The notes under the pieces: model-generated
Told to the model about the DNA's origin: nothing
The model's input: the letters and a program-made list of their open reading frames with translations, nothing else
Databases searched by the model: none
Program-made: the position numbers and the translations under genes
NCBI GenBank assembly: GCA_020072925.1
Contig: JAIQGA010000026.1
Span: 1 to 52,500 of the forward strand
DNA length: 52,500 bases
Direction: 5' to 3'
Source of the DNA: Terriglobia bacterium
GTDB taxonomy: Bacteria > Acidobacteriota > Terriglobia > UBA7540
In this document: positions 1-52,500 of the stretch, piece by piece
Position numbering within the stretch: the first letter of the stretch is position 1
Layout: each line of letters begins with the position of its first letter

Positions 1-107
1 AGAAGATTTCCGATGACGAAATGGATCAACTCAACATCAAATACGACAAAGTAAACCCGCAGTGGAACTACACCATCTACCCGCGGACCCCGACAAAGAA
101 GACTTAA
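1..107 (+). CDS. ISAzo13-type transposase, C-terminal fragment
   Basis: An open frame entering from the left edge (codons from base 3) ends at TAA 105-107 and encodes about 34 residues. The pattern KISDDEMDQLNI, then a WNYTIYPR ending, resembles the extreme C-terminus of ISAzo13 / Rhodopirellula-type DDE transposases. That family typically ends with a K-x-S-D-x-E motif followed by E/Q-W-N-Y-T-I-x-P. The catalytic core lies outside the window. The downstream AT-rich stretch, with a GGCTTAAGCC palindrome at about 124-133, may be the element end, but no inverted partner is visible. The family call is from memory of the motif. Confidence 0.6.
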   Translation, partial: KISDDEMDQLNIKYDKVNPQWNYTIYPRTPTKKT

Positions 108-163
108 AAGTAAACTTTATTTTGGCTTAAGCCCTTAGTGTTCTCGACCAGCATCATTCAGCA

Positions 164-884
164 GGCGGGCTGGCGCAGACCCCTGATTTGTGGGGTCTGC
201 GATGTCCCGCAGGGACAGTCTCTTCTCGGGATCATCCCAGCCGGTCCATCTCCAGCAGCGACGCATCCTGCCCCAAGTACAATCTCCAACTCGACCGCGG
301 CCAATCGCCCGGTTCGTTCACCAGTCCGCGCTTGACGGGATTGTGGTGCATGTAGTCGAGCTTTTCCAGCCGCTTCTTTTCGCTGTAGACGTTGAACGGG
401 TAGAATCGCCGCTGCCACACGCGATAATGGGATTCATCGTGCATGGTGGGCGGCAGGCGGAGCCGCTCCAGCATCTTCCCGCACCAGGGATACTGTAGGT
501 TTTCCCGAAGCGCCTTCAGAATGCGGGTGGCCGTTCCCTCTTTCAGCCCCTTCACGATGAGCGGCGCGGCTTCGGCGGGTTGGGGCTTGAGCAGCAGGTG
601 AAAGTGCTCGGGCATCAATACCCAGCCGAGGAGCAGGAACTTCAGCCCCTGCCGCACTTCCGCGAGCCTCTGGACAAAGCAGCGGCAGAAACGCTCGAAA
701 AGAAATAGGAGCGCCCGGCGATAAGTGCTGCTGGTGATGAATTGCAGTTGACCCGGGCTGTAGTTACGCTTGTAGAAGGGCATGTTCGCGTGAAGTATAC
801 TCTCGACGCCTCGGGGTCGAAAGAGAGTCCCTTCGGGAGATCGCAGACCCCACAAACCAGGGGTCTGCGCCAGCCGGCCCGCCC
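164..884. mobile_element. RAYT unit flanked by inverted REP-like repeats
   Basis: The transposase gene at 232-783 is bracketed by two repeats of about 60 bp in inverted orientation (164-224 and about 821-881). They match except for a few substitutions and a 4-base indel. Each contains a hairpin, CGCAGACCCC paired with GGGGTCTGCG (174-201 on the left), followed by a small TCCC/GGGA stem. A related perfect hairpin lies alone at 1880-1911. REP hairpins flanking a RAYT are the expected arrangement for REP/BIME systems. Mobility itself is inferred. Confidence 0.7.
232..783 (-). CDS. REP-associated tyrosine transposase (RAYT, Y1 transposase family)
   Basis: This 183-residue protein starts at ATG 783 (MPFYKRNY), the usual RAYT start; a longer upstream reading would run through the flanking REP repeat. 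The HUH metal-binding motif is visible as MPEHFHLLLKP (His60, His62). The putative nucleophile Tyr144 lies in LDYMHHNPVKRGLV, the family signature Y-[IM]-H-x-N-P-V. RAYTs nick and join single-stranded REP hairpins and are thought to spread REP sequences. The length is normal and the frame intact, and inverted REP-like repeats flank it. No accessory gene is present, so it probably moves or domesticates REPs alone. Confidence 0.92.
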   Translation of the reverse strand: MPFYKRNYSPGQLQFITSSTYRRALLFLFERFCRCFVQRLAEVRQGLKFLLLGWVLMPEHFHLLLKPQPAEAAPLIVKGLKEGTATRILKALRENLQYPWCGKMLERLRLPPTMHDESHYRVWQRRFYPFNVYSEKKRLEKLDYMHHNPVKRGLVNEPGDWPRSSWRLYLGQDASLLEMDRLG

Positions 885-898
885 AAACCCTGCTAATC

Positions 899-1852
899 CT
901 ACTCTCGGGCTCCAGCCTGTTTGAGCAAGGTCGCGACATCGGTGTAGTGTCGTTGGATAGCGACGGAAAGCGCAGTCTGCCCTTCAGGGCCCGTGGAGTT
1001 GGGGTCGGCACCAGCCCTAAGCAGGAGCTTGAGACTGTCGGCGTGATCGGTCACAACCGCCGCAGTCAACGCAGTCCCGCCGCCCTTCATGCTCGCGTTC
1101 ACGTCCGCGCCGGCCTCCAGGAGGGCACGGACGCAGCCCGGGCTTCCGGTGGTGGCTGCGTAGATCAATGCTGTTGAGCCGTCAGGGCTGGTCGCGTTGA
1201 CGTTCGCCCCTTGTCCCAGGAGCTCCTTCACTCTTGCGACATCGCCCAGAAGTGCGGCGTGCATCAAGGGCGTGGTGCCCGGCTCGTACTGGCCAAACCA
1301 GGGGAACATCTGCACGGGAAGCCACTCGTTCTCTGCCAGGAAGACTTGCTTGTAGCCTGTCCCGGCCTCACGCGGCGGGTGTTGATGGCCGGGATCCTCG
1401 ACCCAGATCCCACGCTTCGCTCGGGCGAGCCCAACTGCCTCAAGCCTAGCCTCGAGGCCACTGGTGCGGATGGCCTTAAGTCGGTCGGGATCCGCGACTG
1501 GTTCTGCCGATCGCGCGCCGAGAGAGTCGTAGCTGGTGAAGTACTTCGCCGACACTAGCCTCCAGTTGTTGAAATTTTCCAGCCCCTTGCCGCCACGCGT
1601 CCAATCAAAGTCGAAGGTCAGGACCGCGAGCTTTACTCCCTGATCCCGCATCTCGTCCATCCATGGCTCGTGAATCCCGTCGCCTTTGGCGCCGTGCTCC
1701 ATCATGTTGCGCCACATGCTCTTAGCAGGAAGCGAATCCATCAGGTGTCGCACGGCCTCCTCCTCCGTGGTCCTCGCCGCCGGGATTGCGGGCGCCCCGG
1801 CTTGACACCAAGCGGTCGCACACAGCAGGATAAGCGTAGCGGACGATTGCAC
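899..1852 (-). CDS. Exported ankyrin-repeat protein
   Basis: This protein has 317 residues. The N-terminus (LILLCATAWCQAGAPAIPAA) looks like a signal peptide. A middle region of about 140 residues with no family I recognise follows, then four ankyrin repeats from about residue 190 to the end, recognisable by TPLMHAALLGD, LLGQGANVNA, TALIYAATTG and LLEAGADVNA. The start is GTG at 1852, preceded by GGAG at suitable spacing. It lies downstream of a MacB-type permease on the same strand, separated by a REP-like hairpin, so co-transcription is uncertain. Ankyrin repeats bind proteins; the partner is unknown. The C-terminus ends just before the right repeat of the RAYT unit. Confidence 0.85.
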   Translation of the reverse strand: MQSSATLILLCATAWCQAGAPAIPAARTTEEEAVRHLMDSLPAKSMWRNMMEHGAKGDGIHEPWMDEMRDQGVKLAVLTFDFDWTRGGKGLENFNNWRLVSAKYFTSYDSLGARSAEPVADPDRLKAIRTSGLEARLEAVGLARAKRGIWVEDPGHQHPPREAGTGYKQVFLAENEWLPVQMFPWFGQYEPGTTPLMHAALLGDVARVKELLGQGANVNATSPDGSTALIYAATTGSPGCVRALLEAGADVNASMKGGGTALTAAVVTDHADSLKLLLRAGADPNSTGPEGQTALSVAIQRHYTDVATLLKQAGARE

Positions 1853-1879
1853 CCAAGTGCTCCATTTCCCCGCAGGGCT

Positions 1880-1911
1880 GGCTGGCGCAGACCTGAAGGT
1901 CTGCGCCAGCC
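1880..1911. repeat. REP-like perfect hairpin
   Basis: The arm GGCTGGCGCAGACC (1880-1893) and its exact reverse complement (1898-1911) are separated by the loop TGAA. The arm matches the outer stem of the repeats flanking the RAYT at 164-224 and 821-881, so it is probably a solitary copy of the same REP family. It lies in the 69-base gap between the permease stop and the ankyrin start and would fold in mRNA. There is no T-tract, so a terminator role is not supported. Confidence 0.75.
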
Positions 1912-1921
1912 CCGCTCTGCC

Positions 1922-3172
1922 TCACTCGTAGCGCAGGGCTTCGATGGGATCGAGCTTGGCAGCCTTGCCGGCGGGATAGTATCCGAAGAAGATCCCAACG
2001 CCGGTGGCAAACACTGCCGCGGTGGCCAGGGCGGTCATCGAAATGAATCGGGGCCAACCCATAATCGAAGCCACCGCGCCCGAGAGGAACGCTCCGGCGA
2101 TAATGCCCAGCAAGCCTCCGACGGTGCTGAGGGCGACGGCCTCGACGATGAATTGCCAGCGGATGTCCGATTCGGTGGCGCCCGCGGCCATGCGGATGCC
2201 GATTTCCCGCGTACGCTCCGTCACCGAGACCAGCATGATGTTCATGATTCCGATGCCGCCGACCAGCAGTGAGATCGAGGCAACGCTGGCGAGGAGCAGC
2301 GTCATCACTCGTCCGGCGGCGCCCGCAACGTCCGCCGCCTGGGTCATGGAGCGCACGGCGAAGTCGTCATCCTCGTCGGGCCGGATGTGATGCCGCTGGC
2401 GGAGCAAACCCTCGACCTGCCGTTGCGCGAGGTCGACTGCCGCGCTGTCCAACGCCTTGATGGCAATAAATCGCAGATACGTTCCGCCCTCGATTTTCTT
2501 CTGCGCGGTGGTCCAGGGCATCTCGATGCGGTCGTCCTGGTCGGCGCCGAACGGCGCCTGGCCCTTGATTCCCAGGACTCCGATGACCACGAAAGGCAGG
2601 CTCTTGACGCGAATCGTCTTGCCAATCGGGTTCTCGTCGCCAAACAGCATTTCTACGACCGTCTGGCCCACGACGACGACATCGGCACCCCGGCGCACGT
2701 CCTCTTCCGTGAAAAAAGTGCCCGCCGCCATGGGCCAATCGCGAATGTCCGGGAAGGTCACATCGACGCCATCCATCTCAGTGAACCAGTTTTGATTCTC
2801 ATAAACAACCTGGACCTGCGTCTCGACTCCGGGCGAAACCTCTTTGACGGCGGAGCATTCGCGAGCAATGGCCTGGACATCCCCAAGACTCAGCGTCGAA
2901 TGCGAGCCCCAACCCATGCGCACCCCGCCCCGGCCCATACTGCCGGGCAACGCGTAGAGCAGGTTCGACCCCATGCTGGCAATCTGCGCCTGCACCATCT
3001 GGTTCGCGCCCTGGCCGAAGCTCACCGAAGCCACAACGGCGGCAATGCCGATGACAATCCCCAGCATCGTCAGCAGCGACCGCATCTTGTGCCGCTCGAG
3101 CGAGCGCAACGCGACGCGCAGGATGGCCAGGAATTCCATGCCGCCTCCGAACTGTGTCCCCTTCATGGCCAT
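1922..3172 (-). CDS. MacB-type ABC transporter permease (no ATPase domain)
   Basis: The protein has 416 residues. The start chosen is ATG 3172, preceded by AAAGG; an upstream extension lacks permease character. The first membrane segment follows LRSLERHKMRSLLTMLGIVIG. A periplasmic MacB_PCD-type domain comes next, then the FtsX-type segment with LLVGGIGIMNIMLVSVTERTREIG at about residue 290 and the typical tail PIEALRYE. MacB/LolC-type permeases couple a cytoplasmic ATPase to export of substrates or lipoproteins across the envelope. No Walker A/B domain is fused here and no ATPase gene is adjacent, so it would need a partner encoded elsewhere. Substrate unknown. Confidence 0.9.
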   Translation of the reverse strand: MAMKGTQFGGGMEFLAILRVALRSLERHKMRSLLTMLGIVIGIAAVVASVSFGQGANQMVQAQIASMGSNLLYALPGSMGRGGVRMGWGSHSTLSLGDVQAIARECSAVKEVSPGVETQVQVVYENQNWFTEMDGVDVTFPDIRDWPMAAGTFFTEEDVRRGADVVVVGQTVVEMLFGDENPIGKTIRVKSLPFVVIGVLGIKGQAPFGADQDDRIEMPWTTAQKKIEGGTYLRFIAIKALDSAAVDLAQRQVEGLLRQRHHIRPDEDDDFAVRSMTQAADVAGAAGRVMTLLLASVASISLLVGGIGIMNIMLVSVTERTREIGIRMAAGATESDIRWQFIVEAVALSTVGGLLGIIAGAFLSGAVASIMGWPRFISMTALATAAVFATGVGIFFGYYPAGKAAKLDPIEALRYE

Positions 3173-3318
3173 GGTGAGTCGCCTTTCTTTTTGCTGGAGC
3201 AAGGCCGAATGATCTTGCCGGCTTTGGAGAATCTTCGTCGAATGATTCCGCTGTCCCGCCCCTGAGCAGACTATGCTACTCCCGCCCGGAGCAAATTCCA
3301 ACGGCATGCAGGCCCGCG

Positions 3319-4122
3319 TCAAAAGTCAAAGCGGTATCCGACGATCATCTTGGCGATGAGATGGTCGGTGCTGCGGGTCATGCCGACGCCCACGCCGAAG
3401 TTGAATTCCCATTTGGGCGAGAGGTTCAGGTCGATGGTAGGGAAAAGCTGCTGTTGCTGGTCCTTGAGGGGATCGAACCCGGTGACCGGCCCCAGCGACC
3501 CGTAGTACTCGAATCCGCCCGCGACTTTCTTGGTGAAGTCGTAACTGATTTTGAAATTTGGGGAGAAGACAAAGCCCTGCTTTACGCTTTCTCCCTTGAG
3601 CGAGCGGTCGAAGGTGGGATTGAAAGACCAGTACCAGCGGCCCTGCTGCTTGTCGACAATCGGCCGGATTTCCCAGGTCCAGGTGTCAGGCGAAAACTGG
3701 CGGCGCTGGTAGCCGATCTCGTTCGAAACGCTCACGCCCACGGGCCAATGCCAGCTCTCCGGAATGCGAAATCGCGGGCGAATGTGGTCGCCCACCCAAT
3801 CCCAACCGTTGCCGTTCCGGGCGCTGGTGAAAATGTAGAAGCCCGTCTCGAACCAGGAATTGAATCCGTGCGTAATCTCGATGGTTTCGTGCAGGGTATG
3901 CTCGGTGGGCTGAAGGCCGTCCACAACATTCTTCTCGCCTTCGAACGTAAAGTTGGTGTGCAATTCGAGCATGGTGTGATGAGGCGCGACAGTGTCCACG
4001 CCGTAGACCTGAATTTCGTAATTATCCTGCGCGGCGACGAGTGAGGGGAACCCGAGGAGCGCCAGCAGGCCCAGCAACCCCCAGGCGCGCTGGCCGGATC
4101 GAACTGGATTGCGCGTCTTCAT
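3319..4122 (-). CDS. Predicted outer-membrane beta-barrel protein
   Basis: This 267-residue protein has a signal peptide (WGLLGLLALLGFPSLVAAQ). The rest alternates aromatic and polar residues in short strands, with many Trp/Tyr, for example WTWEIRPIVDKQQGRWYWSF. It ends in YRFDF, a terminal aromatic residue typical of BAM-targeted outer-membrane barrels. The specific family is not recognised. It lies upstream of the MacB-type permease on the same strand with a gap of about 146 bases, so it may be co-transcribed and might form the outer-membrane part of the same export pathway. That link is only suggested by position. Confidence 0.7.
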   Translation of the reverse strand: MKTRNPVRSGQRAWGLLGLLALLGFPSLVAAQDNYEIQVYGVDTVAPHHTMLELHTNFTFEGEKNVVDGLQPTEHTLHETIEITHGFNSWFETGFYIFTSARNGNGWDWVGDHIRPRFRIPESWHWPVGVSVSNEIGYQRRQFSPDTWTWEIRPIVDKQQGRWYWSFNPTFDRSLKGESVKQGFVFSPNFKISYDFTKKVAGGFEYYGSLGPVTGFDPLKDQQQQLFPTIDLNLSPKWEFNFGVGVGMTRSTDHLIAKMIVGYRFDF

Positions 4123-4303
4123 TTCCTGTTGGCACCACGTTCCTGCAGACTGACGGCGACAACCCTCTCCTCACGCGCTCGGCGCGCAGTTTCGGAGAGA
4201 TGATTCAATGCTGTACTACAATCCCTGAACAGGCGGGCTACCGCACTCGCGGCAGCATTGATTGGATGATTCTACGGTTATACCGGTTAGCCCGATAAAA
4301 AGC

Positions 4304-5239
4304 CTAGCCGCCGGCGACGGCCAGATCGGAATAATCCGTTGTCAGCTTGAGAAGGATCTGGCTCCCCTTGAGATCGAGTTGCGTGCCTTCAAATGGATTC
4401 GGCCGATTGGGATTCTGATTCTGCCAAGCAAGCTGCTGGGCGAGCTTCAGCCCCTCGAGAATCTGCCGCAAGCTCGAGGCGGCGTCGGTGCTGACGCAGT
4501 TCATGTTCACCGCCACCGTGACCTTGTCCGCGGCGTCGACCGCATAACTAAGTGACTCGACATCCTGAAACACCTTCGCCCAATCCAGCTTGATGTCGCC
4601 CTGGCTGGGCATGGAGTTCTTGAACCAGTCACCCACCGCCGGGCCGACGGCCACGCCCCAGATCGGCGCGTCCTTGTTGGCCTGGTCGACGAGCGCCGCC
4701 AATTTCTGGTTAGAGCCCAGACCCGGACGCTGGCCCGCGCGCGCCTCGAGCAGCGAAGTCAAGGCGGTCAGCGACCCGAACGCGCCGAGCGAGTTGCTCA
4801 CCGCGACGATACACGTTCCCTCCAGCCCTCCCTGCAAGCAGAAGGCCTGCTGGTTGCCGATGGGCGTGGGCGGCATGCCGCGGCTCTGCGCGCTTTGGGC
4901 GATGGATTGCGGATCGAAGTGCCCGGAGGCCAGGCCGTACAAATCCATTTCCTTGCTGCCCGCCTCCCAACCCAGGATCAGCTCATCCACGTCCCCTTCG
5001 CGGATTCCCAATTGGCTTAACGCGGTTTCGAGCTTCTGCAGTCTCGGCCCCTGGTATCGCTGGCGGAGGCTCTGGTAATTGGAGATTCTCCGCAACTTCG
5101 TCGGGCTGGAATATTCTATGCGGATCGATTCCGGCGGGAAACCAGCCAGCGCTTCCTTCACCAGTTCCTGCGCGGGCAGCGCCTGCGGAAGCGCCCAGAT
5201 TCCCAGCACCACGAAACACGTCAAATACTTTCGATTCAT
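4304..5239 (-). CDS. Secreted protein of unknown function
   Basis: The protein has 311 residues and starts at ATG 5239, preceded by AAGGGGAA; upstream frame extension runs into repeat DNA. The signal peptide is MNRKYLTCFVVLGIWALPQALPAQ. The mature part resembles DUF-type secreted proteins common in acidobacteria that begin FPPESIRIEY and hold two cysteines (CLQGGLEGTCIV). No catalytic motif is seen and I assign no function. It is followed on the same strand by the outer-membrane-like gene, 181 bases downstream; that gap shows nothing distinctive. Confidence 0.65.
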   Translation of the reverse strand: MNRKYLTCFVVLGIWALPQALPAQELVKEALAGFPPESIRIEYSSPTKLRRISNYQSLRQRYQGPRLQKLETALSQLGIREGDVDELILGWEAGSKEMDLYGLASGHFDPQSIAQSAQSRGMPPTPIGNQQAFCLQGGLEGTCIVAVSNSLGAFGSLTALTSLLEARAGQRPGLGSNQKLAALVDQANKDAPIWGVAVGPAVGDWFKNSMPSQGDIKLDWAKVFQDVESLSYAVDAADKVTVAVNMNCVSTDAASSLRQILEGLKLAQQLAWQNQNPNRPNPFEGTQLDLKGSQILLKLTTDYSDLAVAGG

Positions 5240-5276
5240 AATTCCCCTTTTGCGCATTTCAAAAAGCCATGGAACT

Positions 5277-5425
5277 GTCATCCTGAGGAGGCGAAGCCGG
5301 TCCTGAGTGAAACGAAGGAAGAATCTCCGCATTCGCCAGCTTCTACAGATGCAGGGATTTCCCCCGGAGTTTGCCCTGAGCGAAATGCCGACGTCCTTCG
5401 CTTCGTTCAGGGTGATAGGGCAGGT
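5277..5425. repeat. Dispersed TCATCCTGAG-type intergenic repeat
   Basis: The stretch begins TCATCCTGAGGAGGCGAAGC, continues with GAATCTCCGCATT, and ends with a GAGCGAA/TTCGCTTCG stretch. A second copy lies in reverse orientation at 7216-7308, and a shorter relative at about 29590-29628. It forms the non-coding DNA upstream of the secreted protein gene together with the adjacent hairpin. No gene is supported between 5240 and 5575. Confidence 0.6.
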
Positions 5426-5440
5426 TGCTTCCACCGGCTT

Positions 5441-5486
5441 GGAGCGCGGCCATCTTGGCCGCTTGCGGGCGAGACGCCCGCGCTCC
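5441..5486. repeat. REP-like double hairpin
   Basis: Outer arms GGAGCGCG (5441) and CGCGCTCC (ending 5486) enclose two inner stems, GCGGCCATCTTGGCCGC and GCGGGCGAGACGCCCGC. This is a compact palindromic unit between the aminotransferase stop and the secreted protein start. No start codon or T-tract is associated. Confidence 0.65.
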
Positions 5487-5575
5487 TCGTGCGCCTTTCG
5501 GCACGGGAAGAAGACGCCCGTCGCCGCTCATAGCACGCCGTCACAGACTGCGCCGGAGCATCGTGCCCTTCCGCC

Positions 5576-6967
5576 CTACATATTCCTGGCGCGGCGGAAC
5601 AGTTGATCGAGAAGTTCGAGCGCGAGGTCCATTTCTTCGCGCGTAATCGTGAACGACGGCGCGAGGGTGAAGACGTTCTTGTAATAGCCGCCCACATCGA
5701 GCACCAGTCCGTATTTGCGCCCCGCGGCTTCCAGCGTGCCCTTCAATCCCTCGGCGAAGATGCGATCGGTAAGCTCGCGGTCGGGCGTGACGCCGTCTTC
5801 CTTGCAGACCTCGAGGCGCAGCGCCAGGCCGAGGCCATCCACGTGGCCGATCACGCCGGGATAGCGGCTCTGCAATTCCTTGAGTCCCGCGAGCAGGTAC
5901 GCGCCCTTCTCGTTGACCTGCGACTCGTAATCCTCTTCCTCGATCATCTTGAGCGTTTCGAGCGCCACGGCCGTGCCCAGGGTATTTGAGGAAAACGTCG
6001 AGTGCGTGGAGCCCGGCGGAAACAGTTCCGGCGTAATCAATTCTTCGCGCGCCCAGATCCCCGAAAGCGGATTCAATCCGTTGGTCAGCGCCTTGCCGAA
6101 CACAATGATATCCGGCGTAATGCCGAAATGCTCGATGGCCCAGAATTTCCCCGTGCGGAAGAAGCCCATCTGAATTTCGTCGTCGACCACCAGGATCTTG
6201 TGCGTCTTGCACGTCTCCTTGAGGCGCGCAAAATAATCGCGCGGCGGAATCACGTAGCCACCGGTTCCCTGCACCGGCTCGATGTAGAACGCGCCAAACT
6301 CCGCGGTCTGGGCCTTGGCGTCCCACACCGTGTGGTATTCATTGGCGAAGAGCTGCGCGAACTGGTCGTGGCAATAGAGGTTGCAGGTCTCAGGCTTCAG
6401 GTTGTAGATGCAGCGAAAGCAATAAGGGTAGAAGACGAACTGCGCGCGGTCGCCGAAGTGGCCATAGCGGCGGCGATAGCGATAGCTGGAGGTGATGGCC
6501 GAGGCGCCCAGCGTCCGTCCGTGATACCCGCCCATGAACGCAAACATCAGGTTCTTGCCCGTATAGTTGCGCACGATTTTGAGCGAGTCCTCGATGGCCT
6601 GCGAGCCGCCCACGTTGAAGTGCACGCGGCCTTTCACTCCAAAGCGCTTCTCGCAGTACTGCGCGATGCGCGCGGCGACTTCCACCTTCTCGGCGTGCAG
6701 GTACTGGCAGGCAAGCTGCGGCAGGCGGTCAACCTGGCGCTTCAGCGCCTCGTTCAGCCGCCGGTTCTTGTACCCAAAGCTCGCGGCGGAATACCACATC
6801 TGCAAATCGAGGTAAGGCGTTCCCTGCTCGTCGTAGAGATAACTGCCCTCGCAGTCCACGAAGATTTTGGGCGGGTCGAGATAATGGACCGTATCGCCAA
6901 ACGAGCAGTACTTCCTTTCCAGCGCCAGCAGTTCGGCGGTCCTGGTCGTGGGTTCGGAAATGGGCAA
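5576..6967 (-). CDS. Class III PLP-dependent aminotransferase
   Basis: The protein has 463 residues. TTG 6967 is preferred because GGGAGG sits 8 bases upstream; a GTG at 7015 in frame is possible. The fold-type I signature is clear: GGSQAIEDSLK, GGYHGRTLGA, the PLP-phenol Asp in LVVDDEIQMGFFRTGK, and the Schiff-base Lys292 in IIVFGKALTNG. Relatives transfer amino groups between omega-amines or amino acids and 2-oxoglutarate or pyruvate. An unusual cysteine cluster C-x2-C-x8-C-x3-C (183, 186, 195, 199) follows the GRTLG region. As the last gene of the minus-strand acyl-ACP locus it may install an amine in the product; substrate is not deducible. Confidence 0.88.
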   Translation of the reverse strand: MPISEPTTRTAELLALERKYCSFGDTVHYLDPPKIFVDCEGSYLYDEQGTPYLDLQMWYSAASFGYKNRRLNEALKRQVDRLPQLACQYLHAEKVEVAARIAQYCEKRFGVKGRVHFNVGGSQAIEDSLKIVRNYTGKNLMFAFMGGYHGRTLGASAITSSYRYRRRYGHFGDRAQFVFYPYCFRCIYNLKPETCNLYCHDQFAQLFANEYHTVWDAKAQTAEFGAFYIEPVQGTGGYVIPPRDYFARLKETCKTHKILVVDDEIQMGFFRTGKFWAIEHFGITPDIIVFGKALTNGLNPLSGIWAREELITPELFPPGSTHSTFSSNTLGTAVALETLKMIEEEDYESQVNEKGAYLLAGLKELQSRYPGVIGHVDGLGLALRLEVCKEDGVTPDRELTDRIFAEGLKGTLEAAGRKYGLVLDVGGYYKNVFTLAPSFTITREEMDLALELLDQLFRRARNM

Positions 6968-7083
6968 CGTGGGTTCCTCCCGGGAAGCCGAAATTCTATC
7001 AGGATGATGGAGCACCCGTTCGCCCTGTCATTCTGAGTGCCGATGGGCCTGCGGCCCACCGATGGAAATGAAAATCACCACTA

Positions 7084-7204
7084 CCGTCACCCCCGCGAAA
7101 CTTGTCCCCACGAAAGTGGGGAGCGGGGGTCCACTTCGGTCAGGAAAGAGTTGGATTCCCGCTCCCCCGCCTTCGCGGAGGACAAGTTTCGCGGGAATGA
7201 CCGG
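7084..7204. repeat. Long inverted repeat (CCCGCGAAACTTGTCC type)
   Basis: The arm CCCGCGAAACTTGTCC near 7092 pairs with GGACAAGTTTCGCGGG near 7180-7195, enclosing further self-complementary segments (ACTTTCGTGGGG-like and CCGCTCCCCCGCC). It resembles the widespread GTCATTCCCGCGAAAG-type intergenic repeats. It forms part of the 370-base gap between the aminotransferase and the phosphatase, in which no gene is supported. Confidence 0.65.
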
Positions 7205-7215
7205 TACTGGGTGAT

Positions 7216-7308
7216 TTTCGACAGAGCGTAGCGAAGAATCCCCGCATTGGTCGAATCAAGGAAATGCGGAGATCCTTCGTCGGCTTCGCCTCCTCAGGAT
7301 GACAACCT
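7216..7308. repeat. Second copy of TCATCCTGAG-type repeat, inverted
   Basis: The reverse complement reads TGTCATCCTGAGGAGGCGAA, then GATCTCCGCATT, matching the element at 5277-5425. Inside, AATGCGG/CCGCATT arms make it partly self-complementary. It lies between the class III aminotransferase and the HAD phosphatase. Confidence 0.6.
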
Positions 7309-7330
7309 GAGGGTTTTTCAGCATCCTGCT

Positions 7331-7410
7331 GAAGTTAGAAGTCGAAAGCCGCCACCGCGGCTCTCGGTTTCCTGGCTTTCAACTTTCGACTTTCGACTTT
7401 TGACTTGGCC
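7331..7410. repeat. Inverted heptad array g (at 3' end of HAD gene)
   Basis: The right arm holds CTTTCAA, CTTTCGA, CTTTCGA, CTTTTGA and CTTGGCC (7376-7410). The left arm holds GAAGTTA, GAAGTCG and AAAGCC (7331-7350), inverted relative to it. The centre is about 25 bases and carries no gene. The whole unit lies inside the 3' end of the HAD gene and supplies its stop codon (7335-7337). Confidence 0.75.
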
Positions 7411-8078
7411 TCGCCAGGGTCCAGGAACTTCTCAAGTTGCTCCTGGACTTTCGCAAAGGTCTCGAACGGGTGGCAGGCGATGCCATGCTCGCGGCAATAC
7501 GCCAGCAACTGGCGCTTAGCGAAAATCAGGTCGGCTTCCTCCAGCGCGAAGCGGTCGGAGAGCCCGTCGCCCACGAAGATGACCGGGCGGTGGCCTTCCC
7601 GGAAGCGGCGCATCACCGCCGCCTTGCACGTGGCGCAGCCGTGTTCGCAGGGTTCTTCGGAATGCGGGAAGGAAGGCACCAGGCGCCGGCCCTCCAGGCG
7701 CAGCGCGCTCGCGAACAGGTGCGTTCCGTTGCGCAGCGGCCCGTTGACCCCGGAGCGCTTCAGCACGCGTCGGATGACGTAATCGAAGCCGTCGCTCACC
7801 ACGTAGAGGTCCAAGCGGCGCCTCTGCGTGAAGCGATAGAACGCGGCAAAGTGCGGATCGAGCGGAACGGCGTCAATCAGCGCGTGAAGCTCCTCCGCGG
7901 AAGTCTCCACCAGCGCCATCTGGCGCTCCAGACACTCGCGCGAGCCAATTGCTCCGCACATCCACTCCTGCTCGACTTCGCGCCAGGAGGGGTGCGCCAG
8001 TTGCGTGAGGATTTGATCCGTCACGTCCTCCTGCGTAATCGTGCCGTCGAAATCGCAAAAAACGATCGCCCCATCCAT
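7335..8078 (-). CDS. HAD-superfamily phosphatase, MtnX/SerB-like (HAD-IB)
   Basis: The protein has 247 residues from ATG 8078 (AGGA at good spacing); an ATG 33 bases further upstream is an alternative. Motif I is VFCDFDGTIT at residues 5-14 with the nucleophile and acid Asp. Motif II is the Ser in YVVSDGFDY and motif IV is VIFVGDGLSDRFAL. An inserted C-x3-C-x2-C cluster (EEPCEHGCATCKA) resembles MtnX-type cap or linker cysteines. It should hydrolyse a small phosphorylated metabolite. The C-terminal 25 or so residues (Lys/Arg/Ala-rich) are encoded by the inverted heptad array at 7331-7410 and are not part of the fold. It belongs to the acyl-ACP locus. Confidence 0.85.
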   Translation of the reverse strand: MDGAIVFCDFDGTITQEDVTDQILTQLAHPSWREVEQEWMCGAIGSRECLERQMALVETSAEELHALIDAVPLDPHFAAFYRFTQRRRLDLYVVSDGFDYVIRRVLKRSGVNGPLRNGTHLFASALRLEGRRLVPSFPHSEEPCEHGCATCKAAVMRRFREGHRPVIFVGDGLSDRFALEEADLIFAKRQLLAYCREHGIACHPFETFAKVQEQLEKFLDPGEAKSKVESRKLKARKPRAAVAAFDF

Positions 8079-8147
8079 CGAAGATTTTCCTGTCTGGGAA
8101 TTGTTTTTCATCTAATGAACTTTAATCCTTTCAATACGCTATTAATG

Positions 8148-8268
8148 GTGAATAGTGAATAGTGAATTGAGAACAGCGGGACCTTGGGACCAAGGACAAA
8201 TCTAATCTTGCACTGTAAACCCCGAAGTCTGGCAATTCACTATTCACAATTCACTATTCACTATTACG
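8148..8268. repeat. Inverted heptad array c (empty form)
   Basis: The left arm has GTGAATA, GTGAATA and GTGAATT (8148-8168). The right arm has AATTCAC, TATTCAC, AATTCAC, TATTCAC and TATTACG (8234-8268), the inverted complement. A centre of 65 bases holds only a small CCTTGG/CCAAGG stem and no gene. It sits between the ligase and HAD genes. The right arm contains the ligase stop codon (TAA, 8264-8266 read on the minus strand). Confidence 0.85.
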
Positions 8269-9580
8269 AATTGCGCTCGTCGACCAGCCGTTTGGGCTTC
8301 CTGCCCTGGCTCAGGCTTCCCGGCGGGAGAAAGCGAAACGCCAGGCGGTACATGCCGCAGTCCTGGTTGGCCCAGACGTCCGGGAAACGGGCCTTCAGGT
8401 TCTCGCGCACCTTCTGCTCGACCGTACCGGTGCTGATGCCGTTGCTCAGCTCCAGGCGAAACTCCAGAATATCGTGGAGGCCCTCCTGGCGCGCCGCCAC
8501 CTGCCAATTCTCGGAGATTCCCGCCACGTCGTGCAGAACGCGCTCGAAGATTTCCGGGTACATGTTTCCCGCGCCCATCACCACCATCTCGTCGCGGCGA
8601 CCCTTGATGCGGGCGACGCGGCGAATCGTCGCGCCACACGGGCAAGGGTCCTCGATCCAGCGCGTGACGTCATGAACGCGATAGCGGATGAGCGGCATCG
8701 TCCGCCGCGAGAGCGTTGTAACCACCAGCTCGCCGTAACCCTCGGCATCCGGTTCGAGAATTTCGAACCAGAAGTTGTACTCATCCAGATGGATCCCGTC
8801 GCGGCGCTGGCACTCCATCCCCGCGCCCCCGCCCTGCTCGGTGGACCCGTAACCCAGAATGACCGGGCATTTCCAAATGCTCTCGACGTATTCCCGATAA
8901 ACATCGGTCATCCGATCGCCGGCGGCGAGGATCAGCTTGACGGGGAACGTGCCTTCCTTCTCCGCAATCTCGCTCAGGCTCACCAACCAGGTCGGATCGG
9001 CCGCGATGACGTTGTAGCGGTAAAGGCCCATCCGGGAATAGGCCTCGCGCGGATGCGGCTTCCCGATCGCGGAGCAGAAAACCTCCAGGCGCTTGCAGGC
9101 GCAGAAGGTCACCCAACTGCTGATCCAGTAACCCGCGTCAAAGGTGCAAACCACGCGGTCGCCGGGCCGCACGCCGTTCTCGTACATCGCCGCGGCCTCG
9201 TAACGCGCCGTGAATTCCAGCTCGTCATAGGTGAAATACACGCGCTTCGGCCCGCCGGAAGTTCCCGTGGTCTCGAAAACCAGGTGCGGCTTGCGACAGA
9301 GGAAATCTTCGGCCGGCAGGTTGCGAAGGTCCTCGGGCGTCGTGAAAATATCCCCAAGATCCTCCGGCCGACGGACATGCGACGGATCGATTCCCTTCTC
9401 GCGCAATTTCCGGGCGAAGAACTTCTGCCGCGCCGCCGCATAGCGGATTAGGTCCCGGAACCCGTCCTCCTGGATGCCGCGAATCACCGAGCGCGGCACA
9501 TGCTTCCCCCAACGCACCAGCGCAGGGACGGAGTCGCCGATGATCGTTCGCTCAAAGGCTTTTCTGAGAGTTCCGAGCAC
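8264..9580 (-). CDS. PaaK-like AMP-forming acyl/aryl ligase
   Basis: The protein has 438 residues, the normal length for phenylacetate-CoA-ligase-like enzymes. The phosphate loop FETTGTSGGPKR is at about residues 103-114, the A5 motif GYGSTEQGG is near 240, and the A8-type GRRDEMVVMGAGNMYP is near 335. A cysteine pair DPCPCGA lies just before it. These enzymes activate a carboxylic acid as an acyl-adenylate and pass it to CoA or a carrier. Next to a discrete ACP and a ketosynthase, it probably loads a starter acid. It follows the glycosyltransferase at 108 bases through heptad array e and precedes the HAD gene through array c. Confidence 0.85.
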   Translation of the reverse strand: MLGTLRKAFERTIIGDSVPALVRWGKHVPRSVIRGIQEDGFRDLIRYAAARQKFFARKLREKGIDPSHVRRPEDLGDIFTTPEDLRNLPAEDFLCRKPHLVFETTGTSGGPKRVYFTYDELEFTARYEAAAMYENGVRPGDRVVCTFDAGYWISSWVTFCACKRLEVFCSAIGKPHPREAYSRMGLYRYNVIAADPTWLVSLSEIAEKEGTFPVKLILAAGDRMTDVYREYVESIWKCPVILGYGSTEQGGGAGMECQRRDGIHLDEYNFWFEILEPDAEGYGELVVTTLSRRTMPLIRYRVHDVTRWIEDPCPCGATIRRVARIKGRRDEMVVMGAGNMYPEIFERVLHDVAGISENWQVAARQEGLHDILEFRLELSNGISTGTVEQKVRENLKARFPDVWANQDCGMYRLAFRFLPPGSLSQGRKPKRLVDERNS

Positions 9581-9605
9581 GTTCAGTTTTCCTTGTTATC
9601 GATAT

Positions 9606-9682
9606 GCTGTCAGCAGTCAGCTTTCAGCTATCAGCAAACATGGACTTTTCTCGCTGATTGCTGACGGCTGATAGCTGACCGC
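9606..9682. repeat. Inverted heptad array e (empty form)
   Basis: The left arm has GCTGTCA, GCAGTCA, GCTTTCA and GCTATCA (9606-9633). The right arm has TGATTGC, TGACGGC, TGATAGC and TGACCGC (9655-9682), the inverted complement of consensus GCNNTCA. The loop is about 21 bases. It separates the glycosyltransferase remnant from the ligase gene. Confidence 0.85.
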
Positions 9683-9687
9683 TTCTT

Positions 9688-9939
9688 TCACATCAAATAC
9701 GCCGACTCCCCCGAGCGCGTGGGCGGACTGGCGAGCAAGTCGATGTACGTCGCCTTCTCGAGCAGAGCGCGCGCCACCTGGCCGACGGCGTGCGCAGCGT
9801 CCGGGCGCGACCATTCCTTGGCTCGCCGGCGCATTTCCTGGAGCTTCTCGGGCTGAGTCAGCAGGCGCGAAACCACCGCCGGAATCTCCGCCAGCCGGTG
9901 CGCCGGAGTCGCCACGCCAAGCTGCTCCAGATAGTCACG
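9688..9939 (-). pseudogene. Out-of-frame C-terminal part of the GT28-type glycosyltransferase
   Basis: In the frame offset from the main glycosyltransferase frame, the translation from about 9939 begins RDYLEQLGVA and continues through AHRLAEIPAVVSRLLTQPEK. This matches the segment that follows the nucleotide-sugar site in MGDG-synthase-like enzymes. The block normally lying between KPGG and this segment (roughly 30 residues, including a PxPGQExxN-type motif) is absent. The gene therefore carries an internal deletion plus a frame change near 9939. The last Met in this frame (9915) is internal, not a start. Confidence 0.75.
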
Positions 9940-10796
9940 CCGCCCGGCTTGGTAACCAGCAGGTCCGCCACCGCCATCAACTCCGGAACGCGGTCGGTCC
10001 AGCCGAAGAGGTGCAATTCGAGGGCAACTTTGCCGCGCAACCGTTCCAGGCGGAGGAACACCTCGCGGTTATGCCCGGCGACCGCCAGCACCTGCAAGGG
10101 CAACCCGCACATTTCCAGGCTCTCGACGATTCGCTCGAGCGGCGCCGGGCCCATGCCGCCGCCCATCACCAGCACGATGGGGCGGCGCGCCTCGAGCCCC
10201 AGGGCTTGAATGAGCTCGGGTTTGTCAAACGGCAACGCAAACGCCGGATCCACGGGAATGCCGCAGTTCAACACGCGGTTCGGCGAGACGCCCCAGCCGA
10301 TCAATTGCACCTTCGCCTCGTCACTGGCCACGCAATACGCGTCGATTTCCGGCTGCACCCAGGGCGGCTCGGTCTGGAAGTCGGTCGAGACGGCCAGAAT
10401 CGGGGCGTTGAAGCAATGCTCGCGCTTGCCGAGCGCGGCGATTTCCGCCGCCCCAATCTCCGTGGCGATGACCAGGTGAGGCGCAAAAGTTTCAAGCTGG
10501 CGAAAAACTTCCGCGCAGCCGCGACGAAAGACCCAGTGCGGCGCCGTGGAGCGATGCATCTTCCGCTGCCGGCGCTCGAAGAGCCGCCGCCAGAGCCACG
10601 GTGCGTGGTGAAGCATCCACCAGTAAGGCCGCACATAGGTGGCAAGGAACCAGAAGCGCGCCTTCTCCAGCGCGTCGAGCAGCCGCGTCTCGACGGGATC
10701 GCTCCCGTCGTAAATCGCGCGCTGAATGACTTCTGAGGCGCGGACGTGCCCCGAACCCACACTGAGCGTCAGGATGGCGATGCGTTTTGGGGTCAA
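9858..10796 (-). CDS. MGDG-synthase-like glycosyltransferase (GT28 type), truncated by frameshift
   Basis: The first 280 or so residues match MGDG-synthase/MurG-like enzymes: the N-terminal glycine loop LTLSVGSGHVRASE, the middle GWGVSPNRVLNCGIPVDPAF, the C-domain start PIVLVMGGGMG, and ADLLVTKPGG in the donor site. After KPGG the frame runs into 26 unrelated residues, while the true C-terminus continues in another frame (9688-9939). Family members transfer a sugar to diacylglycerol or a similar lipid at the membrane. The start is TTG 10796 with no clear ribosome-binding site, and heptad array f begins 10 bases upstream. As read, the enzyme should be inactive. Confidence 0.75.
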   Translation of the reverse strand: MTPKRIAILTLSVGSGHVRASEVIQRAIYDGSDPVETRLLDALEKARFWFLATYVRPYWWMLHHAPWLWRRLFERRQRKMHRSTAPHWVFRRGCAEVFRQLETFAPHLVIATEIGAAEIAALGKREHCFNAPILAVSTDFQTEPPWVQPEIDAYCVASDEAKVQLIGWGVSPNRVLNCGIPVDPAFALPFDKPELIQALGLEARRPIVLVMGGGMGPAPLERIVESLEMCGLPLQVLAVAGHNREVFLRLERLRGKVALELHLFGWTDRVPELMAVADLLVTKPGGVTIWSSLAWRLRRTGWRRFRRWFRAC

Positions 10797-10806
10797 GGGC
10801 GTAACC

Positions 10807-10883
10807 AGAAGTCAGGAGTCAGAAGCCAGGAGTCAGAAGAAAAGAACAGCGTTACTGAGAACTGATTACTGACCACTGAGAAC
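10807..10883. repeat. Inverted heptad array f (empty form)
   Basis: The left arm has AGAAGTC, AGGAGTC, AGAAGCC and AGGAGTC (10807-10834). The right arm has TGAGAAC, TGATTAC, TGACCAC and TGAGAAC (10856-10883). The arms share an inverted CTGA/TCAG core every 7 bases. On the minus strand the right arm reads GTTCTCA, GTGGTCA, GTAATCA, GTTCTCA, the same consensus GTNNTCA as array a at 21994. It separates the ketosynthase and glycosyltransferase genes. Confidence 0.8.
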
Positions 10884-10889
10884 TTTTTT

Positions 10890-12119
10890 TCATTCGAATC
10901 GCCGCACCAGCAGCACTGCGTTCAGCCCGCCGAAAGCAAAGGAATTCGAAAGGGCCACCCGGATTTTTTTCTCGCGCGACTGGTTCGGCACGTAATCCAG
11001 ATCGCACTCCGGGTCCGGCGTTGTGTAGTTAGCCGTCGGAGGAACCACGCCGCGCTCGGTCGCCTGCACCGTGGCGATCAGCTCGATCGCCCCGGTAGCG
11101 CCCATGGTATGGCCGTGCATGGACTTTGTCGAGCTGATGGCCAGCTCCCGCGCGTGCTCCTTGAATACTTCCTTGATGACCTGGGTCTCGGTGACGTCGT
11201 TCAACCGCGTGCCCGTCCCGTGGGCGTTGATGTAATCGACCTCGTTAGGATCGACCGCGGCTTCCTCGAGCGCCATGCGGATGGCGCGCGCCGGGCCCTG
11301 CACGGAAGGTTGCGTAATGTGGTTCGCATCGGAACTCATGCCGAACCCGGCAATCTCGCCATAAATTCGGGCGCCGCGCTGCTTCGCGTGCTCGAGTTCC
11401 TCGAGAAGAATCATGCCCGCGCCTTCGCCCATCACCAGACCCTCGCGGTCTGCGGAGAACGGCCGGCAGGCCCGGCTGGGATCGCCGTTGCCGATCGCCA
11501 GCACGCGCACCGATTCCCAGGAGCGAATCATGCCGTAGGTAATCGGCGCCTCGCTGCCGCCCGCCAGCATCATGTCCGCCATGCCGAACTTGATCAGGTG
11601 GAACGCCTCGCCGATGGCGTGGCCCGAAGAAGAGCAGGCGGTGGCGGTGGTCAGCGAAGGCCCTTGCGCGCCGAATTCCATGCAGATCTGCGAAGTGGCC
11701 GCGTTGTGCATGATCTTGGGAATCGTGAAGGGATGGAGGCGCGTGGCCTTGTTGGCGTAAAGGTTGAAGTAGCCGGTGTCAAACGTCGTGGCGCCGCCCA
11801 TGCCCGAGCCGGTCACCACGCCGAAGCGCGGCCGTTCCTCGTCGCGCAGCTCGAGGCCGCTGGACTTCATGGCTTCGGCCGCGGCCAGCAGCCCGAACTG
11901 GCTGAAACGGTCCAGCAGGTCAAGTCGCTTGACGGGAAAATAGGCGCACGGCTCGTAGTCCGGCACCTCGGCGGCAATCTGCACGCTCAGCGAGGACGCA
12001 TCGAATTGCGTAATGTGCCGGACCGCGGAGCGTCCCTGCACCAGATTCTGAAAAAAGCTTTCGGCATCCTTGCCGCTAGAGGCAAAGACGCCCAGACCGG
12101 TGATGACAACTCTTCGCAC
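10890..12119 (-). CDS. Beta-ketoacyl-ACP synthase II family (FabF-like)
   Basis: A full-length KAS of 409 residues. Cys162 is in TATACSSSGHA. Catalytic histidines are His300 in INAHGTGTRLND and His337 in TKSMHGHTMGATGA, with Lys332. It condenses acyl-enzyme with malonyl-ACP. It lies 26 bases downstream of the ACP gene on the same strand, so the two are almost certainly co-transcribed. Its neighbours (adenylating ligase, aminotransferase, glycosyltransferase, radical SAM) point to a specialised pathway rather than the core fatty-acid operon, since fabD/fabG/fabH are absent. It could still be a housekeeping FabF. Confidence 0.93.
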   Translation of the reverse strand: MRRVVITGLGVFASSGKDAESFFQNLVQGRSAVRHITQFDASSLSVQIAAEVPDYEPCAYFPVKRLDLLDRFSQFGLLAAAEAMKSSGLELRDEERPRFGVVTGSGMGGATTFDTGYFNLYANKATRLHPFTIPKIMHNAATSQICMEFGAQGPSLTTATACSSSGHAIGEAFHLIKFGMADMMLAGGSEAPITYGMIRSWESVRVLAIGNGDPSRACRPFSADREGLVMGEGAGMILLEELEHAKQRGARIYGEIAGFGMSSDANHITQPSVQGPARAIRMALEEAAVDPNEVDYINAHGTGTRLNDVTETQVIKEVFKEHARELAISSTKSMHGHTMGATGAIELIATVQATERGVVPPTANYTTPDPECDLDYVPNQSREKKIRVALSNSFAFGGLNAVLLVRRFE

Positions 12120-12145
12120 GGTGGGGCCCCCCGGGGATCTCAGAA

Positions 12146-12436
12146 TTAACGGCTGGCGGCGGTCGGCTCACCCTTCGCCATGGCCACCAAGTCGGCGACG
12201 TCTTTGCCTTCCAGGACGCGCGTGAGCGCATCCACCACCTGACGCACGCCTCGCATGTTCTGAGCCACGGAGTCGGGAATATCCAGCTTGAATTCCTCTT
12301 CCAGGGCGAACAGGATGTTGACGCCATCCAGCGAGTCAATGCCCAGCTCGGCAAACGTCGAATCGATGTTCACCTTGCTGGCGTCCAGATGTTGTTCTCG
12401 CGCAATGATCTCAATAACCTTTTGTTCTACGTCCAT
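12146..12436 (-). CDS. Acyl carrier protein
   Basis: A 96-residue ACP starting at ATG 12436, with AAGGAG 6 bases upstream. The phosphopantetheine attachment site is Ser35 in ELGIDSLDGVN. The usual acidic helix II follows (NILFALEEEFKLDIPD). The C-terminal tail of about 20 residues is slightly longer than in FabC-type ACPs. The partner ketosynthase follows 26 bases downstream. It should carry the growing acyl chain of the locus and be loaded either by the PaaK-like ligase or from the fatty-acid pool. Confidence 0.92.
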   Translation of the reverse strand: MDVEQKVIEIIAREQHLDASKVNIDSTFAELGIDSLDGVNILFALEEEFKLDIPDSVAQNMRGVRQVVDALTRVLEGKDVADLVAMAKGEPTAASR

Positions 12437-12490
12437 CTCCACTCCTTCGTAGTGGCCGGTAAAATCGGTCGTTGACGCCCGGCTCGGGAT

Positions 12491-12874
12491 TTAAGACGAA
12501 ATGCCAATCGAATTCTTGGCAGCTACCTCGGCTACAGCCTGAAGCAACTCGGTAAGGCGGAAGGGCTTGTCGAGCAGGGCACGAGCGCCGAGGGCCTTCG
12601 CAGCTTTCCTCTCCGCACCGCTAATAAAAGAGGACATGAGGATGATCTCGTGCTTGGAATTCTCCTCGCGCAACTTGCGCAGGAGATCCAGGCCCGTTTC
12701 GTTAGGCATGCGGAGATCGGCAATTACTATGCGGCAGTCGGCATCGCGGCTCAGGGCCTTGCGAGCTTCGATGCCGTCAGCGACAGCTTCGGCGGCATAA
12801 CCGTTCGCCTCCAGAACCTCGCAGAGCAGGTCCCGGCTTTCCTGATCATCATCAACAATCAAAACTTTGCTCAT
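12491..12874 (-). CDS. Single-domain response regulator (CheY-like receiver)
   Basis: The protein has 127 residues, starting at ATG 12874 (MSKVLIVDDD). Acidic pocket residues Asp8-Asp10, phosphoacceptor Asp53 in IVIADLRMP, switch Ser81 and Lys103 in LLDKPF are all present. There is no output domain. It is the gene immediately upstream of the ACP (54 bases) on the same strand, which suggests a regulatory role for the acyl-ACP locus. No histidine kinase is in the window. The upstream gap 12875-13230 (356 bases) contains a GTGT/ACAC imperfect palindrome near 13018-13036 and AT-rich patches, but no promoter I can assign. Confidence 0.88.
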   Translation of the reverse strand: MSKVLIVDDDQESRDLLCEVLEANGYAAEAVADGIEARKALSRDADCRIVIADLRMPNETGLDLLRKLREENSKHEIILMSSFISGAERKAAKALGARALLDKPFRLTELLQAVAEVAAKNSIGISS

Positions 12875-13230
12875 GCGCTCTTGCACCCTGAGCTTCCACC
12901 CCAGGGTAAAGCATGAGCCGGGCCATTTATCCCTCAGACTTTGTATAAGGTTTAGAATGAAATAGTTGCGAACACAATGAGAATGGCATGGTCCTCGCAC
13001 TGGACATATTATCCTGCGCGAGTGTGGCATAAATGCACACATCGCCATCCCAGTGCGTCCGCGGGGCACGCCTCGTCGGAAGCCGTTTCCCGTACTGGGC
13101 TTTTCTTACAACACATTGATAATAAACTGTCTGTCTTGCCTAGGGCGCGCAACAAAAAGCGCTGTGTGGCAAATTGACACAGCTCTCGAGCAGTTCTTTG
13201 GCACGCCTGACACTCCTGAGACACTCGGCG

Positions 13231-14256
13231 TCAAATGATGCGCAGGAAATTGAGCCCGGATTCCAGCGCGAGCATGGGGCTATTGGTGAAGGCGCTCACT
13301 TCGTAGGGGCAACCAATCTTGCAGCCGTTGCAGAAATCCCAAAGCGTGGTCTCTTGCGCGATGATCTTGCGCGCCTCTTCCGAGGCGAAGATCTCGCGCA
13401 GTGGCGCCTGGGATTTATGTAGCGTCTTGAAAGCGCAGGGCAGGTGAATCGCGCCATCGGGCTTCATGGAAATCAGCTTGGAAGGATGCCGGCAGGGGAA
13501 TTTCGGTCCGAAGCCGCCGCTCCGGTAGAACGCGTAGTAATGCGTGTAGAAGCGGACGTTCTTCGGGTAGGCGGCGCGCAACTCCCGCAGAAACCTTTCG
13601 ACCTTGTCTATATCCTCGCCGTGCAATTCCGCGTCAGGGAGCAGTTCGCCATCGCGCATGACGTTGTGTACGGCCTCGGGGTGCATCACCAGGTTGCGCT
13701 GCTTGCAAAATTCCGCCAGCCCCGGCAGGTCCTCCAGATTCTCCAGGTTGACCGCGGCGTTGATTTGAGTGGTAAACGGTTTCCGCTTGGCCAGCACGAA
13801 TTCCAGGTTGGAGAGAATCTTGGGCAGGCCATCGAGCCCGCGCCGCTTGGCGAAGCGCTGCACGTTCAGCGAGTCGATGGAAACTTCCAGCATGTCGAGC
13901 CGCGCCACGCCCTCCGCGTATTTCTTGATGAGCAGGCCGTTGGTCGGCATGGAAGTCCACATGCCCTTGTCCGCGGCGCAGGCGATGTAATCGCAGGTGT
14001 TGGGGTTGAGGAGCGGCTCGCCGCCCGAGAAACTGAGGGCGAAGATGCCCATTTCGGCGAACTCGTCGATGCGGCGGAAAATGCGTTCGCGCAGCGCCCG
14101 CGTTTGCAGGTCGTTGAACTTCCCCTCTTCGCCGAAAATGCAGTACTCGCAGAACATGTTGCACATCAGCGTGGTCTCAAACATCACCATGTAGGGGAGT
14201 TTGAAGCCCGCGCGCAACTGCTTGGCGACGCATTTGGCGATGTACGAGTATTTCAT
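13231..14256 (-). CDS. Radical SAM protein (HpnH/SPASM-like)
   Basis: The protein has 341 residues. The [4Fe-4S] motif C-x3-C-x2-C is CNMFCEYC (Cys32, 36, 39), followed by the SAM-binding FSGGEPLLNP at about 75-84 and PTNGLLI. The C-terminal third has additional cysteines (FPCRHPSK, HLPCAFK, FCNGCKIGCPYE) arranged like a SPASM or twitch auxiliary cluster site. Members modify peptides, lipids (HpnH on hopanoids) or cofactors; the substrate here is not evident. It is upstream of the receiver and ACP on the same strand but separated by 356 bases, so it may have its own promoter. The next upstream gap (14257-14598) shows no gene. Confidence 0.85.
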   Translation of the reverse strand: MKYSYIAKCVAKQLRAGFKLPYMVMFETTLMCNMFCEYCIFGEEGKFNDLQTRALRERIFRRIDEFAEMGIFALSFSGGEPLLNPNTCDYIACAADKGMWTSMPTNGLLIKKYAEGVARLDMLEVSIDSLNVQRFAKRRGLDGLPKILSNLEFVLAKRKPFTTQINAAVNLENLEDLPGLAEFCKQRNLVMHPEAVHNVMRDGELLPDAELHGEDIDKVERFLRELRAAYPKNVRFYTHYYAFYRSGGFGPKFPCRHPSKLISMKPDGAIHLPCAFKTLHKSQAPLREIFASEEARKIIAQETTLWDFCNGCKIGCPYEVSAFTNSPMLALESGLNFLRII

Positions 14257-14598
14257 CCAGCCTGGTCCGCTCGGTCCGGCGCTTGCCGGCCTGTCCCTTC
14301 CTTAGTGCCGAGGCGTCTGGTCTCGCCTCTGCGTTTTCAATTCGCCCCGCGCGAATGACCTGCATTCAGAATAACTGAAAACCGGCTCGCGCGCTCAGGT
14401 TTCTTCCCGGTAGAAAGCTCCGCCGCAGGAATTCCATCGGATATGCTGTATGCTTCCTGGTGCTTGCGGGTTTCATCTGGAACCTTTTCATGCTGCCGAA
14501 TCCGGTTGAACTCCTTGGGTCAATCCCCTGAGCCGGACGAAAGCACGGGGGTATCAGCGCCAGATCGATGAATAAGATAGCTTGCGAAAGGACCTCCA

Positions 14599-16305
14599 AT
14601 GATAAGACTGAATTTCATTTTTTCAGCAGTAGGAATCATGCTTCTGGCGCAAAGCTCTTTCGCTCAATCCCCTACGACTTCTGCGGTCCCGCCGGATGCC
14701 GAAATCCGCAAGATCCTGGTCGAACGCATTGACACCTTCCACCAAGGCGTGGGCATGGTTGTGGGCGTGATTGGGCCGACCGGGCGGCGCGTCGTTGCGT
14801 ACGGCAGCCTCGACAAGGGCGATGCGCGTCCTCTTAACGGCGACACGATTTTCGAAATCGGGTCGGCCACGAAGGTGTTCACGTCGTTGCTGCTCGCTGA
14901 CATGGTTCAGCGCGGCGAAGTCGCCCTCTCGGACCCGGTGGCGAAATTTCTACCCACGGATGTCAAGGTTCCGGAGCGCGGCGGGCGCAAAATCACATTG
15001 GTAGATCTTTCCACGCACACTTCCGGCCTGCCTCGGCTGCCCTCCAACTTGCTTCCCAAGGACTCGGCCAATCCCTATGCGGATTACACAGTGGAACAAC
15101 TCTACGAATTCCTTTCGACCTATCAATTGACGCGGGACATCGGAGCGCAGTTTGAGTACTCCAATTTGGGAGGCGGACTCCTGGGCGTTGCGCTGGCCCG
15201 CCGCGCCGGAATGGGTTATGAGGCGCTGGTGCATACTCGCATCACCGGGCCACTCGGCATGAACAGCACCGGCATCACACTTACGCCGGAAATGAAGGCG
15301 CGGCTGGCGGTGGGGCACAATGCCGAACTGAAAGCCGTCCCCAATTGGGACGTGCCTGCTCTGGCCGGCGCCGGCGCCTTGCGGTCGAGCGTCAACGACA
15401 TGCTGACCTTTCTTGCGGCTAACCTTGGCTACGTAAAATCTCCCCTGGGCCCCGCGATGGCCTCGATGCTGGTGGTCCGCCGGCCGACGGGCGCTCCCGG
15501 CGGCCCCGGCGAGATCGGTCTGGGATGGTTGATCACCAAGCCCTCGGGCATTGAGATCGTTTGGCACAACGGTGGAACGGGCGGATACCGCTCGTTTGTC
15601 GGCTTCGACCCGAAAGCCCGGGTCGGGGTCGTCGTACTCTCCAACACGTTTACAGGCGCCGGCGTTGATGACATCGGAATGCACTTGCTGGACTCGCATG
15701 TTCTCCTGCTGCCGCCTCCGAGGGAGCACAAAGAAGTTGCTATTGATCCCAAGCTGTTCGACCGATACGTGGGGCGCTATCAACTGGCTCCGAATTTCAT
15801 TCTGACGGTTACCCGCGAGGGCGATAAGCTCATGACCCAAGCCACTGGCCAGCCGAAGGTCCAGATTTTTCCGGAGAGCGAGCGGGAGTTCTTCCTCAAG
15901 GTTGTCGATGGCCAGATCACATTTGAAACCGACAGCACTGGCCGGGCGACAGGACTGGTTCTTCACCAGCACGGCGCAAATGTGCCAGCAAAGAGGATTG
16001 AAGGGGAAGTACCGCTCCCGAAGGAACACAAAGAAGTTGCCGTTAATCCGAAGCTTTTCGACGGGTACGTAGGGCAATTTCAACTGGCGCCCAGTTTCGT
16101 ACTTACGATCACACGCGAGGGCGACAACCTTTTCGCCCAGGCGACGGGCCAGCCGAAGGCGCAGATTTTTCCGGAGGCCGAGCTGGAGTTCTTCTACAAG
16201 GTCGTCGATGCCCAGATTACCTTCGAAACCGACAGCACTGGACGGGCGGTCAGCCTTATCTTGCATCAGAACGGACAGAACCTTCCAGCGAAACGGATCC
16301 AGTGA
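14599..16305 (+). CDS. Secreted class C beta-lactamase-family serine hydrolase with duplicated C-terminal domain
   Basis: The protein has 568 residues, starting at ATG 14599 after AAAGGA. The signal peptide ends at SSFAQ. The catalytic domain (about 30-370) has the SxxK nucleophile Ser89-Lys92 in GSATKVF, Tyr187 in EYSNLGGG and the KTG-equivalent HNGGTGG. Such enzymes cleave peptide, ester or D-amino-acid bonds in the periplasm. The C-terminus holds two tandem copies of about 91 residues, each starting HKEVA and ending PAKRI (DUF3471-like). They are about 70% identical and joined by a short EGEVPLPKE linker. This is longer than usual relatives, which have one copy. Confidence 0.9.
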   Translation: MIRLNFIFSAVGIMLLAQSSFAQSPTTSAVPPDAEIRKILVERIDTFHQGVGMVVGVIGPTGRRVVAYGSLDKGDARPLNGDTIFEIGSATKVFTSLLLADMVQRGEVALSDPVAKFLPTDVKVPERGGRKITLVDLSTHTSGLPRLPSNLLPKDSANPYADYTVEQLYEFLSTYQLTRDIGAQFEYSNLGGGLLGVALARRAGMGYEALVHTRITGPLGMNSTGITLTPEMKARLAVGHNAELKAVPNWDVPALAGAGALRSSVNDMLTFLAANLGYVKSPLGPAMASMLVVRRPTGAPGGPGEIGLGWLITKPSGIEIVWHNGGTGGYRSFVGFDPKARVGVVVLSNTFTGAGVDDIGMHLLDSHVLLLPPPREHKEVAIDPKLFDRYVGRYQLAPNFILTVTREGDKLMTQATGQPKVQIFPESEREFFLKVVDGQITFETDSTGRATGLVLHQHGANVPAKRIEGEVPLPKEHKEVAVNPKLFDGYVGQFQLAPSFVLTITREGDNLFAQATGQPKAQIFPEAELEFFYKVVDAQITFETDSTGRAVSLILHQNGQNLPAKRIQ

Positions 16306-16475
16306 GGCGCGTTGTGATCCGCGCGGGCCTTTTTTCTCTCGCGATGCTCACCGTGAGTCACAAAGGCCAAGCGCCGGCGTTCAAAGACCGTTTCCAATCT
16401 TGGATTAGGTCGCCGCGGCCGGCAGGATTCTGATAGACTGCCCGGCTTCGAGCCAAAATCCGAAGGAGGAGCGCC

Positions 16476-18215
16476 GTGCGGAGAAAAGCACTCATGCCGT
16501 GCCCGTCTGTGAAACGCCCAAGCCCGCCCCGACCGGACCGAGCGCGGGCTGGATGCAAGCGCTTCGGTCAAGCAGCCAGGGCGGCGGGCGCGCGCGCGCG
16601 CTTCGTGAGCGGCCTCTTCGTCGTGCTGCTGGCGCTCGCGCTGTTGCCTCCCTCACCCTCCGAGGCCGCGAGCGATTACCCGCGCCGTCCCAAACTCGTC
16701 GTCATTCTGGTGATTGACCAGTTCCGTTATGACTACCTAGTGCGCTTCCGGCAGGCGTTCGGGGCGGGCGGGTTCAACCGGTTGCTGACAGGGGGCGCGA
16801 ACTTCGTGGATTGCCGCTACGATTACGCCACCACGGAAACGGGGCCGGGCCATGCAACGCTCTTCACGGGGGCTTACGGCAACGTCCACGGCATCGTCAG
16901 CAACACGTGGTACGACCGCGCCCGCCATCAGCCGATGTACTGCGTGCAAGACCCCACGGCCCACATCGTCGGCGAGCCGGCGGGGGCAGTGGCACCTATG
17001 GGTGTGTCGCCGCGCAACCTGCTGGGAAGCACCATCGGCGATGAGCTGCGCATGGCCAGCAACTTCCAGTCTCGGGTCATCGCCATCTCGCTCAAGGACC
17101 GCGCCGCCGTTCTCCCCGGGGGGCATACCGCCAACGCCGCCTATTGGTACGACCCGGCAACGGGGCACTTCATTACCAGCAGCTACTACATGAAATCGCT
17201 TCCGACCTGGGTGGAGCAATTCAACGCCGCTGAACCCACCAAGGCTTATTGCGGTAAGCCCTGGGAATCTTTACCCGAGACGCCCGACATCAGCGGCAGA
17301 GTCCTGGCGCCGGCCTTCGGCGGGGACAAGGCGCCCTGCCCCAACCCCAAGTTTCGGTCTTGGATTATGGGAACACCGTTCATGAACGAGGTCGAGTTGA
17401 ACTTCGCGGAAGCGGCCATCGAGAACGAACACCTGGGACAGGGACCTGCCACAGACTTGCTCGCCGTTTCGCTCAGCATTAACGACTACATCGGCCATGC
17501 GTTCGGACCCTACAGCCCGGAGGTGGCCGATACGACCGTGCGGACCGATCGCTACCTGGCGGCGCTCCTCGCGGACCTCGACAAGAAACTGGGATTGGCC
17601 AATGTCTGGATCGCTCTCTCCGCCGACCATGGAGTGGCGCCTTCCCCGCAGTACATCATGGAGCACCACCTGGGAGTGGGCCTGCTCTACCCGCAGACCG
17701 TCGTCGATGCCGTAAAACAGGCACTCACCAAAGCTTACGGCGAGGCACATTGGATTGAGTTCGCGTCTGGGGCATGGATCTATCTAAATCGCGCCGCGCT
17801 CGCTTCGCGCGGCGCCGACATCGCCCACGCGGAGGCTTTGTCCGCCGAGGCGGCGGCCTTGGTGCTCGGAGTCCAGGCAGTCTTCACCCGCACGCAGTTC
17901 ACCACCGGGACGCTCCCCAATAGCCCCCTCGGACGCAAGGCGGCCCATAGCTTTAACTCCATGAGAGCTGGCGATATCCTACTGGTCTCGACCCCCTTTG
18001 CCGTTCCTAGCGAGACAATAACCCGGACTACCCACGGTAGCCCTTGGAACTATGACGCGCAGGTTCCGCTGATCCTTTGGGGTGGTCCGTTTAAGCCGGG
18101 GACCTATGCTACCCCGTGCCAGCCCATCGACCTTGAGCCAACCCTTGCGGCCTTGCTTGGATTGACCCAGTCTTCTGAAGCTCAAGGGAAACCTCTAACT
18201 GAATCAATAAGGTAG
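16476..18215 (+). CDS. PafA-like alkaline phosphatase family protein
   Basis: The protein has 579 residues from GTG 16476, which has AAGGAGG upstream. A basic N-terminal stretch of about 42 residues precedes the hydrophobic signal or anchor segment FVSGLFVVLLALALL. The alkaline-phosphatase superfamily fold follows. First-metal Asp is in VIDQFRYDYL, the nucleophile Thr in the TTETGPGHATLFTG motif (about 119-122), then SINDYIGHAFGP, SADHGVAPSP and the final metal His in THGSPW. PafA-type enzymes release phosphate from monoesters in the periplasm. It follows the serine hydrolase after 170 bases on the same strand. Confidence 0.9.
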   Translation: MRRKALMPCPSVKRPSPPRPDRARAGCKRFGQAARAAGARARFVSGLFVVLLALALLPPSPSEAASDYPRRPKLVVILVIDQFRYDYLVRFRQAFGAGGFNRLLTGGANFVDCRYDYATTETGPGHATLFTGAYGNVHGIVSNTWYDRARHQPMYCVQDPTAHIVGEPAGAVAPMGVSPRNLLGSTIGDELRMASNFQSRVIAISLKDRAAVLPGGHTANAAYWYDPATGHFITSSYYMKSLPTWVEQFNAAEPTKAYCGKPWESLPETPDISGRVLAPAFGGDKAPCPNPKFRSWIMGTPFMNEVELNFAEAAIENEHLGQGPATDLLAVSLSINDYIGHAFGPYSPEVADTTVRTDRYLAALLADLDKKLGLANVWIALSADHGVAPSPQYIMEHHLGVGLLYPQTVVDAVKQALTKAYGEAHWIEFASGAWIYLNRAALASRGADIAHAEALSAEAAALVLGVQAVFTRTQFTTGTLPNSPLGRKAAHSFNSMRAGDILLVSTPFAVPSETITRTTHGSPWNYDAQVPLILWGGPFKPGTYATPCQPIDLEPTLAALLGLTQSSEAQGKPLTESIR

Positions 18216-18417
18216 ATCAATATCAGGATATCCAGCCTAAGATCCAAGAGGTTTTCGCACTCCCAGGACGTGCCTGCTAAGCCCGATTGCGTACTGCATG
18301 GACCTTCGAGCAGCCATTAGCCCTCTTGAGCAGGAATTCTTAGTCTAATCAGACTTCAAATAGCAGCCGAAATGGCAATCGGAGCGACTCCACTGGCGTG
18401 TCGAGGGAAACTTTCCC

Positions 18418-18446
18418 TTGACATGGTCTACGAAATTATGTAGATT
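18418..18446 (+). promoter_or_regulatory. Sigma70-type promoter upstream of the RlpA-like gene
   Basis: TTGACA at 18418-18423 is followed by a 17-base spacer and TAGATT at 18441-18446 (4 of 6 to TATAAT). It lies in an AT-rich patch of an otherwise GC-rich region. It is about 85 bases before the RlpA-like start, in the 300-base gap 18216-18530, which otherwise shows no gene. Confidence 0.55.
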
Positions 18447-18530
18447 ATTAGTCGCTTCCCACCTCTCCCATAGGAACTCGCAAGCTGACTGCTTCGGCTG
18501 GTCAGACGGATGACTATTGAATTTGGAGGG

Positions 18531-19022
18531 ATGATGAGGAAACTGGTATTAGGCTGCGCTGTTGCCGGGCTCATTGCGCTGTCACCAAGGTCCGAGGCTA
18601 AGATTCCGGCTTCGGTGGGGCTACTCCCATGGAGAATCCCCTCCACCCGAGCCCCGGCCCCCCAGGCCCCTCTGCCCCTAAAGCGGCAAGTCGGATGGGC
18701 GAGTTGGTATGGGGAGGAACTCCAGGGAGAACCCACGGCGAGCGGCGAACCCTTCGATATGAACGGCCTTACTGCGGCTCATCGAGACCTGCCCCTCGGC
18801 ACAATGGTGCAGGTCACAAACCTGCGCAACAGACGCACCGTCCTCCTGCGCATCAACGATCGCGGGCCCAGCCTCGGCGGGCGGGTCATCGATGTCTCGT
18901 GGGCTGCAGCCCAGCGCCTGGGATTCGTCCACGCGGGCCTGACGCGGGTAAGGCTCCAGGTCGCCCAGCATCCCAAGAGCCTTGCACCTGAATCAGCAAG
19001 CCCTGCTCCCAGGGCGAACTAG
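18531..19022 (+). CDS. rlpA: RlpA-like septal/cell-wall double-psi beta-barrel protein
   Basis: The protein has about 163 residues. GGAGG lies directly before two adjacent ATGs (18531, 18534); an in-frame ATG at 18510 is a third option. Signal peptide MRKLVLGCAVAGLIALSPRSEA. The RlpA DPBB domain spans about 50-150: GWASWYGEELQGEPTASGE, DMNGLTAAHRDLPLGT, VTNLRNRRTVLLRINDRGP, RVIDVSWAAAQRLGF. RlpA acts on denuded peptidoglycan glycans at the septum. No SPOR domain is present, so this is a short form. Position after a putative sigma70 promoter supports independent transcription. Confidence 0.88.
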   Translation: MMRKLVLGCAVAGLIALSPRSEAKIPASVGLLPWRIPSTRAPAPQAPLPLKRQVGWASWYGEELQGEPTASGEPFDMNGLTAAHRDLPLGTMVQVTNLRNRRTVLLRINDRGPSLGGRVIDVSWAAAQRLGFVHAGLTRVRLQVAQHPKSLAPESASPAPRAN

Positions 19023-19248
19023 TTTCAGCCTTACCCATCTTCCCCGGCATCCCCAGCGAGGGCGGCCGCAGGCTGGGAACGCTCGTTCCCATCGCCTCAG
19101 CCGTCTAGCCTACACATGATCACCGCCGCTTGGGAGCATTATGTCCCCGGTAGGCGCGTCAGCCCCCTTCTGTGAAGGTTCTCTCCCGCTAGCCTGGCGG
19201 TGACTTTCTTGATTTTCCTCCGTCTAACCCGACAAGTCGTCAGGTTCC

Positions 19249-19262
19249 GGTTTGTACAAACC
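19249..19262. promoter_or_regulatory. Perfect 14-bp palindrome, candidate operator of the efflux operon
   Basis: GGTTTGTACAAACC is a perfect inverted repeat within an imperfect longer dyad CAGGTT...AACCTG (19241-19264). It lies about 120 bases upstream of the MacA-like start, in the gap 19023-19382, which has no gene. It looks like a binding site for a dimeric repressor; no regulator gene is adjacent. No convincing -35/-10 pair could be placed beside it. Confidence 0.4.
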
Positions 19263-19382
19263 TGGCGCATAACTGGTTGTGAACGCTAATCAAGCCGAGG
19301 AGCGAAATGTGGGAACATTCGCGCCCCACGTCGCGTATTGGCGAGTAGAGGCACGGCGGGAATCCCGAAGCGAGAGAAGGTC

Positions 19383-20591
19383 ATGGCGAACAACAATCAC
19401 CACAAGAAGCGGCGGCGTTGGATACTGGCGGCGGTTGCCGGCGTCATCCTGGTCGGCGGCGGATTCGGCATCGCTGCGGCACTGAAACCCAATCATTCGA
19501 TTGATCCCTCGAAACTGGCGGAAGTCACGAAGGGAGATATTGCCCGCTCGGTCGTGGCCACCGGCAAGATTGAGCCCCTGGCAAAAGTCGAGGTGAAATC
19601 CAAGGCCAGCGGGATCGTGGAAAAAATCTTTGCGGACTATGGCGATCACGTCAAGCAGGGCCAGGTGCTGGTGGAGCTCGACAAGGAACAACTGCGGGCG
19701 CGCGTCGCGGAGGCTCGGGCGAACTTGCAAGCGGCGGAGGCTGCTGTGCAGTCCGCCGAAGCAACCTACGAGCGCAATGTCGTGGACGCCCAGGGTCCTG
19801 ACTTGCCCTTCTTGAAAGCGACGGTCGAGCGCGATCGGAAGCTGGCGGCCGACGGGCTGATTTCCGCCTCGGTGATGGAGGATGCCGACAAGGCCTACCA
19901 GCTCGCGTTGAACAAGCAGATGTCCGCGCTGCGCAACGTGGCGGTCAGCCGCGCCGAAGTCGCCCGCGCGAACGCCCAGGTGGCCCAGTCGCAAGCCGCC
20001 CTGGACAGCGCGGAGGAGGATTTCAACAACTCCACCATCGTCAGCCCCATGGACGGGCTGGTGCTCTCGCGCGATGTGGAGGTCGGCGATGCGGTGAGCT
20101 CGATCCTGGTGCTGGGTTCGCAGGCTACGCTGGTCATGACGCTGGGCGATGTCAGCGAAGTCTACGTGAAAGGCAAAGTGGATGAGGCCGACATCAGTAA
20201 GGTTTACATTGGCCAGCCTGCGCGCATTGTGGTGGAATCCCTCAAGGACAAGAAATTCGAGGGGAAGGTCACCAAGATCTCTCCCCTGGGTGTCGAGAAA
20301 GACAACGTCACCACCTTCGAAGTGCGTGTTTCCATCCAGAACCCTACCGGTGAGCTCAAAGCCAACATGAGTGCCAATGCGGAGATCATCCTTCAGGAAA
20401 AGCACAACGTGCTGCTCGTTCCCGAGGCCGCGGTCATTTACGACAAGGAGCGCCACACGTCCATCGAAACTCCCGACGCGGGCTCGAAGACGGGCCGCAA
20501 GAAACTGGCCGTGAAGCTCGGGATCTCCAATGGCGTCAAGACCGAGCTGGTCGAGGGCCTGAAAGAAGGGCAGCAGGTCGTACTGCAATGA
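19383..20591 (+). CDS. MacA-like periplasmic adaptor (membrane fusion protein)
   Basis: The protein has 402 residues from ATG 19383 (AGAAGG just upstream); an in-frame TTG at 19338 is less likely. A single N-terminal anchor (WILAAVAGVILVGGG) follows basic KKRRR. Lipoyl half-motifs are at TGKIEPLAKVEVKSKASG and STIVSPMDGLVLSRDVEVGDAV. They flank an alpha-hairpin coiled coil (about 110-215) rich in Ala/Glu, then beta-barrel and membrane-proximal domains. It should link an inner-membrane MacB-type transporter to an outer-membrane channel. Two permease genes follow. Its TGA stop lies inside the first unit of heptad array d. Confidence 0.88.
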   Translation: MANNNHHKKRRRWILAAVAGVILVGGGFGIAAALKPNHSIDPSKLAEVTKGDIARSVVATGKIEPLAKVEVKSKASGIVEKIFADYGDHVKQGQVLVELDKEQLRARVAEARANLQAAEAAVQSAEATYERNVVDAQGPDLPFLKATVERDRKLAADGLISASVMEDADKAYQLALNKQMSALRNVAVSRAEVARANAQVAQSQAALDSAEEDFNNSTIVSPMDGLVLSRDVEVGDAVSSILVLGSQATLVMTLGDVSEVYVKGKVDEADISKVYIGQPARIVVESLKDKKFEGKVTKISPLGVEKDNVTTFEVRVSIQNPTGELKANMSANAEIILQEKHNVLLVPEAAVIYDKERHTSIETPDAGSKTGRKKLAVKLGISNGVKTELVEGLKEGQQVVLQ

Positions 20592-20680
20592 TGAATGCTG
20601 AATTATGAATGATGAATTGAGCGCTATCGAATTTTATCAGTTGGATTTGCGGTCATTCATCATTCTGAATTCATAATTCA
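20588..20680. repeat. Inverted heptad array d (empty form)
   Basis: The left arm has ATGATGA, ATGCTGA, ATTATGA and ATGATGA (20588-20615). The right arm has TCATTCA, TCATTCT, GAATTCA and TAATTCA (20653-20680). Read as TGAATNN on one side and NNATTCA on the other, the arms are inverted complements. The centre is about 37 bases with no gene. It separates the adaptor from the first permease and supplies the adaptor stop codon (20589-20591). Confidence 0.85.
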
Positions 20681-20721
20681 GCATTTTTCTCCGTCTCGAT
20701 TTACCTTTTGCGAGTTGGGTC

Positions 20722-21981
20722 ATGATTTTCAAAGACCTCGTTGCCGACACGGTCCGGACGCTCTGGTCGCACAAGCTGCGCACCTTTCTGACGATGTTCG
20801 GAATCGCCTGGGGCATCATCTCCATCACCCTGATGATCGCCGCGGGCGAGGGCCTGCGCGTGGGCCAGGAGAGGCAGCAGGAAACTTTCGCGAAAGACCT
20901 GATGATTGTGTTCGGCGGACGAACCAGCATGCAGGCCGGCGGGCTGCGCGCCGGGCGCGAGACCACCTGGCGACAGCCGGACGTGCCGGTGGTTCAGCAA
21001 GAATCCAGCGCCTGCCGGTACGTGCTGCCCGAGCTCGGGCGCGGCAACCTCAGCGTGCACAGCCTCTACAACAATGGCTCACCACTCGTTACGGGGTCGC
21101 TCCCGCCCTTCGCGGAGATCCGCTCGATCAGCGTGGAAGCGGGGAGATTCTACGATTGGGGCGACGAGCAACAGGCGCGCCACGTCGCTTTCCTCGGCAG
21201 CAACATCAAGAAGCAGCTCTTCGCGACGCGCTCCGCACTCGGCGAAACCATTCTCATCAACGACATCCCCTTTACGGTGATTGGCGTCATGGCCACCAAG
21301 GATCAGAACAGCAGCTATGACGGCTGGGATGTTGACAAGGTTTTCATTCCTTTCAGCACGATGATGAAGGATTTCCCCCCCAAACCACCCTTGCTCTCCA
21401 CCAGCATCGACCACCTGCTCGTGGTGCCGAAATCCCTCGACGACCACGAGCCCTGCAAGTGGCAGGTGCGGCGCGCGCTCGGGCGTCTGCACAATTTCGA
21501 TCCGCTTGACAAGGAAGCGGCGCCCATCTGGGACACCGTCGAGATGGCCAAGGCGTTCACCAAGCTGATGGACGCGATGCAGTACTTCCTCGGCGCCATC
21601 GGCATCACCACGCTCCTCCTGGGCGGCATCGGCGTGATGAACGTGATGCTGGTCGCGGTGCGCGAGCGCACGCGCGAGATCGGCGTGCGCAAAGCCGTGG
21701 GCGCGAGCGCGCGCTCCATCCTGAGCCAGTTCTTTATCGAGGCATTGATCATTGTTTTCCTGAGCGGAGGCTTGGGGATGGGGATTGCCTATGGGCTCTG
21801 CGCGTTGGTGAACCTGGCGCCGATGCCGCCGTTTTTCGCCGGCATGCTGCCGACCTGGCAATCCGGCGTGGTCTCTTTCGCAGTCCTGGGGAGTATTGCC
21901 GTGCTTTCGGCGCTCTATCCGGCCCGCCGCGCCGCCACCGTCGATCCCATCGAGGCGCTGCGGTATGAGCCGGGGGGATAA
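20722..21981 (+). CDS. MacB-type ABC transporter permease (first)
   Basis: The protein has 419 residues. It has an N-terminal membrane segment after LRTFLTMFGIAWGIISITLMIA and a periplasmic domain (about 45-280). Three C-terminal segments follow, beginning with LLLGGIGVMNVMLVAVRERTREIGVRKAVGA, and the typical tail DPIEALRYEPGG. There is no nucleotide-binding domain. It follows the MacA-like adaptor through heptad array d and precedes a second permease. Two different permeases could form a heterodimer, as in LolC/LolE, with an ATPase supplied in trans. Confidence 0.9.
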   Translation: MIFKDLVADTVRTLWSHKLRTFLTMFGIAWGIISITLMIAAGEGLRVGQERQQETFAKDLMIVFGGRTSMQAGGLRAGRETTWRQPDVPVVQQESSACRYVLPELGRGNLSVHSLYNNGSPLVTGSLPPFAEIRSISVEAGRFYDWGDEQQARHVAFLGSNIKKQLFATRSALGETILINDIPFTVIGVMATKDQNSSYDGWDVDKVFIPFSTMMKDFPPKPPLLSTSIDHLLVVPKSLDDHEPCKWQVRRALGRLHNFDPLDKEAAPIWDTVEMAKAFTKLMDAMQYFLGAIGITTLLLGGIGVMNVMLVAVRERTREIGVRKAVGASARSILSQFFIEALIIVFLSGGLGMGIAYGLCALVNLAPMPPFFAGMLPTWQSGVVSFAVLGSIAVLSALYPARRAATVDPIEALRYEPGG

Positions 21982-21993
21982 AGGAAGTCGCCA

Positions 21994-22398
21994 GTGGTCA
22001 GTTATCAGTTCTCAGTATGGGGGTTGAATGCAGAATTTCAAGGCGCTCAAAGTCTGGGAAAAGGGCCACGCACTAACCCTCGATGTCTATCGCGCCACAT
22101 CGCGCTTCCCCAAAGACGAACTGTATGGACTGACCAGCCAGATACGGCGGGCCTCTGCTTCGATCCCAGCCAACATTGCAGAGGGCTGCGGAAGAACCGG
22201 CCGCGCCGAACTTGGCAGGTTCCTCCAGGTATCGATGGGTTCGGCAAGCGAACTCGAATATCATCTGTTGCTTGCCCATGACCTGAAATTTCTCGATGAC
22301 ACGGACTATCGGAAGCTAGAGGGTCAAGTCGTCGAAGTGAAGCGCATGTTGGCTTCGTTTGTGTTGAAACTGAAAACTGACAACTGAGGACTGATAAC
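21994..22398. mobile_element. Inverted heptad element a carrying a four-helix-bundle gene
   Basis: The left arm is GTGGTCA, GTTATCA, GTTCTCA and GTATGGG (21994-22021). The right arm is TGAAAAC, TGACAAC, TGAGGAC and TGATAAC (22371-22398), preceded by a 6-base TGAAAC. Consensus GTNNTCA and TGANNAC are exact inverted complements with free central dinucleotides. The arms enclose one intact gene (22028-22387), whose last codons and stop lie in the right arm. The unit splits two permease genes of one operon. Element status is inferred from layout and from the second example at 33399-33909. Confidence 0.65.
22028..22387 (+). CDS. Four-helix-bundle protein (23S rRNA IVP / S23 family)
   Basis: A 119-residue protein beginning MQNFKALKVWEKGHALTLD, with SQIRRASASIPANIAEGCGR in the middle. 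This is the TIGR02436-type signature (Q-[IM]-R-R-A-x-x-S-[IV]-P-A-N-I-A-E-G). Relatives are found as the protein encoded in 23S rRNA intervening sequences and as the Avd accessory of diversity-generating retroelements; biochemical role is unknown. It has no operon logic with the surrounding ABC permeases. It sits between inverted heptad arms, and its stop codon is in the right arm. A homologue in the same arrangement is at 33488-33856. Confidence 0.9.
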   Translation: MQNFKALKVWEKGHALTLDVYRATSRFPKDELYGLTSQIRRASASIPANIAEGCGRTGRAELGRFLQVSMGSASELEYHLLLAHDLKFLDDTDYRKLEGQVVEVKRMLASFVLKLKTDN

Positions 22399-23652
22399 TT
22401 GTTACGAGAAATTCTAGTACAGGCTTGGATCTCCCTCCGCCGCCAGCCGCTGCGGAGTTTCCTCACCATGCTGGGGATTGTCTGGGGCATCGCGGCGGTG
22501 GCGCTGCTGCTGGCCTATGGCAAAAGTCTCCGCTCGGTGGTCGTAGCGGCGTTTGACGCCTTCGGAAGAGGCGCGATCGTAGCCTGGCCCGCTCAGACCA
22601 GCCAGCAGGCGGGAGGCGAGCGCGCCGGTAAGCACGTGGTGTTCGAGAAGGAAGACGTCGAAATGGTCAAGGCGGAAGGCACGCTGGTCAAGAACATCTG
22701 CATGGAGACCGTACGCTGGCTCGGCATTTCCTACGGAGACCGCATGGCCAACACCGCCATTCGTGGCGCCTGCCCCGCCTATGGCGAGATGCGCAACGAG
22801 GTCCCGAGCCAGGGTCGCTGGATTGGCCCGGACGACATGCTGGAGCGGCGCCGCGTGGTCTTCCTGGGATACCGCCTGCGGCAGAAGCTTTTCAGCGAGC
22901 GCCCCGCGGTGGGCGAAACCGTGCGGATTTCCGGCGTGCGCTTCACCGTCATCGGCACGATGGACTTGAAGATTCAGGACAGCAATTACTTCACCAGCGA
23001 CGACGAATCCGCGTGGATTCCCTACTCGACTGCAGGCGACCTCTGGAACACTCGCTATGCAAATGTTCTGGTGTTCGAACCCATTGCGCCACAATTCGAA
23101 AAACAGGCCATGCAGCAATTCCGCGCCGCGATCGCCAAGCGCCAGCGCTTCTCGCCTACGGACGAACGCGCTATCATGATGTTCGGACGCGAACAATTCC
23201 GCCCCATCATCGATGGCATCACGATTGGCTTTGAAGTGCTCTTCACTTTCGTGGGTGCGCTGACCCTGGGCATTGGCGGCGTCGGGCTGATGAACATCAT
23301 GCTGGTTGCCGTCGACGAGCGCATCCGCGAAATCGGTCTGCGCCGCGCCCTCGGCGCGCGGCGCCGACACATCCAGGCGCAGTTCCTCTCCGAAGCCCTG
23401 GTCTTGACCTTCCTGGGCGGCATCTTCGGCATTCTCATGGCCTATGCGCTCTCGGCCGCCATCGGCACGCTGCCCCTTTACGGCCCTCTTTTCGAAGACA
23501 CCTCCGGCAAGGGTGACATTCATCTCTACATTTCGCTGGGAACCGTGGGTGTTTCCACAGCAATCCTCATCGTGGTCGGCCTGCTGAGCGGCCTCGCCCC
23601 TGCGGTGCGCGCTTCCCGGCTCAATCCCGTCGAAGCCCTGCGGTACGAATAA
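22399..23652 (+). CDS. MacB-type ABC transporter permease (second)
   Basis: The protein has 417 residues with the same architecture as the preceding permease: LRSFLTMLGIVWGIAAVALLLA, a periplasmic domain, then LGIGGVGLMNIMLVAVDERIREIGLRRALGA and tail NPVEALRYE. The start is TTG 22399, immediately after the last heptad unit. The AGGA in unit TGAGGAC lies 8 bases upstream and could serve as ribosome-binding site. No ATPase domain is present. It probably works with the MacA-like adaptor and the first permease; substrate unknown. Confidence 0.88.
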   Translation: MLREILVQAWISLRRQPLRSFLTMLGIVWGIAAVALLLAYGKSLRSVVVAAFDAFGRGAIVAWPAQTSQQAGGERAGKHVVFEKEDVEMVKAEGTLVKNICMETVRWLGISYGDRMANTAIRGACPAYGEMRNEVPSQGRWIGPDDMLERRRVVFLGYRLRQKLFSERPAVGETVRISGVRFTVIGTMDLKIQDSNYFTSDDESAWIPYSTAGDLWNTRYANVLVFEPIAPQFEKQAMQQFRAAIAKRQRFSPTDERAIMMFGREQFRPIIDGITIGFEVLFTFVGALTLGIGGVGLMNIMLVAVDERIREIGLRRALGARRRHIQAQFLSEALVLTFLGGIFGILMAYALSAAIGTLPLYGPLFEDTSGKGDIHLYISLGTVGVSTAILIVVGLLSGLAPAVRASRLNPVEALRYE

Positions 23653-23752
23653 AGCGTTTTCGCCCGCGCCATATCCTCACTGCCTCATCGGATCTATACT
23701 GTGTTGCCCAAGTCTGTTTGGACGGCCAACGACTTTCCGCGGGATGGGACCC

Positions 23753-25213
23753 ATGAAACGCATTTCTTCGAAAACGGACGCACTCACGCGCCGCGACTTT
23801 CTCGCGGCCTCGACTTTTTCCGTGGCTTCGGCCGCCGCGCTTTTCGCGACCGAGCATGCCGAGGAGGGAAAGGCATCCAGGCCGTGGTACGAAACCATGC
23901 GCCGCTGCGGGCAGATCAATGTGAACGAGCGCGACCCGCTCACCTTCGACGTCGATGTCTGGATGAATTACTGGGCATCGCTCAAGATTGACGCCATCCT
24001 TCTGAACGGCGGCGGCATTCTCGCCTTTTATCCCACGGAAGTTCCCTATCACCATCGCAGTCAATTTCTGGGCTCGCGGGACCTGTTTGGGGAAATGGTC
24101 GCGGGCGCCAAACGTCGCGGCTTCCGCGTGGTGGCGCGCATGGACTGCAACCTGGCTTACGAGGAGGCGTTCCGCGCGCATCCGGAATGGTTCCAGCGAA
24201 ACCGTGACGGCTCCGTCCGCACGCACGACGAGTCCCCGTGGCTATACAGGACGTGCATGTTCAGCGCCTATTTCACCGAGCAGATGCCCGCCATCTATCG
24301 CGAGATCAACCGGTGCTATCCCGTCGATGGGTTCTTCACGAACGGCTGGCCCAGCACCTGGGTGTTGGACGTCTGCCACTGCGAGAACTGTCAGAAGGTT
24401 TATCGCGACAAGGTCGGCGGCATTCCGCCCGACCAGACCGATGCATCCAATCCGCTATATAGGAAATATTACGATGTGTACATGGACCGCGTGCTGGAGG
24501 TTTGGCGGCTCTGGAACACAGTCGCCAAGGAGAAGAACCCTGATTCGGTTTATGTGGGAAATCTCGGAGGCGGCATTCGCACGGTCAAAAGCGTGAAGAC
24601 ATTGAGCGAGACGGCAAGCTGGTTCAACGCCGACCACCAGGGGCGCTCCGGCGACACGCCCATCTGGAGCTGCGCGCAGCAGGGCCGCGTGGCGCAGTCG
24701 GTGATGCAGGGCCGCACCATCACCAACGTCACCGGCGCCTATTCCAACAGCCGCATTACCTGGCGGCACGTCTCCAAATCGCCGGCGGAGACCACGCTCT
24801 GGATGGCGCAAACTACCGCCAGCGGTATGGTCCCCTGGTTTCACTGGCTGGGAGGCTCGCCAGAGGATAATCGCTGGCGCGAGGTTGGGAGGTCGTTCTA
24901 CGAGTGGCTGGCGTCAAACGAACCGCACTTCTGCAATCGCCGCTCCATCGCGGACCTCGCGGTTCTCTATCCGCAGAGCACCATCGCGTTTTACCAGCAC
25001 GCAGGCAACAATACCGAGAACCGCGTCGATGCGACGGAGTATCTGCAAGGACTGTATTACTCTTCGCCACATTCGAGACTTCGCGCTACAACGAATGGGG
25101 CGACCCGGGCCGGGATCTCGGCCTCGCGGACGTTTTCGGCGCGAAAGTTGCCGGCGAGGTCATCGGACCGTTGGGCAACAGCTACATGCGCATCGAGGGC
25201 ACTCATGCGGTAA
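23753..25213 (+). CDS. Tat-exported glycosidase-like protein, N-terminal part (frame-disrupted)
   Basis: The protein starts at ATG 23753 (an ATG 9 bases upstream is also possible). The Tat signal is TRRDFLAASTFSVASAAAL. The following 400 or so residues form a TIM-barrel-like domain: KIDAILLNGGGILAFYPTEV, GFRVVARMDCNLAYEEAF, VDGFFTNGWPSTW, CHCENCQKVYRDKVGG. They resemble secreted alpha-amylase/GH42-type proteins with a beta-galactosidase trimerisation-like domain downstream. From about 25060 the frame yields 50 unrelated residues, while the genuine continuation is in another frame (25060-25806). Function as a glycoside hydrolase is by resemblance only. Confidence 0.7.
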   Translation: MKRISSKTDALTRRDFLAASTFSVASAAALFATEHAEEGKASRPWYETMRRCGQINVNERDPLTFDVDVWMNYWASLKIDAILLNGGGILAFYPTEVPYHHRSQFLGSRDLFGEMVAGAKRRGFRVVARMDCNLAYEEAFRAHPEWFQRNRDGSVRTHDESPWLYRTCMFSAYFTEQMPAIYREINRCYPVDGFFTNGWPSTWVLDVCHCENCQKVYRDKVGGIPPDQTDASNPLYRKYYDVYMDRVLEVWRLWNTVAKEKNPDSVYVGNLGGGIRTVKSVKTLSETASWFNADHQGRSGDTPIWSCAQQGRVAQSVMQGRTITNVTGAYSNSRITWRHVSKSPAETTLWMAQTTASGMVPWFHWLGGSPEDNRWREVGRSFYEWLASNEPHFCNRRSIADLAVLYPQSTIAFYQHAGNNTENRVDATEYLQGLYYSSPHSRLRATTNGATRAGISASRTFSARKLPARSSDRWATATCASRALMR

Positions 25214-25806
25214 CGCACGGGTTTGAGGGAACAGCGCTGTTGCCGGGCGCGGAATATCGCCTTCCTGTAAAACGACAGACGCTAGCACCATTCGCGTTGA
25301 GCGTTGTGCCGCACTATCCCGCCTTTCCGCCGGAGATGGTTTACCCGCGCACGCCCCACACGGATGAACCCGCGGCACTCTTTCTTGAGCGCGGCGCCTC
25401 GCGTATCGCTTACTTCCCCGGCGACATTGATCGCAGCTTCTGGCGTTCGGGAAACACCGACCTCAGCAGGCTGATTCAAAATGCCGTGCACTGGGTCTGC
25501 GGCGACGCGCCGCCGCCCGTCACCGTGACCGGCGAGGGCATTGTGGAATTATTCGCGTGGGAAACGGAAGCGGGTTACGCGCTACACGTGCTGAATTACA
25601 CCAACCCCAACATGACCCGCGGATTTTTCCGTCGCTTCTACAGGATCGGTGCCCAACAAGTCGAGTTCAATGTGTCCCGGGGCAAGCGAATCTCGAGCGC
25701 ACGCGCGTTACGGGCGGGAAAACCCCTCCCCTTCAAGCAGGCGGAGCGGACCATCCGCTTTGAGATTCCGTCTGTCCTCGACTACGAAGTCATCGCCTTG
25801 ACGTGA
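25060..25806 (+). CDS. C-terminal part of the frame-disrupted glycosidase-like protein
   Basis: The reading frame from about 25060 (LFATFETSRYNEWGDPGRDL) matches the end of a class I glutamine amidotransferase-like trimerisation domain. It continues to HVLNYTNPNMTRGF and the ending SVLDYEVIALT at 25806. The upstream part of this frame, before 25060, overlaps the N-terminal gene out of frame and is not coding. Joined to 23753-25059, roughly 45-50 residues expected between QGLYY and LFATFETS are missing. The lesion is therefore a deletion combined with a frame change, not a single-base slip. It has no start of its own that I trust. Confidence 0.6.
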   Translation, partial: LFATFETSRYNEWGDPGRDLGLADVFGAKVAGEVIGPLGNSYMRIEGTHAVTHGFEGTALLPGAEYRLPVKRQTLAPFALSVVPHYPAFPPEMVYPRTPHTDEPAALFLERGASRIAYFPGDIDRSFWRSGNTDLSRLIQNAVHWVCGDAPPPVTVTGEGIVELFAWETEAGYALHVLNYTNPNMTRGFFRRFYRIGAQQVEFNVSRGKRISSARALRAGKPLPFKQAERTIRFEIPSVLDYEVIALT

Positions 25807-25822
25807 GCGCGCGCTTTGCCGC

Positions 25823-28800
25823 TCAGGGATTCGATGCCTCCGCGCTGACCCCGATCGCGGGAATTTTCTCCTTGCGGATCAACTCGTTCAGCGCCGCCAG
25901 ATCCTTGCTCTGAATCTCCTTCCATTTTCCGAGCTGCCCGTCGAGTTGCCGGCTCAGGTCGTTGAACACTTCGTAGTCCTGCTGTGGCGGCGCGGCGTCC
26001 GCGCTCTCCACAGCGCCCGCAAGACTCAATAGCCTCTCGCTGAGCATAACCGGAAAGTTGAGATTATCCTCCGAGCTCTTCGACTTCAGTTGAATCAACT
26101 GTTCCTCGATGGGTGTCATTTTCTTGTCGAGATCATCCGCGGCGGCAATGATGGCTTTCGCCTGTGAGGTTTTTCCGACCCGCTTCCGCAGCTCCTTGAG
26201 CTGCGCGCTCACCTCGCGCATCGCGTTGACGGCCTCGTGGTCTTGCCGCAGCCGGTCGCTGATCTTCGTGGCAAGATCGAATTGCTTTTCGAGGTCCTCT
26301 GGCGAGACCCTGACCCGCGGGTCCGCTTTGAGTTCGAGCGGGTCGGAGAGGGTCTTGCCGCCGGCGGTCAGCTTCACCTGGTAATTCCCGGGAAGCGCCA
26401 GCGGGCCGCGCGGCGCGCCTGCAAACGTGACCACGCCCGGCACGCGCGGCAGGTTTTCGTAGCGCAAGTCCCAGACGAAACGGTTCATGCCGGCCTCGGC
26501 GGGAAGCAGGTTTTCCGGCCGACGCATTCCGGGAAACTCCGGAGGCGCCTCGCCTTCTTCGCCCGGCTTCTTCAGGTTCGAGAACTTCCGCACAACCTTG
26601 CCGCGACTGTCGAGAATCTCCAGGGTGATTTCTTCTTTCTCCTTGGGCGCGGCCTTCAGGTAGTAGTCAAGAATCGCACCGTTAGGGGGATTCTGGCCGT
26701 AAGGCCCTGTGGGAGTGAAGAATCCCCCGCCTCGGAGCCGGTACGCGAGGCTCGGCTTGTACAGATAGACTTCAGCCTTCGCCACCTCCGAGTTCGATTG
26801 CCGCAGCGGGCTGAGGTCATCAAGAATCCAAAACGATCGCCCATGCGTCGCCACAACCAGGTCGTCGTTCTTCACCACCAGGTCGTGAATGGGCGTCTGG
26901 GGAAGGTTTAATGTCAGCGATTGCCAGTGCGTGCCATCGTCGAAGGAAACGAAGATGCCCGTCTCGGTTCCGGCATAGAGCAAACCTTTCTTCTTGGGGT
27001 CTTCGCGCACGGCATGGACGTAAGCGGTCTCAGGAATGCCGGTGGTTATCTTCGCCCACGACTTTCCGTAATCACGCGTCACGTAGATGTAGGGGCGATA
27101 GTCATCAAGCTTGTGGCAGTCCACCGCCACGTAAGCCGTGCCCGCGTCGTGCGGGGAAGGATCGATCAGGCTGACCATGCCCCACTCGGGAATTTCCTTG
27201 GGCGTGACATTCGCCCAGTTTTTGCCGCCGTCGCGCGTCAGGTGGATGAGACCATCGTCGGAACCCGCCCAGATCAAGCCGGTCACGAGCGGCGATTCGG
27301 CCACGGCGAATATCGTGTCGTAGTACTCGACGCTGGTGTTGTCCTTGGTAATCGGGCCGCCCGAAGACTGCTGCTTGCTTTTGTCATTGCGCGTGAGGTC
27401 GGGGCTGATGACGGTCCAGTTCATGCCGCCATCAGTGGTCTTGAAGAGCACGTTCGCCGCCATGTATAGAACGTTCGGATCGTGTGGCGAAAAGAGAATT
27501 GGCTCCGTCCACTGGAAGCGGTACTTCAGGTCGGCCGCGCCCCAGCCAATGGTATTCAGCGGCCATGGCGAAATCTCCTGTTCCTGGCCCGTGCGCTTGT
27601 CGAAGCGAGTGATTTCGCCGGCGTAGCTGCCCGCATAAACAATGTTGGGATCTTTGGGGTCGGGCGCGATGTAGCCGCTTTCCCCGCCCCCTACCGCGTA
27701 CCAGTCCGCGCGTCCGATGGCGCCCTCGTCGCTGCGGCTGGCAATGGCCACCGTCGTGTTATCCTGCTGCGCACCGTACAGGTAATAAGGAAACCGGTTG
27801 TCGGTGATGACGTGGTAGAACTGCGCCGTGGGTTGAGTATCCTCCGCCGTCCACGACTTGCCGCCGTCCACGGTAATCGTCGCGCCGCCGTCGTTGCCAT
27901 TGATCATGCGCTGGGGATTCTGCGGATCGATCCAGAGGCCGTGATGGTCGCCGTGCGGCGCATGCAGGGGAGTGAAGGTCTTGCCGCCATCCGTCGACCG
28001 GAAGAGCCCCACGTTCAAGATATAGAGCGTGTCCACGCTCTTCGGGTCGGCAAAAATGTGAGTGAAGTACCACCCGCGCTGCCGAAAGCGATGGTCCTCG
28101 TTGACGCGCGTCCATTTCTCGCCGCCGTCGTCCGAGCGATACAGGCCGCCCTCTTCAGCCTCAATCAAAGCGTAGACGCGGTTGGAGTCCGCGCCGGAGA
28201 CGGAAACTCCGATACGTCCCAGAGCCCCTTTGGGCAGCCCGTCGCCTTCCAGGCGCTTCCAAGTCGTTCCGCCGTCGCCGGATTTGTACAGCCCGCTGCC
28301 CGGACCGCCGCTGGTCAGGCCGTAGGGCGTGCGGTTCGCTTCCCATAGCGCCGCAAAGAGCATATGCGAGTTGGAAGGATCGAAGATAATATCAATCGCG
28401 CCGGTCTTGTCATCCTTGTAAAGGACTTTTTCCCATGTTTTCCCGCCGTCCATAGAACGGAAAACGCCGCGCTCCGCGTTCGGCCCGTAAGTGTGGCCGA
28501 GTGCGGCGACAAATACGACGTCAGGATTATGGGGATCGACGATGACCTTGCCGATCTGTCGCGTGTCTTGCAGGCCGACGTTTTTCCAGGTTTTCCCGCC
28601 GTCGAGCGACTTATAAACGCCGTCACCAAACGAAATGTTGCCGCGAATGCATGCCTCGCCGGTGCCGACGTATATGACGTTGGGATCTGAGGGCGCCACG
28701 GCAATGCTGCCAATAGAGGAGACCGGCTCCTTATCGAACAGCGGGACCCAGTTCAGGCCGCCATCGGTGCTCTTCCAGACGCCGCCTGCGACACCTCCGA

Positions 28801-28999
28801 AGTAGTACGTGTTGGGGTCGCCGGGAACGCCTTCGACGGCGAGCACGCGCCCGCCACGAAACGGGCCGACCAGGCGCCACTTCATCCCTTTGAACAGGCT
28901 ATCGCTGACTTGCCCAAAGGCCAAACATGCCACTAGATTAAGTGCCAGCGCTCCCCAAAGTGCCAAGCGAGCCACTCGTCGCCATTGCAGCGTGTCCAT
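25823..28999 (-). CDS. Large secreted BNR/VPS10-type beta-propeller protein
   Basis: The protein has 1058 residues from ATG 28999, with GGGAG upstream. Signal peptide: WRRVARLALWGALALNLVACLAFGQ. From about residue 35 to 720 it has repeated Asp-box/BNR motifs (KSTDGGLNW, KSLDGGKTW, RSMDGGKTW, KSGDGGTTW, RSDDGGEKW, KTTDGGMNW, RDYGKSW), forming one or two beta-propellers as in sortilin-like or WD40/YVTN/BNR proteins. The C-terminal 300 residues include a beta domain (GNYQVKLTAGGKTLSD) and a helical, coiled-coil-like tail. These proteins are frequent in acidobacteria; exact role unknown, possibly glycan or peptide binding. Convergent with the glycosidase-like gene. Confidence 0.85.
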   Translation of the reverse strand: MDTLQWRRVARLALWGALALNLVACLAFGQVSDSLFKGMKWRLVGPFRGGRVLAVEGVPGDPNTYYFGGVAGGVWKSTDGGLNWVPLFDKEPVSSIGSIAVAPSDPNVIYVGTGEACIRGNISFGDGVYKSLDGGKTWKNVGLQDTRQIGKVIVDPHNPDVVFVAALGHTYGPNAERGVFRSMDGGKTWEKVLYKDDKTGAIDIIFDPSNSHMLFAALWEANRTPYGLTSGGPGSGLYKSGDGGTTWKRLEGDGLPKGALGRIGVSVSGADSNRVYALIEAEEGGLYRSDDGGEKWTRVNEDHRFRQRGWYFTHIFADPKSVDTLYILNVGLFRSTDGGKTFTPLHAPHGDHHGLWIDPQNPQRMINGNDGGATITVDGGKSWTAEDTQPTAQFYHVITDNRFPYYLYGAQQDNTTVAIASRSDEGAIGRADWYAVGGGESGYIAPDPKDPNIVYAGSYAGEITRFDKRTGQEQEISPWPLNTIGWGAADLKYRFQWTEPILFSPHDPNVLYMAANVLFKTTDGGMNWTVISPDLTRNDKSKQQSSGGPITKDNTSVEYYDTIFAVAESPLVTGLIWAGSDDGLIHLTRDGGKNWANVTPKEIPEWGMVSLIDPSPHDAGTAYVAVDCHKLDDYRPYIYVTRDYGKSWAKITTGIPETAYVHAVREDPKKKGLLYAGTETGIFVSFDDGTHWQSLTLNLPQTPIHDLVVKNDDLVVATHGRSFWILDDLSPLRQSNSEVAKAEVYLYKPSLAYRLRGGGFFTPTGPYGQNPPNGAILDYYLKAAPKEKEEITLEILDSRGKVVRKFSNLKKPGEEGEAPPEFPGMRRPENLLPAEAGMNRFVWDLRYENLPRVPGVVTFAGAPRGPLALPGNYQVKLTAGGKTLSDPLELKADPRVRVSPEDLEKQFDLATKISDRLRQDHEAVNAMREVSAQLKELRKRVGKTSQAKAIIAAADDLDKKMTPIEEQLIQLKSKSSEDNLNFPVMLSERLLSLAGAVESADAAPPQQDYEVFNDLSRQLDGQLGKWKEIQSKDLAALNELIRKEKIPAIGVSAEASNP

Positions 29000-29132
29000 G
29001 AGGTTCTCCCTCTGCATAAAGAAGTATGCTCGACCAGGAAATATGTAATCAGGAAACAGGCCCGACAACGCCGGACCGGAGCTCTTACGCTTACTGCTGT
29101 CTCCCGAAACTGAATTTCGGCCCGCATCAACA

Positions 29133-29666
29133 TCACGGGGAAGTGCCGGGAGTGTTGCCGTGCAAGGTGTAGTTACGAATCGATCCGCCCAGGCCCACTC
29201 CGATGTGGATAACCGAAATCCAGCGTTCCAGGCGGTGCCTGCCCTTGCGGTGAAGCCAATAGGCGACGCCGACCGAGGCCGCAGCCCCTGCCACCTCCAG
29301 GCCGACGAAGAGCGGCTTGTTATCCACGATGCTGTTGGTCAGCAGCCACTCGTTCACGCCGCGCGCGCGGAAATGTTGGGTCGAAGTGTAATCGAGAGTT
29401 CGCACCGCCACCACGCCCGCGAATAGCGTGAGATTGGGGGAATCCCAGAATCGGTGCGGCGTGGGCGCAGAAGGCGCCGGCTTTTGTGTCGCGGGCTGCG
29501 GGCTGGCCGGCGTCTGCGCGCGCAGACTGACGACACCCGTTAACAAGCTGACCCCGAGGAGCGCGAACAGCCTCTGAAACTCTCTTCTTGGGAAAATGCG
29601 GCGATGCTTCGCTTCGCTCAGCATGACAGCGTCGGGCTGTGCATTGGGTCGCGCCCTTGGATTCAT
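29133..29666 (-). CDS. Small membrane-associated hypothetical protein
   Basis: A 177-residue protein with start ATG 29666, 4 bases after the stop of the upstream isomerase gene. After a signal-like segment (FALLGVSLLTGVVSLRAQ) and a Pro/Ala-rich linker come two hydrophobic segments (NLTLFAGVVAVRTLDY and LEVAGAAASVGVAYWLHR). The family is not recognised. The N-terminal MLSEAKHRRIFP is encoded by a dispersed intergenic repeat (TCATGCTGAGCGAAGCGAAG). That suggests the repeat was captured as coding sequence, or that the true start is downstream. Confidence 0.6.
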   Translation of the reverse strand: MNPRARPNAQPDAVMLSEAKHRRIFPRREFQRLFALLGVSLLTGVVSLRAQTPASPQPATQKPAPSAPTPHRFWDSPNLTLFAGVVAVRTLDYTSTQHFRARGVNEWLLTNSIVDNKPLFVGLEVAGAAASVGVAYWLHRKGRHRLERWISVIHIGVGLGGSIRNYTLHGNTPGTSP

Positions 29667-29670
29667 GACG

Positions 29671-30615
29671 CTATAGATACTTCAGCAGGTTGTCGAGCAC
29701 CTTCTGGCAGCCCGCGTAGGGGTCGCCGGGGCCTTCGAATTCGATCGAGTAGACGCCCTTGAATCCTACTTGCTTTGAAATCTCCACGCACTTCGGGAAA
29801 TCGAATCGAGTCTCGTTCCCGCTCGCGTCGAATTCCAGCCCCTTGGCGTGGCAAACCACGCGGGCAAAGGGGAAGAGGAGCGCCAGTCCCCGCTCGCGCG
29901 TGGCCTCATCCGGAAAGTTCGCGAAATCGGGCAACGCGCCGAGGTTGCCGCCCACGTCCTTGAACAGCTTCACCAACTCTTCCGGATGCTCAGAGCCCAC
30001 TCCGCCGTGATTCTCAATGATGACCTCCACTCCTTTCGATTTGCCGTAACTCGCCAGGGCTTTATACGAGGCCACGGTGGGCGCCAGGTCTTGTGCGTTC
30101 ATCTTGCCTGGGTCGCAGCGAACCGCCTTCGACCCAATTGTCTTGGCGATGTCGATCCATTTGCGAGCCGCGCTGACCGCATTCCCGCGCACCTCCGGGT
30201 CCGGATCGGAAAGGCCGCCTTTCGTCCAGATTTCCTCGATGTCCACGGGAATGTTGACGACGCGCGAATGAACTCTCGCCAGACGGTTCTTGAGTTCCTG
30301 AAGGTAGGTCGACTCCGTAGAAGCAAAATGCGGCGCACAGAATTCCATATTGTGCAGGCCGTACTTGTCTGCCGCAAGCTCAGGAAAATCCAGCAAGGCG
30401 AGCATGTCGCCAGGTTGATTGAAATCTTTCTCGCGGGTTGCCTGAAAATAGTTGTGCAGACTCCAGGTGGAAAGCGAGATGCGCTGGCGCTTGTCGCCGG
30501 CCACTGGTCGCGGCACGTGGCGACGACGAGCCGCCCACACATCATCACCTAGACAAAGCAAGCCTGCACCCGCGGCTCCTCCGGCAAGTCGAGCGAAAAA
30601 ATCTCGGCGATTCAT
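29671..30615 (-). CDS. Tat-exported sugar phosphate isomerase/epimerase family protein
   Basis: The protein has 314 residues, starting at ATG 30615 with AGGGAG 6 bases upstream. Tat signal: NRRDFFARLAGGAAGAGLL. The TIM-barrel AP-endonuclease-2-like fold shows metal-site segments VEVIIENHGGVGSEH, LPDFANFPDE, FARVVCHAKGLEF and YSIEFEGPGD, with the Glu/Asp/His/Glu set expected for xylose-isomerase-like enzymes. It probably isomerises or epimerises a sugar or inositol derivative in the periplasm. GalT lies 108 bases upstream on the same strand. Confidence 0.85.
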   Translation of the reverse strand: MNRRDFFARLAGGAAGAGLLCLGDDVWAARRRHVPRPVAGDKRQRISLSTWSLHNYFQATREKDFNQPGDMLALLDFPELAADKYGLHNMEFCAPHFASTESTYLQELKNRLARVHSRVVNIPVDIEEIWTKGGLSDPDPEVRGNAVSAARKWIDIAKTIGSKAVRCDPGKMNAQDLAPTVASYKALASYGKSKGVEVIIENHGGVGSEHPEELVKLFKDVGGNLGALPDFANFPDEATRERGLALLFPFARVVCHAKGLEFDASGNETRFDFPKCVEISKQVGFKGVYSIEFEGPGDPYAGCQKVLDNLLKYL

Positions 30616-30723
30616 TTGAACTCCCTTCGTGGCGAGGAGCCGTTCTGGGCTCCCGGGAAGACGCAACAATCGAAGCCGGAACGCTCGTGATGAACCCGCG
30701 GCCCAAAAAGGCGCCCCGCTCTT

Positions 30724-31722
30724 TCAATCCACCTGAGTCCCGCGCAGGAAGCTGGCGTTCTCTTCGGGCAATGAGGTGTTGATGAACATTCCGGAGCCCA
30801 GCTCGAATCCCGCCATCTTGGTCAGACGTGGAATGATGCTCACATACCAGTGATAGTACTTTACGCCGGTGTATTCCATCGGGGCGGTGCGCACCACGTA
30901 GTTGTAATCGGGGTCGGCGAGCCCCTTGTAGAGTTTGGCCAGCGTGCACCGCAGGTTGCGCGCCAGGTCGACGACCTCCGCGTCGTTCAACTCCGCGAAG
31001 CAGGCCATGTGGCGGCGCGGCATGATGAGCAGTGAAAACGGCGTCAGCGAGGCAAAGGGGAGGAAGGCGACGAAGTGTTCCGTTTCGAGCACCAGGCGTA
31101 GCCCCTCTTTCTGTTCCTGCTCGAGCACGCGGCAGAAGATGCACTCCCCAAACTCGTCGAAGTGTTCCAGCGCGTTGAACAGCCGGTCGCGAAGTTGCGT
31201 GGTCATGACGGGGGTGGCAATCATCTGCGAGTGCGGATGCTCGAGCGACGTCCCGGCTGCGTCGCCGTGATTTTTGAAAATGGTAATCTGCTCGACGCGC
31301 GCATCTTTTGACGCGAACTTGAAGCGGTTGAGATAAGTTTCGATGATGGTTTCCACCTCGCGGTCGGAGAGCAGCGCCGTGGTCTTGCTGTGGTCCGGCG
31401 TTTCGACGATAACTTCGTGAATGCCCACGCCCGTGATCGCGCGGCGAATGCCCACGATGTTCCGTTTCCGCTCGCCTTCGTACGACACGGCGGCAAATTT
31501 ATTAGGCGTCACGCGTACCCGCCATGTAGAAGTGTCCGGCACCACGTACGTGGCGGGCGGAGTCATGGCTTCGTTGCCGGGGCAAAAGGGGCAGGTTTTC
31601 ACATAGGCCGGCAGGACCTTTTTCTCTTTGACTTTTTTCGCGAAATCCTCGGGACGCTTGGCACGTTCCGTGGCGATGATCACCCACTCGCGAGTCAGAA
31701 TGTTATAACGAAGCTCAGGCAT
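30724..31722 (-). CDS. galT: Galactose-1-phosphate uridylyltransferase
   Basis: The protein has 332 residues from ATG 31722 with GAGGAGG upstream. Zn-site pair CPFCPGNE is near residue 44. The catalytic H-P-H of SLEHPHSQM is near 160, and FCRVLEQEQ and the second-domain YYHWYVSIIPR are present. GalT moves UMP from UDP-glucose to galactose-1-phosphate in the Leloir pathway; closely similar proteins act as ADP-glucose/ATP adenylyltransferases, so substrate is not certain. It sits between an FGE-fold gene and the isomerase, all minus strand. Confidence 0.88.
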   Translation of the reverse strand: MPELRYNILTREWVIIATERAKRPEDFAKKVKEKKVLPAYVKTCPFCPGNEAMTPPATYVVPDTSTWRVRVTPNKFAAVSYEGERKRNIVGIRRAITGVGIHEVIVETPDHSKTTALLSDREVETIIETYLNRFKFASKDARVEQITIFKNHGDAAGTSLEHPHSQMIATPVMTTQLRDRLFNALEHFDEFGECIFCRVLEQEQKEGLRLVLETEHFVAFLPFASLTPFSLLIMPRRHMACFAELNDAEVVDLARNLRCTLAKLYKGLADPDYNYVVRTAPMEYTGVKYYHWYVSIIPRLTKMAGFELGSGMFINTSLPEENASFLRGTQVD

Positions 31723-31749
31723 GGTTTGCCTCCTCAAGGCTGAAAGGGC

Positions 31750-32511
31750 TCAACGCGCGCCGCGGACGACGCGAAAGCCATAATCCGCGTATTGAAAGCC
31801 CGGCGGAATACTGGACCGCGCGGCGCAGCGGCTTACTTTCACATGATGGCGCCACGAACCCCCTCGCGACGCGCGCCGCGCACCGGACGCGGGTCCCGAG
31901 GGATTCCGGGCGGGAGAATGCGCGTAGTAATCGGGGTTGTACCAGTCCGCGCACCACTCGTGAACGTTCTCACAGAGATCGTAAACGCCGAACGCATTCG
32001 GGGCGCTTGCGCCGACCGGCAGCGGTCCTTTTACTTCCCCACCCCATCGGCGCTGGTATTCCTGACGTGACTGCGGCGGCTCATTGCCCCAAGGATAGAG
32101 CCAGCCCTCCTGGCGGCAGCGGGCAGCGCGCTCCCACTCCGCCTCCGTCGGCAGGCGATACGCGCGGCCGGTCATTTCGACGAGCCAGTGGCAATAGTCT
32201 GTCGCTTCGAACCAACTGACCGCCACCACCGGTTGATCAGGATGGCGGAAGTCCGGATCATTCCAATTCGGCGGCGAGGTATGGCCTGTGGCGTCCAGAA
32301 ACAATCGGAAGTCGCGGTTACGCACCTGGAAAGCCGCCATCTCGAATGCGTCCACCCAGACCCCGTGGACCGGCCGCTCGTCATCCTGGCCCTGCTCGCT
32401 GCCCATCAAAAACTCTCCCGCAGAAATCGGAACGCACTGGACCTCAGGAGCAGCTTGGGGAATCCCGGCGGTTTGATGACGTGCCCTTGACTCTCTGAGG
32501 TGTTCTTCCAC
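31750..32511 (-). CDS. FGE/SUMF1-fold protein lacking the catalytic cysteines
   Basis: The protein has 253 residues, starting at GTG 32511 with AAGGA upstream. Family motifs: FLMGSEQGQDDERPVH, PVVAVSWFEATDYCHWL, YRLPTEAEWERAARC, NAFGVYDLCENVHEWCADWY, RGGSWRHHVKVSRCAARS and DYGFRVVRG. Formylglycine-generating enzymes use two cysteines between GGS and RCAARS. Here this loop is WRHHVKVS, three residues shorter and without cysteine. It is therefore unlikely to activate sulfatases, and none is in the window. It might be a structural or ergothioneine-synthase-like relative. It ends 28 bases before the GalT start and is probably co-transcribed with it. Confidence 0.82.
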   Translation of the reverse strand: MEEHLRESRARHQTAGIPQAAPEVQCVPISAGEFLMGSEQGQDDERPVHGVWVDAFEMAAFQVRNRDFRLFLDATGHTSPPNWNDPDFRHPDQPVVAVSWFEATDYCHWLVEMTGRAYRLPTEAEWERAARCRQEGWLYPWGNEPPQSRQEYQRRWGGEVKGPLPVGASAPNAFGVYDLCENVHEWCADWYNPDYYAHSPARNPSGPASGARRASRGGSWRHHVKVSRCAARSSIPPGFQYADYGFRVVRGAR

Positions 32512-32604
32512 TCCGACGAATCCTTGATTTTGGTTTCCAAATGGAAGCGCATTCTATAACATTCGTTGGAAGAATGGTACGCCGGAAAGGGGCAAACGAA
32601 CCAA

Positions 32605-33402
32605 ATGTCCAAGAAACATAAAGAGACGATTCAAAAACAATTCACCAAGACCGTCGAGGCCTTTGCGAAATATGCGGTCCGCGATACGCCCGAAATTCTC
32701 GCCGAGAAGGTGGAGTTCGTCAAACCTCAGGCGACGGACTTGGTCCTGGACGTCGCGTGTGGGCCGGGAGCGTTTCCTCTGGCGCTCGCGCCGCGCGTGC
32801 GGTTCGCGATGGGAATTGATTTGACCTTCGAGATGCTGCGCCAGTCGCGGGCCTTCCAGGCCGAGCGGCAGATTGCCAATGCCGCCTTCGTGAGTGGCGA
32901 GGCCGAACAACTTCCCTTCCCCGATGGGACTTTCAACCTGGTCACCTGCCAGTGCTCGTTTCATCACATCCCGAAACCCGAGCTGGCGCTGAAAGAAATG
33001 CTGCGCATCACGCGGCCCGATGGCCGATTGTTTCTCATCGATACGGTGGCTCCGGAAAGCGATGCGAAGTTCGAACTCCATAACAAGATTGAAAAACTTC
33101 GGGACCCCTCACACACGCTGTCGCTGCGCCTGACGACCTACCTCCGGATGTTCGAAGAAGCCGGCGTCGAAGTGACCCGCCAAGGCCTGCGGCGCCGCCC
33201 GCGCTCGTTCAACCAGTGGATGCTGCGCGCGGGGCTCGAACCCCACCACAAGCGCTATCAGGAAACCCGCCGCCTGCTGGAGGACTCCATCGCCGGCGAT
33301 CGCGCCGGCTTCTCCGCCCGGCCCCAGGGGGAGGATATTGAGATCGTTCATAATGAGGGAATGTTTTTATTGGCACGACAGGCAGAGGGATGGGAAAAGT
33401 AG
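32605..33402 (+). CDS. Class I SAM-dependent methyltransferase (UbiE/type 11)
   Basis: The protein has 265 residues from ATG 32605 (MSKKHKETIQKQF); a TTG at 32566 is possible. Motif I is VLDVACGPGAFPLALA at about 45-60, the acidic loop GIDLTFEML, motif II LPFPDGTFNLVTCQCSFHHI, and motif III RPDGRLFLIDTVAPE. It is related to UbiE-like methyltransferases; substrate unknown. The TAG stop (33400-33402) lies in the first heptad unit of element b. It is divergent from the FGE-fold gene. Confidence 0.87.
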   Translation: MSKKHKETIQKQFTKTVEAFAKYAVRDTPEILAEKVEFVKPQATDLVLDVACGPGAFPLALAPRVRFAMGIDLTFEMLRQSRAFQAERQIANAAFVSGEAEQLPFPDGTFNLVTCQCSFHHIPKPELALKEMLRITRPDGRLFLIDTVAPESDAKFELHNKIEKLRDPSHTLSLRLTTYLRMFEEAGVEVTRQGLRRRPRSFNQWMLRAGLEPHHKRYQETRRLLEDSIAGDRAGFSARPQGEDIEIVHNEGMFLLARQAEGWEK

Positions 33403-33909
33403 ACGGTAGACGGCATACGGTATACGGGGAAGAAAACCAGTGACTGGAAGCGGAGGACGACACACCCGTACTGGAAAGGGGATAAAAATGGGTATTGAGA
33501 AATTTGAACAACTGGACGTTTGGCAAGAGGCTCACGCGCTGGTGTTAGAAGTCTACCGTGGGACTTCGAAGATGCCTTCAGAGGAGAAATTTGGTTTGGT
33601 CTCCCAGATGCGGCGAGCCGCAGTGTCTGTTCCTGCGAATATTGCAGAAGGATTCAAGCGTCGTGGTCAGGCTGATAGAACGCACTTCTACAATATAGCT
33701 CAGGCCTCTCTGGAGGAGCTGCGCTATTATTTCATCCTTTGTCGTGACCTGGGATACAAGTTGGAACACGCTGCCATTGCGACGCAGGCAGAACATGTAG
33801 CGCGCATGCTCTATGACCTTGTACATGCCGTTGAAGGCCGTCGACAAGCGGCGTGACTCCCGTTGGGGCGTAAGTCTGCCCCGCATGCCGTCTACTGTCT
33901 ACTGTATGC
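33399..33909. mobile_element. Inverted heptad element b carrying a four-helix-bundle gene
   Basis: The left arm is GTAGACG, GTAGACG, GCATACG and GTATACG (33399-33426). The right arm is CGCATGC, CGTCTAC, TGTCTAC and TGTATGC (33882-33909), which as reverse complement reads GCATACA, GTAGACA, GTAGACG and GCATGCG. The stops of both neighbours (methyltransferase TAG 33400-33402, permease TAG 33899-33901 on the minus strand) lie in the arms. One intact gene is enclosed (33488-33856). The heptad differs from element a but the layout is the same. Confidence 0.65.
33488..33856 (+). CDS. Four-helix-bundle protein (23S rRNA IVP / S23 family), second copy
   Basis: The protein has 122 residues from ATG 33488 with AGGGGA upstream. 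Core motifs: FEQLDVWQEAHALVLEVYR and SQMRRAAVSVPANIAEGFKR, then a long helix RTHFYNIAQASLEELRYYF. It matches the protein at 22028-22387 along its length but is clearly divergent, so the two are not a recent duplication. It lies between converging genes and within inverted heptad arms, with no metabolic link to either neighbour. Confidence 0.9.
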   Translation: MGIEKFEQLDVWQEAHALVLEVYRGTSKMPSEEKFGLVSQMRRAAVSVPANIAEGFKRRGQADRTHFYNIAQASLEELRYYFILCRDLGYKLEHAAIATQAEHVARMLYDLVHAVEGRRQAA

Positions 33910-35257
33910 TGGGCTGAAACGGCCACTCCCGCCGCACCCGCGCGCGCAGCATATAGGCAATCGTCCCAATCGCGAAAACGGCGGCGGCGAAGATCAGCGA
34001 TTTGCGTGCGGCCGTTCCCAGAACGTAAATCCACCCCAGCACTGAGATCATTCCGGGAACGGGATAGAGCCACATCCGAAAAGGCCGCGCGAGGTCCGGC
34101 GCACGGGCACGCAGCAGGAAAAACCCGATGGTCTGCGGCAGGTACTGAATCAGCACGCGGGTGGCAATCAAACTTCCAATGACTTCTCCCAGGTTCCCCA
34201 GGCTGAAAACCGAAGCGATAACGCCCAGCGTAATGAGCGAGACGTACGGAAATCCCCCTTTAGGATGCAGGCGGCCGAAGATGGGGAAGAAATTGCCGTC
34301 GAGCGCGGCGGCGTAAGGAATGCGCGAGTAGCCGAGCAGGAGTGAAAAAACCGAAGAAAATGCGATCCAGAGGAGCAGCGCGGTCATCAGCCTGCCCGCC
34401 GTGGGGCCTTCCAGGATTTCGATGTACGCCGAGGCAATGAAGGGACTGTGGATGGCCTCACGCCAGGGAATGACACTCAAAAAGGAACAGGTCATCAGAA
34501 CGTAGAGCACACCCACCGTCAGGATGGAAAAGAGTATGGCGCGCGGAATGGTGCGTCCCGGATCGCGGATTTCCTCGGCGAGATAGCAGACATTGTAATA
34601 TCCGAAATAATCATATAAGGCATAAAGCGTCGCGTGACCCAAGCCAGCGAAAAAGATCCAGTTGAGGTGGAAGGCCTGGGGAGGAAAATCGAAAAGTCGC
34701 GCCGCGCTCAGGTGCGGCAGGCCGGCCACCACAATCCACAGGCAGCCACCCAGGACGCCGGTGACCAGGACGAGCGAAAGGTTTCCAATTGTTCCGATGC
34801 GACGGTAGAGGAGCACAACCAGAAGGAGCGGAAACGCCGCCGCCACCAGCCGCACGCCCCACGGCCCCAGGTGCGGCAGGAGGAAGCGCAAGTATCCCGC
34901 AAAGCCGATGCTGCCGCTCGCCACCGAAAGGGGCGCCGAAAACATGATCTGCCAGACCATCAAGAAGGAGAGCCAGCGCCCCATGCGATGCGGCCCGTAG
35001 GCTTCGCGAAGATAGTTGTAGCTTCCGCCCGCTTTGGGCAGCGCGGCGCCGAGCTCCGACCACACCAGGCCGTCGCAAAACGCCAGCAGCGCGCCCACAA
35101 GCCAACCGAGCATCGCCTGCGGCCCGCCCATGGTGGCGAGGAAGAGGGGGATGGTGATGTAAGGGCCAATCCCCACCATGTCGGTGATGGCCAGCGCCGT
35201 GGCCTGGAGTAGGCCCAGCTCGCGCCGCAGTTGGGATGGCGGGTTGGCCAGGGTCAA
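33899..35257 (-). CDS. APC-family amino-acid/polyamine permease
   Basis: The protein has 452 residues from TTG 35257 with GAGGA 8 bases upstream. About 12 hydrophobic segments are visible. TM1 has the unwound substrate motif DMVGIGPYITIPLFLA and TM2 LGWLVGALLAFCDGLVWSELGAALPKAGGSYNYL, typical of APC secondary transporters. The C-terminus ends WPFQPSIQ with its stop in the heptad arm at 33899-33901. It probably imports an amino acid or amine. It converges with the four-helix-bundle gene. Confidence 0.9.
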   Translation of the reverse strand: MTLANPPSQLRRELGLLQATALAITDMVGIGPYITIPLFLATMGGPQAMLGWLVGALLAFCDGLVWSELGAALPKAGGSYNYLREAYGPHRMGRWLSFLMVWQIMFSAPLSVASGSIGFAGYLRFLLPHLGPWGVRLVAAAFPLLLVVLLYRRIGTIGNLSLVLVTGVLGGCLWIVVAGLPHLSAARLFDFPPQAFHLNWIFFAGLGHATLYALYDYFGYYNVCYLAEEIRDPGRTIPRAILFSILTVGVLYVLMTCSFLSVIPWREAIHSPFIASAYIEILEGPTAGRLMTALLLWIAFSSVFSLLLGYSRIPYAAALDGNFFPIFGRLHPKGGFPYVSLITLGVIASVFSLGNLGEVIGSLIATRVLIQYLPQTIGFFLLRARAPDLARPFRMWLYPVPGMISVLGWIYVLGTAARKSLIFAAAVFAIGTIAYMLRARVRREWPFQPSIQ

Positions 35258-35388
35258 CGCGTGATTCCTCGATGCCGCCCGGATGTTCCGCGCCGCGAAG
35301 GCACGGTCAAGGTTGGGACCCGATCACATTTCCGGACAAGCGCCTCAACATGGTGCACCGATTCAGATTTGTCCGCTGCGAAGCCAGT

Positions 35389-35619
35389 CTAGGCTTTCTT
35401 GCGCAAGCGCTGCAGAAGCTGCGCTCGCATTTTGGGATCCGGGCGCACAGCCTTGGTGGAAAGGCTGAGGAGATATACGGTCTGGGCCGCGTCACGAACA
35501 CGTTCCAGGCATTGCGGGCAGCGCCGCTCGAGGTGCTCGGAGATCTCCGTTGTGTCCTCGGGTGCAAGGCTTTCAAGAAGAAACAAGGCGTAAAGGTTCT
35601 CTAGAGGTTGGCAGCCCAT
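35389..35619 (-). CDS. Short zinc-finger anti-sigma factor
   Basis: Only 76 residues. The H-x4-C-x2-C part of the zinc-binding anti-sigma (zf-HC2) motif is HLERRCPQC at about 29-37, after an N-terminal helix (ENLYALFLLESLAPEDTTEISE). There is no transmembrane segment or periplasmic domain, unlike RskA-type anti-sigmas of about 200-250 residues. Its ATG (35619) overlaps the last 19 bases of the sigma-factor gene, so the two are translationally coupled. It should bind and inhibit the adjacent sigma factor in the cytoplasm. An upstream Cys may also take part in metal binding. Confidence 0.8.
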   Translation of the reverse strand: MGCQPLENLYALFLLESLAPEDTTEISEHLERRCPQCLERVRDAAQTVYLLSLSTKAVRPDPKMRAQLLQRLRKKA

Positions 35620-36272
35620 GTTCCCATCACGGCGCGGCGGCGGTGCCGCAGAAAGGTGATCGCGGCGCGCATCGCCGTCTTTACCTTCCCCAGCGGCTCA
35701 CCGAACTCTTGTGCGATTTCCTCCTCCGTGAGCCCGCCGAATACCGCCAGCTCGAGCGCCCGGTGTTGCGGCTTGGGCAACTCGCTGAGGACTCGGTGCA
35801 GCAGGTCCAAGCGTTCATCCAAATGCGCAATCTCCTCCGGCCGGGGCGTCCACGCTCCGGGAGACGATTCCAGAAAAGAGGAGGCGAAGGTCTGCACGGC
35901 ACGAGGTCTTGAAGCATGGTGCTTTTTCGCAGCAGGCTTGGCGCGGGGCGCTTCGCGGGATGCAGGGCTCTCAGCCGGTTCCGAAGTAATTTGAGACCGT
36001 CCCGCCCGGAGGCGCGCCACTGCTGCATGGCGCGTCATCACCACCAGCCAAGCCGCGACGCTGCGCTGTTCCTGGTGAAGCGCGGAGGCGATGTTCCAGG
36101 CCTTTAGAAACGTCTCCTGAACAACTTCCTCCGCAGCCTCGCGCTGCTCAAGAATGCGCAATGCCATCCCCAAGAGGCGTGGCGCAATTTGGTCGTAGAG
36201 GTCCCCGAGCGCCTCGGGATCACGCTTGGCCATCCGCGCAAGCAAATCTTCCTTGGTGGTTTCAATCCCCAT
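35601..36272 (-). CDS. ECF-type RNA polymerase sigma factor
   Basis: The protein has 223 residues. Sigma2 spans about 10-90: DPEALGDLYDQIAPRLLGMALRIL, EEVVQETFLKAWNIAS, SVAAWLVVMTRHAAVARLRA. A long Ala/Pro/Ser-rich linker (about 90-145) separates it from sigma4: LHRVLSELPKPQHRALEL, FGGLTEEEIAQEFGEPLGKVKTAMRAA. The linker is longer than the usual ECF linker. The anti-sigma gene overlaps its 3' end, the standard ECF arrangement. Target promoters are unknown. Confidence 0.92.
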   Translation of the reverse strand: MGIETTKEDLLARMAKRDPEALGDLYDQIAPRLLGMALRILEQREAAEEVVQETFLKAWNIASALHQEQRSVAAWLVVMTRHAAVARLRAGRSQITSEPAESPASREAPRAKPAAKKHHASRPRAVQTFASSFLESSPGAWTPRPEEIAHLDERLDLLHRVLSELPKPQHRALELAVFGGLTEEEIAQEFGEPLGKVKTAMRAAITFLRHRRRAVMGTWAANL

Positions 36273-36484
36273 ACTGGGCAGTTGCAGCCCCCCCCTGATG
36301 CGGCATCGCCAATCTCCGGCGTCATGGCGCGCCGGAGAAAAAACGCTGGCCTTGCCACCGACGGCTTGTTATGCGAATGCCACTGCACCTTGATTCTATC
36401 GCAACCTGATTCACCCGTGCATCTCGCGAGGCAGCGCGCATGAAGGAAAAACCGCCTCTAACAGGTTGCGGTAATACCTGGAGC

Positions 36485-36552
36485 GGCGACTTTACGTCGC
36501 CATTTCGAGATTGAATCCACCGCACATAATGGCGATATAAAAACGCCACTAC
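36485..36552. repeat. Pair of short palindromes in the gap before the oxidoreductase
   Basis: GGCGAC-TTTAC-GTCGCC (36485-36501) and TGGCG...CGCCA (36530-36548), the latter followed by CTAC, form a REP-like pair. They lie in the gap 36273-36582, in which no gene is seen. The trailing CTAC resembles the CTAC-bounded palindromes at 39.7-49 kb; a GTAG partner on the left is not clear. Confidence 0.45.
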
Positions 36553-36582
36553 CTCATCGTCACGGGGTGGTTCAGCAATCTG

Positions 36583-37953
36583 CTATGACTCGATTCGCTT
36601 CGCCCCGGCGTTCCAAACCGCGGCAGTCTTTTTGAAGTACGAATAGTTGGCCATGTGGCAGGCGATGGCCGTGTTGTTACCGAAATGCGCGTCCTCGACG
36701 GAGGGTCGCCGCGTGCGCGCCGATTGGAAGTAGTTCCAAAGGTGCTCGCGATCCTGGTTGTAATCCGGAGGTGCCGCGTAACGCGCGGCCGCCACCGCGG
36801 ATTCGGTGCCGGGCTTCGGATCGTGTTCGTCGTGCCACTTCTCGGCGTACTCGGTCTTCATCTTCCGGGGCCAACCGGGGGCACACGGCCCGTAATCAAC
36901 GCCACCCTGAGGGTAAAGGCTCAGCGCTTCGTTGCGAATTTCGAGGATGCCCTTCGTTCCCAGGAACCGGGTCACTTCTTCCGTCTCGGAGTTGAGAGTG
37001 ACGCGCAGGGTGGCGCGGAAGTTTGAGTAATCATAGACGGTGGTCATGACGTCCGGGACGTCGCGGCCGTCCTTCCAGCGGAACAGCCCTCCCATCGAGT
37101 ACGCCCGTTGCGGCGGCGCGGTGATTCCGGCGATATAGTGAATTCCCGTCAAAATGTGCACGAAGAGGTCGCCGGGGATTCCTTCACCGTAGTCCTGCCA
37201 GCAGCGCCAGCGCGTCCAGCGCAAGGGATCGAAGGCGTGCTTGGGAGCATCACCCAGCCAGGTCTCCCAGTCCACGGTCTCGGGCGACAAATCCGGCGGC
37301 ACGGTGTACTGCCACGCTCCACAGGGATCGTTGCGGCCCATATGCGCTTCCACCAGGCAAACGTCGCCGACGGCGCCCTGATCGAGAAGTTCCTTGGCCT
37401 TGGCATATACGACGGAACTGCGCCGCTGGCTCCCGATCTGCACGATGCGATTGTTCTTCTCCGCCGCGGCGATGATCTCGAAGCCCTCGCTCACGTGATG
37501 CGTCATGGGCTTCTCGCAATAAACGTCTTTGCCGGCATTGCAGGCGTCCACAACGATTTGCTTGTGCCAGTGGTCCGGCACAGCCGCGATCATGCAATCG
37601 ATCTCTTTGTTATCGAGAAGCTCCTTGTACCGGCGTGTGGTGGGAATCTCTTTCTCGACAATCTGCTTGGCCAGTGTCTGCCGGCCGTCGTACAGGTCGC
37701 AGGCCGCCACGCATTCCACGCCCGGCAAGTGAATCGAGGTGTTCAAGAGCCCCGAGCCTTGCATGCCCACGCCAATGATGCCCATCCGAATCGTATCGCT
37801 GGGTGGAACCGGCTTGGCGGCCGCTCCCATCGCCCAGCTCAGGCATCCTCCCGGCCCCGGCTCGAGCAGGATGGTTTTTGCCGCCAGCGTTGCGCCCGTG
37901 GCGCGCGCCGCTCCTCGCATGAAGTCGCGGCGGGAAATTCCGTGTTTGCTCAT
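36583..37953 (-). CDS. Tat-exported Gfo/Idh/MocA-family oxidoreductase (first)
   Basis: The protein has 456 residues from ATG 37953 with a GGGGGG stretch upstream. Tat signal: ISRRDFMRGAARATGATLA. The Rossmann domain starts IRMGIIGVGMQGSG. The catalytic E-K-P motif is DVYCEKPMTHHVSEG, with PDHWHKQIV just before. The C-terminal domain (about 190-440) includes DLFVHILTGIHYI. Relatives oxidise sugars or inositols with bound NAD(P), which explains Tat export of the folded holoenzyme. A second gene of the same length and architecture lies upstream on the same strand. Substrate unknown. Confidence 0.9.
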   Translation of the reverse strand: MSKHGISRRDFMRGAARATGATLAAKTILLEPGPGGCLSWAMGAAAKPVPPSDTIRMGIIGVGMQGSGLLNTSIHLPGVECVAACDLYDGRQTLAKQIVEKEIPTTRRYKELLDNKEIDCMIAAVPDHWHKQIVVDACNAGKDVYCEKPMTHHVSEGFEIIAAAEKNNRIVQIGSQRRSSVVYAKAKELLDQGAVGDVCLVEAHMGRNDPCGAWQYTVPPDLSPETVDWETWLGDAPKHAFDPLRWTRWRCWQDYGEGIPGDLFVHILTGIHYIAGITAPPQRAYSMGGLFRWKDGRDVPDVMTTVYDYSNFRATLRVTLNSETEEVTRFLGTKGILEIRNEALSLYPQGGVDYGPCAPGWPRKMKTEYAEKWHDEHDPKPGTESAVAAARYAAPPDYNQDREHLWNYFQSARTRRPSVEDAHFGNNTAIACHMANYSYFKKTAAVWNAGAKRIES

Positions 37954-38116
37954 GATTGCCCCCCTGAAGAATGAAGAATTCAAACACGCTCAGAAGGCGT
38001 TTATCCTAATTCTCTCGCGGGGGGAGAGCAAGGAGGAATTTAGAGGGGATCGGCGCTCCAGGGACGATTCGCGCCATCCTCTCGAGATGGACCAGTTCGA
38101 TCGTTTCAAAAACCAA

Positions 38117-38235
38117 ACACAGAGGTCACGGAGAAGAATCCACCACGGAGATCAATGAGGAGCCGCGAAGGCCTGCCCACCCCGCCCTCTTTCTCCGTGT
38201 TCTCTCTCCTGCCGATTCTCCGTGGCCTCTGTGTG
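38117..38235. repeat. ACACAGAG/CTCTGTGT inverted repeat
   Basis: ACACAGAGGTCACGGAGAA (38117-38135) pairs with an inverted GATTCTCCGTGGCCTCTGTG (38214-38233), with further CCACGGAG/CTCCGTG elements between. A relative is at 47386-47490. It fills the gap between the two oxidoreductase genes (37954-38297); no gene is seen there. Confidence 0.65.
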
Positions 38236-38297
38236 AAATGCTCTTAAGGCAATCCGCCTGCTTTTGGCATCGTCGGCGCCGTGATGAGCAGTTCCGG

Positions 38298-39668
38298 CTA
38301 GCCGTTCGTAATCTTCTTCGCCGACGCGTCCCAGACCGCCGCTGCCTTCTGGAAGTAGGCGTGATTCGAAAGGTGGCAGCCGATGGCGGCGTTGTTGCCG
38401 AAGACCTCGTTTTCGACCACGGGCTTTCGCGTGCGCACCGCGTGGAAGAAGTTCGCGATGTGGTCCGTCATATCGCTGTACCCCGGCGGCGGAGTATAGA
38501 CCTCCTCATCCTCGCCAATGTGGAACTCTCCCGGCTTGGGAGCAGGATGCTCTTTCGCCCAGTTGGCCAGGTATTCATTCCGCAGCTTCGCGGGCCATCC
38601 GTAAATGGAATAGTCTTCCGGCTGGTGGCAATCCGCCTGTGGCCGGAACGTGAGCGTCGAGCCGTGGATGGTCATGGTTCCCTTCTTGCCGTAGAACCCG
38701 AAAAACTCGCCCACCTCGGCGTTGTTGTGGTTGCAGCGCAGAACCAAATTGAAGTTGGGATAATCATACATGGTCCAGAGCAGGTCGGGGAATTCCCGCC
38801 CATCTTTGTAATAGTAAAGGCCGCCGGTTGACTGAGCGCGCTGCGCGGGCTGAGTCGTGCCGGTGACGAAGTGGATGCCGGAGATCAGGTGCACGAACAG
38901 GTCACCCGCGAGGCCAGCGCCGTAATCGCGGAAGCAGCGCCAGCGGAAGAAGCGCACGGGGTCGTACGCACGCTTGGGGGCGCCGTCCAGCCAGGTGTTC
39001 CAATCGATGGTCTGCGTGCTGGCGTCGGGCGGAATGGGATACACCCAGGCGCCGCTGTCGGTATTGCGGTCCCAGGCCGCCTCGATGGTATCGACGTCTC
39101 CCAGCTTTCCGGAATCCCAAATCTCCTTGGCCTTGGCGTAGAGGATGCTGCTGACGCGCTGGCTGCCGATCTGGCACATGCGATCGTGCTTCTGCACGGC
39201 GTCAATCATCGCGAAGCCGTCTTCGACGGTATGCGACATGGGCTTTTCGCAGTAGACGTCCTTGCCGGCCTCGGCCGCCTCGGTGACGATGCGGCGATGC
39301 CAATGGTCGGGCGTGGCGCAGAGCACGGCGTCGATGTCTTTGCGATCGAGAATGCGCCGGTACTCGCGCGTGGTGTCAATGTTCTTGCCACCCAGCGCTT
39401 CCTTGGCCGCTTCGTGGCGGCTGTCGTAGAGGTCCGCCGCCGCAATGCACTCGATCCCCGGAACCGGCAATGAGGCCTGCAACAACGAGCAGCCCTCAAT
39501 GCCCGTGCCGATAATCCCAAAGCGCACGGTGTCGGATGGGGGAACAGGACGCGGTGACGCCCACAGAGTCTTCGGCTCTAGAATTGTGGCCCTGGCGGCC
39601 ATACTGGCGGCGGCCGCACCCGCTCCCAGCCGCATGAAGTCGCGGCGAGTCAATGAGTGCTTGGTCAT
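38298..39668 (-). CDS. Tat-exported Gfo/Idh/MocA-family oxidoreductase (second)
   Basis: The protein has 456 residues from ATG 39668 with GGAGGA upstream. Tat signal: LTRRDFMRLGAGAAAASMAARATILEP. NAD-binding VRFGIIGTGIEGCSLLQ; catalytic-region PDHWHRRIV and DVYCEKPMSHTVEDG; DLFVHLISGIHFV in the C-terminal domain. It is a clear paralogue of the downstream gene but diverged over the full length. The two probably act on related sugar substrates in the periplasm. Confidence 0.9.
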   Translation of the reverse strand: MTKHSLTRRDFMRLGAGAAAASMAARATILEPKTLWASPRPVPPSDTVRFGIIGTGIEGCSLLQASLPVPGIECIAAADLYDSRHEAAKEALGGKNIDTTREYRRILDRKDIDAVLCATPDHWHRRIVTEAAEAGKDVYCEKPMSHTVEDGFAMIDAVQKHDRMCQIGSQRVSSILYAKAKEIWDSGKLGDVDTIEAAWDRNTDSGAWVYPIPPDASTQTIDWNTWLDGAPKRAYDPVRFFRWRCFRDYGAGLAGDLFVHLISGIHFVTGTTQPAQRAQSTGGLYYYKDGREFPDLLWTMYDYPNFNLVLRCNHNNAEVGEFFGFYGKKGTMTIHGSTLTFRPQADCHQPEDYSIYGWPAKLRNEYLANWAKEHPAPKPGEFHIGEDEEVYTPPPGYSDMTDHIANFFHAVRTRKPVVENEVFGNNAAIGCHLSNHAYFQKAAAVWDASAKKITNG

Positions 39669-39767
39669 GGATTTCAAATCCTCCTTCGGAAAAGTTCACG
39701 CGATGGTCGAAGTGGCAGGCGCAAGTTTGCCAGAAATGTTCGCGGAGCGAAAGGACTTTCGTCGCCC

Positions 39768-39795
39768 GTAGGGGCACGCCATGGCGTGCCCCTAC
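39768..39795. repeat. GTAG/CTAC-bounded perfect 28-bp palindrome
   Basis: GTAGGGGCACGCCA is followed directly by its exact reverse complement. A near-identical copy lies inside a coding sequence at 41322-41349. REP sequences recognised by RAYTs carry a GTAG tetranucleotide at the foot of the hairpin, which this unit has on both strands. Confidence 0.75.
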
Positions 39796-39828
39796 AACCC
39801 ATGCGCGGACACGGCCGTACAACGCACT

Positions 39829-39894
39829 GTAGCGGCGGTCTATGACCGCCGTATCGAGTCTTCAAGCACATCGGCGCTCACAGAGCGCCGCTAC
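39829..39894. repeat. BIME-like pair of GTAG palindromes
   Basis: GTAGC followed by GGCGGTC-TAT-GACCGCC (from 39829) and CGGCGCTC-ACA-GAGCGCCG followed by CTAC (39872-39894) face each other, with GTAG at both outer ends. The same pair of palindromes is found in the opposite order at 42761-42873. Together with 39768-39795 it fills the gap 39669-39921. Confidence 0.75.
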
Positions 39895-39921
39895 AGATTG
39901 GGCACGCCCGGGACGGCCGTG

Positions 39922-42009
39922 CTACGGCGGGAAATTCATGCGGCGCAGGAGGGCCTGGAAGCGCGGGTCGGAGCGCACTGGGTCCCAGTCAGGAGCTACA
40001 CCTAGGTGGACCATGTCAGGCTTGCGTTCCGCGTAGGCTTTCTCCAGCCATTCCATGGCTCGGTCCTTCTCTCCCGCGTCCGCATAGTGCACCGCTATCC
40101 CCGTCGCCGACACATAAGTTCGCTTGGAACGCCTTACCAGCGTCTCCGCTGAGAGGCGCATGGCCTCGCGATACCCACCCCGCGCATACCCGCGATCCAT
40201 GGCTTCCACAAGTTCGCGGTCGCCTGCATCAGCCTTCTTCCCTTCTGCCAGTTGCTCGTCGAACATTCCCTTTGCCTGGAAGACAGACTGGAGCACAACA
40301 TGCGGGAGGCTGGCGTCGGGCTCCATCTTGAGGATGTTGTAAGCTTGCGCGATGGCGGCATCATACTGGCGCGAAAACATCAAGTGCAGGCCAAACCAAT
40401 ACTGAATGCGGGGGTTGAGTGGGTCCAATTCGAGAGCCCGCTCAATCTGCGCCTTAGCTTCCTGCGGGCGTTGCATCACGTGTAGGAGGTCCATGTAACC
40501 AGTTCGCAATTCTCCCGAGTTGGGGTTGAGCTCGATCGCACGCTTATACCCCCTCTCGGCAGCCGCCCAGTCCCACTCATAACAAAACTGGATCCTCGCC
40601 AAAAGCCCGTGAGCGTCGGCCAGTGTATTGTCGAGCTCGAGCGCTTTCAGGGCCGCCGCCTTCGCTTTTGGAAAGGCCTCACGGGCTGGTAGGAATCCGC
40701 GCTCCGCACGCATCCCCCAGGCGAAACCAATACCTACATACCCGGGGGCGTAATTCGGATCTTTCTTCAGGGCGAGCTGGAAGTACTCCAGGGCAGTGTC
40801 GATGCCCTCTTGAGTTCGAGTACCACCATGGGAAACCACGAGCCGGGTTAGGAGATAGCGGCCCTTGAGATAGGCGTCGTGCGCTTCCGGATTGACGGCC
40901 CGCGTGGTGGCCAGGCGCACCTGCTGCTGAGGCGTCAGCTTGCCCTGGATCTCACCGGCAATCGCGCGCGCTACTTCGCCCTGCAAAACGAGAACGTCGC
41001 TCAAGTCGCTCTCGTAACTCTCCGCCCACAGGTGCCGGTCGGTCGGCGCATGGAGGAGGTTGGCCGTGATGCGCACGCGGCTGCCGGAGCGCAAAACGCT
41101 CCCTTCCACCACCGCATCCACGTCCAACTCGCGCGCGATTTCCGGCAGGGTCTTCTTGGTCCCCTTGTAGTGCATAGCGGTCGTCCGCGAAATCACCCGA
41201 AGTGCTCCAATCTTTCCGAGGTTAGTGATGAGCTCATCGGTCATGCCGTCGGCAAAATACTCCTGCTCGGGATCGCGAGACACATTCTCCAGAGGCAATA
41301 CAGCGATGGATTCGATTTTGGGTACGGGCACGCCATGGCGTGCCCCTACTAACGTCAGCAGGCGGTCGCGAAGGCCTGCCAGATTGAATATGAAGAGCAG
41401 AGCGAGTCCGAGCGCCAGCGCGGCCAGACCTACGCCGAACACTGCCAGGCGCCGCCAGCGCATCTGGGCACGATGCGCATCGAGTGCGCCTTGGATGACT
41501 GCCGTGATAGCGCGACGCGCGAAGCCACCCGTGCTGAAAGGAGGAACTGAGGTAGAGACGGCCCGGCGGGCCGTCTCCACAGGTTCAGTGTCCGCGACGG
41601 CCCGCGGTTGGGGCGCCTCAGTGTCCGCGACGCCCGGGCCGACCGTCTCCGTGTCTGAGACGGCCCGGCGGGCCGTCTCTACGGGCGCGATGAACCGATA
41701 CCCGCGACGCGGCAGCGTCTCGATGTAGCGCGGCTTTTCTGCGTCGTCGCACAACACCTCGCGCAATTTCTTGATCGAGCTGTTGACGCTGTGCTCGAAG
41801 TCGATGAAGGTGTCCGCCGGCCAGAGCTTCTCGCGAATCTCTTCCCGCGTGATCAATTCCCCCGGCCGCTCCAAAAGCATCGCAAGTATTCGAAACGGCT
41901 GGATTTGCAGCTTAAGCTTCAGCCCCTGTTTGCGCAGCTCTCCGGTGCGAAGGTCGACTTCGAAAACTCCGAAACGGATATGGTTGGCGAGGGAGGCGAG
42001 TTCTCTCAT
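39922..42009 (-). CDS. Winged-helix/TPR transmembrane regulator (CadC-like), with in-frame repeats
   Basis: The protein has 695 residues from ATG 42009; a GTG at 42045 is possible. OmpR-type winged helix at about 8-108 (IRFGVFEVDLRTGELRKQG, RPGELITREEIREKLWP, HSVNSSIKKLREVL, PRRGYRFIAPV). A linker at about 110-153 is encoded by GTAG palindromes. One membrane segment at about 188-210 (FGVGLAALALGLALLFIF) is followed by another palindrome-encoded stretch (about 221-230). A TolB/adenylate-cyclase-type domain (SIAVLPLENVSRDPEQEYFADG) and several TPRs come next. It is probably a membrane-bound regulator sensing an envelope signal. It is divergent from a small secreted protein gene (42258). Confidence 0.88.
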   Translation of the reverse strand: MRELASLANHIRFGVFEVDLRTGELRKQGLKLKLQIQPFRILAMLLERPGELITREEIREKLWPADTFIDFEHSVNSSIKKLREVLCDDAEKPRYIETLPRRGYRFIAPVETARRAVSDTETVGPGVADTEAPQPRAVADTEPVETARRAVSTSVPPFSTGGFARRAITAVIQGALDAHRAQMRWRRLAVFGVGLAALALGLALLFIFNLAGLRDRLLTLVGARHGVPVPKIESIAVLPLENVSRDPEQEYFADGMTDELITNLGKIGALRVISRTTAMHYKGTKKTLPEIARELDVDAVVEGSVLRSGSRVRITANLLHAPTDRHLWAESYESDLSDVLVLQGEVARAIAGEIQGKLTPQQQVRLATTRAVNPEAHDAYLKGRYLLTRLVVSHGGTRTQEGIDTALEYFQLALKKDPNYAPGYVGIGFAWGMRAERGFLPAREAFPKAKAAALKALELDNTLADAHGLLARIQFCYEWDWAAAERGYKRAIELNPNSGELRTGYMDLLHVMQRPQEAKAQIERALELDPLNPRIQYWFGLHLMFSRQYDAAIAQAYNILKMEPDASLPHVVLQSVFQAKGMFDEQLAEGKKADAGDRELVEAMDRGYARGGYREAMRLSAETLVRRSKRTYVSATGIAVHYADAGEKDRAMEWLEKAYAERKPDMVHLGVAPDWDPVRSDPRFQALLRRMNFPP
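41322..41349. repeat. GTAG-type palindrome inside coding sequence
   Basis: This is a 28-base near-copy of the palindrome at 39768-39795 (one base differs in the left GTAG, here GTAC). It is translated on the minus strand as part of LVGARHGVPVPK, just after the membrane segment of the regulator. It keeps the reading frame open. Confidence 0.75.
41552..41682. repeat. BIME-like palindrome pair inside coding sequence
   Basis: GTAGAGACGGCCCGGCGGG begins a palindrome at 41552-41580, and a second (ending CGTCTCTAC) lies at 41653-41682. Between them are further GACGGCCC/GGGC segments. Read on the minus strand it encodes the linker with the duplicated peptide VETARRAVS. The paralogue at 42907-44658 has a much shorter linker at this point. 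Confidence 0.8.
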
Positions 42010-42257
42010 CGTGAGAACACCCCCAATTGCAGCAGAGTCTACCACTCCAGGAGGTTATAAGAAAGCGCAAAGCACAGAAAGATACGTTGTCGCAAACACA
42101 AACTTTTCAACAGATTATGCGGCGATAATCGTTCCACCGTCGGATCACCCACAGGGCATTGAACTCCCGGTGCGGCAGGAGCAGAGTCGGCTCCACCACG
42201 CGAGAGCCGGGTGGCGCGAGCCATCAGGCAAAGCGGGAATTCACTTGGAGGATCGCC

Positions 42258-42683
42258 ATGAAAACCATTCGTTACATGCTGATGGCCGTGGTCGCGCTCG
42301 GCTTGTTCGCGGGCGCCGCGCAGGCCCAGGATTACCTCGGAAAATTCACCTTGCCCATCGAAACCCAGTGGGGGAAGGCTGTGCTGCCGGCGGGTGATTA
42401 CACTCTCGAACACAACTCGATGCGTCGGCCGGAACTCGTGACCGTCCGCGGGGAGAAAGAAACGATCATGACCTTGCCGGCGAGCCAGTCCTTTCAGGCC
42501 GACCGCTCCCAGAAAAGCGCCCTGGTCCTGGCGCGCATGAAAGGCAAGACGGTGGTGCGCACGCTGGTCCTGTCGGAACTGGGAATGGAATTCTATTATC
42601 CCTGGCCGAAAGGCGAGCGAATCCGCGTTGCGGAAGGGCCGGTGCTCATCCAGCGGATCCCGATCATCCGAGTCGGGAGGTAA
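42258..42683 (+). CDS. Small secreted protein of unknown function
   Basis: The protein has 141 residues from ATG 42258 with GGAGGA 8 bases upstream. Signal peptide: MLMAVVALGLFAGAAQAQ. The mature part contains AVLPAGDYTLEHNSM and RTLVLSELGMEFYYPW. The LPAGDYTLE pattern recurs in small acidobacterial exported proteins, but I know no function. It is divergent from the regulator starting at 42009, with a 248-base gap showing no recognisable promoter or other gene. It may be the regulator's target. Confidence 0.75.
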   Translation: MKTIRYMLMAVVALGLFAGAAQAQDYLGKFTLPIETQWGKAVLPAGDYTLEHNSMRRPELVTVRGEKETIMTLPASQSFQADRSQKSALVLARMKGKTVVRTLVLSELGMEFYYPWPKGERIRVAEGPVLIQRIPIIRVGR

Positions 42684-42760
42684 GCCTTGATGGATCATCT
42701 CAGAGGGCGAGGCTCGGCCTGACTCTCGTTCGGGAGGGCCGGCCTCGCCCGCGGCTTTCT

Positions 42761-42873
42761 GTAGCGGCGCTCTATGAGCGCCGAACGTTTTGTGGACTGC
42801 GAGAGCTTGCTCCCGCCTTCCACAGCGGCGGCAAGCCGCCGCACTCCACACGGCGGTCATAGACCGCCGCTAC
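42761..42873. repeat. BIME-like pair of GTAG palindromes
   Basis: GTAGCGGCGCTC-TAT-GAGCGCCG (42761-42783) and CGGCGGTC-ATA-GACCGCCGCTAC (42851-42873) enclose a GGCGGCAAGCCGCC hairpin. GTAG/CTAC ends face outwards, as at 39829-39894. It fills most of the 223-base gap between the small secreted protein gene and the second regulator. Confidence 0.75.
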
Positions 42874-42906
42874 AGTCCGGTTCCTTCGCACCGTCTCCTG
42901 GCCGTG

Positions 42907-44658
42907 CTACGGCGGGAAATTCATGCGCTGGCTCAGGCCTTGGAAGCGGGGAGAGGCTCGCAGGTTTTCGAACCGCGGCTCCACCTTGGACCAAACCAGC
43001 CAAACGTCCCGCTCGGCGTAGGACTTCTCGAGTTGATCGAGCGCCGCGTCCGTCTCGCCCAAGCCCGCATGAATGACGGCAGGCCAGTAGGGTGCGACAT
43101 ACCTCCTCGCGGTCATCTCCTGGAGTTCCCGCAACACCTGCAGTGCTTCCTGTTTTTTTCCGACGCGCGCGTAGGCGTGCCCCAGGGCCGCAAGTGTCGC
43201 GGGATTGTTCCCCGACCCGCTCCGCGTGGTCTCAAAGGCGAAAATGGCTTCCTCGTACCTGTTCAACTGCTCGTACGCCAGGCCCAGCGCATACTGAGCG
43301 GGCGTGAAACCCGGTTCCATCTCCAGCGTTTTGAGCGACTGTTCCGCCGCCAAGTCATATTCCCGGGTGAGGTAGAAATTCCACGCCAGTTCCATGTTGA
43401 TGACCAGGGAAAGAGGCTCGAGATCCAAAGCCCGGCGGATCTCCTGAAGGGCTTCCTGGGCCCATCCCATCGCCAGGCAATAGTCCGCGTAGAGGCGATG
43501 CGCCAGAGCCGAATGGGGGTTTAGTTGCAGTGCGCGCTTGTACTCGAGTTCCGCGCCCAGCCAGTCCCAATCGTAGAATTTCTTGACTTGGGCTAGTGCG
43601 GTATGCGCTTCCGCCAAATCGTCATCGATTTCCAGGGCCATCAGCGCGGCATTGCGAGCCTGCGGAAAGACCTCCTTCGGCGCTTGGAGACTGAGAAACG
43701 CCGCCGATACATGCGCGTCGGCCAGGCCCGCATAGGCAAGCGCATAGCGGTGGTCTTTTTCGATCGCGCGGTGGAAATAATCGAGGGCCTTCGACAGGCC
43801 ATCCGGGGTCATGCGATTCGCGTGGTAGCGCCCCTTCAGGTAATCGTAATAGGCCTCGCCGCTTTCGGCGGGCCGCTTCAAGGGGGCGGCGCGCTCTCGA
43901 GCAAACCGCCGCCCTCGGAGTCGGGTGGCAATCTCCTGCGAGACTTCCTCCTCGAGCGCCAGGAGATCGGACGGGTTGCCTTGAAACTGGCCACCCCAGA
44001 GGCGCCAGCCCCTTTTCGTGTCGACCAACTCCGCGGCAATCAGCAGGGTATCCTGTCGCTCGACCAGTCGGCCTGTCAGCACGGCGTCCACGCCTAATTC
44101 CCGGCCCACCGCGCGTGCATCCAAATTTGGTCCCCGAAAATGAACAACCGTCGTAAGGGCCATCACCCTCACGCCGGGTAACCGGGACAAGGCATCGATG
44201 AGACTCTCGGTGATGCCCAGGCCCAGGTACTCCTTCTCAGGGTCCCCGTCGGCTTTCTGAAAGGGGAGGACGGCAATGGTTTCGATCGCTCCGGGACGGT
44301 CCGGAGCGCCCACCCCGCCGGAACGCTCGACGGGGGCGATGAAACAGTATCCTCGGCGCGCCAGCGTCTCGATGAACCGGGGGTTTTCGGCCGTGTCGCC
44401 TAACACCTGCCGCAATTTGTTCACCGCGGTGTTGAGGCTGCGCTCAAAGCCGACATGGATGTCCGGTGGCCACAGTCTTTCGCGCAACTCCTGACGTGTC
44501 ACGACCTGGCCGGGCTTTTCCAGAAGTAGCGCCAGAATTTGGAAGGGTTTTTCCTGCAACTTCAATTTCAGGCCGCGTTTCCGAAGCTCCCGGGTCTTCA
44601 GATCCACTTCGAAAGCGCCGAAGCGAGCCACCTGGCCAGTCTCCGTCATGGCAATCAT
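42907..44658 (-). CDS. Winged-helix/TPR regulator (second, without membrane segment)
   Basis: The protein has 583 residues from ATG 44658 with GGGGGAG upstream. The winged helix spans residues 10-110: ARFGAFEVDLKTRELRKRG, KPGQVVTRQELRERLWP, FERSLNTAVNKLRQVL, RRGYCFIAPVERSGG. A linker of only about 20 residues leads directly to TIAVLPFQKADGDPEKEYLG and then TPR-like repeats. The ending SPRFQGLSQRMNFPP closely matches that of the paralogue at 39922. It has no hydrophobic segment, so it is probably a soluble regulator. It is divergent from a secreted protein gene at 44875. Confidence 0.88.
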   Translation of the reverse strand: MIAMTETGQVARFGAFEVDLKTRELRKRGLKLKLQEKPFQILALLLEKPGQVVTRQELRERLWPPDIHVGFERSLNTAVNKLRQVLGDTAENPRFIETLARRGYCFIAPVERSGGVGAPDRPGAIETIAVLPFQKADGDPEKEYLGLGITESLIDALSRLPGVRVMALTTVVHFRGPNLDARAVGRELGVDAVLTGRLVERQDTLLIAAELVDTKRGWRLWGGQFQGNPSDLLALEEEVSQEIATRLRGRRFARERAAPLKRPAESGEAYYDYLKGRYHANRMTPDGLSKALDYFHRAIEKDHRYALAYAGLADAHVSAAFLSLQAPKEVFPQARNAALMALEIDDDLAEAHTALAQVKKFYDWDWLGAELEYKRALQLNPHSALAHRLYADYCLAMGWAQEALQEIRRALDLEPLSLVINMELAWNFYLTREYDLAAEQSLKTLEMEPGFTPAQYALGLAYEQLNRYEEAIFAFETTRSGSGNNPATLAALGHAYARVGKKQEALQVLRELQEMTARRYVAPYWPAVIHAGLGETDAALDQLEKSYAERDVWLVWSKVEPRFENLRASPRFQGLSQRMNFPP

Positions 44659-44731
44659 TTCTCCCCCATGTGCTAGATTGACCTGCCGTCGAAAAACCAG
44701 ACCCTAATGATAAGGTGCCCCAAGCCATTTT

Positions 44732-44772
44732 TTACATTGCGGATAGACGGTTACAAAATATTTACAATTTGT
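44732..44772. promoter_or_regulatory. TTACA direct repeats, candidate winged-helix binding site
   Basis: TTACA occurs at 44732, 44751 and 44762; the last two are 11 bases apart (TTACAAAATAT, TTACAATTTGT). OmpR/PhoB-type winged helices bind direct repeats of about this period. The site lies in the AT-rich region between the divergent regulator (44658) and secreted protein (44875) genes. No such repeats are visible in the corresponding gap at 42010-42257. Confidence 0.4.
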
Positions 44773-44874
44773 TGACGCCCACCCCACCTCCATTTCGCGT
44801 CTAGATACAGGTACGCAAAATGTCCCTGCAGTGTTTCGACGTTTGCAAAGAAAAAAGGTTAACAGGAGGCCCGC

Positions 44875-45456
44875 TTGAAATTAATGCGCAGTCCCAAACG
44901 GCTCCTATGGGCGGCCCTGCCGGCCCTGGTACTGGCGGCGACGCCGGCAACCGGAGCGGCGAGGCTCCAATCTGGCGGTTCCGAACCGCTCCCCCGTTCG
45001 CCATTCAACCTTTTGGCCTTTCGAGTTCGCCCCGAATTCGCTTTCGACACCGGCAGCAGGTCCATACCGTCCGCCCCGCGTGGAGTGGACCTGGATTGCT
45101 CGGTGGTGAACTGGAACACTTCCGATGACAAGCCAATCCTCACGCTGGCCTGTCCCGCGCAGAAGCGGCCCACGCCTTTTCGCGTTTATATCCGCCTGTC
45201 CTGGATGGGGTCAAACGACCGGCCCAATGATTACCGCAAAATCCTCGCCCCGCCGAAGACCACCGCCAAGTTCCATTCCGACGCGCGAGGCGCTTATGTA
45301 CGGCTTCGACTCCAGGATCAATGCCGCGGCAGAACCCGGGAGGATTGGATCAAGTTCAGTGAATTGGTTTGTCTGGAAATGGTCAGGGAGCCCGGAGGAG
45401 CCACCCAGGCGTGCTCCCGGAAGGACGAACTATTGAACGAAGAATTCGATCGCTAG
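44875..45456 (+). CDS. Secreted hypothetical protein
   Basis: The protein has 193 residues. TTG 44875 is chosen because AGGAGG lies 5 bases upstream; ATG 44884 is an alternative. Signal peptide: LLWAALPALVLAATPATGAA. The mature part contains three or four cysteines (DLDCSVV, LTLACPAQ, DQCRGRT, ELVCLEM) that could form disulphides. No family is recognised. It is divergent from the second winged-helix/TPR regulator. Confidence 0.7.
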   Translation: MKLMRSPKRLLWAALPALVLAATPATGAARLQSGGSEPLPRSPFNLLAFRVRPEFAFDTGSRSIPSAPRGVDLDCSVVNWNTSDDKPILTLACPAQKRPTPFRVYIRLSWMGSNDRPNDYRKILAPPKTTAKFHSDARGAYVRLRLQDQCRGRTREDWIKFSELVCLEMVREPGGATQACSRKDELLNEEFDR

Positions 45457-45594
45457 CAGAGGTAATCTGATCTTTGGCTTCGGCGCAGGATTAGGTCCGG
45501 TTTCTCCCAGACTGCCCACGCGCACAGCTTCGCATGCTGAGCAAACAAAACTACAGAGCGCGCCTGCCAACCCGGCGCCAAACCGCCTGTCGTC

Positions 45595-46128
45595 CTATGC
45601 CTCTGCCACGCGGCCCGAAGCTTGGGCGAAGTGGGCGGTCGTTTCCTGGCTCAACTCTTCCATGGCGCGACGAACATCTTTCTGGATTTCCGGCGCCAAT
45701 CCCCGCTCAACCATCGGGAACAGGCGACCGTTTTCATCCAGCAGGTGCCCGCGCAGCCATAGGATGTAGCTCCGGCCGGACTTCATCACGTCTTCCCGGT
45801 TCCGGGTATTTTTTGCCAGCCGATCGACGCACTGCAGAAAAGCCTTTTCAGCAGCCTCGCCAGTGTCGTGTTGGTGACGCATCCGCTCGAGCGTTCCAGT
45901 CACCCCCTGGACGTGGTCCTCGAGGGCTGGATAGAGAATCTGCTCTTCTTCTTCCAGGTGCGCGTGCAGCGTCTTGGTGATTTCCCGAGCAAGCTTCTGA
46001 AGTCGATCCAGTGTCTCGCCGACATCGCGCGCCAGGGGCAGTACGCGAAGTTCCTCCTGAAGCTCATTGAGTAAATGAGCCAATTCCTGATGCTCTTGCA
46101 CCAGGTAGTCAGTGATGTATCGGGTCAT
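45595..46128 (-). CDS. Hemerythrin HHE-domain protein
   Basis: The protein has 177 residues from ATG 46128. The four-helix hemerythrin pattern is clear: VQEHQELAHLL, LHAHLEEEEQILYPALEDH, RMRHQHDTGE, LRGHLLDENGRLFPMVE. These supply the usual His and Glu ligands of a di-iron site. Such proteins bind O2 or NO or sense iron/redox state. It ends in a short helical tail. It is followed upstream on the same strand by the GNAT gene at 63 bases. Confidence 0.87.
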   Translation of the reverse strand: MTRYITDYLVQEHQELAHLLNELQEELRVLPLARDVGETLDRLQKLAREITKTLHAHLEEEEQILYPALEDHVQGVTGTLERMRHQHDTGEAAEKAFLQCVDRLAKNTRNREDVMKSGRSYILWLRGHLLDENGRLFPMVERGLAPEIQKDVRRAMEELSQETTAHFAQASGRVAEA

Positions 46129-46191
46129 CGGGGAAAGAAATCCTCCACCCTCTATGATGCACCCAAAAGTCAAAAAGGTATAGAGATTTTC

Positions 46192-46686
46192 TCACAACGC
46201 CTGAACGCGGCCCTGGGCGGCAAGGTCCTCGAGCGCTGTGCCGCTTACCCGCATAGTGAGCCATTCCTTCAGGACGCGGGCGCCTAGCGATTGGTAGAAG
46301 TCGATGGCCGGCGTGTTCCAATCGAGCACTTGCCATTCGAAGCGGCCGCAATCCTCCCCAACGGCGACCTTCGCCAAGAACAGTAGCAGGGCTTTACCGA
46401 TTCCCCGCCTGCGGAATTGCGGCCGAACGAACAGGTCTTCGAGAAACAGCGTGGGGCGCCCGAGCCAGGTCGAGAAGTGATAGAAGAAAAGCGCAAAGCC
46501 CGCGGGGTGGCCGTCCCATTCCGCAATGAGCACTTGGAACCTGGGCCGGTCGGAAAATCCGTGCCGCCGCAGTTGCTCTTCCGTCGCCACCGCTTCCTGC
46601 GGCGCCTTCTCATATTCCGCCAGGTCGCGGATGAATTCGAGAATCAAGGGGATGTCGTCAACCGTCGCGTCGCGAATGTTGAGCAT
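46192..46686 (-). CDS. GNAT-family N-acetyltransferase
   Basis: The protein has 164 residues from ATG 46686. A GNAT fold is seen: IRDATVDDIPLILEFIRDLAEYEKAP at the N-terminus, YHFSTWLGRPTLFLEDLFV, the acetyl-CoA loop RRRGIGKALL and WQVLDWNTPAIDFYQSLGA. The N-terminal EYEKAPQEAVATEEQL is typical of diamine/SSAT-like acetyltransferases, so a small amine may be the substrate. Confidence 0.88.
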   Translation of the reverse strand: MLNIRDATVDDIPLILEFIRDLAEYEKAPQEAVATEEQLRRHGFSDRPRFQVLIAEWDGHPAGFALFFYHFSTWLGRPTLFLEDLFVRPQFRRRGIGKALLLFLAKVAVGEDCGRFEWQVLDWNTPAIDFYQSLGARVLKEWLTMRVSGTALEDLAAQGRVQAL

Positions 46687-46811
46687 GCCGCCATTGTAGC
46701 TTAAACGGGCTCTTTCGCAGCGCGCGTCTTGGGAGGAGACTGGCGATGCATCGCAGCGCCCCTGCCGTACCGTGTTAAGCTTCCAAGACCGAATACGGCC
46801 TGGGGGCACAT

Positions 46812-47288
46812 ATGAAGACAGATTTGCTCTCTCTCCGTCACGCGGTGGCAACGCTCGCCTACCGTGGAGGCAAAGCCGTGCGGGGCACTCCGAAAGAATT
46901 CGCGGAGTTCCAAGTGGCGTCCGGGACGCGCACGCCGGGTCAAATCCTGGCGCACATCGGCGACTTGCTCGATTGGGCGGTCGGCCTTGCCGAGGGGAAA
47001 CACGTTTGGCGCGATTCGACGCCTCAGCCCTGGAAGCGGGAAGTCGCGCGCTTCTTTGCCGCGCTCAGGAGATTCGACCGGCGCCTGGCGGCGAAGAAAC
47101 CCCTTGGATTTCCGGCCAAGAAACTGTTTCAGGGGCCCGTCGCCGACGCGCTCACGCACGTCGGCCAGATTGCTATGCTCCGCCGCCTGGCCGGCTGCCC
47201 TGTGCGCGGCGAAAACTATTTTCTCGCCCATATCGCCGCCGGGCGCGTGGGCGCGAAACAAAAGGCTCCGGTAAGAGAATTCGATTGA
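46812..47288 (+). CDS. DinB-like putative metal-binding protein
   Basis: A 158-residue all-helical protein. HIGDLLDW at about 48-55 and THVGQIAMLRRLAG at about 116-129 supply two of the three His positions usual for DinB/YfiT four-helix proteins. Function is not known. It is divergent from the GNAT gene; the gap 46687-46811 shows nothing distinctive. Confidence 0.6.
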   Translation: MKTDLLSLRHAVATLAYRGGKAVRGTPKEFAEFQVASGTRTPGQILAHIGDLLDWAVGLAEGKHVWRDSTPQPWKREVARFFAALRRFDRRLAAKKPLGFPAKKLFQGPVADALTHVGQIAMLRRLAGCPVRGENYFLAHIAAGRVGAKQKAPVREFD

Positions 47289-47385
47289 TCGCAATAGGGC
47301 ATCACCCATTTTGTTTCGATCCAGCAGAAATGGGTCAGTGGCTGAATGTGCTCCGCCGGAAGGGGGATCCAATCATCAGTCACGC

Positions 47386-47490
47386 CTCCGTGTTCTCTGT
47401 GGTTCGAAAAAGACTGAACACAGAGATCACGAAGATTCTCGGTGCTCTCTATGTGAACCCTTGAGAGGCAAAGAGGACACGGAGAATCTC
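47386..47490. repeat. ACACAGAG/CTCTGTG repeat cluster
   Basis: CTCCGTGTTCTCTGTGGTTC is followed by the inverted GAACACAGAGATCACGAAG, then GCTCTCTATGTGAA and GGACACGGAGAATC. It is related to the element at 38117-38235. It lies in the gap 47289-47597, which also has a CCCATTT/AAATGGG dyad near 47310-47335; no gene is supported there. Confidence 0.6.
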
Positions 47491-47597
47491 TCTCGAGCGC
47501 CGCCTGTCGCGCTGCGTGGATTCCCGTGGGAATGACGGAGAGGGGGGCGCGGGAACGACAGCCCGGGCGGTTGCTGCGGCCAGGCGATGCGCGCCGC

Positions 47598-48965
47598 TCA
47601 CTGCAGCGCCTGGTAGGGCAGGATGATGGCCTTGCCATCGAGGTTCAGCCCGCCGGTAGGATGGAGCTGCGCCATGAACACCACCACCATATCTTCCTTC
47701 GGGTCGATGACGAAGGAAGTGTAATAGAACCCGCCCCAGTAGAACGACCCCACCGAGCCAAGTTCATGCCGGAACCGCGGCTCGCTGGTGACGCCGAAAC
47801 CCAGGCCGTAGCCGAAGTCGTCCAGTTTTCCCTGCATCTGATTCTGGCTGATCAGCTCGACGGCCTTGCGGCTGAGCAAGCGCGTACCGTTCAATTCCCC
47901 GCCGTTCAGGAGCATCTGGCTGAAGCGGTAGTAGTCCTCCGTCGTCGAGCACAGCCCGCCGCCTCCGGAAAAGTATGTGCGCGGCCCGCGATAAGGATAA
48001 TCCGCCGAGTAGGAGAAGATTCCTTCGGGGATTACTTGCTTGTCGAGAATGGGCTGAAGTCCCTTATCGGGAGAATAAGTGTAGGCGGTCGCGAGGCGCG
48101 GCACCTGGTCGTCGCGCAGGAAGAACCTCGTGTCCTTCATGCCCAGGGGCTTGAAGATGCGTTCCTCATAGAACTTGTCGAGCGGCATGCCGGAGACGAC
48201 TTCCACCAGATAGCCGAGCACATCATCGGCCAGGCTGTACTCCCAGACATCGCCGGGCTGGAAGAGAAGGGGCAGCTTCGCGAGTTTCTTCACTGCGTCG
48301 CCAATCGTCCCTTCCTGCTGGAGAAGTCCGCTGCCCACTCCGGCATCGATGTACGCCTTCCCCAAACGGGGATTCCATTGATAGGTAAGTCCCGAAGTGT
48401 GCGTGAGCAGGTTCAGAATCGTGATGGGGCGCTTGGCGTCGACCAGCGCGCCGGGAGGAGAAGTCTTATCTTGGGGAAAGGGCGGATCGAGTACCTTCAT
48501 GTTCTTGAATTCCGGGATGAAGTCGGAGACGGGCTCGTTGAGCGTGAAGCGGCCTTCTTCGTAGAGCATCATGACCGCCACGCTGGTGATGGGTTTCGAC
48601 ATCGAGCAGATGCGGAAGATGTTGTCGGTGCGCATGGGCTTTTTTGCGTCACGGTCGGCCATGCCGAAGGCCTTGAAATACGCGATCTTCCCGTGACGCG
48701 CCACCAGGCTCACCGCGCCGGCAAGGCGCCCGTCGTCGATGCTTCTCTGAATCGCCGCGCCAAGGCGGTCGAGGCGCTGGGAGGAAAAACCCACGTCTTC
48801 CGGTGAGGCGGCAACCCCCGCGCCGGGGCTCGTGGCCGCCGCGCTGGCGTTGCAGTGCGCGGCAATCGTCGCGTGGGGAGACAGCGACGGCGCCTGCGCG
48901 AGAACGGGGACCCCCAGCCCGAACAGCAATGCAATGCCCAGGAATTCCAAGCGGAATTTCTTCAT
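47598..48965 (-). CDS. Secreted class C beta-lactamase-family serine hydrolase
   Basis: The protein has 455 residues. Signal peptide: FLGIALLFGLGVPVLAQ. Nucleophile motif CSMSKP (S-x-x-K form, about 120-124); Tyr motif EYSLADDVLGY near 240. The usual third motif is replaced by GSVGSFYWGG near 410. These are typically esterases or peptidases of the EstB/DD-peptidase type. It has no C-terminal extra domain, unlike the one at 14599. Both flanks are intergenic repeat DNA. Confidence 0.88.
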   Translation of the reverse strand: MKKFRLEFLGIALLFGLGVPVLAQAPSLSPHATIAAHCNASAAATSPGAGVAASPEDVGFSSQRLDRLGAAIQRSIDDGRLAGAVSLVARHGKIAYFKAFGMADRDAKKPMRTDNIFRICSMSKPITSVAVMMLYEEGRFTLNEPVSDFIPEFKNMKVLDPPFPQDKTSPPGALVDAKRPITILNLLTHTSGLTYQWNPRLGKAYIDAGVGSGLLQQEGTIGDAVKKLAKLPLLFQPGDVWEYSLADDVLGYLVEVVSGMPLDKFYEERIFKPLGMKDTRFFLRDDQVPRLATAYTYSPDKGLQPILDKQVIPEGIFSYSADYPYRGPRTYFSGGGGLCSTTEDYYRFSQMLLNGGELNGTRLLSRKAVELISQNQMQGKLDDFGYGLGFGVTSEPRFRHELGSVGSFYWGGFYYTSFVIDPKEDMVVVFMAQLHPTGGLNLDGKAIILPYQALQ

Positions 48966-49051
48966 TGGATTTGCTCCTCTTCGCCTGAAGCGGGAAATTG
49001 GGTTGACACCCCAGAAACGCGTGAGTATACACCATCCATGCCGTGGGCAGG

Positions 49052-49134
49052 GTAGAGACGCCCCGGCGGGGCGTCTACATGCTGCCCTCGATCTCGCGGC
49101 CAGCTGTAGAGACGCCCCGGCGGGGCGTCTCTAC
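49052..49134. repeat. Pair of GTAGAGACG palindromes
   Basis: Two near-identical palindromes, 49052-49078 and 49106-49134. The second is a perfect 29-base dyad (GTAGAGACGCCCC, central CGG-type core, then its complement ending CTAC). They are related to those inside the regulator gene at 41552-41682. They lie in the gap between the serine hydrolase and the Tat isomerase. Confidence 0.75.
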
Positions 49135-49204
49135 GGAGATCGAACCAGTTGACGGCGAAACGCGCCTGCGCTTAAATGGCTGCACACTACTGAGGAGGGA
49201 AACG

Positions 49205-50074
49205 ATGCTGACGCGTCGGGATTTTCTGGGGAAAACATTGGTAGGAGCGGCAGCGGCCGCCGCGGGGCCGAGCCTGTGGGCCGCGGACCGCCCGGCCTGG
49301 ACGGGGCCCCTCGGCCTCGAACTTTACACGGTACGCGAGGAGTTCGCGAAAGATCCCGCGGCCACGCTCAAGAAAGTGGCCGCGGTGGGCTACCGAGAAG
49401 TCGAAATCGGATCCGGCCTTGATGCGGCCAAGGTTAAGGCGGACCTGCACGCCGCCGGCCTGACTGCGCCGAGCGGATACTTTGAGTCACCCGCCACACT
49501 CGACGAGTGGAAGAAAACCGTGGAGATGGGCCACGGGCTCGGCCTGCACTATATCGTGGTGGGAGATAATCCCGTCCTGACCGCCGAGGAATGGAAGCGC
49601 CGCGCGGATTTGTATAACCAGTGCGGGAAGGCAGCGCGGGGCGCGGGAATGCAGTTCTGCTACCACGCGCACTTTCACGAATTCGCCCCCGTGGACAGCA
49701 CCACCGGCTACGACATCATGCTCAAAGAATGCGACCCGAAACTCCTGAAGATGGAGATGGATATTTTCTGGGCGATTTACGCGGGGCAGGACCCGATCGC
49801 ATATTTCCGCAAGTATCCCGGCCGCTTCCCGCTGCTGCACATCAAGGACATGAAGAAGGACGCCAAAGGAAGCACCAGCGACGGGCCCTCCGACAGCGGC
49901 CCGAATCCCTTCGCTCCCGTCGGCGAGGGAAAAATCGATTGGGCCGGAATCTTCGCGCACGCGCATGAGGCCGGCGCCAAACATATTTTCGTCGAACAGG
50001 ACCGCTGCGACGTCTCGCCCTTCGAGGCCATCAAGATTAGTTACGACTATGTAAAGAAATTGCGCCTGAGCTGA
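49205..50074 (+). CDS. Tat-exported sugar phosphate isomerase/epimerase family protein
   Basis: The protein has 289 residues from ATG 49205 with GAGGAGGG upstream. Tat signal: LTRRDFLGKTLVGAAAAAAGPSLWA. TIM-barrel features: LGLELYTVREEFAKDP, GYREVEIGS, QFCYHAHFHEFAPV, LLKMEMDIFWAIYAGQ, PLLHIKDMKKDA, HIFVEQDRCD. The Glu/Asp/His/Glu metal set of xylose-isomerase-like proteins is present. A second such protein, from a different subfamily, is at 29671-30615. Substrate unknown. Confidence 0.88.
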   Translation: MLTRRDFLGKTLVGAAAAAAGPSLWAADRPAWTGPLGLELYTVREEFAKDPAATLKKVAAVGYREVEIGSGLDAAKVKADLHAAGLTAPSGYFESPATLDEWKKTVEMGHGLGLHYIVVGDNPVLTAEEWKRRADLYNQCGKAARGAGMQFCYHAHFHEFAPVDSTTGYDIMLKECDPKLLKMEMDIFWAIYAGQDPIAYFRKYPGRFPLLHIKDMKKDAKGSTSDGPSDSGPNPFAPVGEGKIDWAGIFAHAHEAGAKHIFVEQDRCDVSPFEAIKISYDYVKKLRLS

Positions 50075-50180
50075 GCGAAAAGACGGGCTCACCGTTGGGT
50101 GGCAATCCCGAAATTCCCGGCCCGCATTCTGCGGGAAATCACGACCCGCGTGAGTCCCTTTGCTTGAGCGGTGAAACCCT

Positions 50181-50900
50181 ATGAAGGTTGGAAAGCCTCT
50201 TTCAGACGCCGAAATAGATGAGTTGGAACGATTCCTCGACTCCGACAACGCGCCTGAGGACCGCATGAACGTCTCGTCGCTTCACGGCTTTCTCACCGCC
50301 TTGGTGGTCAGCCCGACTTTTGTGCCGCCCAGTCAATGGCTAGCCGAGGCTTGGGGCAAAGAGGAACCGACATTTGATTCTGACGAACAGGCCGAGCACT
50401 TCTTAGGTCTGCTCCTGCGACTTTACGATTCGATCAGTCAGACTCTCGAAGAGAACCCCAAAGCTTTTGTGCCCATTCTGTACGAATGTGATTCCGGTGA
50501 AGACCCCAAGAAAGAGCCGGATGTGACGGCGGAAGATTGGTGCGTGGGATTCAGCCGCGGCGTCGGTCTGTGTTCCCCTCAAGGCTGGGACCGGTTGTTT
50601 CAGGACGACAAAGCTCGAAACATGATGGCCCCCATCATTGCTTTTACCACCGCAGACGCCATGGCCGACGTTCTCGAACACGCGGGCAAGAAGGTGAATC
50701 GGGAAACCCTTCTCACTTTCCTGCCGCTTTCTGTGGCCGAAATCTACAGTTACTTCCGCGAGGACCGCCGCAGTCTCGCGCGCGCTTTCACGGCGGATAG
50801 GGCACCCACCCGCGCCACCCCGCGAGTGGGCCGCAACGATCCCTGCCCCTGCGGCAGCGGCAAGAAATATAAAAAGTGCTGCGCTATGAAACCCACTTGA
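50181..50900 (+). CDS. YecA/UPF0149-family protein with SEC-C zinc motif
   Basis: The protein has 239 residues. The UPF0149/YgfB-like helical domain occupies about 1-190 ([47 protein letters not shown]). The C-terminus is a SEC-C motif, [18 protein letters not shown], which binds zinc and, in SecA, SecB or ribosomes. YecA of E. coli has the same domain order. The function is probably related to translation or protein export. Confidence 0.9.
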
Positions 50901-51015
50901 TGAGTCCGACCGGCGCGCGGCCATTGGATAGCCCCTTTTTCAACGGCAGGCCCGACGGGGAGAGGCACAACCTTGAGCAACCGGCGCAGGTGCGCTCTTC
51001 GCCGGCGAAGGCCGC

Positions 51016-52345
51016 TCACACGTCCAGACCAATCGACCGCATCAGGCTGAGAGCGTTGCTGGTCTCGACTACTCCGGGTCGGAGCCGGTAATCAAAAAGC
51101 AGTTTGCCATCCTCGAGGCGATCCTCGAAGTGGGCGTTGGCAGCGCGCGGGGCGAGGTCATCAACAATCCGAGCCAGCGCCAGGTCATGCGTGGTCACCA
51201 GCCCAATCGCGCCGCGTTCAACCAGGCTGCGCACCATCGCCTCCGCGCCGACCCGCCGGTCCTGAGAGTTCGTTCCTTGCAGGAACTCGTCCAGGAGAAA
51301 AAGCACCGCCAAGGGCCCTCGGGTCAAATCGGTAATTTGTTTCAAGCGCCGGATCTCCGCGTAAAACCGTGAAATGCCGCCCTGTAGGGAGTCGAGGATG
51401 CAAATCGATGCGCCCACGGCAAGCGGCGACATCCGCAGCCGCCGAGCGCGCACGGGAGCGCCACATTGAGCAAGAACCGCATTGACGCCCACCGCCCGCA
51501 CCAGGGTGCTCTTCCCCGCCATGTTCGGCCCACTGATGATGAGGACTCGCAGGTCGTCTACCAGGCGCAAGTCGTTTCGCACGGCCTCGCGGTCTGACAG
51601 CAGGGGATGCGCAAGACCTTCGGCTTCAAAGCAGGGAGAAGCTTCGACGAATTCCGGTAAGACGTCGGCGGGATGTTCGTAAGCATATCCGGCCAGAGAT
51701 GAGAGCGCCTCGAATTCGCCCACGGCGGCCAGCCATCGGCGAACGGCGGGGCCCGTCCGCTTTCTCCATCCTTCCACGGCGCAGGCGGCTTGCAGCGTCC
51801 AAAACACAAACGGTTCGAGCGATTGCACAATGAGGTTCCGCCGGGAGTCCAGGTATTCCATCAGCCGATTCAGCCCGGCAATCCAGCGCGAGGGAGGCCA
51901 CCCCTGGGATTGCAGCGCCTCCCGGAGTTCCACGAGCCTGGGCGCCGCGAATCGCTCACGCTCCAGGCGGGCCAGCACGCCGGCAAGCAACGGCAAATCG
52001 CCCGTAGCACTTTCGGCCGCGCTCACGGCGCTTCTGACCCGTCGACGATTATAAAGACTGAAACAGACGTTCGCCGCACTGACGAGCAGCGCCGCAGACG
52101 CGAACCCCCACGCGGCCCAGGCGACCAGACTCGCGACCCACAGGACAGCCAATAGCGCGCTTGCCCATGGCAACAGCGGCGACGCCAGCAGCGGTTCACC
52201 TTCTCCCCAAGCTGCCAGGGCTTCTGCCGACGCAAGCGAGCGCGCTTCCTCCGCCAGGACGGCCAGGTCCTCTCGAAGGTCCAACCGGCTTCGCAATTCC
52301 GCAACCGCCACCTGACGTGCACTGACCCGTTCAGGCGAGGGAGGG
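51016..52345 (-). CDS. MutS-like ATPase with membrane segments (frameshifted 5' end)
   Basis: In this frame, from about PPERVSARQVAVAELRSRLDLREDLAVL onward, the protein has two hydrophobic segments (LLPWASALLAVLWVASLVAWAAW and LLVSAANVCFSLY). A MutS-type ATPase domain follows: Walker A ISGPNMAGKSTLVRAVG, Walker B LFLLDEFLQGTNSQDR, the His motif LVTTHDLALARI. It is the membrane-associated MutS-like family rather than mismatch-repair MutS. An open frame upstream to 52467 is a random continuation; the real N-terminus is in another frame. An extra base near 52337-52345 breaks the gene. Confidence 0.8.
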
Positions 52346-52500
52346 CACGAGCAGCCAGTGTGCCAGCGTCTCCTGCCCCGCCCGCGTACGCGCCTGGCAG
52401 AGGAACTGAAACAACGACCCCTCGCCAAATAAGTCCAGGTCGCGGGAATAGGGATGAGATGCGTCATGGAACCTCTCGCCTGCTTCGCCGGTCCCCATCC
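52333..52500 (-). pseudogene. Out-of-frame 5' part of the MutS-like gene, running off the right edge
   Basis: The second frame reads MGTGEAGERFHDASHPYSRD then LDLFGEGSLFQFLCQARTRA, and stops at TGA after VPSLA. The DLDLFGxGSLF and ARTRAGxExLAxWL patterns are conserved immediately before the VARQ segment in MutS-like membrane ATPases, so this is the genuine N-terminal continuation. Replacing CCCTCCCTCGCC by CCCTCCCCGCC would restore VPSPPERVSARQ. The upstream part of the gene lies beyond the window. Confidence 0.7.

Follow-up and report, generated by a model that had tools for sequence, protein, structure and literature searches.

S23 genes lie between inverted heptanucleotide arrays in a dispersed, probably mobile bacterial element

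The DNA analyzed here (the window, a whole stretch of 52,500 nucleotides from a Terriglobia bacterium) contains an HlyD-MacB operon in which a small gene separates two permease genes (Table 1). The sequence-only reading had described this as an S23/IVP-type gene between two MacB-type permeases, and profile searches confirmed the description: the gene matched PF05635 (23S_rRNA_IVP) with 129.1 bits (cut-off 33.8) and TIGR02436 ('four helix bundle protein') with 124.8 bits (cut-off 24), and MacB_PCD and FtsX domains were found on both sides. The S23 protein also matched the solved structure 2gsc (XCC0516; five chains) in a phmmer search (E 1.4e-17). The gene had further been said to lie between arms of the form GTNNTCA and TGANNAC. 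This was borne out, the left array reading GTGGTCA GTTATCA GTTCTCA and the right array TGAAAAC TGACAAC TGAGGAC TGATAAC. The S23 gene ends within the right array, its TGA stop codon falling inside a heptad, and the TTG start of the downstream permease coincides with the edge of the same array.

Table 1. Position of the host operon genes and heptad elements within the window
Feature	Position	Strand	Description
Gene-less opposed heptad element	8142..8265	.	Unit GTGAATA, 60-bp core
Gene-less opposed heptad element	9606..9683	.	Unit TCAGCNN
Opposed heptad arrays, units match only in part	10806..10879	.	TCAGAAG left, TCAGTNN right
Gene-less opposed heptad element, HlyD gene / permease 1 spacer	20587..20685	.	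AATGATG... / ...TCATTCA
Upstream MacB-type permease, host operon gene 1	20722..21981	+	MacB_PCD + FtsX
Left (5') heptad arm	21990..22016	+	Unit TCAGTTN (= GTNNTCA), three heptads
S23 / 23S_rRNA_IVP four-helix-bundle gene, 119 aa	22028..22387	+	Profile match; PDB homologue 2gsc
Right (3') heptad arm	22364..22399	-	Unit NAACTGA (= TGANNAC), four heptads; reverse complement of left arm
Downstream MacB-type permease, host operon gene 2	22399..23652	+	MacB_PCD + FtsX
Second S23 heptad element	33399..33911	+	Gene about 33488-33856

Loci were scored for the joint 7-bp periodicity of both flanks and their reverse complementarity. The window locus scored 42, against a maximum of 36 for dinucleotide-shuffled flank pairs (n=441) and of 37 for control flanks taken 1 kb further out (n=120). 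A null that paired arms from different loci was dropped, since the presence of heptads in both arms inflates it. Both spacers of the HlyD-MacB operon carry a heptad element, because a gene-less one precedes the first permease and the S23 element follows it. The second S23 element of the window has arms of another word, GTAGACG (33399-33427, with the reverse complement at 33886-33911). A lone CTTTCGA array was also seen at 7376-7406, with a merely degenerate opposed partner near 7330.

The genome (6.5 Mb in 456 contigs) carries 15 PF05635 genes. Opposed heptad arms were present at all 14 that could be scored, so the expectation that would have undone the earlier proposal, namely that most family members in this genome lack heptad flanks, was not realized; the 15th gene is cut by a contig end and its right array is visible. 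At each locus one word occurs in both arms in opposite sense, and the words vary from locus to locus (TTAGGGA, CTCGGGA, TCAGTTN, GGAGGTC, TCAGCNN, GTAGACG, GGAGTCC, CTCGAAA, GTGAATA, GTAAAAG and others), a few loci having a period of 8, or of 15 (= 7+8). Arms were likewise found at 26 of 29 scorable S23 loci in relatives, 22 of 27 on IMG/VR contigs and 69 of 77 in a broad scan covering Bacteroidota, Pseudomonadota, Planctomycetota, Chloroflexota, Bacillota, Spirochaetota, Gemmatimonadota, an archaeon and others. Over all unique S23 genes, 153 of 169 (~90%) had arms and ~9% had none that could be detected; a period of 7 was dominant, 8 came next and others were rare. Arms at about 90% of S23 genes across phyla indicate an association that belongs to the gene family as such.

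The association was also evident when the arrays were taken as the starting point. Opposed heptad pairs 300-500 bp apart enclosed an S23 ORF in 11 of 12 cases, the exception overlapping a neighbouring S23 element; S23 was the only cargo family encountered between arms. Opposed arrays fall into two size classes, one with a core of 0-200 bp and no gene and the other with a core of ~350-500 bp and S23. The order of heptads was only weakly mirrored between arms (mean z 0.42), and at locus L385 it was not mirrored. Since copy numbers per arm range from 2 to 17 (means 5.3 and 4.7), a rule of five repeats per arm, one for each subunit of a pentamer, is not claimed.

The junction between the two permease genes was then compared among relatives. 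Orthologous permease pairs without an insert, which the sequence-only reading had suggested looking for, were found with 0-26 bp between the genes (G041, G053, G056, G060 and G007; just 0-4 bp in the first three). The S23 element lies in operon sense in the window genome and in G002, G003, G017, G035 and G020, and in the opposite sense in G004, G015 and G016 (three of nine elements inverted), an arrangement that recombination across the inverted arms could explain. Arms accompanied the gene in every relative read with the gene at this site, so the armless copies that would have told against the proposal were not encountered. In G019 and G034 the junction holds arrays without S23, each with another word. 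A tree of the permease-site S23 proteins does not separate one ancient insertion from repeated insertion. The same junction in G013 (L048) carries a different inverted-repeat insert of 155 bp, free of heptads.

Two further junctions showed the same three states, empty, gene-bearing and gene-less. Between nuoC and nuoD in Rhizobiaceae, empty sites measure 0 to about 60 bp and S23 elements about 470-490 bp, with words that differ between genomes; one genome (G101) has a gene-less array, and unrelated small genes at this junction, which serve as natural negative controls, have no heptads. The acyl-CoA dehydrogenase and 3-hydroxyisobutyrate dehydrogenase genes of Mesorhizobium are contiguous in about 80 of 146 species. 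This junction, when empty, consists of 28-35 bp without heptads (30 of 30 read); when filled, it carries an S23 element with the word TAGGCAG in all of about 17 species read, the number of copies per arm varying from 2 to 17 between species and the first heptad providing the stop codon of the host gene in several of them. The Mesorhizobium S23 orthologues had a mean dN of 0.050 and a mean dS of 0.70, and the ratio of 0.07 indicates that the protein is maintained under strong purifying selection. Presence/absence polymorphism at a single site, by which MITEs and transposons are recognized, was thus seen at three junctions. A target-site duplication could not be read from empty and filled sites at any of the three because the intergenic flanks are too diverged, and no recent gene-bearing transposition was caught because the S23 copies within the window genome are diverged. 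Among the other guests at nuoC-nuoD (L266, L270, L271, L277, L278 and L280) are a GFA-like enzyme and small membrane ORFs, all heptad-free, and at the Mesorhizobium junction L383 (G223) and L387 (G193), from two species, share another repeat, an insert of 89-90 bp with inverted halves and no heptads.

The heptad word co-varies with the S23 protein lineage. Among loci sharing no flanking gene, heptad similarity rose from 3.4 at 30-40% protein identity to 4.8 at 60-70% and 5.4 at 70-80%. S23 pairs of at least 55% identity at unrelated sites had a heptad similarity of 4.35 against a permutation null of 3.61 +- 0.06, a set that may include a few same-site pairs, some Rhizobiaceae flanks being too short to flag as shared. 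The Mantel correlation between protein and heptad was 0.19 (null maximum 0.12). Lysobacteraceae were taken as an independent set, with arms at 27 of 30 loci, and here three S23 subfamilies have one word each (GGGAATC/GGGATTC, CGGGACY and GAGGAAC), heptad similarity being 5.49 within and 4.06 between subfamilies (p < 2e-4). The GGGAATC/GGGATTC subfamily is that of XCC0516 (PDB 2gsc). Rehm 2015 (PMC4692102) reported strong enrichment of the GGGAATC heptad in Xanthomonas genomes, each of which has 70-75 convergent inverted pairs, and made no link to S23. GGGAWTC doublets had a median of 50 per genome in 64 S23-positive Lysobacteraceae and of 0 in 85 S23-negative ones, and the reversed pattern was near zero; the p-value of the difference (Fisher odds ratio 13, p 2e-11) overstates independence because the genomes are related. 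At least 10 doublets were still present in 10 of the 85 S23-negative genomes. The GGGAWTC repeats are thus tied to XCC0516-type S23.

Gene-less arrays were more abundant in S23-bearing genomes, with densities that refer to sampled sequence and not to whole genomes. In the window genome, G052 and G044, heptad segments numbered 18-19 per 100 kb, and about 448 kb of sequence held 29 arrays that had an opposed partner. Four S23-free genomes from other families of the same class had 1-2.5 segments per 100 kb, and their 378 kb held no short opposed pair. The relation is not strict, because S23-bearing G059 and G023 (14 and 3.7 segments per 100 kb) showed no short opposed pair in 160 kb. Gene-less words were closer to the S23 words of their own genome than to random S23 words. 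For each of three genomes in which a studied junction holds a gene-less array, the S23 was sought: in G259 (GTGAATG) and G101 (CGGCAGT) the array has the word of an S23 element at another site, and in G264 it differs from the word of the sole S23. The G264 array (L372) is a palindrome without a core, in which AGTGAGT heptads abut ACTACTG heptads.

The S23 gene is the only ORF of the element, and no nuclease, transposase, reverse transcriptase or recombinase was found in it. A Y1 transposase was considered as an obligatory partner and rejected, since its count correlates with that of S23 (rho 0.53), yet G051, G006 and G011 have S23 without Y1. REPIN-RAYT systems comprise dispersed short inverted repeats and a cognate gene at one or a few loci, itself bearing the repeats, in an apparent trans relationship. 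RAYTs are Y1 transposases and REPs have one fixed palindrome in common. The S23 elements resemble these systems in combining dispersed inverted-repeat elements, a cognate gene and an apparent trans relationship, but the place of the RAYT is taken by S23, a protein without a known catalytic domain, and the word at the ends is a lineage-specific tandem 7-mer. With MITEs and insertion sequences they share a short insert, terminal inverted repeats, polymorphic presence and gene-less versions, and they differ from them in having no transposase, no readable target-site duplication and ends made of lineage-specific tandem repeats.

These results point to an undescribed class of dispersed genetic element that is probably mobile, measures ~0.4-0.5 kb and has a single S23/IVP gene enclosed at its two ends by inverted arrays of a word of 7 bp (sometimes 8 bp). 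We consider it probable that S23 is the cognate protein of this minimal element, recognizing its own terminal heptads and acting in trans on gene-less copies. The structures of the relatives 2gsc and 2rld each contain five chains, and the XCC0516 protein has been described as a homopentamer (cited in PMC4990558); an S23 homopentamer would bind directly the word that the arms of its element repeat, and through this recognition would maintain the element, drive its copying and help it to spread. In trans it would spread gene-less arrays with the same word, which would persist where S23 is present because the protein would act on all arrays carrying its word. Since the element encodes no transposase, movement would probably depend on host replication or repair enzymes or on a transposase provided in trans, and such mobility may be the reason for the dispersal of the heptads. 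Tandem arrays would tolerate changes in copy number, and inverted ends would allow both presence/absence and flips. The earlier proposal that the protein has a role in forming or moving the heptad element gains support by association only, from protein-heptad co-variation, gene-less satellites and presence/absence at single sites. A more general form of the idea, which is put forward tentatively, is that S23 proteins are readers of a tandem word, possibly one per pentamer subunit, in minimal mobile elements found across phyla, where divergence of the protein re-specifies the terminal word (a one-protein, one-heptad code).

The main rival is a purely regulatory or RNA-processing role. S23 could bind heptads in RNA, in its own 5' leader and in other transcripts, and control translation or processing, the arrays being dispersed regulatory sites and not a mobile element. 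In gene sense, 103 loci have a G-rich 5' arm and 22 a C-rich one, the element is located beside start codons within transcribed operons, and the predicted fold of the window element transcript pairs the arms in a hairpin more stable than shuffles (z -3.1); translational control has also been proposed for TAACTGA repeats (MacGregor 2015, PMC4679880). On the other hand, the inverted arms, presence/absence at single junctions, both orientations in one operon and the placement of gene-less pairs at arbitrary operon junctions resemble what insertions would produce, and gene-less elements have no strand bias (16 vs 12). We regard a post-transcriptional regulatory module as an unlikely explanation, although it is the alternative that fares best.

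The same predicted pairing of the arms would suit an RNA-level intervening sequence, in which the stem is cut by RNase III and the insert removed as in the 23S rRNA, S23 being incidental or a processing helper. The 23S rRNA IVSs of Coxiella and Leptospira share with the window element the protein family, a single small ORF, terminal inverted repeats and a length of about 430 bp. The Coxiella IVS has an S23 ORF, a terminal stem of 28 bp that RNase III cleaves, and tandem GACAGAT heptamers upstream of S23p (PMC4990558), and an S23 ORF within terminal inverted repeats with heptamers nearby is also what the window element shows. The rRNA IVSs, however, lie inside an rRNA gene and are known as RNA-level inserts, whereas the window element lies between two permease genes, and in many genomes the elements studied here are flanked by protein genes, a location in which tolerance would not require excision; they have a heptad arm at either end and come with gene-less satellites. 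None of 20 S23 loci scanned was in rRNA, and excision leaves unexplained the heptad periodicity, the protein-heptad co-variation and the gene-less satellites, so this explanation appears improbable. The Coxiella insert would fit as a member of the same class of element that landed in rRNA.

It is very doubtful that the element is a retroelement, with a reverse transcriptase copying its RNA in trans and S23 in the role of Avd, the accessory protein of diversity-generating retroelements. Avd has a four-helix-bundle fold related to S23, and similarity between 4DWL and 2GSC has been noted (PMC10053308), but the window S23 reached 23.8 bits with the Avd profile NF033474, below the equivalog cut-off of 80. 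Avd works with a reverse transcriptase and TR/VR repeats, and the window element has none. A reverse transcriptase is ruled out as an obligatory partner, since 9 of 18 S23-rich relatives had no RVT_1 match, and S23 and reverse transcriptase counts were hardly related across genomes (rho 0.22, p 0.10). Equally remote, and already disfavoured, is an origin by slippage and template switching alone, in which replication slippage would create heptad microsatellites, foldback would create inverted pairs and S23 genes would hitchhike. It agrees with the variable copy number in Mesorhizobium and with reports, cited in PMC4679880 and PMC4692102, that in many bacteria no long SSRs are commoner than heptanucleotide repeats, but it does not account for arms at about 90% of the members of one gene family, for a word that tracks the protein, for the lack of heptads at other small genes in nuoC-nuoD or for the absence of opposed pairs from S23-free genomes.

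The cognate-protein reading supplies PF05635, a very common family of 'hypothetical' proteins, with a function-bearing context, and offers a common answer to two long-standing puzzles, why heptanucleotide repeats are so abundant in bacterial genomes and where 23S rRNA intervening sequences come from; a single protein and its 7-letter word make both open to testing. Should binding be confirmed, the pairs of protein and heptad described here would constitute a ready-made recognition code across lineages, and a one-protein, one-heptad code, if true, would account for many bacterial heptanucleotide repeats as well as for the 23S rRNA insertions. No literature joining S23 with heptads, apart from a passing remark on the Coxiella 23S rRNA insert, was found in a search that took in neither subscription papers nor most preprints. 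Intergenic heptad arrays have been published for Xanthomonas (GGGAATC) and Nostoc (GGGGAYT; both Rehm 2015, PMC4692102) and for Beggiatoaceae (TAACTGA; MacGregor 2015, PMC4679880), where they were read as G-quadruplexes or regulatory sites and linked neither to S23 nor to mobile elements. The Xanthomonas, Nostoc and Beggiatoaceae arrays are the same kind of intergenic array as those of the S23 elements, and the TAACTGA repeats of Beggiatoaceae, Cyanobacteria and Bacteroidetes (PMC4679880) have the word of the right arm of the window element (NAACTGA).

Follow-up and report, generated by a model that had tools for sequence, protein, structure and literature searches.

The feature under study occupies positions 33399–33909 of the window, by which we mean the whole 52,500-nucleotide stretch of the Terriglobia bacterium contig JAIQGA010000026.1 that was analysed. 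At its centre is a gene for a four-helix-bundle protein of the S23 family (PF05635/TIGR02436; 33488–33856, plus strand), encoding approximately 122 residues and flanked by two inverted arrays of 7-nt units, or heptads. The left array (33399–33427, plus strand) reads GTAGACG GTAGACG GCATACG GTATACG G, and the right array (33882–33909, minus strand) has the minus-strand sequence GCATACA GTAGACA GTAGACG GCATGCG. Upstream, a class I SAM methyltransferase gene (32566–33402, plus strand) ends within the first heptad of the left array, and downstream a convergent amino-acid permease gene (33899–35257, minus strand) ends inside the right array, the stop codons of both host neighbours being supplied by the arms (TAG at 33400–33402 on the plus strand and TAG at 33901–33899 on the minus strand). 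Translation of S23 is likelier to begin at the ATG at 33488, which follows GGAAAGGGG, than at the listed GTG at 33440, from which the frame is open.

The protein scores above the curated cut-offs of both S23/23S_rRNA_IVP family profiles, PF05635 (6.4e-35, 120 bits against a cut-off of 33.8) and TIGR02436 (3.1e-33, 114 bits against 24). The four-helix-bundle gene, its GTAGACG/GCATACG arrays and its two neighbours are all as first annotated. The AlphaFold model comprises four helices (pLDDT 90); its best structural match is PDB 2gsc (TMt up to 0.93), followed by 2rld, with Avd of the diversity-generating retroelements (DGRs) a more distant fold relative (4dwl, TM 0.80; RNP complexes 8ube/8ub7). 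Alignment of one arm to the other gives a score of 18, compared with a mean of 8.4 and a maximum of 11 for shuffled arms; among random segments of the same genome, a score of 14 was reached in 5 of 800 and a score of 18 in 1 of 800.

A second S23 element lies elsewhere in the window. Its gene (22028–22387, plus strand) sits between two co-directional ABC permease genes and encodes a protein 42% identical to the first, with a left array of TCAGTTA/TCAGTTC type (21986–22016, plus strand) and a right array (22364–22399, minus strand) that overlaps the S23 stop codon; a search for a phage match to this second protein returned none. The two elements also have different heptads. The initial annotation had described the two cargo proteins as diverged and had counted five empty arrays in the window, the number of ORF-less arrays or clusters that we also find. 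These are an AAGTCGA-type array (7345–7409) with a short inverted partner at ∼7335–7350; an inverted pair of GAATAGT type (8146–8267), the type of S23 locus L011 in the same genome; an inverted pair of GTCAGCN type (9605–9683), that of S23 locus L006, again in the same genome; a double array of AGAAGTC type followed by an inversely oriented TCAGT type (10805–10884); and an inverted pair of TGAATGA type (20587–20685), for which no S23 of the same type was found in the window genome. The last lies one junction upstream of the second S23 element, in a gene row (20540–22399) of an efflux adaptor and two ABC permeases; two successive junctions of this row carry first an ORF-less hairpin and then an S23 element, and their heptads differ.

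The heptad-armed S23 arrangement at 33399–33909 is confirmed as real and general. In the window genome, a 6.5-Mb draft, there are 15 S23 genes; for 14 of them both flanks are available, and every one of these 14 lies between inverted arms built from a unit of its own. S23 genes occur in 37 of 39 family genomes, reaching a maximum of 23 copies, and under one scoring rule arms are found at 94 of 103 fetched family loci, the remaining 9 falling below threshold, compared with 5 of 800 random segments of the window genome. Sixty of 86 loci drawn from a genome-wide scan and from plasmids, covering ∼14 phyla by record title, pass the same arm score, and about a third of S23 loci from other phyla fall below it; in further S23 loci, mostly gammaproteobacterial, heptads are visible by eye in nearly all. 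The unit is 8 or 10 nt rather than 7 nt in a few elements (L109, L125).

Individual loci depart from the common form in other ways. In Sphaerospermopsis (L272), CTCCTGA arrays flank S23 in the same direction instead of being inverted. Locus L008 of the window genome and L081 of genome G003 encode S23 proteins 87% identical to one another, but in scoring, the arms of L008 behave like those of L081 reverse-complemented; with its additional arrays, L008 may be a compound or partly inverted element. Another locus of the window genome (L251, contig C443, 5786–5872) contains a long array that switches several times between heptad types (GAATGAT, AAAGGAT, GAAACCC, GAGAACT and GACCACT) while keeping the 7-nt register.

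Comparison of S23 proteins with their arms reveals that each S23 clade keeps its own heptad. Family pairs with at least 65% protein identity have a mean arm similarity of 15.0, compared with 5.8 when permuted, and pairs between the family and other phyla have a mean of 13.6, compared with 5.3; when arms were shuffled among loci, none of 500 permutations reached the observed mean in either set. Below ∼55% protein identity the arms of two loci are no more alike than background, whereas at higher identity their similarity climbs steeply, even where the flanking genes are unrelated, and 13 of 14 pairs with unrelated flanking genes and 75–85% protein identity have a heptad in common. The heptad travels with the protein and not with the place. 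One S23 clade with AGAAGTC/CAGAATTC units, for example, is found in the window family, in an Acidobacteria MAG, an Ignavibacteriales MAG and a Bacteroidetes MAG, and on Nostocaceae plasmids, and in the clade to which the window element belongs the units are GTAGACG, GCATACG, GTATGTG or GTAGGTG (roughly GYAKRYG). The correlation of protein clade with heptad type that the initial annotation had proposed as a check is thus strong, extends to non-homologous sites and supports its idea that cargo and arms co-evolve. The simplest account of so lasting a pairing would be that S23 recognises the heptad, whether in DNA or RNA. Protein columns that vary with heptad type lie behind NIAEG and at the beginning of helix 3, a hint obtained without a permutation test.

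Within a genome, S23 genes hardly ever coincide in type: S23 pairs of one type make up 1 of 298 within genomes as opposed to 136 of 4073 between genomes, orthologues included. A rival reading is that a Y1/HUH transposase of the RAYT or IS200/IS605 type moves the hairpins in trans, with S23 as accessory or cargo. Y1_Tnp is indeed found in 34 of 39 family genomes, with 11 in the window genome, and a resemblance to REPINs (PMC8049555) lies in the hairpin-forming ends, the satellites and the single protein gene for each type. However, the heptads of one genome's elements are wholly different, so that no common recognition sequence is seen, the clade–heptad link is to S23, and genome G024, which is 98% complete, has two S23 elements and no Y1_Tnp match. 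We consider movement by such a transposase quite improbable; Y1 transposases, being common in the family, are a possible helper.

Related genomes differ in what occupies a given junction. At the methyltransferase/permease junction, S23 of the window type is present in two genomes (G000 and G003), several other relatives have ORF-less arrays of several types, and others have no heptads. A second junction, here called site B, has on one side a sugar-phosphate-isomerase-like gene whose product ends in MWWA and on the other a Gfo/Idh-like gene (both named from their translations rather than from Pfam). Among 28 genomes, ten have site B filled by S23, about ten have hairpins or arrays without an ORF (two doubtful; the window genome included) and eight have no heptads. 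The S23 elements at this one site come from at least five clades, with pairwise identities of 30–82%, and each has the heptad of its own clade; S23 of the window type (69–70% identity, GTAGACG-like heptads) is found there in G009 and G005. Outside the family, Picosynechococcus PCC 7003 carries an S23 element between cmr2 and cmr3 where PCC 7002, 89.5% identical in DNA, has a 15-nt spacer. In this exact pair, the only one of its kind, the spacer is replaced and there is no clean target-site duplication. Paired empty and filled sites, as the initial annotation had anticipated, are accordingly present at the methyltransferase/permease site, at site B and in PCC 7003/7002, the last as a single insertion difference. 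One junction is thus empty, ORF-less or filled by different S23 clades in related genomes, and the arms belong to the element. The cmr2–cmr3 junction is also variable in other ways (L223 and L224, compared with L139): in Synechocystis PCC 7338 it is occupied by a gene for a Uma2-family endonuclease, and in PCC 6803 by an apparent remnant.

At most about 20 nt separate the start of an element from the stop codon upstream of it. Many arms lie within 20 nt of the stop of the nearest long frame, but the histogram of these distances is biased, because heptads contain stops and spurious frames abound in GC-rich DNA, and named cases were used instead. At seven loci (L276, L277, L279, L280, L281, L283 and L284) the right arm lies behind the downstream gene's ATG and seemingly codes for an N-terminal extension, such as MTTSPLTPYPSP on a metF-like gene; judged by sequence, an S23 element may donate a start codon to the gene downstream. 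Two of these loci, L280 and L281, have the ahcY–metF junction in common and differ in their heptads.

Arrays of this kind might also be ordinary slippage repeats of the STRR (short tandemly repeated repetitive) kind into which S23 was inserted by chance. Arrays without S23 are common in the window genome, and two near-identical S23 loci from different genomes (L285 and L287) have unequal numbers of heptads in the left array, indicating a change in array length. Slippage alone would not be expected to yield arms that are inverted, match each other and follow the protein clade instead of the site; such an origin is contradicted by site B and by the clade–heptad permutations, and we regard it as exceedingly improbable.

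ORF-less arrays are more numerous than S23 genes. Counts for the window genome, taken from about 506 kb, give 50 lag-7 arrays, compared with 1–2 in shuffled sequence and 0–8 at unrelated lags, and a looser threshold gives 79, compared with 4–11 shuffled. Of these 79, among which are counted the six arms belonging to three S23 elements, 49% match an S23 heptad of their own genome as opposed to 6% of controls; 24 are paired in inverted orientation, and 23 adjoin an array of another type. A pattern for the AAACTCG type has 56 hits in the window genome and its control pattern none. Genomes with a cognate S23 have a mean of 20.3 AAACTCG arrays and those without have 5.0 (p=0.003, not corrected for phylogeny, with which counts by genome are confounded); arrays of this type are still present in 11 of 31 genomes that have no close cognate S23. 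At site B, two loci (L290 and L317) contain, in tandem with a full copy, a remnant comprising the arms and the start of S23 alone, and ORF-less forms can therefore arise by internal deletion. The proposal that empty arrays are non-autonomous or decayed forms thus holds in part: about half match an S23 type of their own genome and the internal-deletion remnants retain an S23 start, but some types have no S23 in the window genome at all.

The S23 gene is under purifying selection (dN/dS ∼0.05–0.31 where synonymous sites are unsaturated), and relative to the host gene row it is in the sense orientation in 60 cases and antisense in 3. This bias fits read-through expression from the host gene, or selection for expression, and could stem from the latter instead of from insertion. 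It would also suit an element acting at the RNA level, in the manner of the intervening sequences (IVSs) of 23S rRNA, in which base pairing of the two arms in the transcript forms a stem that is cut by RNase III, S23 binds or guards the RNA, the arms match because the stem must form, and movement is rare and passive, by recombination. The arms of the window element do pair in the predicted RNA fold, and the S23 fold resembles that of Avd, including in its RNP complexes. In Coxiella, RNase III excises the IVS, which starts with GACAGAT heptads and has S23p downstream of them (PMC4990558). An S23 element on an Azospirillum plasmid, lodged inside a 23S rRNA gene, has the same kind of arms, here full inverted arrays of GAGGACG/GAGGACA. 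Selection on a transcript stem should, however, leave an excess of G:U-compatible mismatches between arms, and across about 150 loci there is none (171 G:U-compatible versus 160 A:C-type). The likeness of the arms is thus unlikely to be maintained by transcript pairing, and we reject RNA stem selection as the sole cause of their matching. Nor is the whole-element fold unusually stable (z −1.47), and passive recombination leaves the spread of five clades into one junction unexplained; taken together, an RNA-level element of this kind seems unlikely. The order of heptad variants is mirrored between arms weakly above a unit-permuted null (21.1 versus 18.7) and clearly in a few loci (L054, L051, L110 and L208), a result that is compatible with one arm having been copied from the other but is no proof of it.

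The likeness to Avd (4dwl, 8ube/8ub7), together with the sense orientation, could also point to copying driven by a reverse transcriptase with S23 as its Avd-like partner. RVT_1 is, however, absent from several S23-rich draft genomes, G012 (23 copies), G014 (17), G018 (17) and G025 (13), and the DivGenRetAVD model scores far under its cut-off for the window S23. A reverse transcriptase acting in trans is rejected on the first of these grounds, and we judge the reading as a whole very improbable.

The window feature is probably a single copy of a mobile element in two parts, similar to REPIN/RAYT, that comprises S23, its cognate heptad arrays and ORF-less satellites. The cassette would be transcribed by read-through from the preceding host gene, and the S23 protein, a pentamer by homology, would bind the heptads cognate to it, whether as DNA or within the transcript. 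Such recognition could allow the cassette, and satellites of the same type, to enter new junctions immediately after stop codons, by copying or by movement. The operation would be akin to that of a REPIN/RAYT pair, with one protein gene and many satellites per type, and with a four-helix bundle in place of the transposase. No known nuclease or recombinase motif was found in S23. No transposition events were observed.

The heptad arms of the Azospirillum IVS and the heptads of the Coxiella IVS make rRNA IVSs and intergenic S23 elements look like one family in two niches, and the classical 23S rRNA intervening sequences would then be the same element lodged in rRNA. More tentatively, S23, a small protein with no recognised catalytic motif, could itself confer specificity on a class of mobile elements that spans the bacteria, reading a lineage-specific 7-nt unit in tandem arrays and mobilising cassette and satellite hairpins into operon junctions, with heptamer repeats (STRR, TAACTGA and GGGAATC) and 23S rRNA IVSs as its products. 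If true, this would join three separate puzzles, namely the function of S23, the origin and mobility of 23S rRNA IVSs, and the abundant heptamer repeats of many bacterial genomes, and with about a hundred natural protein/heptad pairs in one bacterial family the rules of recognition would be directly testable. As far as the literature searched extends, coverage being partial, there is no earlier description of an element class whose terminal arrays of short units co-evolve with a small non-transposase protein, and in that same partial literature we found no papers linking heptamer repeats to S23 genes.

Among known systems, the DGR accessory protein Avd (4dwl, 8ube) has the four-helix-bundle fold in common with S23 (TM about 0.8), but the window locus has no reverse transcriptase and no template or variable repeats, the one RVT_1 match of the genome being on another contig. 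Terminal-inverted-repeat transposons and MITEs carry a terminal repeat common to their copies, whereas the copies of one genome here differ in heptad, with the single match in 298 pairs given above. Intergenic tandem 7-nt units are a feature held in common with heptamer repeats, as the excess of lag-7 arrays over shuffled sequence attests. These include the cyanobacterial STRR, the GGGAATC repeats found in Xanthomonas (PMC4692102), which are commonly arranged as inverted pairs, and the TAACTGA repeats of Beggiatoaceae and others (PMC4679880), whose reverse complement, TCAGTTA, is among the heptads of S23 arms. We predict that the GGGAATC repeats, which occur in the species of the crystallised S23 protein, are linked to S23 through arms at XCC0516. 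The papers on TAACTGA and GGGAATC describe the repeats alone, with no link to S23.

The 23S rRNA IVSs (Coxiella, Leptospira; PMC4990558) share both the protein family and the complementary ends, and the window element likewise has an S23 ORF between arms that align and pair in the predicted RNA fold. It differs in lying between a methyltransferase and a permease gene with no Rfam match, rather than inside an rRNA gene, and in having ORF-less satellites and clade-specific heptads, which are undescribed for IVSs in the literature searched. In the REPIN/RAYT system (PMC8049555) each repeat type of a genome has a single protein gene lying between inverted repeats, along with many ORF-less hairpins and singlets, with satellites commoner where the protein gene is present, and all of this has its counterpart here. 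The termini of the S23 elements are tandem heptad arrays, however, S23 is also found on plasmids and at varying sites in relatives, and the protein is a four-helix bundle with an S23/Avd fold, PF05635 being its sole Pfam match, and not a Y1 (HUH) transposase. Since that defining transposase is absent, the window element is not a member of REPIN/RAYT, although of all the systems compared this is the one it most resembles in behaviour.

Follow-up and report, generated by a model that had tools for sequence, protein, structure and literature searches.

The window analysed here is a stretch of 52,500 nucleotides from the genome of a soil acidobacterium (Terriglobia). Positions 39922–42006 of its minus strand hold a regulator gene of 694 amino acids, counted from the ATG at 42006, with the frame remaining open to 42045. 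The encoded protein consists of a Trans_reg_C winged-helix (wHTH) DNA-binding domain (Pfam PF00486; residues 31–105, positions 41692–41916, minus strand), a linker, a transmembrane (TM) helix, a conserved sensor-like domain and a TPR part. This layout resembles that of CadC/ToxR-type membrane one-component regulators, which have an N-terminal Trans_reg_C winged helix, a single TM helix and a large C-terminal part, although here the C-terminal part is formed by TPR. The protein does not reach the NCBIfam equivalog cut-off for CadC proper, the lysine decarboxylase regulator (49.4 versus 400 bits).

Three palindromes with GTAG and CTAC ends lie in frame within this gene, two in the linker and one after the TM helix, as the sequence-only reading had reported with correct coordinates. 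The host gene is real, with matches to Trans_reg_C (3.2e-16) and TPR, and both palindrome types, P1 and P2, are read in its open frame. The linker palindromes are of type P1 (GTAGAGACGGCCCGSCGGGCCGTCTC; GTAGAGACGGCCCGCCGGGCCGTCTCTAC). Copy A (41657–41682, minus strand) encodes VETARRAVS at the start of the linker, and copy B (41552–41580, minus strand) encodes the same peptide a second time (VETARRAVST). The two copies are in opposite orientation and 79 nt apart, with their GTAG ends facing outward. They are separated by degenerate palindrome and spacer units (DTETVGPGVADTEAPQPRAVADTEP; 41581–41656, minus strand), recognised from their translation and from direct repeats, D1, spaced 33 and 30 nt apart. 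The third palindrome, P2 (41322–41349, minus strand), encodes VGARHGVPV directly after the TM helix and has one mismatch to GTAGGGGCACGCCATGGCGTGCCCCTAC. A perfect P2 copy lies between genes downstream of the regulator (39768–39795), where shuffled sequences lead one to expect none. The claim that dispersed repeats became protein sequence on both sides of a TM helix is borne out. The label BIME that was attached to them is loose; what is strictly seen is an outward-facing pair together with degenerate units.

The hydrophobic core of the TM helix spans residues ~189–207 (41386–41442, minus strand) on the Kyte-Doolittle scale, and in an AlphaFold2 model built from 23 rows (mean pLDDT 82) the TM segment corresponds to a helix at residues 168–209. 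The wHTH, sensor-like and TPR parts of the model are ordered, and pLDDT is under 50 at residues 114–179 of the linker (41470–41667, minus strand) and at residues 221–223. By this prediction, the captured peptides fall in linkers of little or no order on either side of the TM helix. A paralogue at 42907–44658 (minus strand) has neither the palindromes nor a membrane segment, in agreement with the sequence-only reading: its maximum Kyte-Doolittle mean over 19 residues is 1.31, versus 2.64 for the regulator, and it contains no hydrophobic helix.

The palindromes inside the regulator are of the same type as those dispersed over the genome. In the 6.5 Mb host genome, P2 occurs at 49 places and the P1 class at 38 distinct places, each with up to 3 mismatches, whereas reversed-pattern controls gave 0 matches for either. 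Shuffles and reversed-pattern controls rule out chance and base composition as the source of the palindromes. Among 61 related genomes searched, all compared as draft assemblies, the pattern GTAGGGGC-N(9-13)-GCCCCTAC is present in 26 and the P1 pattern in 10. The cores between the GTAGGGGC and GCCCCTAC arms are almost always palindromic and are lineage-specific, differing by paired changes. In G036, G056, G059 and G052, for example, the cores differ from genome to genome by two-arm changes (ATGCCATGGCAT, ACGGCATGCCGT, GCATAGCTATGC), as if the elements had co-evolved with whatever recognises them. The flanks of the dispersed copies show a weak pyrimidine preference only, which rules out a strong insertion target sequence, and an insertion whose target site could be resolved was not observed. 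Two further P1-class palindromes with a GACGCCCC core are found in the window at 49052–49134, between genes or in the ORF at 49043, within its 5' extension; the copies there are in frame (VETPRRGVST) and probably precede the true start. Outward-facing intergenic pairs at 42759–42783 with 42851–42875 and at 39829–39894 are formed by a third palindrome family (GTAGCGGCG[C/G]TC..GA[G/C]CGCCGCTAC).

Peptides like VETARRAVS and GARHGVP recur in other proteins of the genome. In-gene counts are lower bounds, because gene context was read only for ~70 stretches around known copies. In these stretches, MnmG carries two in-frame copies (VGAHHGVPLP and VGAHHGVPLL), the first of which falls in a 13-residue gap of the alignment to Aquifex MnmG, and MnmA carries one. 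The beta subunit of glycyl-tRNA synthetase (GlyS) contains two palindrome types in frame, two paralogous kinases have in-frame copies in the activation loop after ILDFGLAK, and a further in-frame copy is found in a DUF362 protein. A BadF-type ATPase captured a copy that is read in another frame. Conserved genes hold 12 of the 49 P2 places, and five of these 12, by a strict count, belong to a family with the architecture wHTH or kinase, TM helix and TPR. If this family makes up an assumed 1–4% of coding DNA, the chance of such a share is 6e-5 or less, a post hoc figure for copies that are not independent.

Several homologues of the regulator in the same genome coincide with palindrome places, and the palindromes recur at the same sites. 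After the wHTH domain (..RGYRFIA[P/A]), P1 encodes VETARRAVS in the window gene and in C181, and it does so after a short extra stretch in C187 and C80. The wHTH domain of C5 is 94% identical to that of the window gene, yet its linker is built from different palindromes: a degenerate P1, a relative with a GCTCC core, the GGGTTTGAAACCC type (VGAGLKPAP) and P2, in this order. Linker length varies by palindrome units. In C5 (L081), which among the paralogues is nearest to the window gene in its wHTH domain, a frameshift separates the DNA-binding part from the TPR part; it falls in the stretch with the four palindromes.

The peptide that P2 encodes behind the TM helix is VGARHGVPL, with minor variation, in the window gene, C187, C158 and C239, as well as in a member of another genus (L090 in G003). 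At least five sequence types occupy this site in the same register when paralogues are taken together with relatives from other genera; the products of these types include VGARHGVPL, VGAVREPPL, VGAIHESPL, VGAGSARPREGGALPY, VGAGLALPY and VGAGLVPALGRPRGAPL. Three residues after LRDRL, C424 has GTAGGGGCGGTTCGCGAACCGCCCCTAC (VGAVREPPL), which is eroded in C80, G019 has GTGGGGGCAATTCATGAATCGCCCCTGC (VGAIHESPL), G003 and G016 have the 48-nt type VGAGSARPREGGALPY, and three further palindrome types are found in G003. The remaining family members are empty at this site (LRDRLLGRAAATPKIES and similar) or eroded. In 8 of 113 homologues, palindromic DNA with a score of at least 10 directly precedes the conserved IxSxAVLPL motif; among control windows taken from the same genes, 1 of 452 reaches that score (Fisher p 1.6e-5). 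None of 80 homologues, beyond those that are members of the set of relatives, reached this score at the post-TM site, and many of them have a TM helix there. No distant orthologue with the same linker in a palindrome-free genome was found among the homologues examined. What comes nearest to that case is an eroded VGAGRESPQ, found once in G023; this genome has no exact GTAGGGGC..GCCCCTAC palindrome left.

The age of the palindromes can be judged from third codon positions, compared in ungapped alignments and MAFFT profiles. Between the five P2 carriers, the palindrome is 89–100% identical and its third positions have an identity of 0.89–1.00, whereas third-position identity in the flanks is 0.29–0.43 upstream and 0.43–0.63 downstream. 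The upstream range excludes comparisons with L080, where the contig starts and too few bases are available. Because third positions are nearly identical inside the palindrome and much less so in its flanks, the palindromes are, by this sequence measure, far younger than the gene duplications. In a tree of the downstream domain, inferred by maximum likelihood from 40 rows, the P2 type occurs in five rows and needs 5 changes; well-supported branches force at least 3 of these. Occupants differ between sister rows: L076 has P2 and L077 the VGAVREP type (support 97/80), L050 differs from L166 (99/84), L052 is empty and L170 occupied (99/94), and the window gene and C158 have P2 where L175 has another type (98/95). 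The tree and the third-position identities rule out simple inheritance from a duplicated ancestor.

We consider it likely that permissive juxtamembrane linkers repeatedly received REP-like mobile palindromes, by insertion or by exchange. The identity with dispersed copies, the in-frame capture and the recurrence of different types at the same site support this, as does the youth of the palindromes relative to the gene. The palindromes would be mobile elements with GTAG/CTAC ends that belong to several lineage-specific families and scatter between genes and, occasionally, into genes. Of the palindrome's three frames, one carries TAG and two are open, and a copy that lands in a gene would survive only if the GTA GGG GC.. 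or GTA GAG AC.. frame is in register. Survival would also depend on landing in a flexible linker or surface loop, and the disordered placement of the captured peptides in the structure model is consistent with this. The linkers that flank the TM helix of the expanded wHTH/kinase, TM and TPR family would be such permissive spots. Their repeated occupation, swapping and emptying would explain why the palindrome at this codon position differs from one paralogue to the next. The captured peptide itself is most likely just a neutral, disordered linker extension that later erodes.

The mobilisers are most likely REP-associated tyrosine transposases (RAYTs), as suggested by the association of the palindromes with two RAYT-like genes (NF047646; L108 and L139), which have palindromes inside and on both sides. 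In L108, a RAYT-like ORF (2150–2665) lies between two GTAGAGACGTTCCGGCGGAACGTCTCTAC, variants of which are in frame after the HUH motif, and L139 has P2-type copies inside and around the gene. Neither gene looks intact, and with 18.5–44.7 bits both score below the curated NF047646 cut-off of 80. No palindromes were found near the Pfam-found Y1 transposase genes of the host genome. The window itself contains a Y1 tyrosine transposase gene at 232–1011 (minus strand; Y1_Tnp match at 487–750, PF01797, 28.8 bits), with no palindromes nearby.

One observation goes against tolerance alone. The left boundary of the post-TM palindromes is nearly always at the same codon, three residues after LRDRL, which is tighter than repeated insertion into a tolerant linker predicts. 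This constant boundary may reflect a single ancestral capture per linker site, followed by replacement of the core through exchange via the shared GTAGGGGC/GCCCCTAC arms and by occasional loss. The exchange would have taken place by gene conversion or hairpin-templated correction. Besides the boundary, such exchange is favoured because the arms are shared and the palindromic cores variable, and eroded remnants are found at the same place in L062, L054, L165 and L166. However, fresh insertion is favoured because no remnant is left in the sister genes that are empty (L052 beside L170, L167 beside L087) and because right flanks differ: the P2 type ends before PKIES, whereas VGAVREPPL (in C424) and VGAIHESPL end before QIxS. 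A single capture with later exchange seems to us possible, though less likely than not.

It is rather unlikely, in our estimate, that the palindromes served as in-frame recombination joints at which DNA-binding or kinase halves, themselves nearly identical, acquired different sensor halves. The halves would be swappable because many paralogues share the GTAGGGGC/GCCCCTAC arms in the same codon register. The wHTH domains of C187, C80 and C5 are 92–94% identical to that of the window gene, the sensor domains 68–85% and the TPR parts 41–44%. The window gene's sensor domain resembles that of the kinase protein C158 (84%) more than those of C187 or C80, and identity between L090 and L172 falls from ~0.88 before the palindrome to ~0.7 after it. 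However, swapping of modules is also seen between L052 and L170, one of which is empty at the site, and rate differences between domains or gene conversion of the wHTH domain could give the same picture. If such joining did occur, a selfish repeat would drive the diversification of a signalling family.

We think it improbable that the captured peptides were selected for a linker or juxtamembrane function, such as spacing, flexibility or membrane-proximal charge. Repeated occupation of the same two linkers would fit such selection, as would the five of 12 in-gene P2 copies in a family that probably makes up a few percent of coding DNA at most. However, the peptide varies with the palindrome type, many homologues are empty and yet apparently intact, unrelated enzymes also host copies, and old copies erode. 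Weakest of all is the proposal of the sequence-only reading that palindrome capture accompanied the conversion of a soluble into a membrane regulator: it fits the palindrome-free paralogue without a TM helix in the window, but is very improbable because many palindrome-free full-length homologues across Terriglobia have the TM helix, L175 has a palindrome at the junction without one, soluble enzymes carry captured palindromes, and the palindromes are far younger than the family.

Repeated insertion or exchange of REP-like palindromes has known counterparts, and the capture of such repeats by genes is not new in itself. Intragenic GTAG REPs are dispersed between genes and in frame inside genes, where they are thought to lie in linkers or loops (Di Nocera et al. 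2013, PMC3733652). As in those REPs, the palindromes here are short, high-copy and dispersed, begin with GTAG (49 and 38 places, 0 in the reversed control), form outward head-to-head (HH) pairs (P1 at 41552/41682 and the third family at 42759/42875 between genes) and have tRNA-modification genes among their hosts. The GTAG superfamily is defined by an unpaired GTAG tag at one end (PMC3733652), whereas here GTAG pairs with CTAC and the elements are symmetric at both ends; we therefore do not claim strict membership. Rickettsia palindromic elements (RPEs) insert in frame into many unrelated protein genes and add peptides to their products (PMC3733652), as do the palindromes in MnmG, MnmA, GlyS, kinases, the DUF362 protein and the regulators. 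The likeness to RPEs is one of description rather than of sequence, and host lineage and element length differ. The position of palindromes around and inside RAYT-like genes recalls TnpA-REP/RAYT systems (PMC8266576, PMC2817692), the biochemistry of which has been described (PMC8266576), whereas the genes found here look broken and score below the cut-off.

The new part is the dense recurrence of different palindromes at the same site in one paralogous family across several genera. For intragenic GTAG REPs, one instance in which differing REPs occupy approximately one site has been reported, in recB of two Xanthomonas species (PMC3733652). No account of such palindrome capture in Acidobacteriota was found in the openly licensed literature, and a search for the palindrome string returned no relevant paper. 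The regulator family offers a clear case, open to testing, in which mobile palindromic DNA contributes to protein sequence. A single codon position shows many stages, from empty to freshly occupied by several types to eroded, and the surrounding gene provides a reference for dating the palindromes, so how often and where REP-like elements become protein is measurable. Peptides like VGARHGVPL or VETARRAVS in annotated proteins should be regarded as repeat-derived and not as conserved motifs.

Other insertions were noted in two of the proteins with captured copies. Besides its P2 copy, MnmA (L136) has a long insert after MSGGVDSSTAAALLAE with the repeat-like peptides GGHPRASGDP and GGHRPPLQ. In a second loop of a kinase (L137, residues ~103–130), an insert, AAGPRFRGDDRRPDIGAHRAPLELD, looks derived from yet other repeat families.
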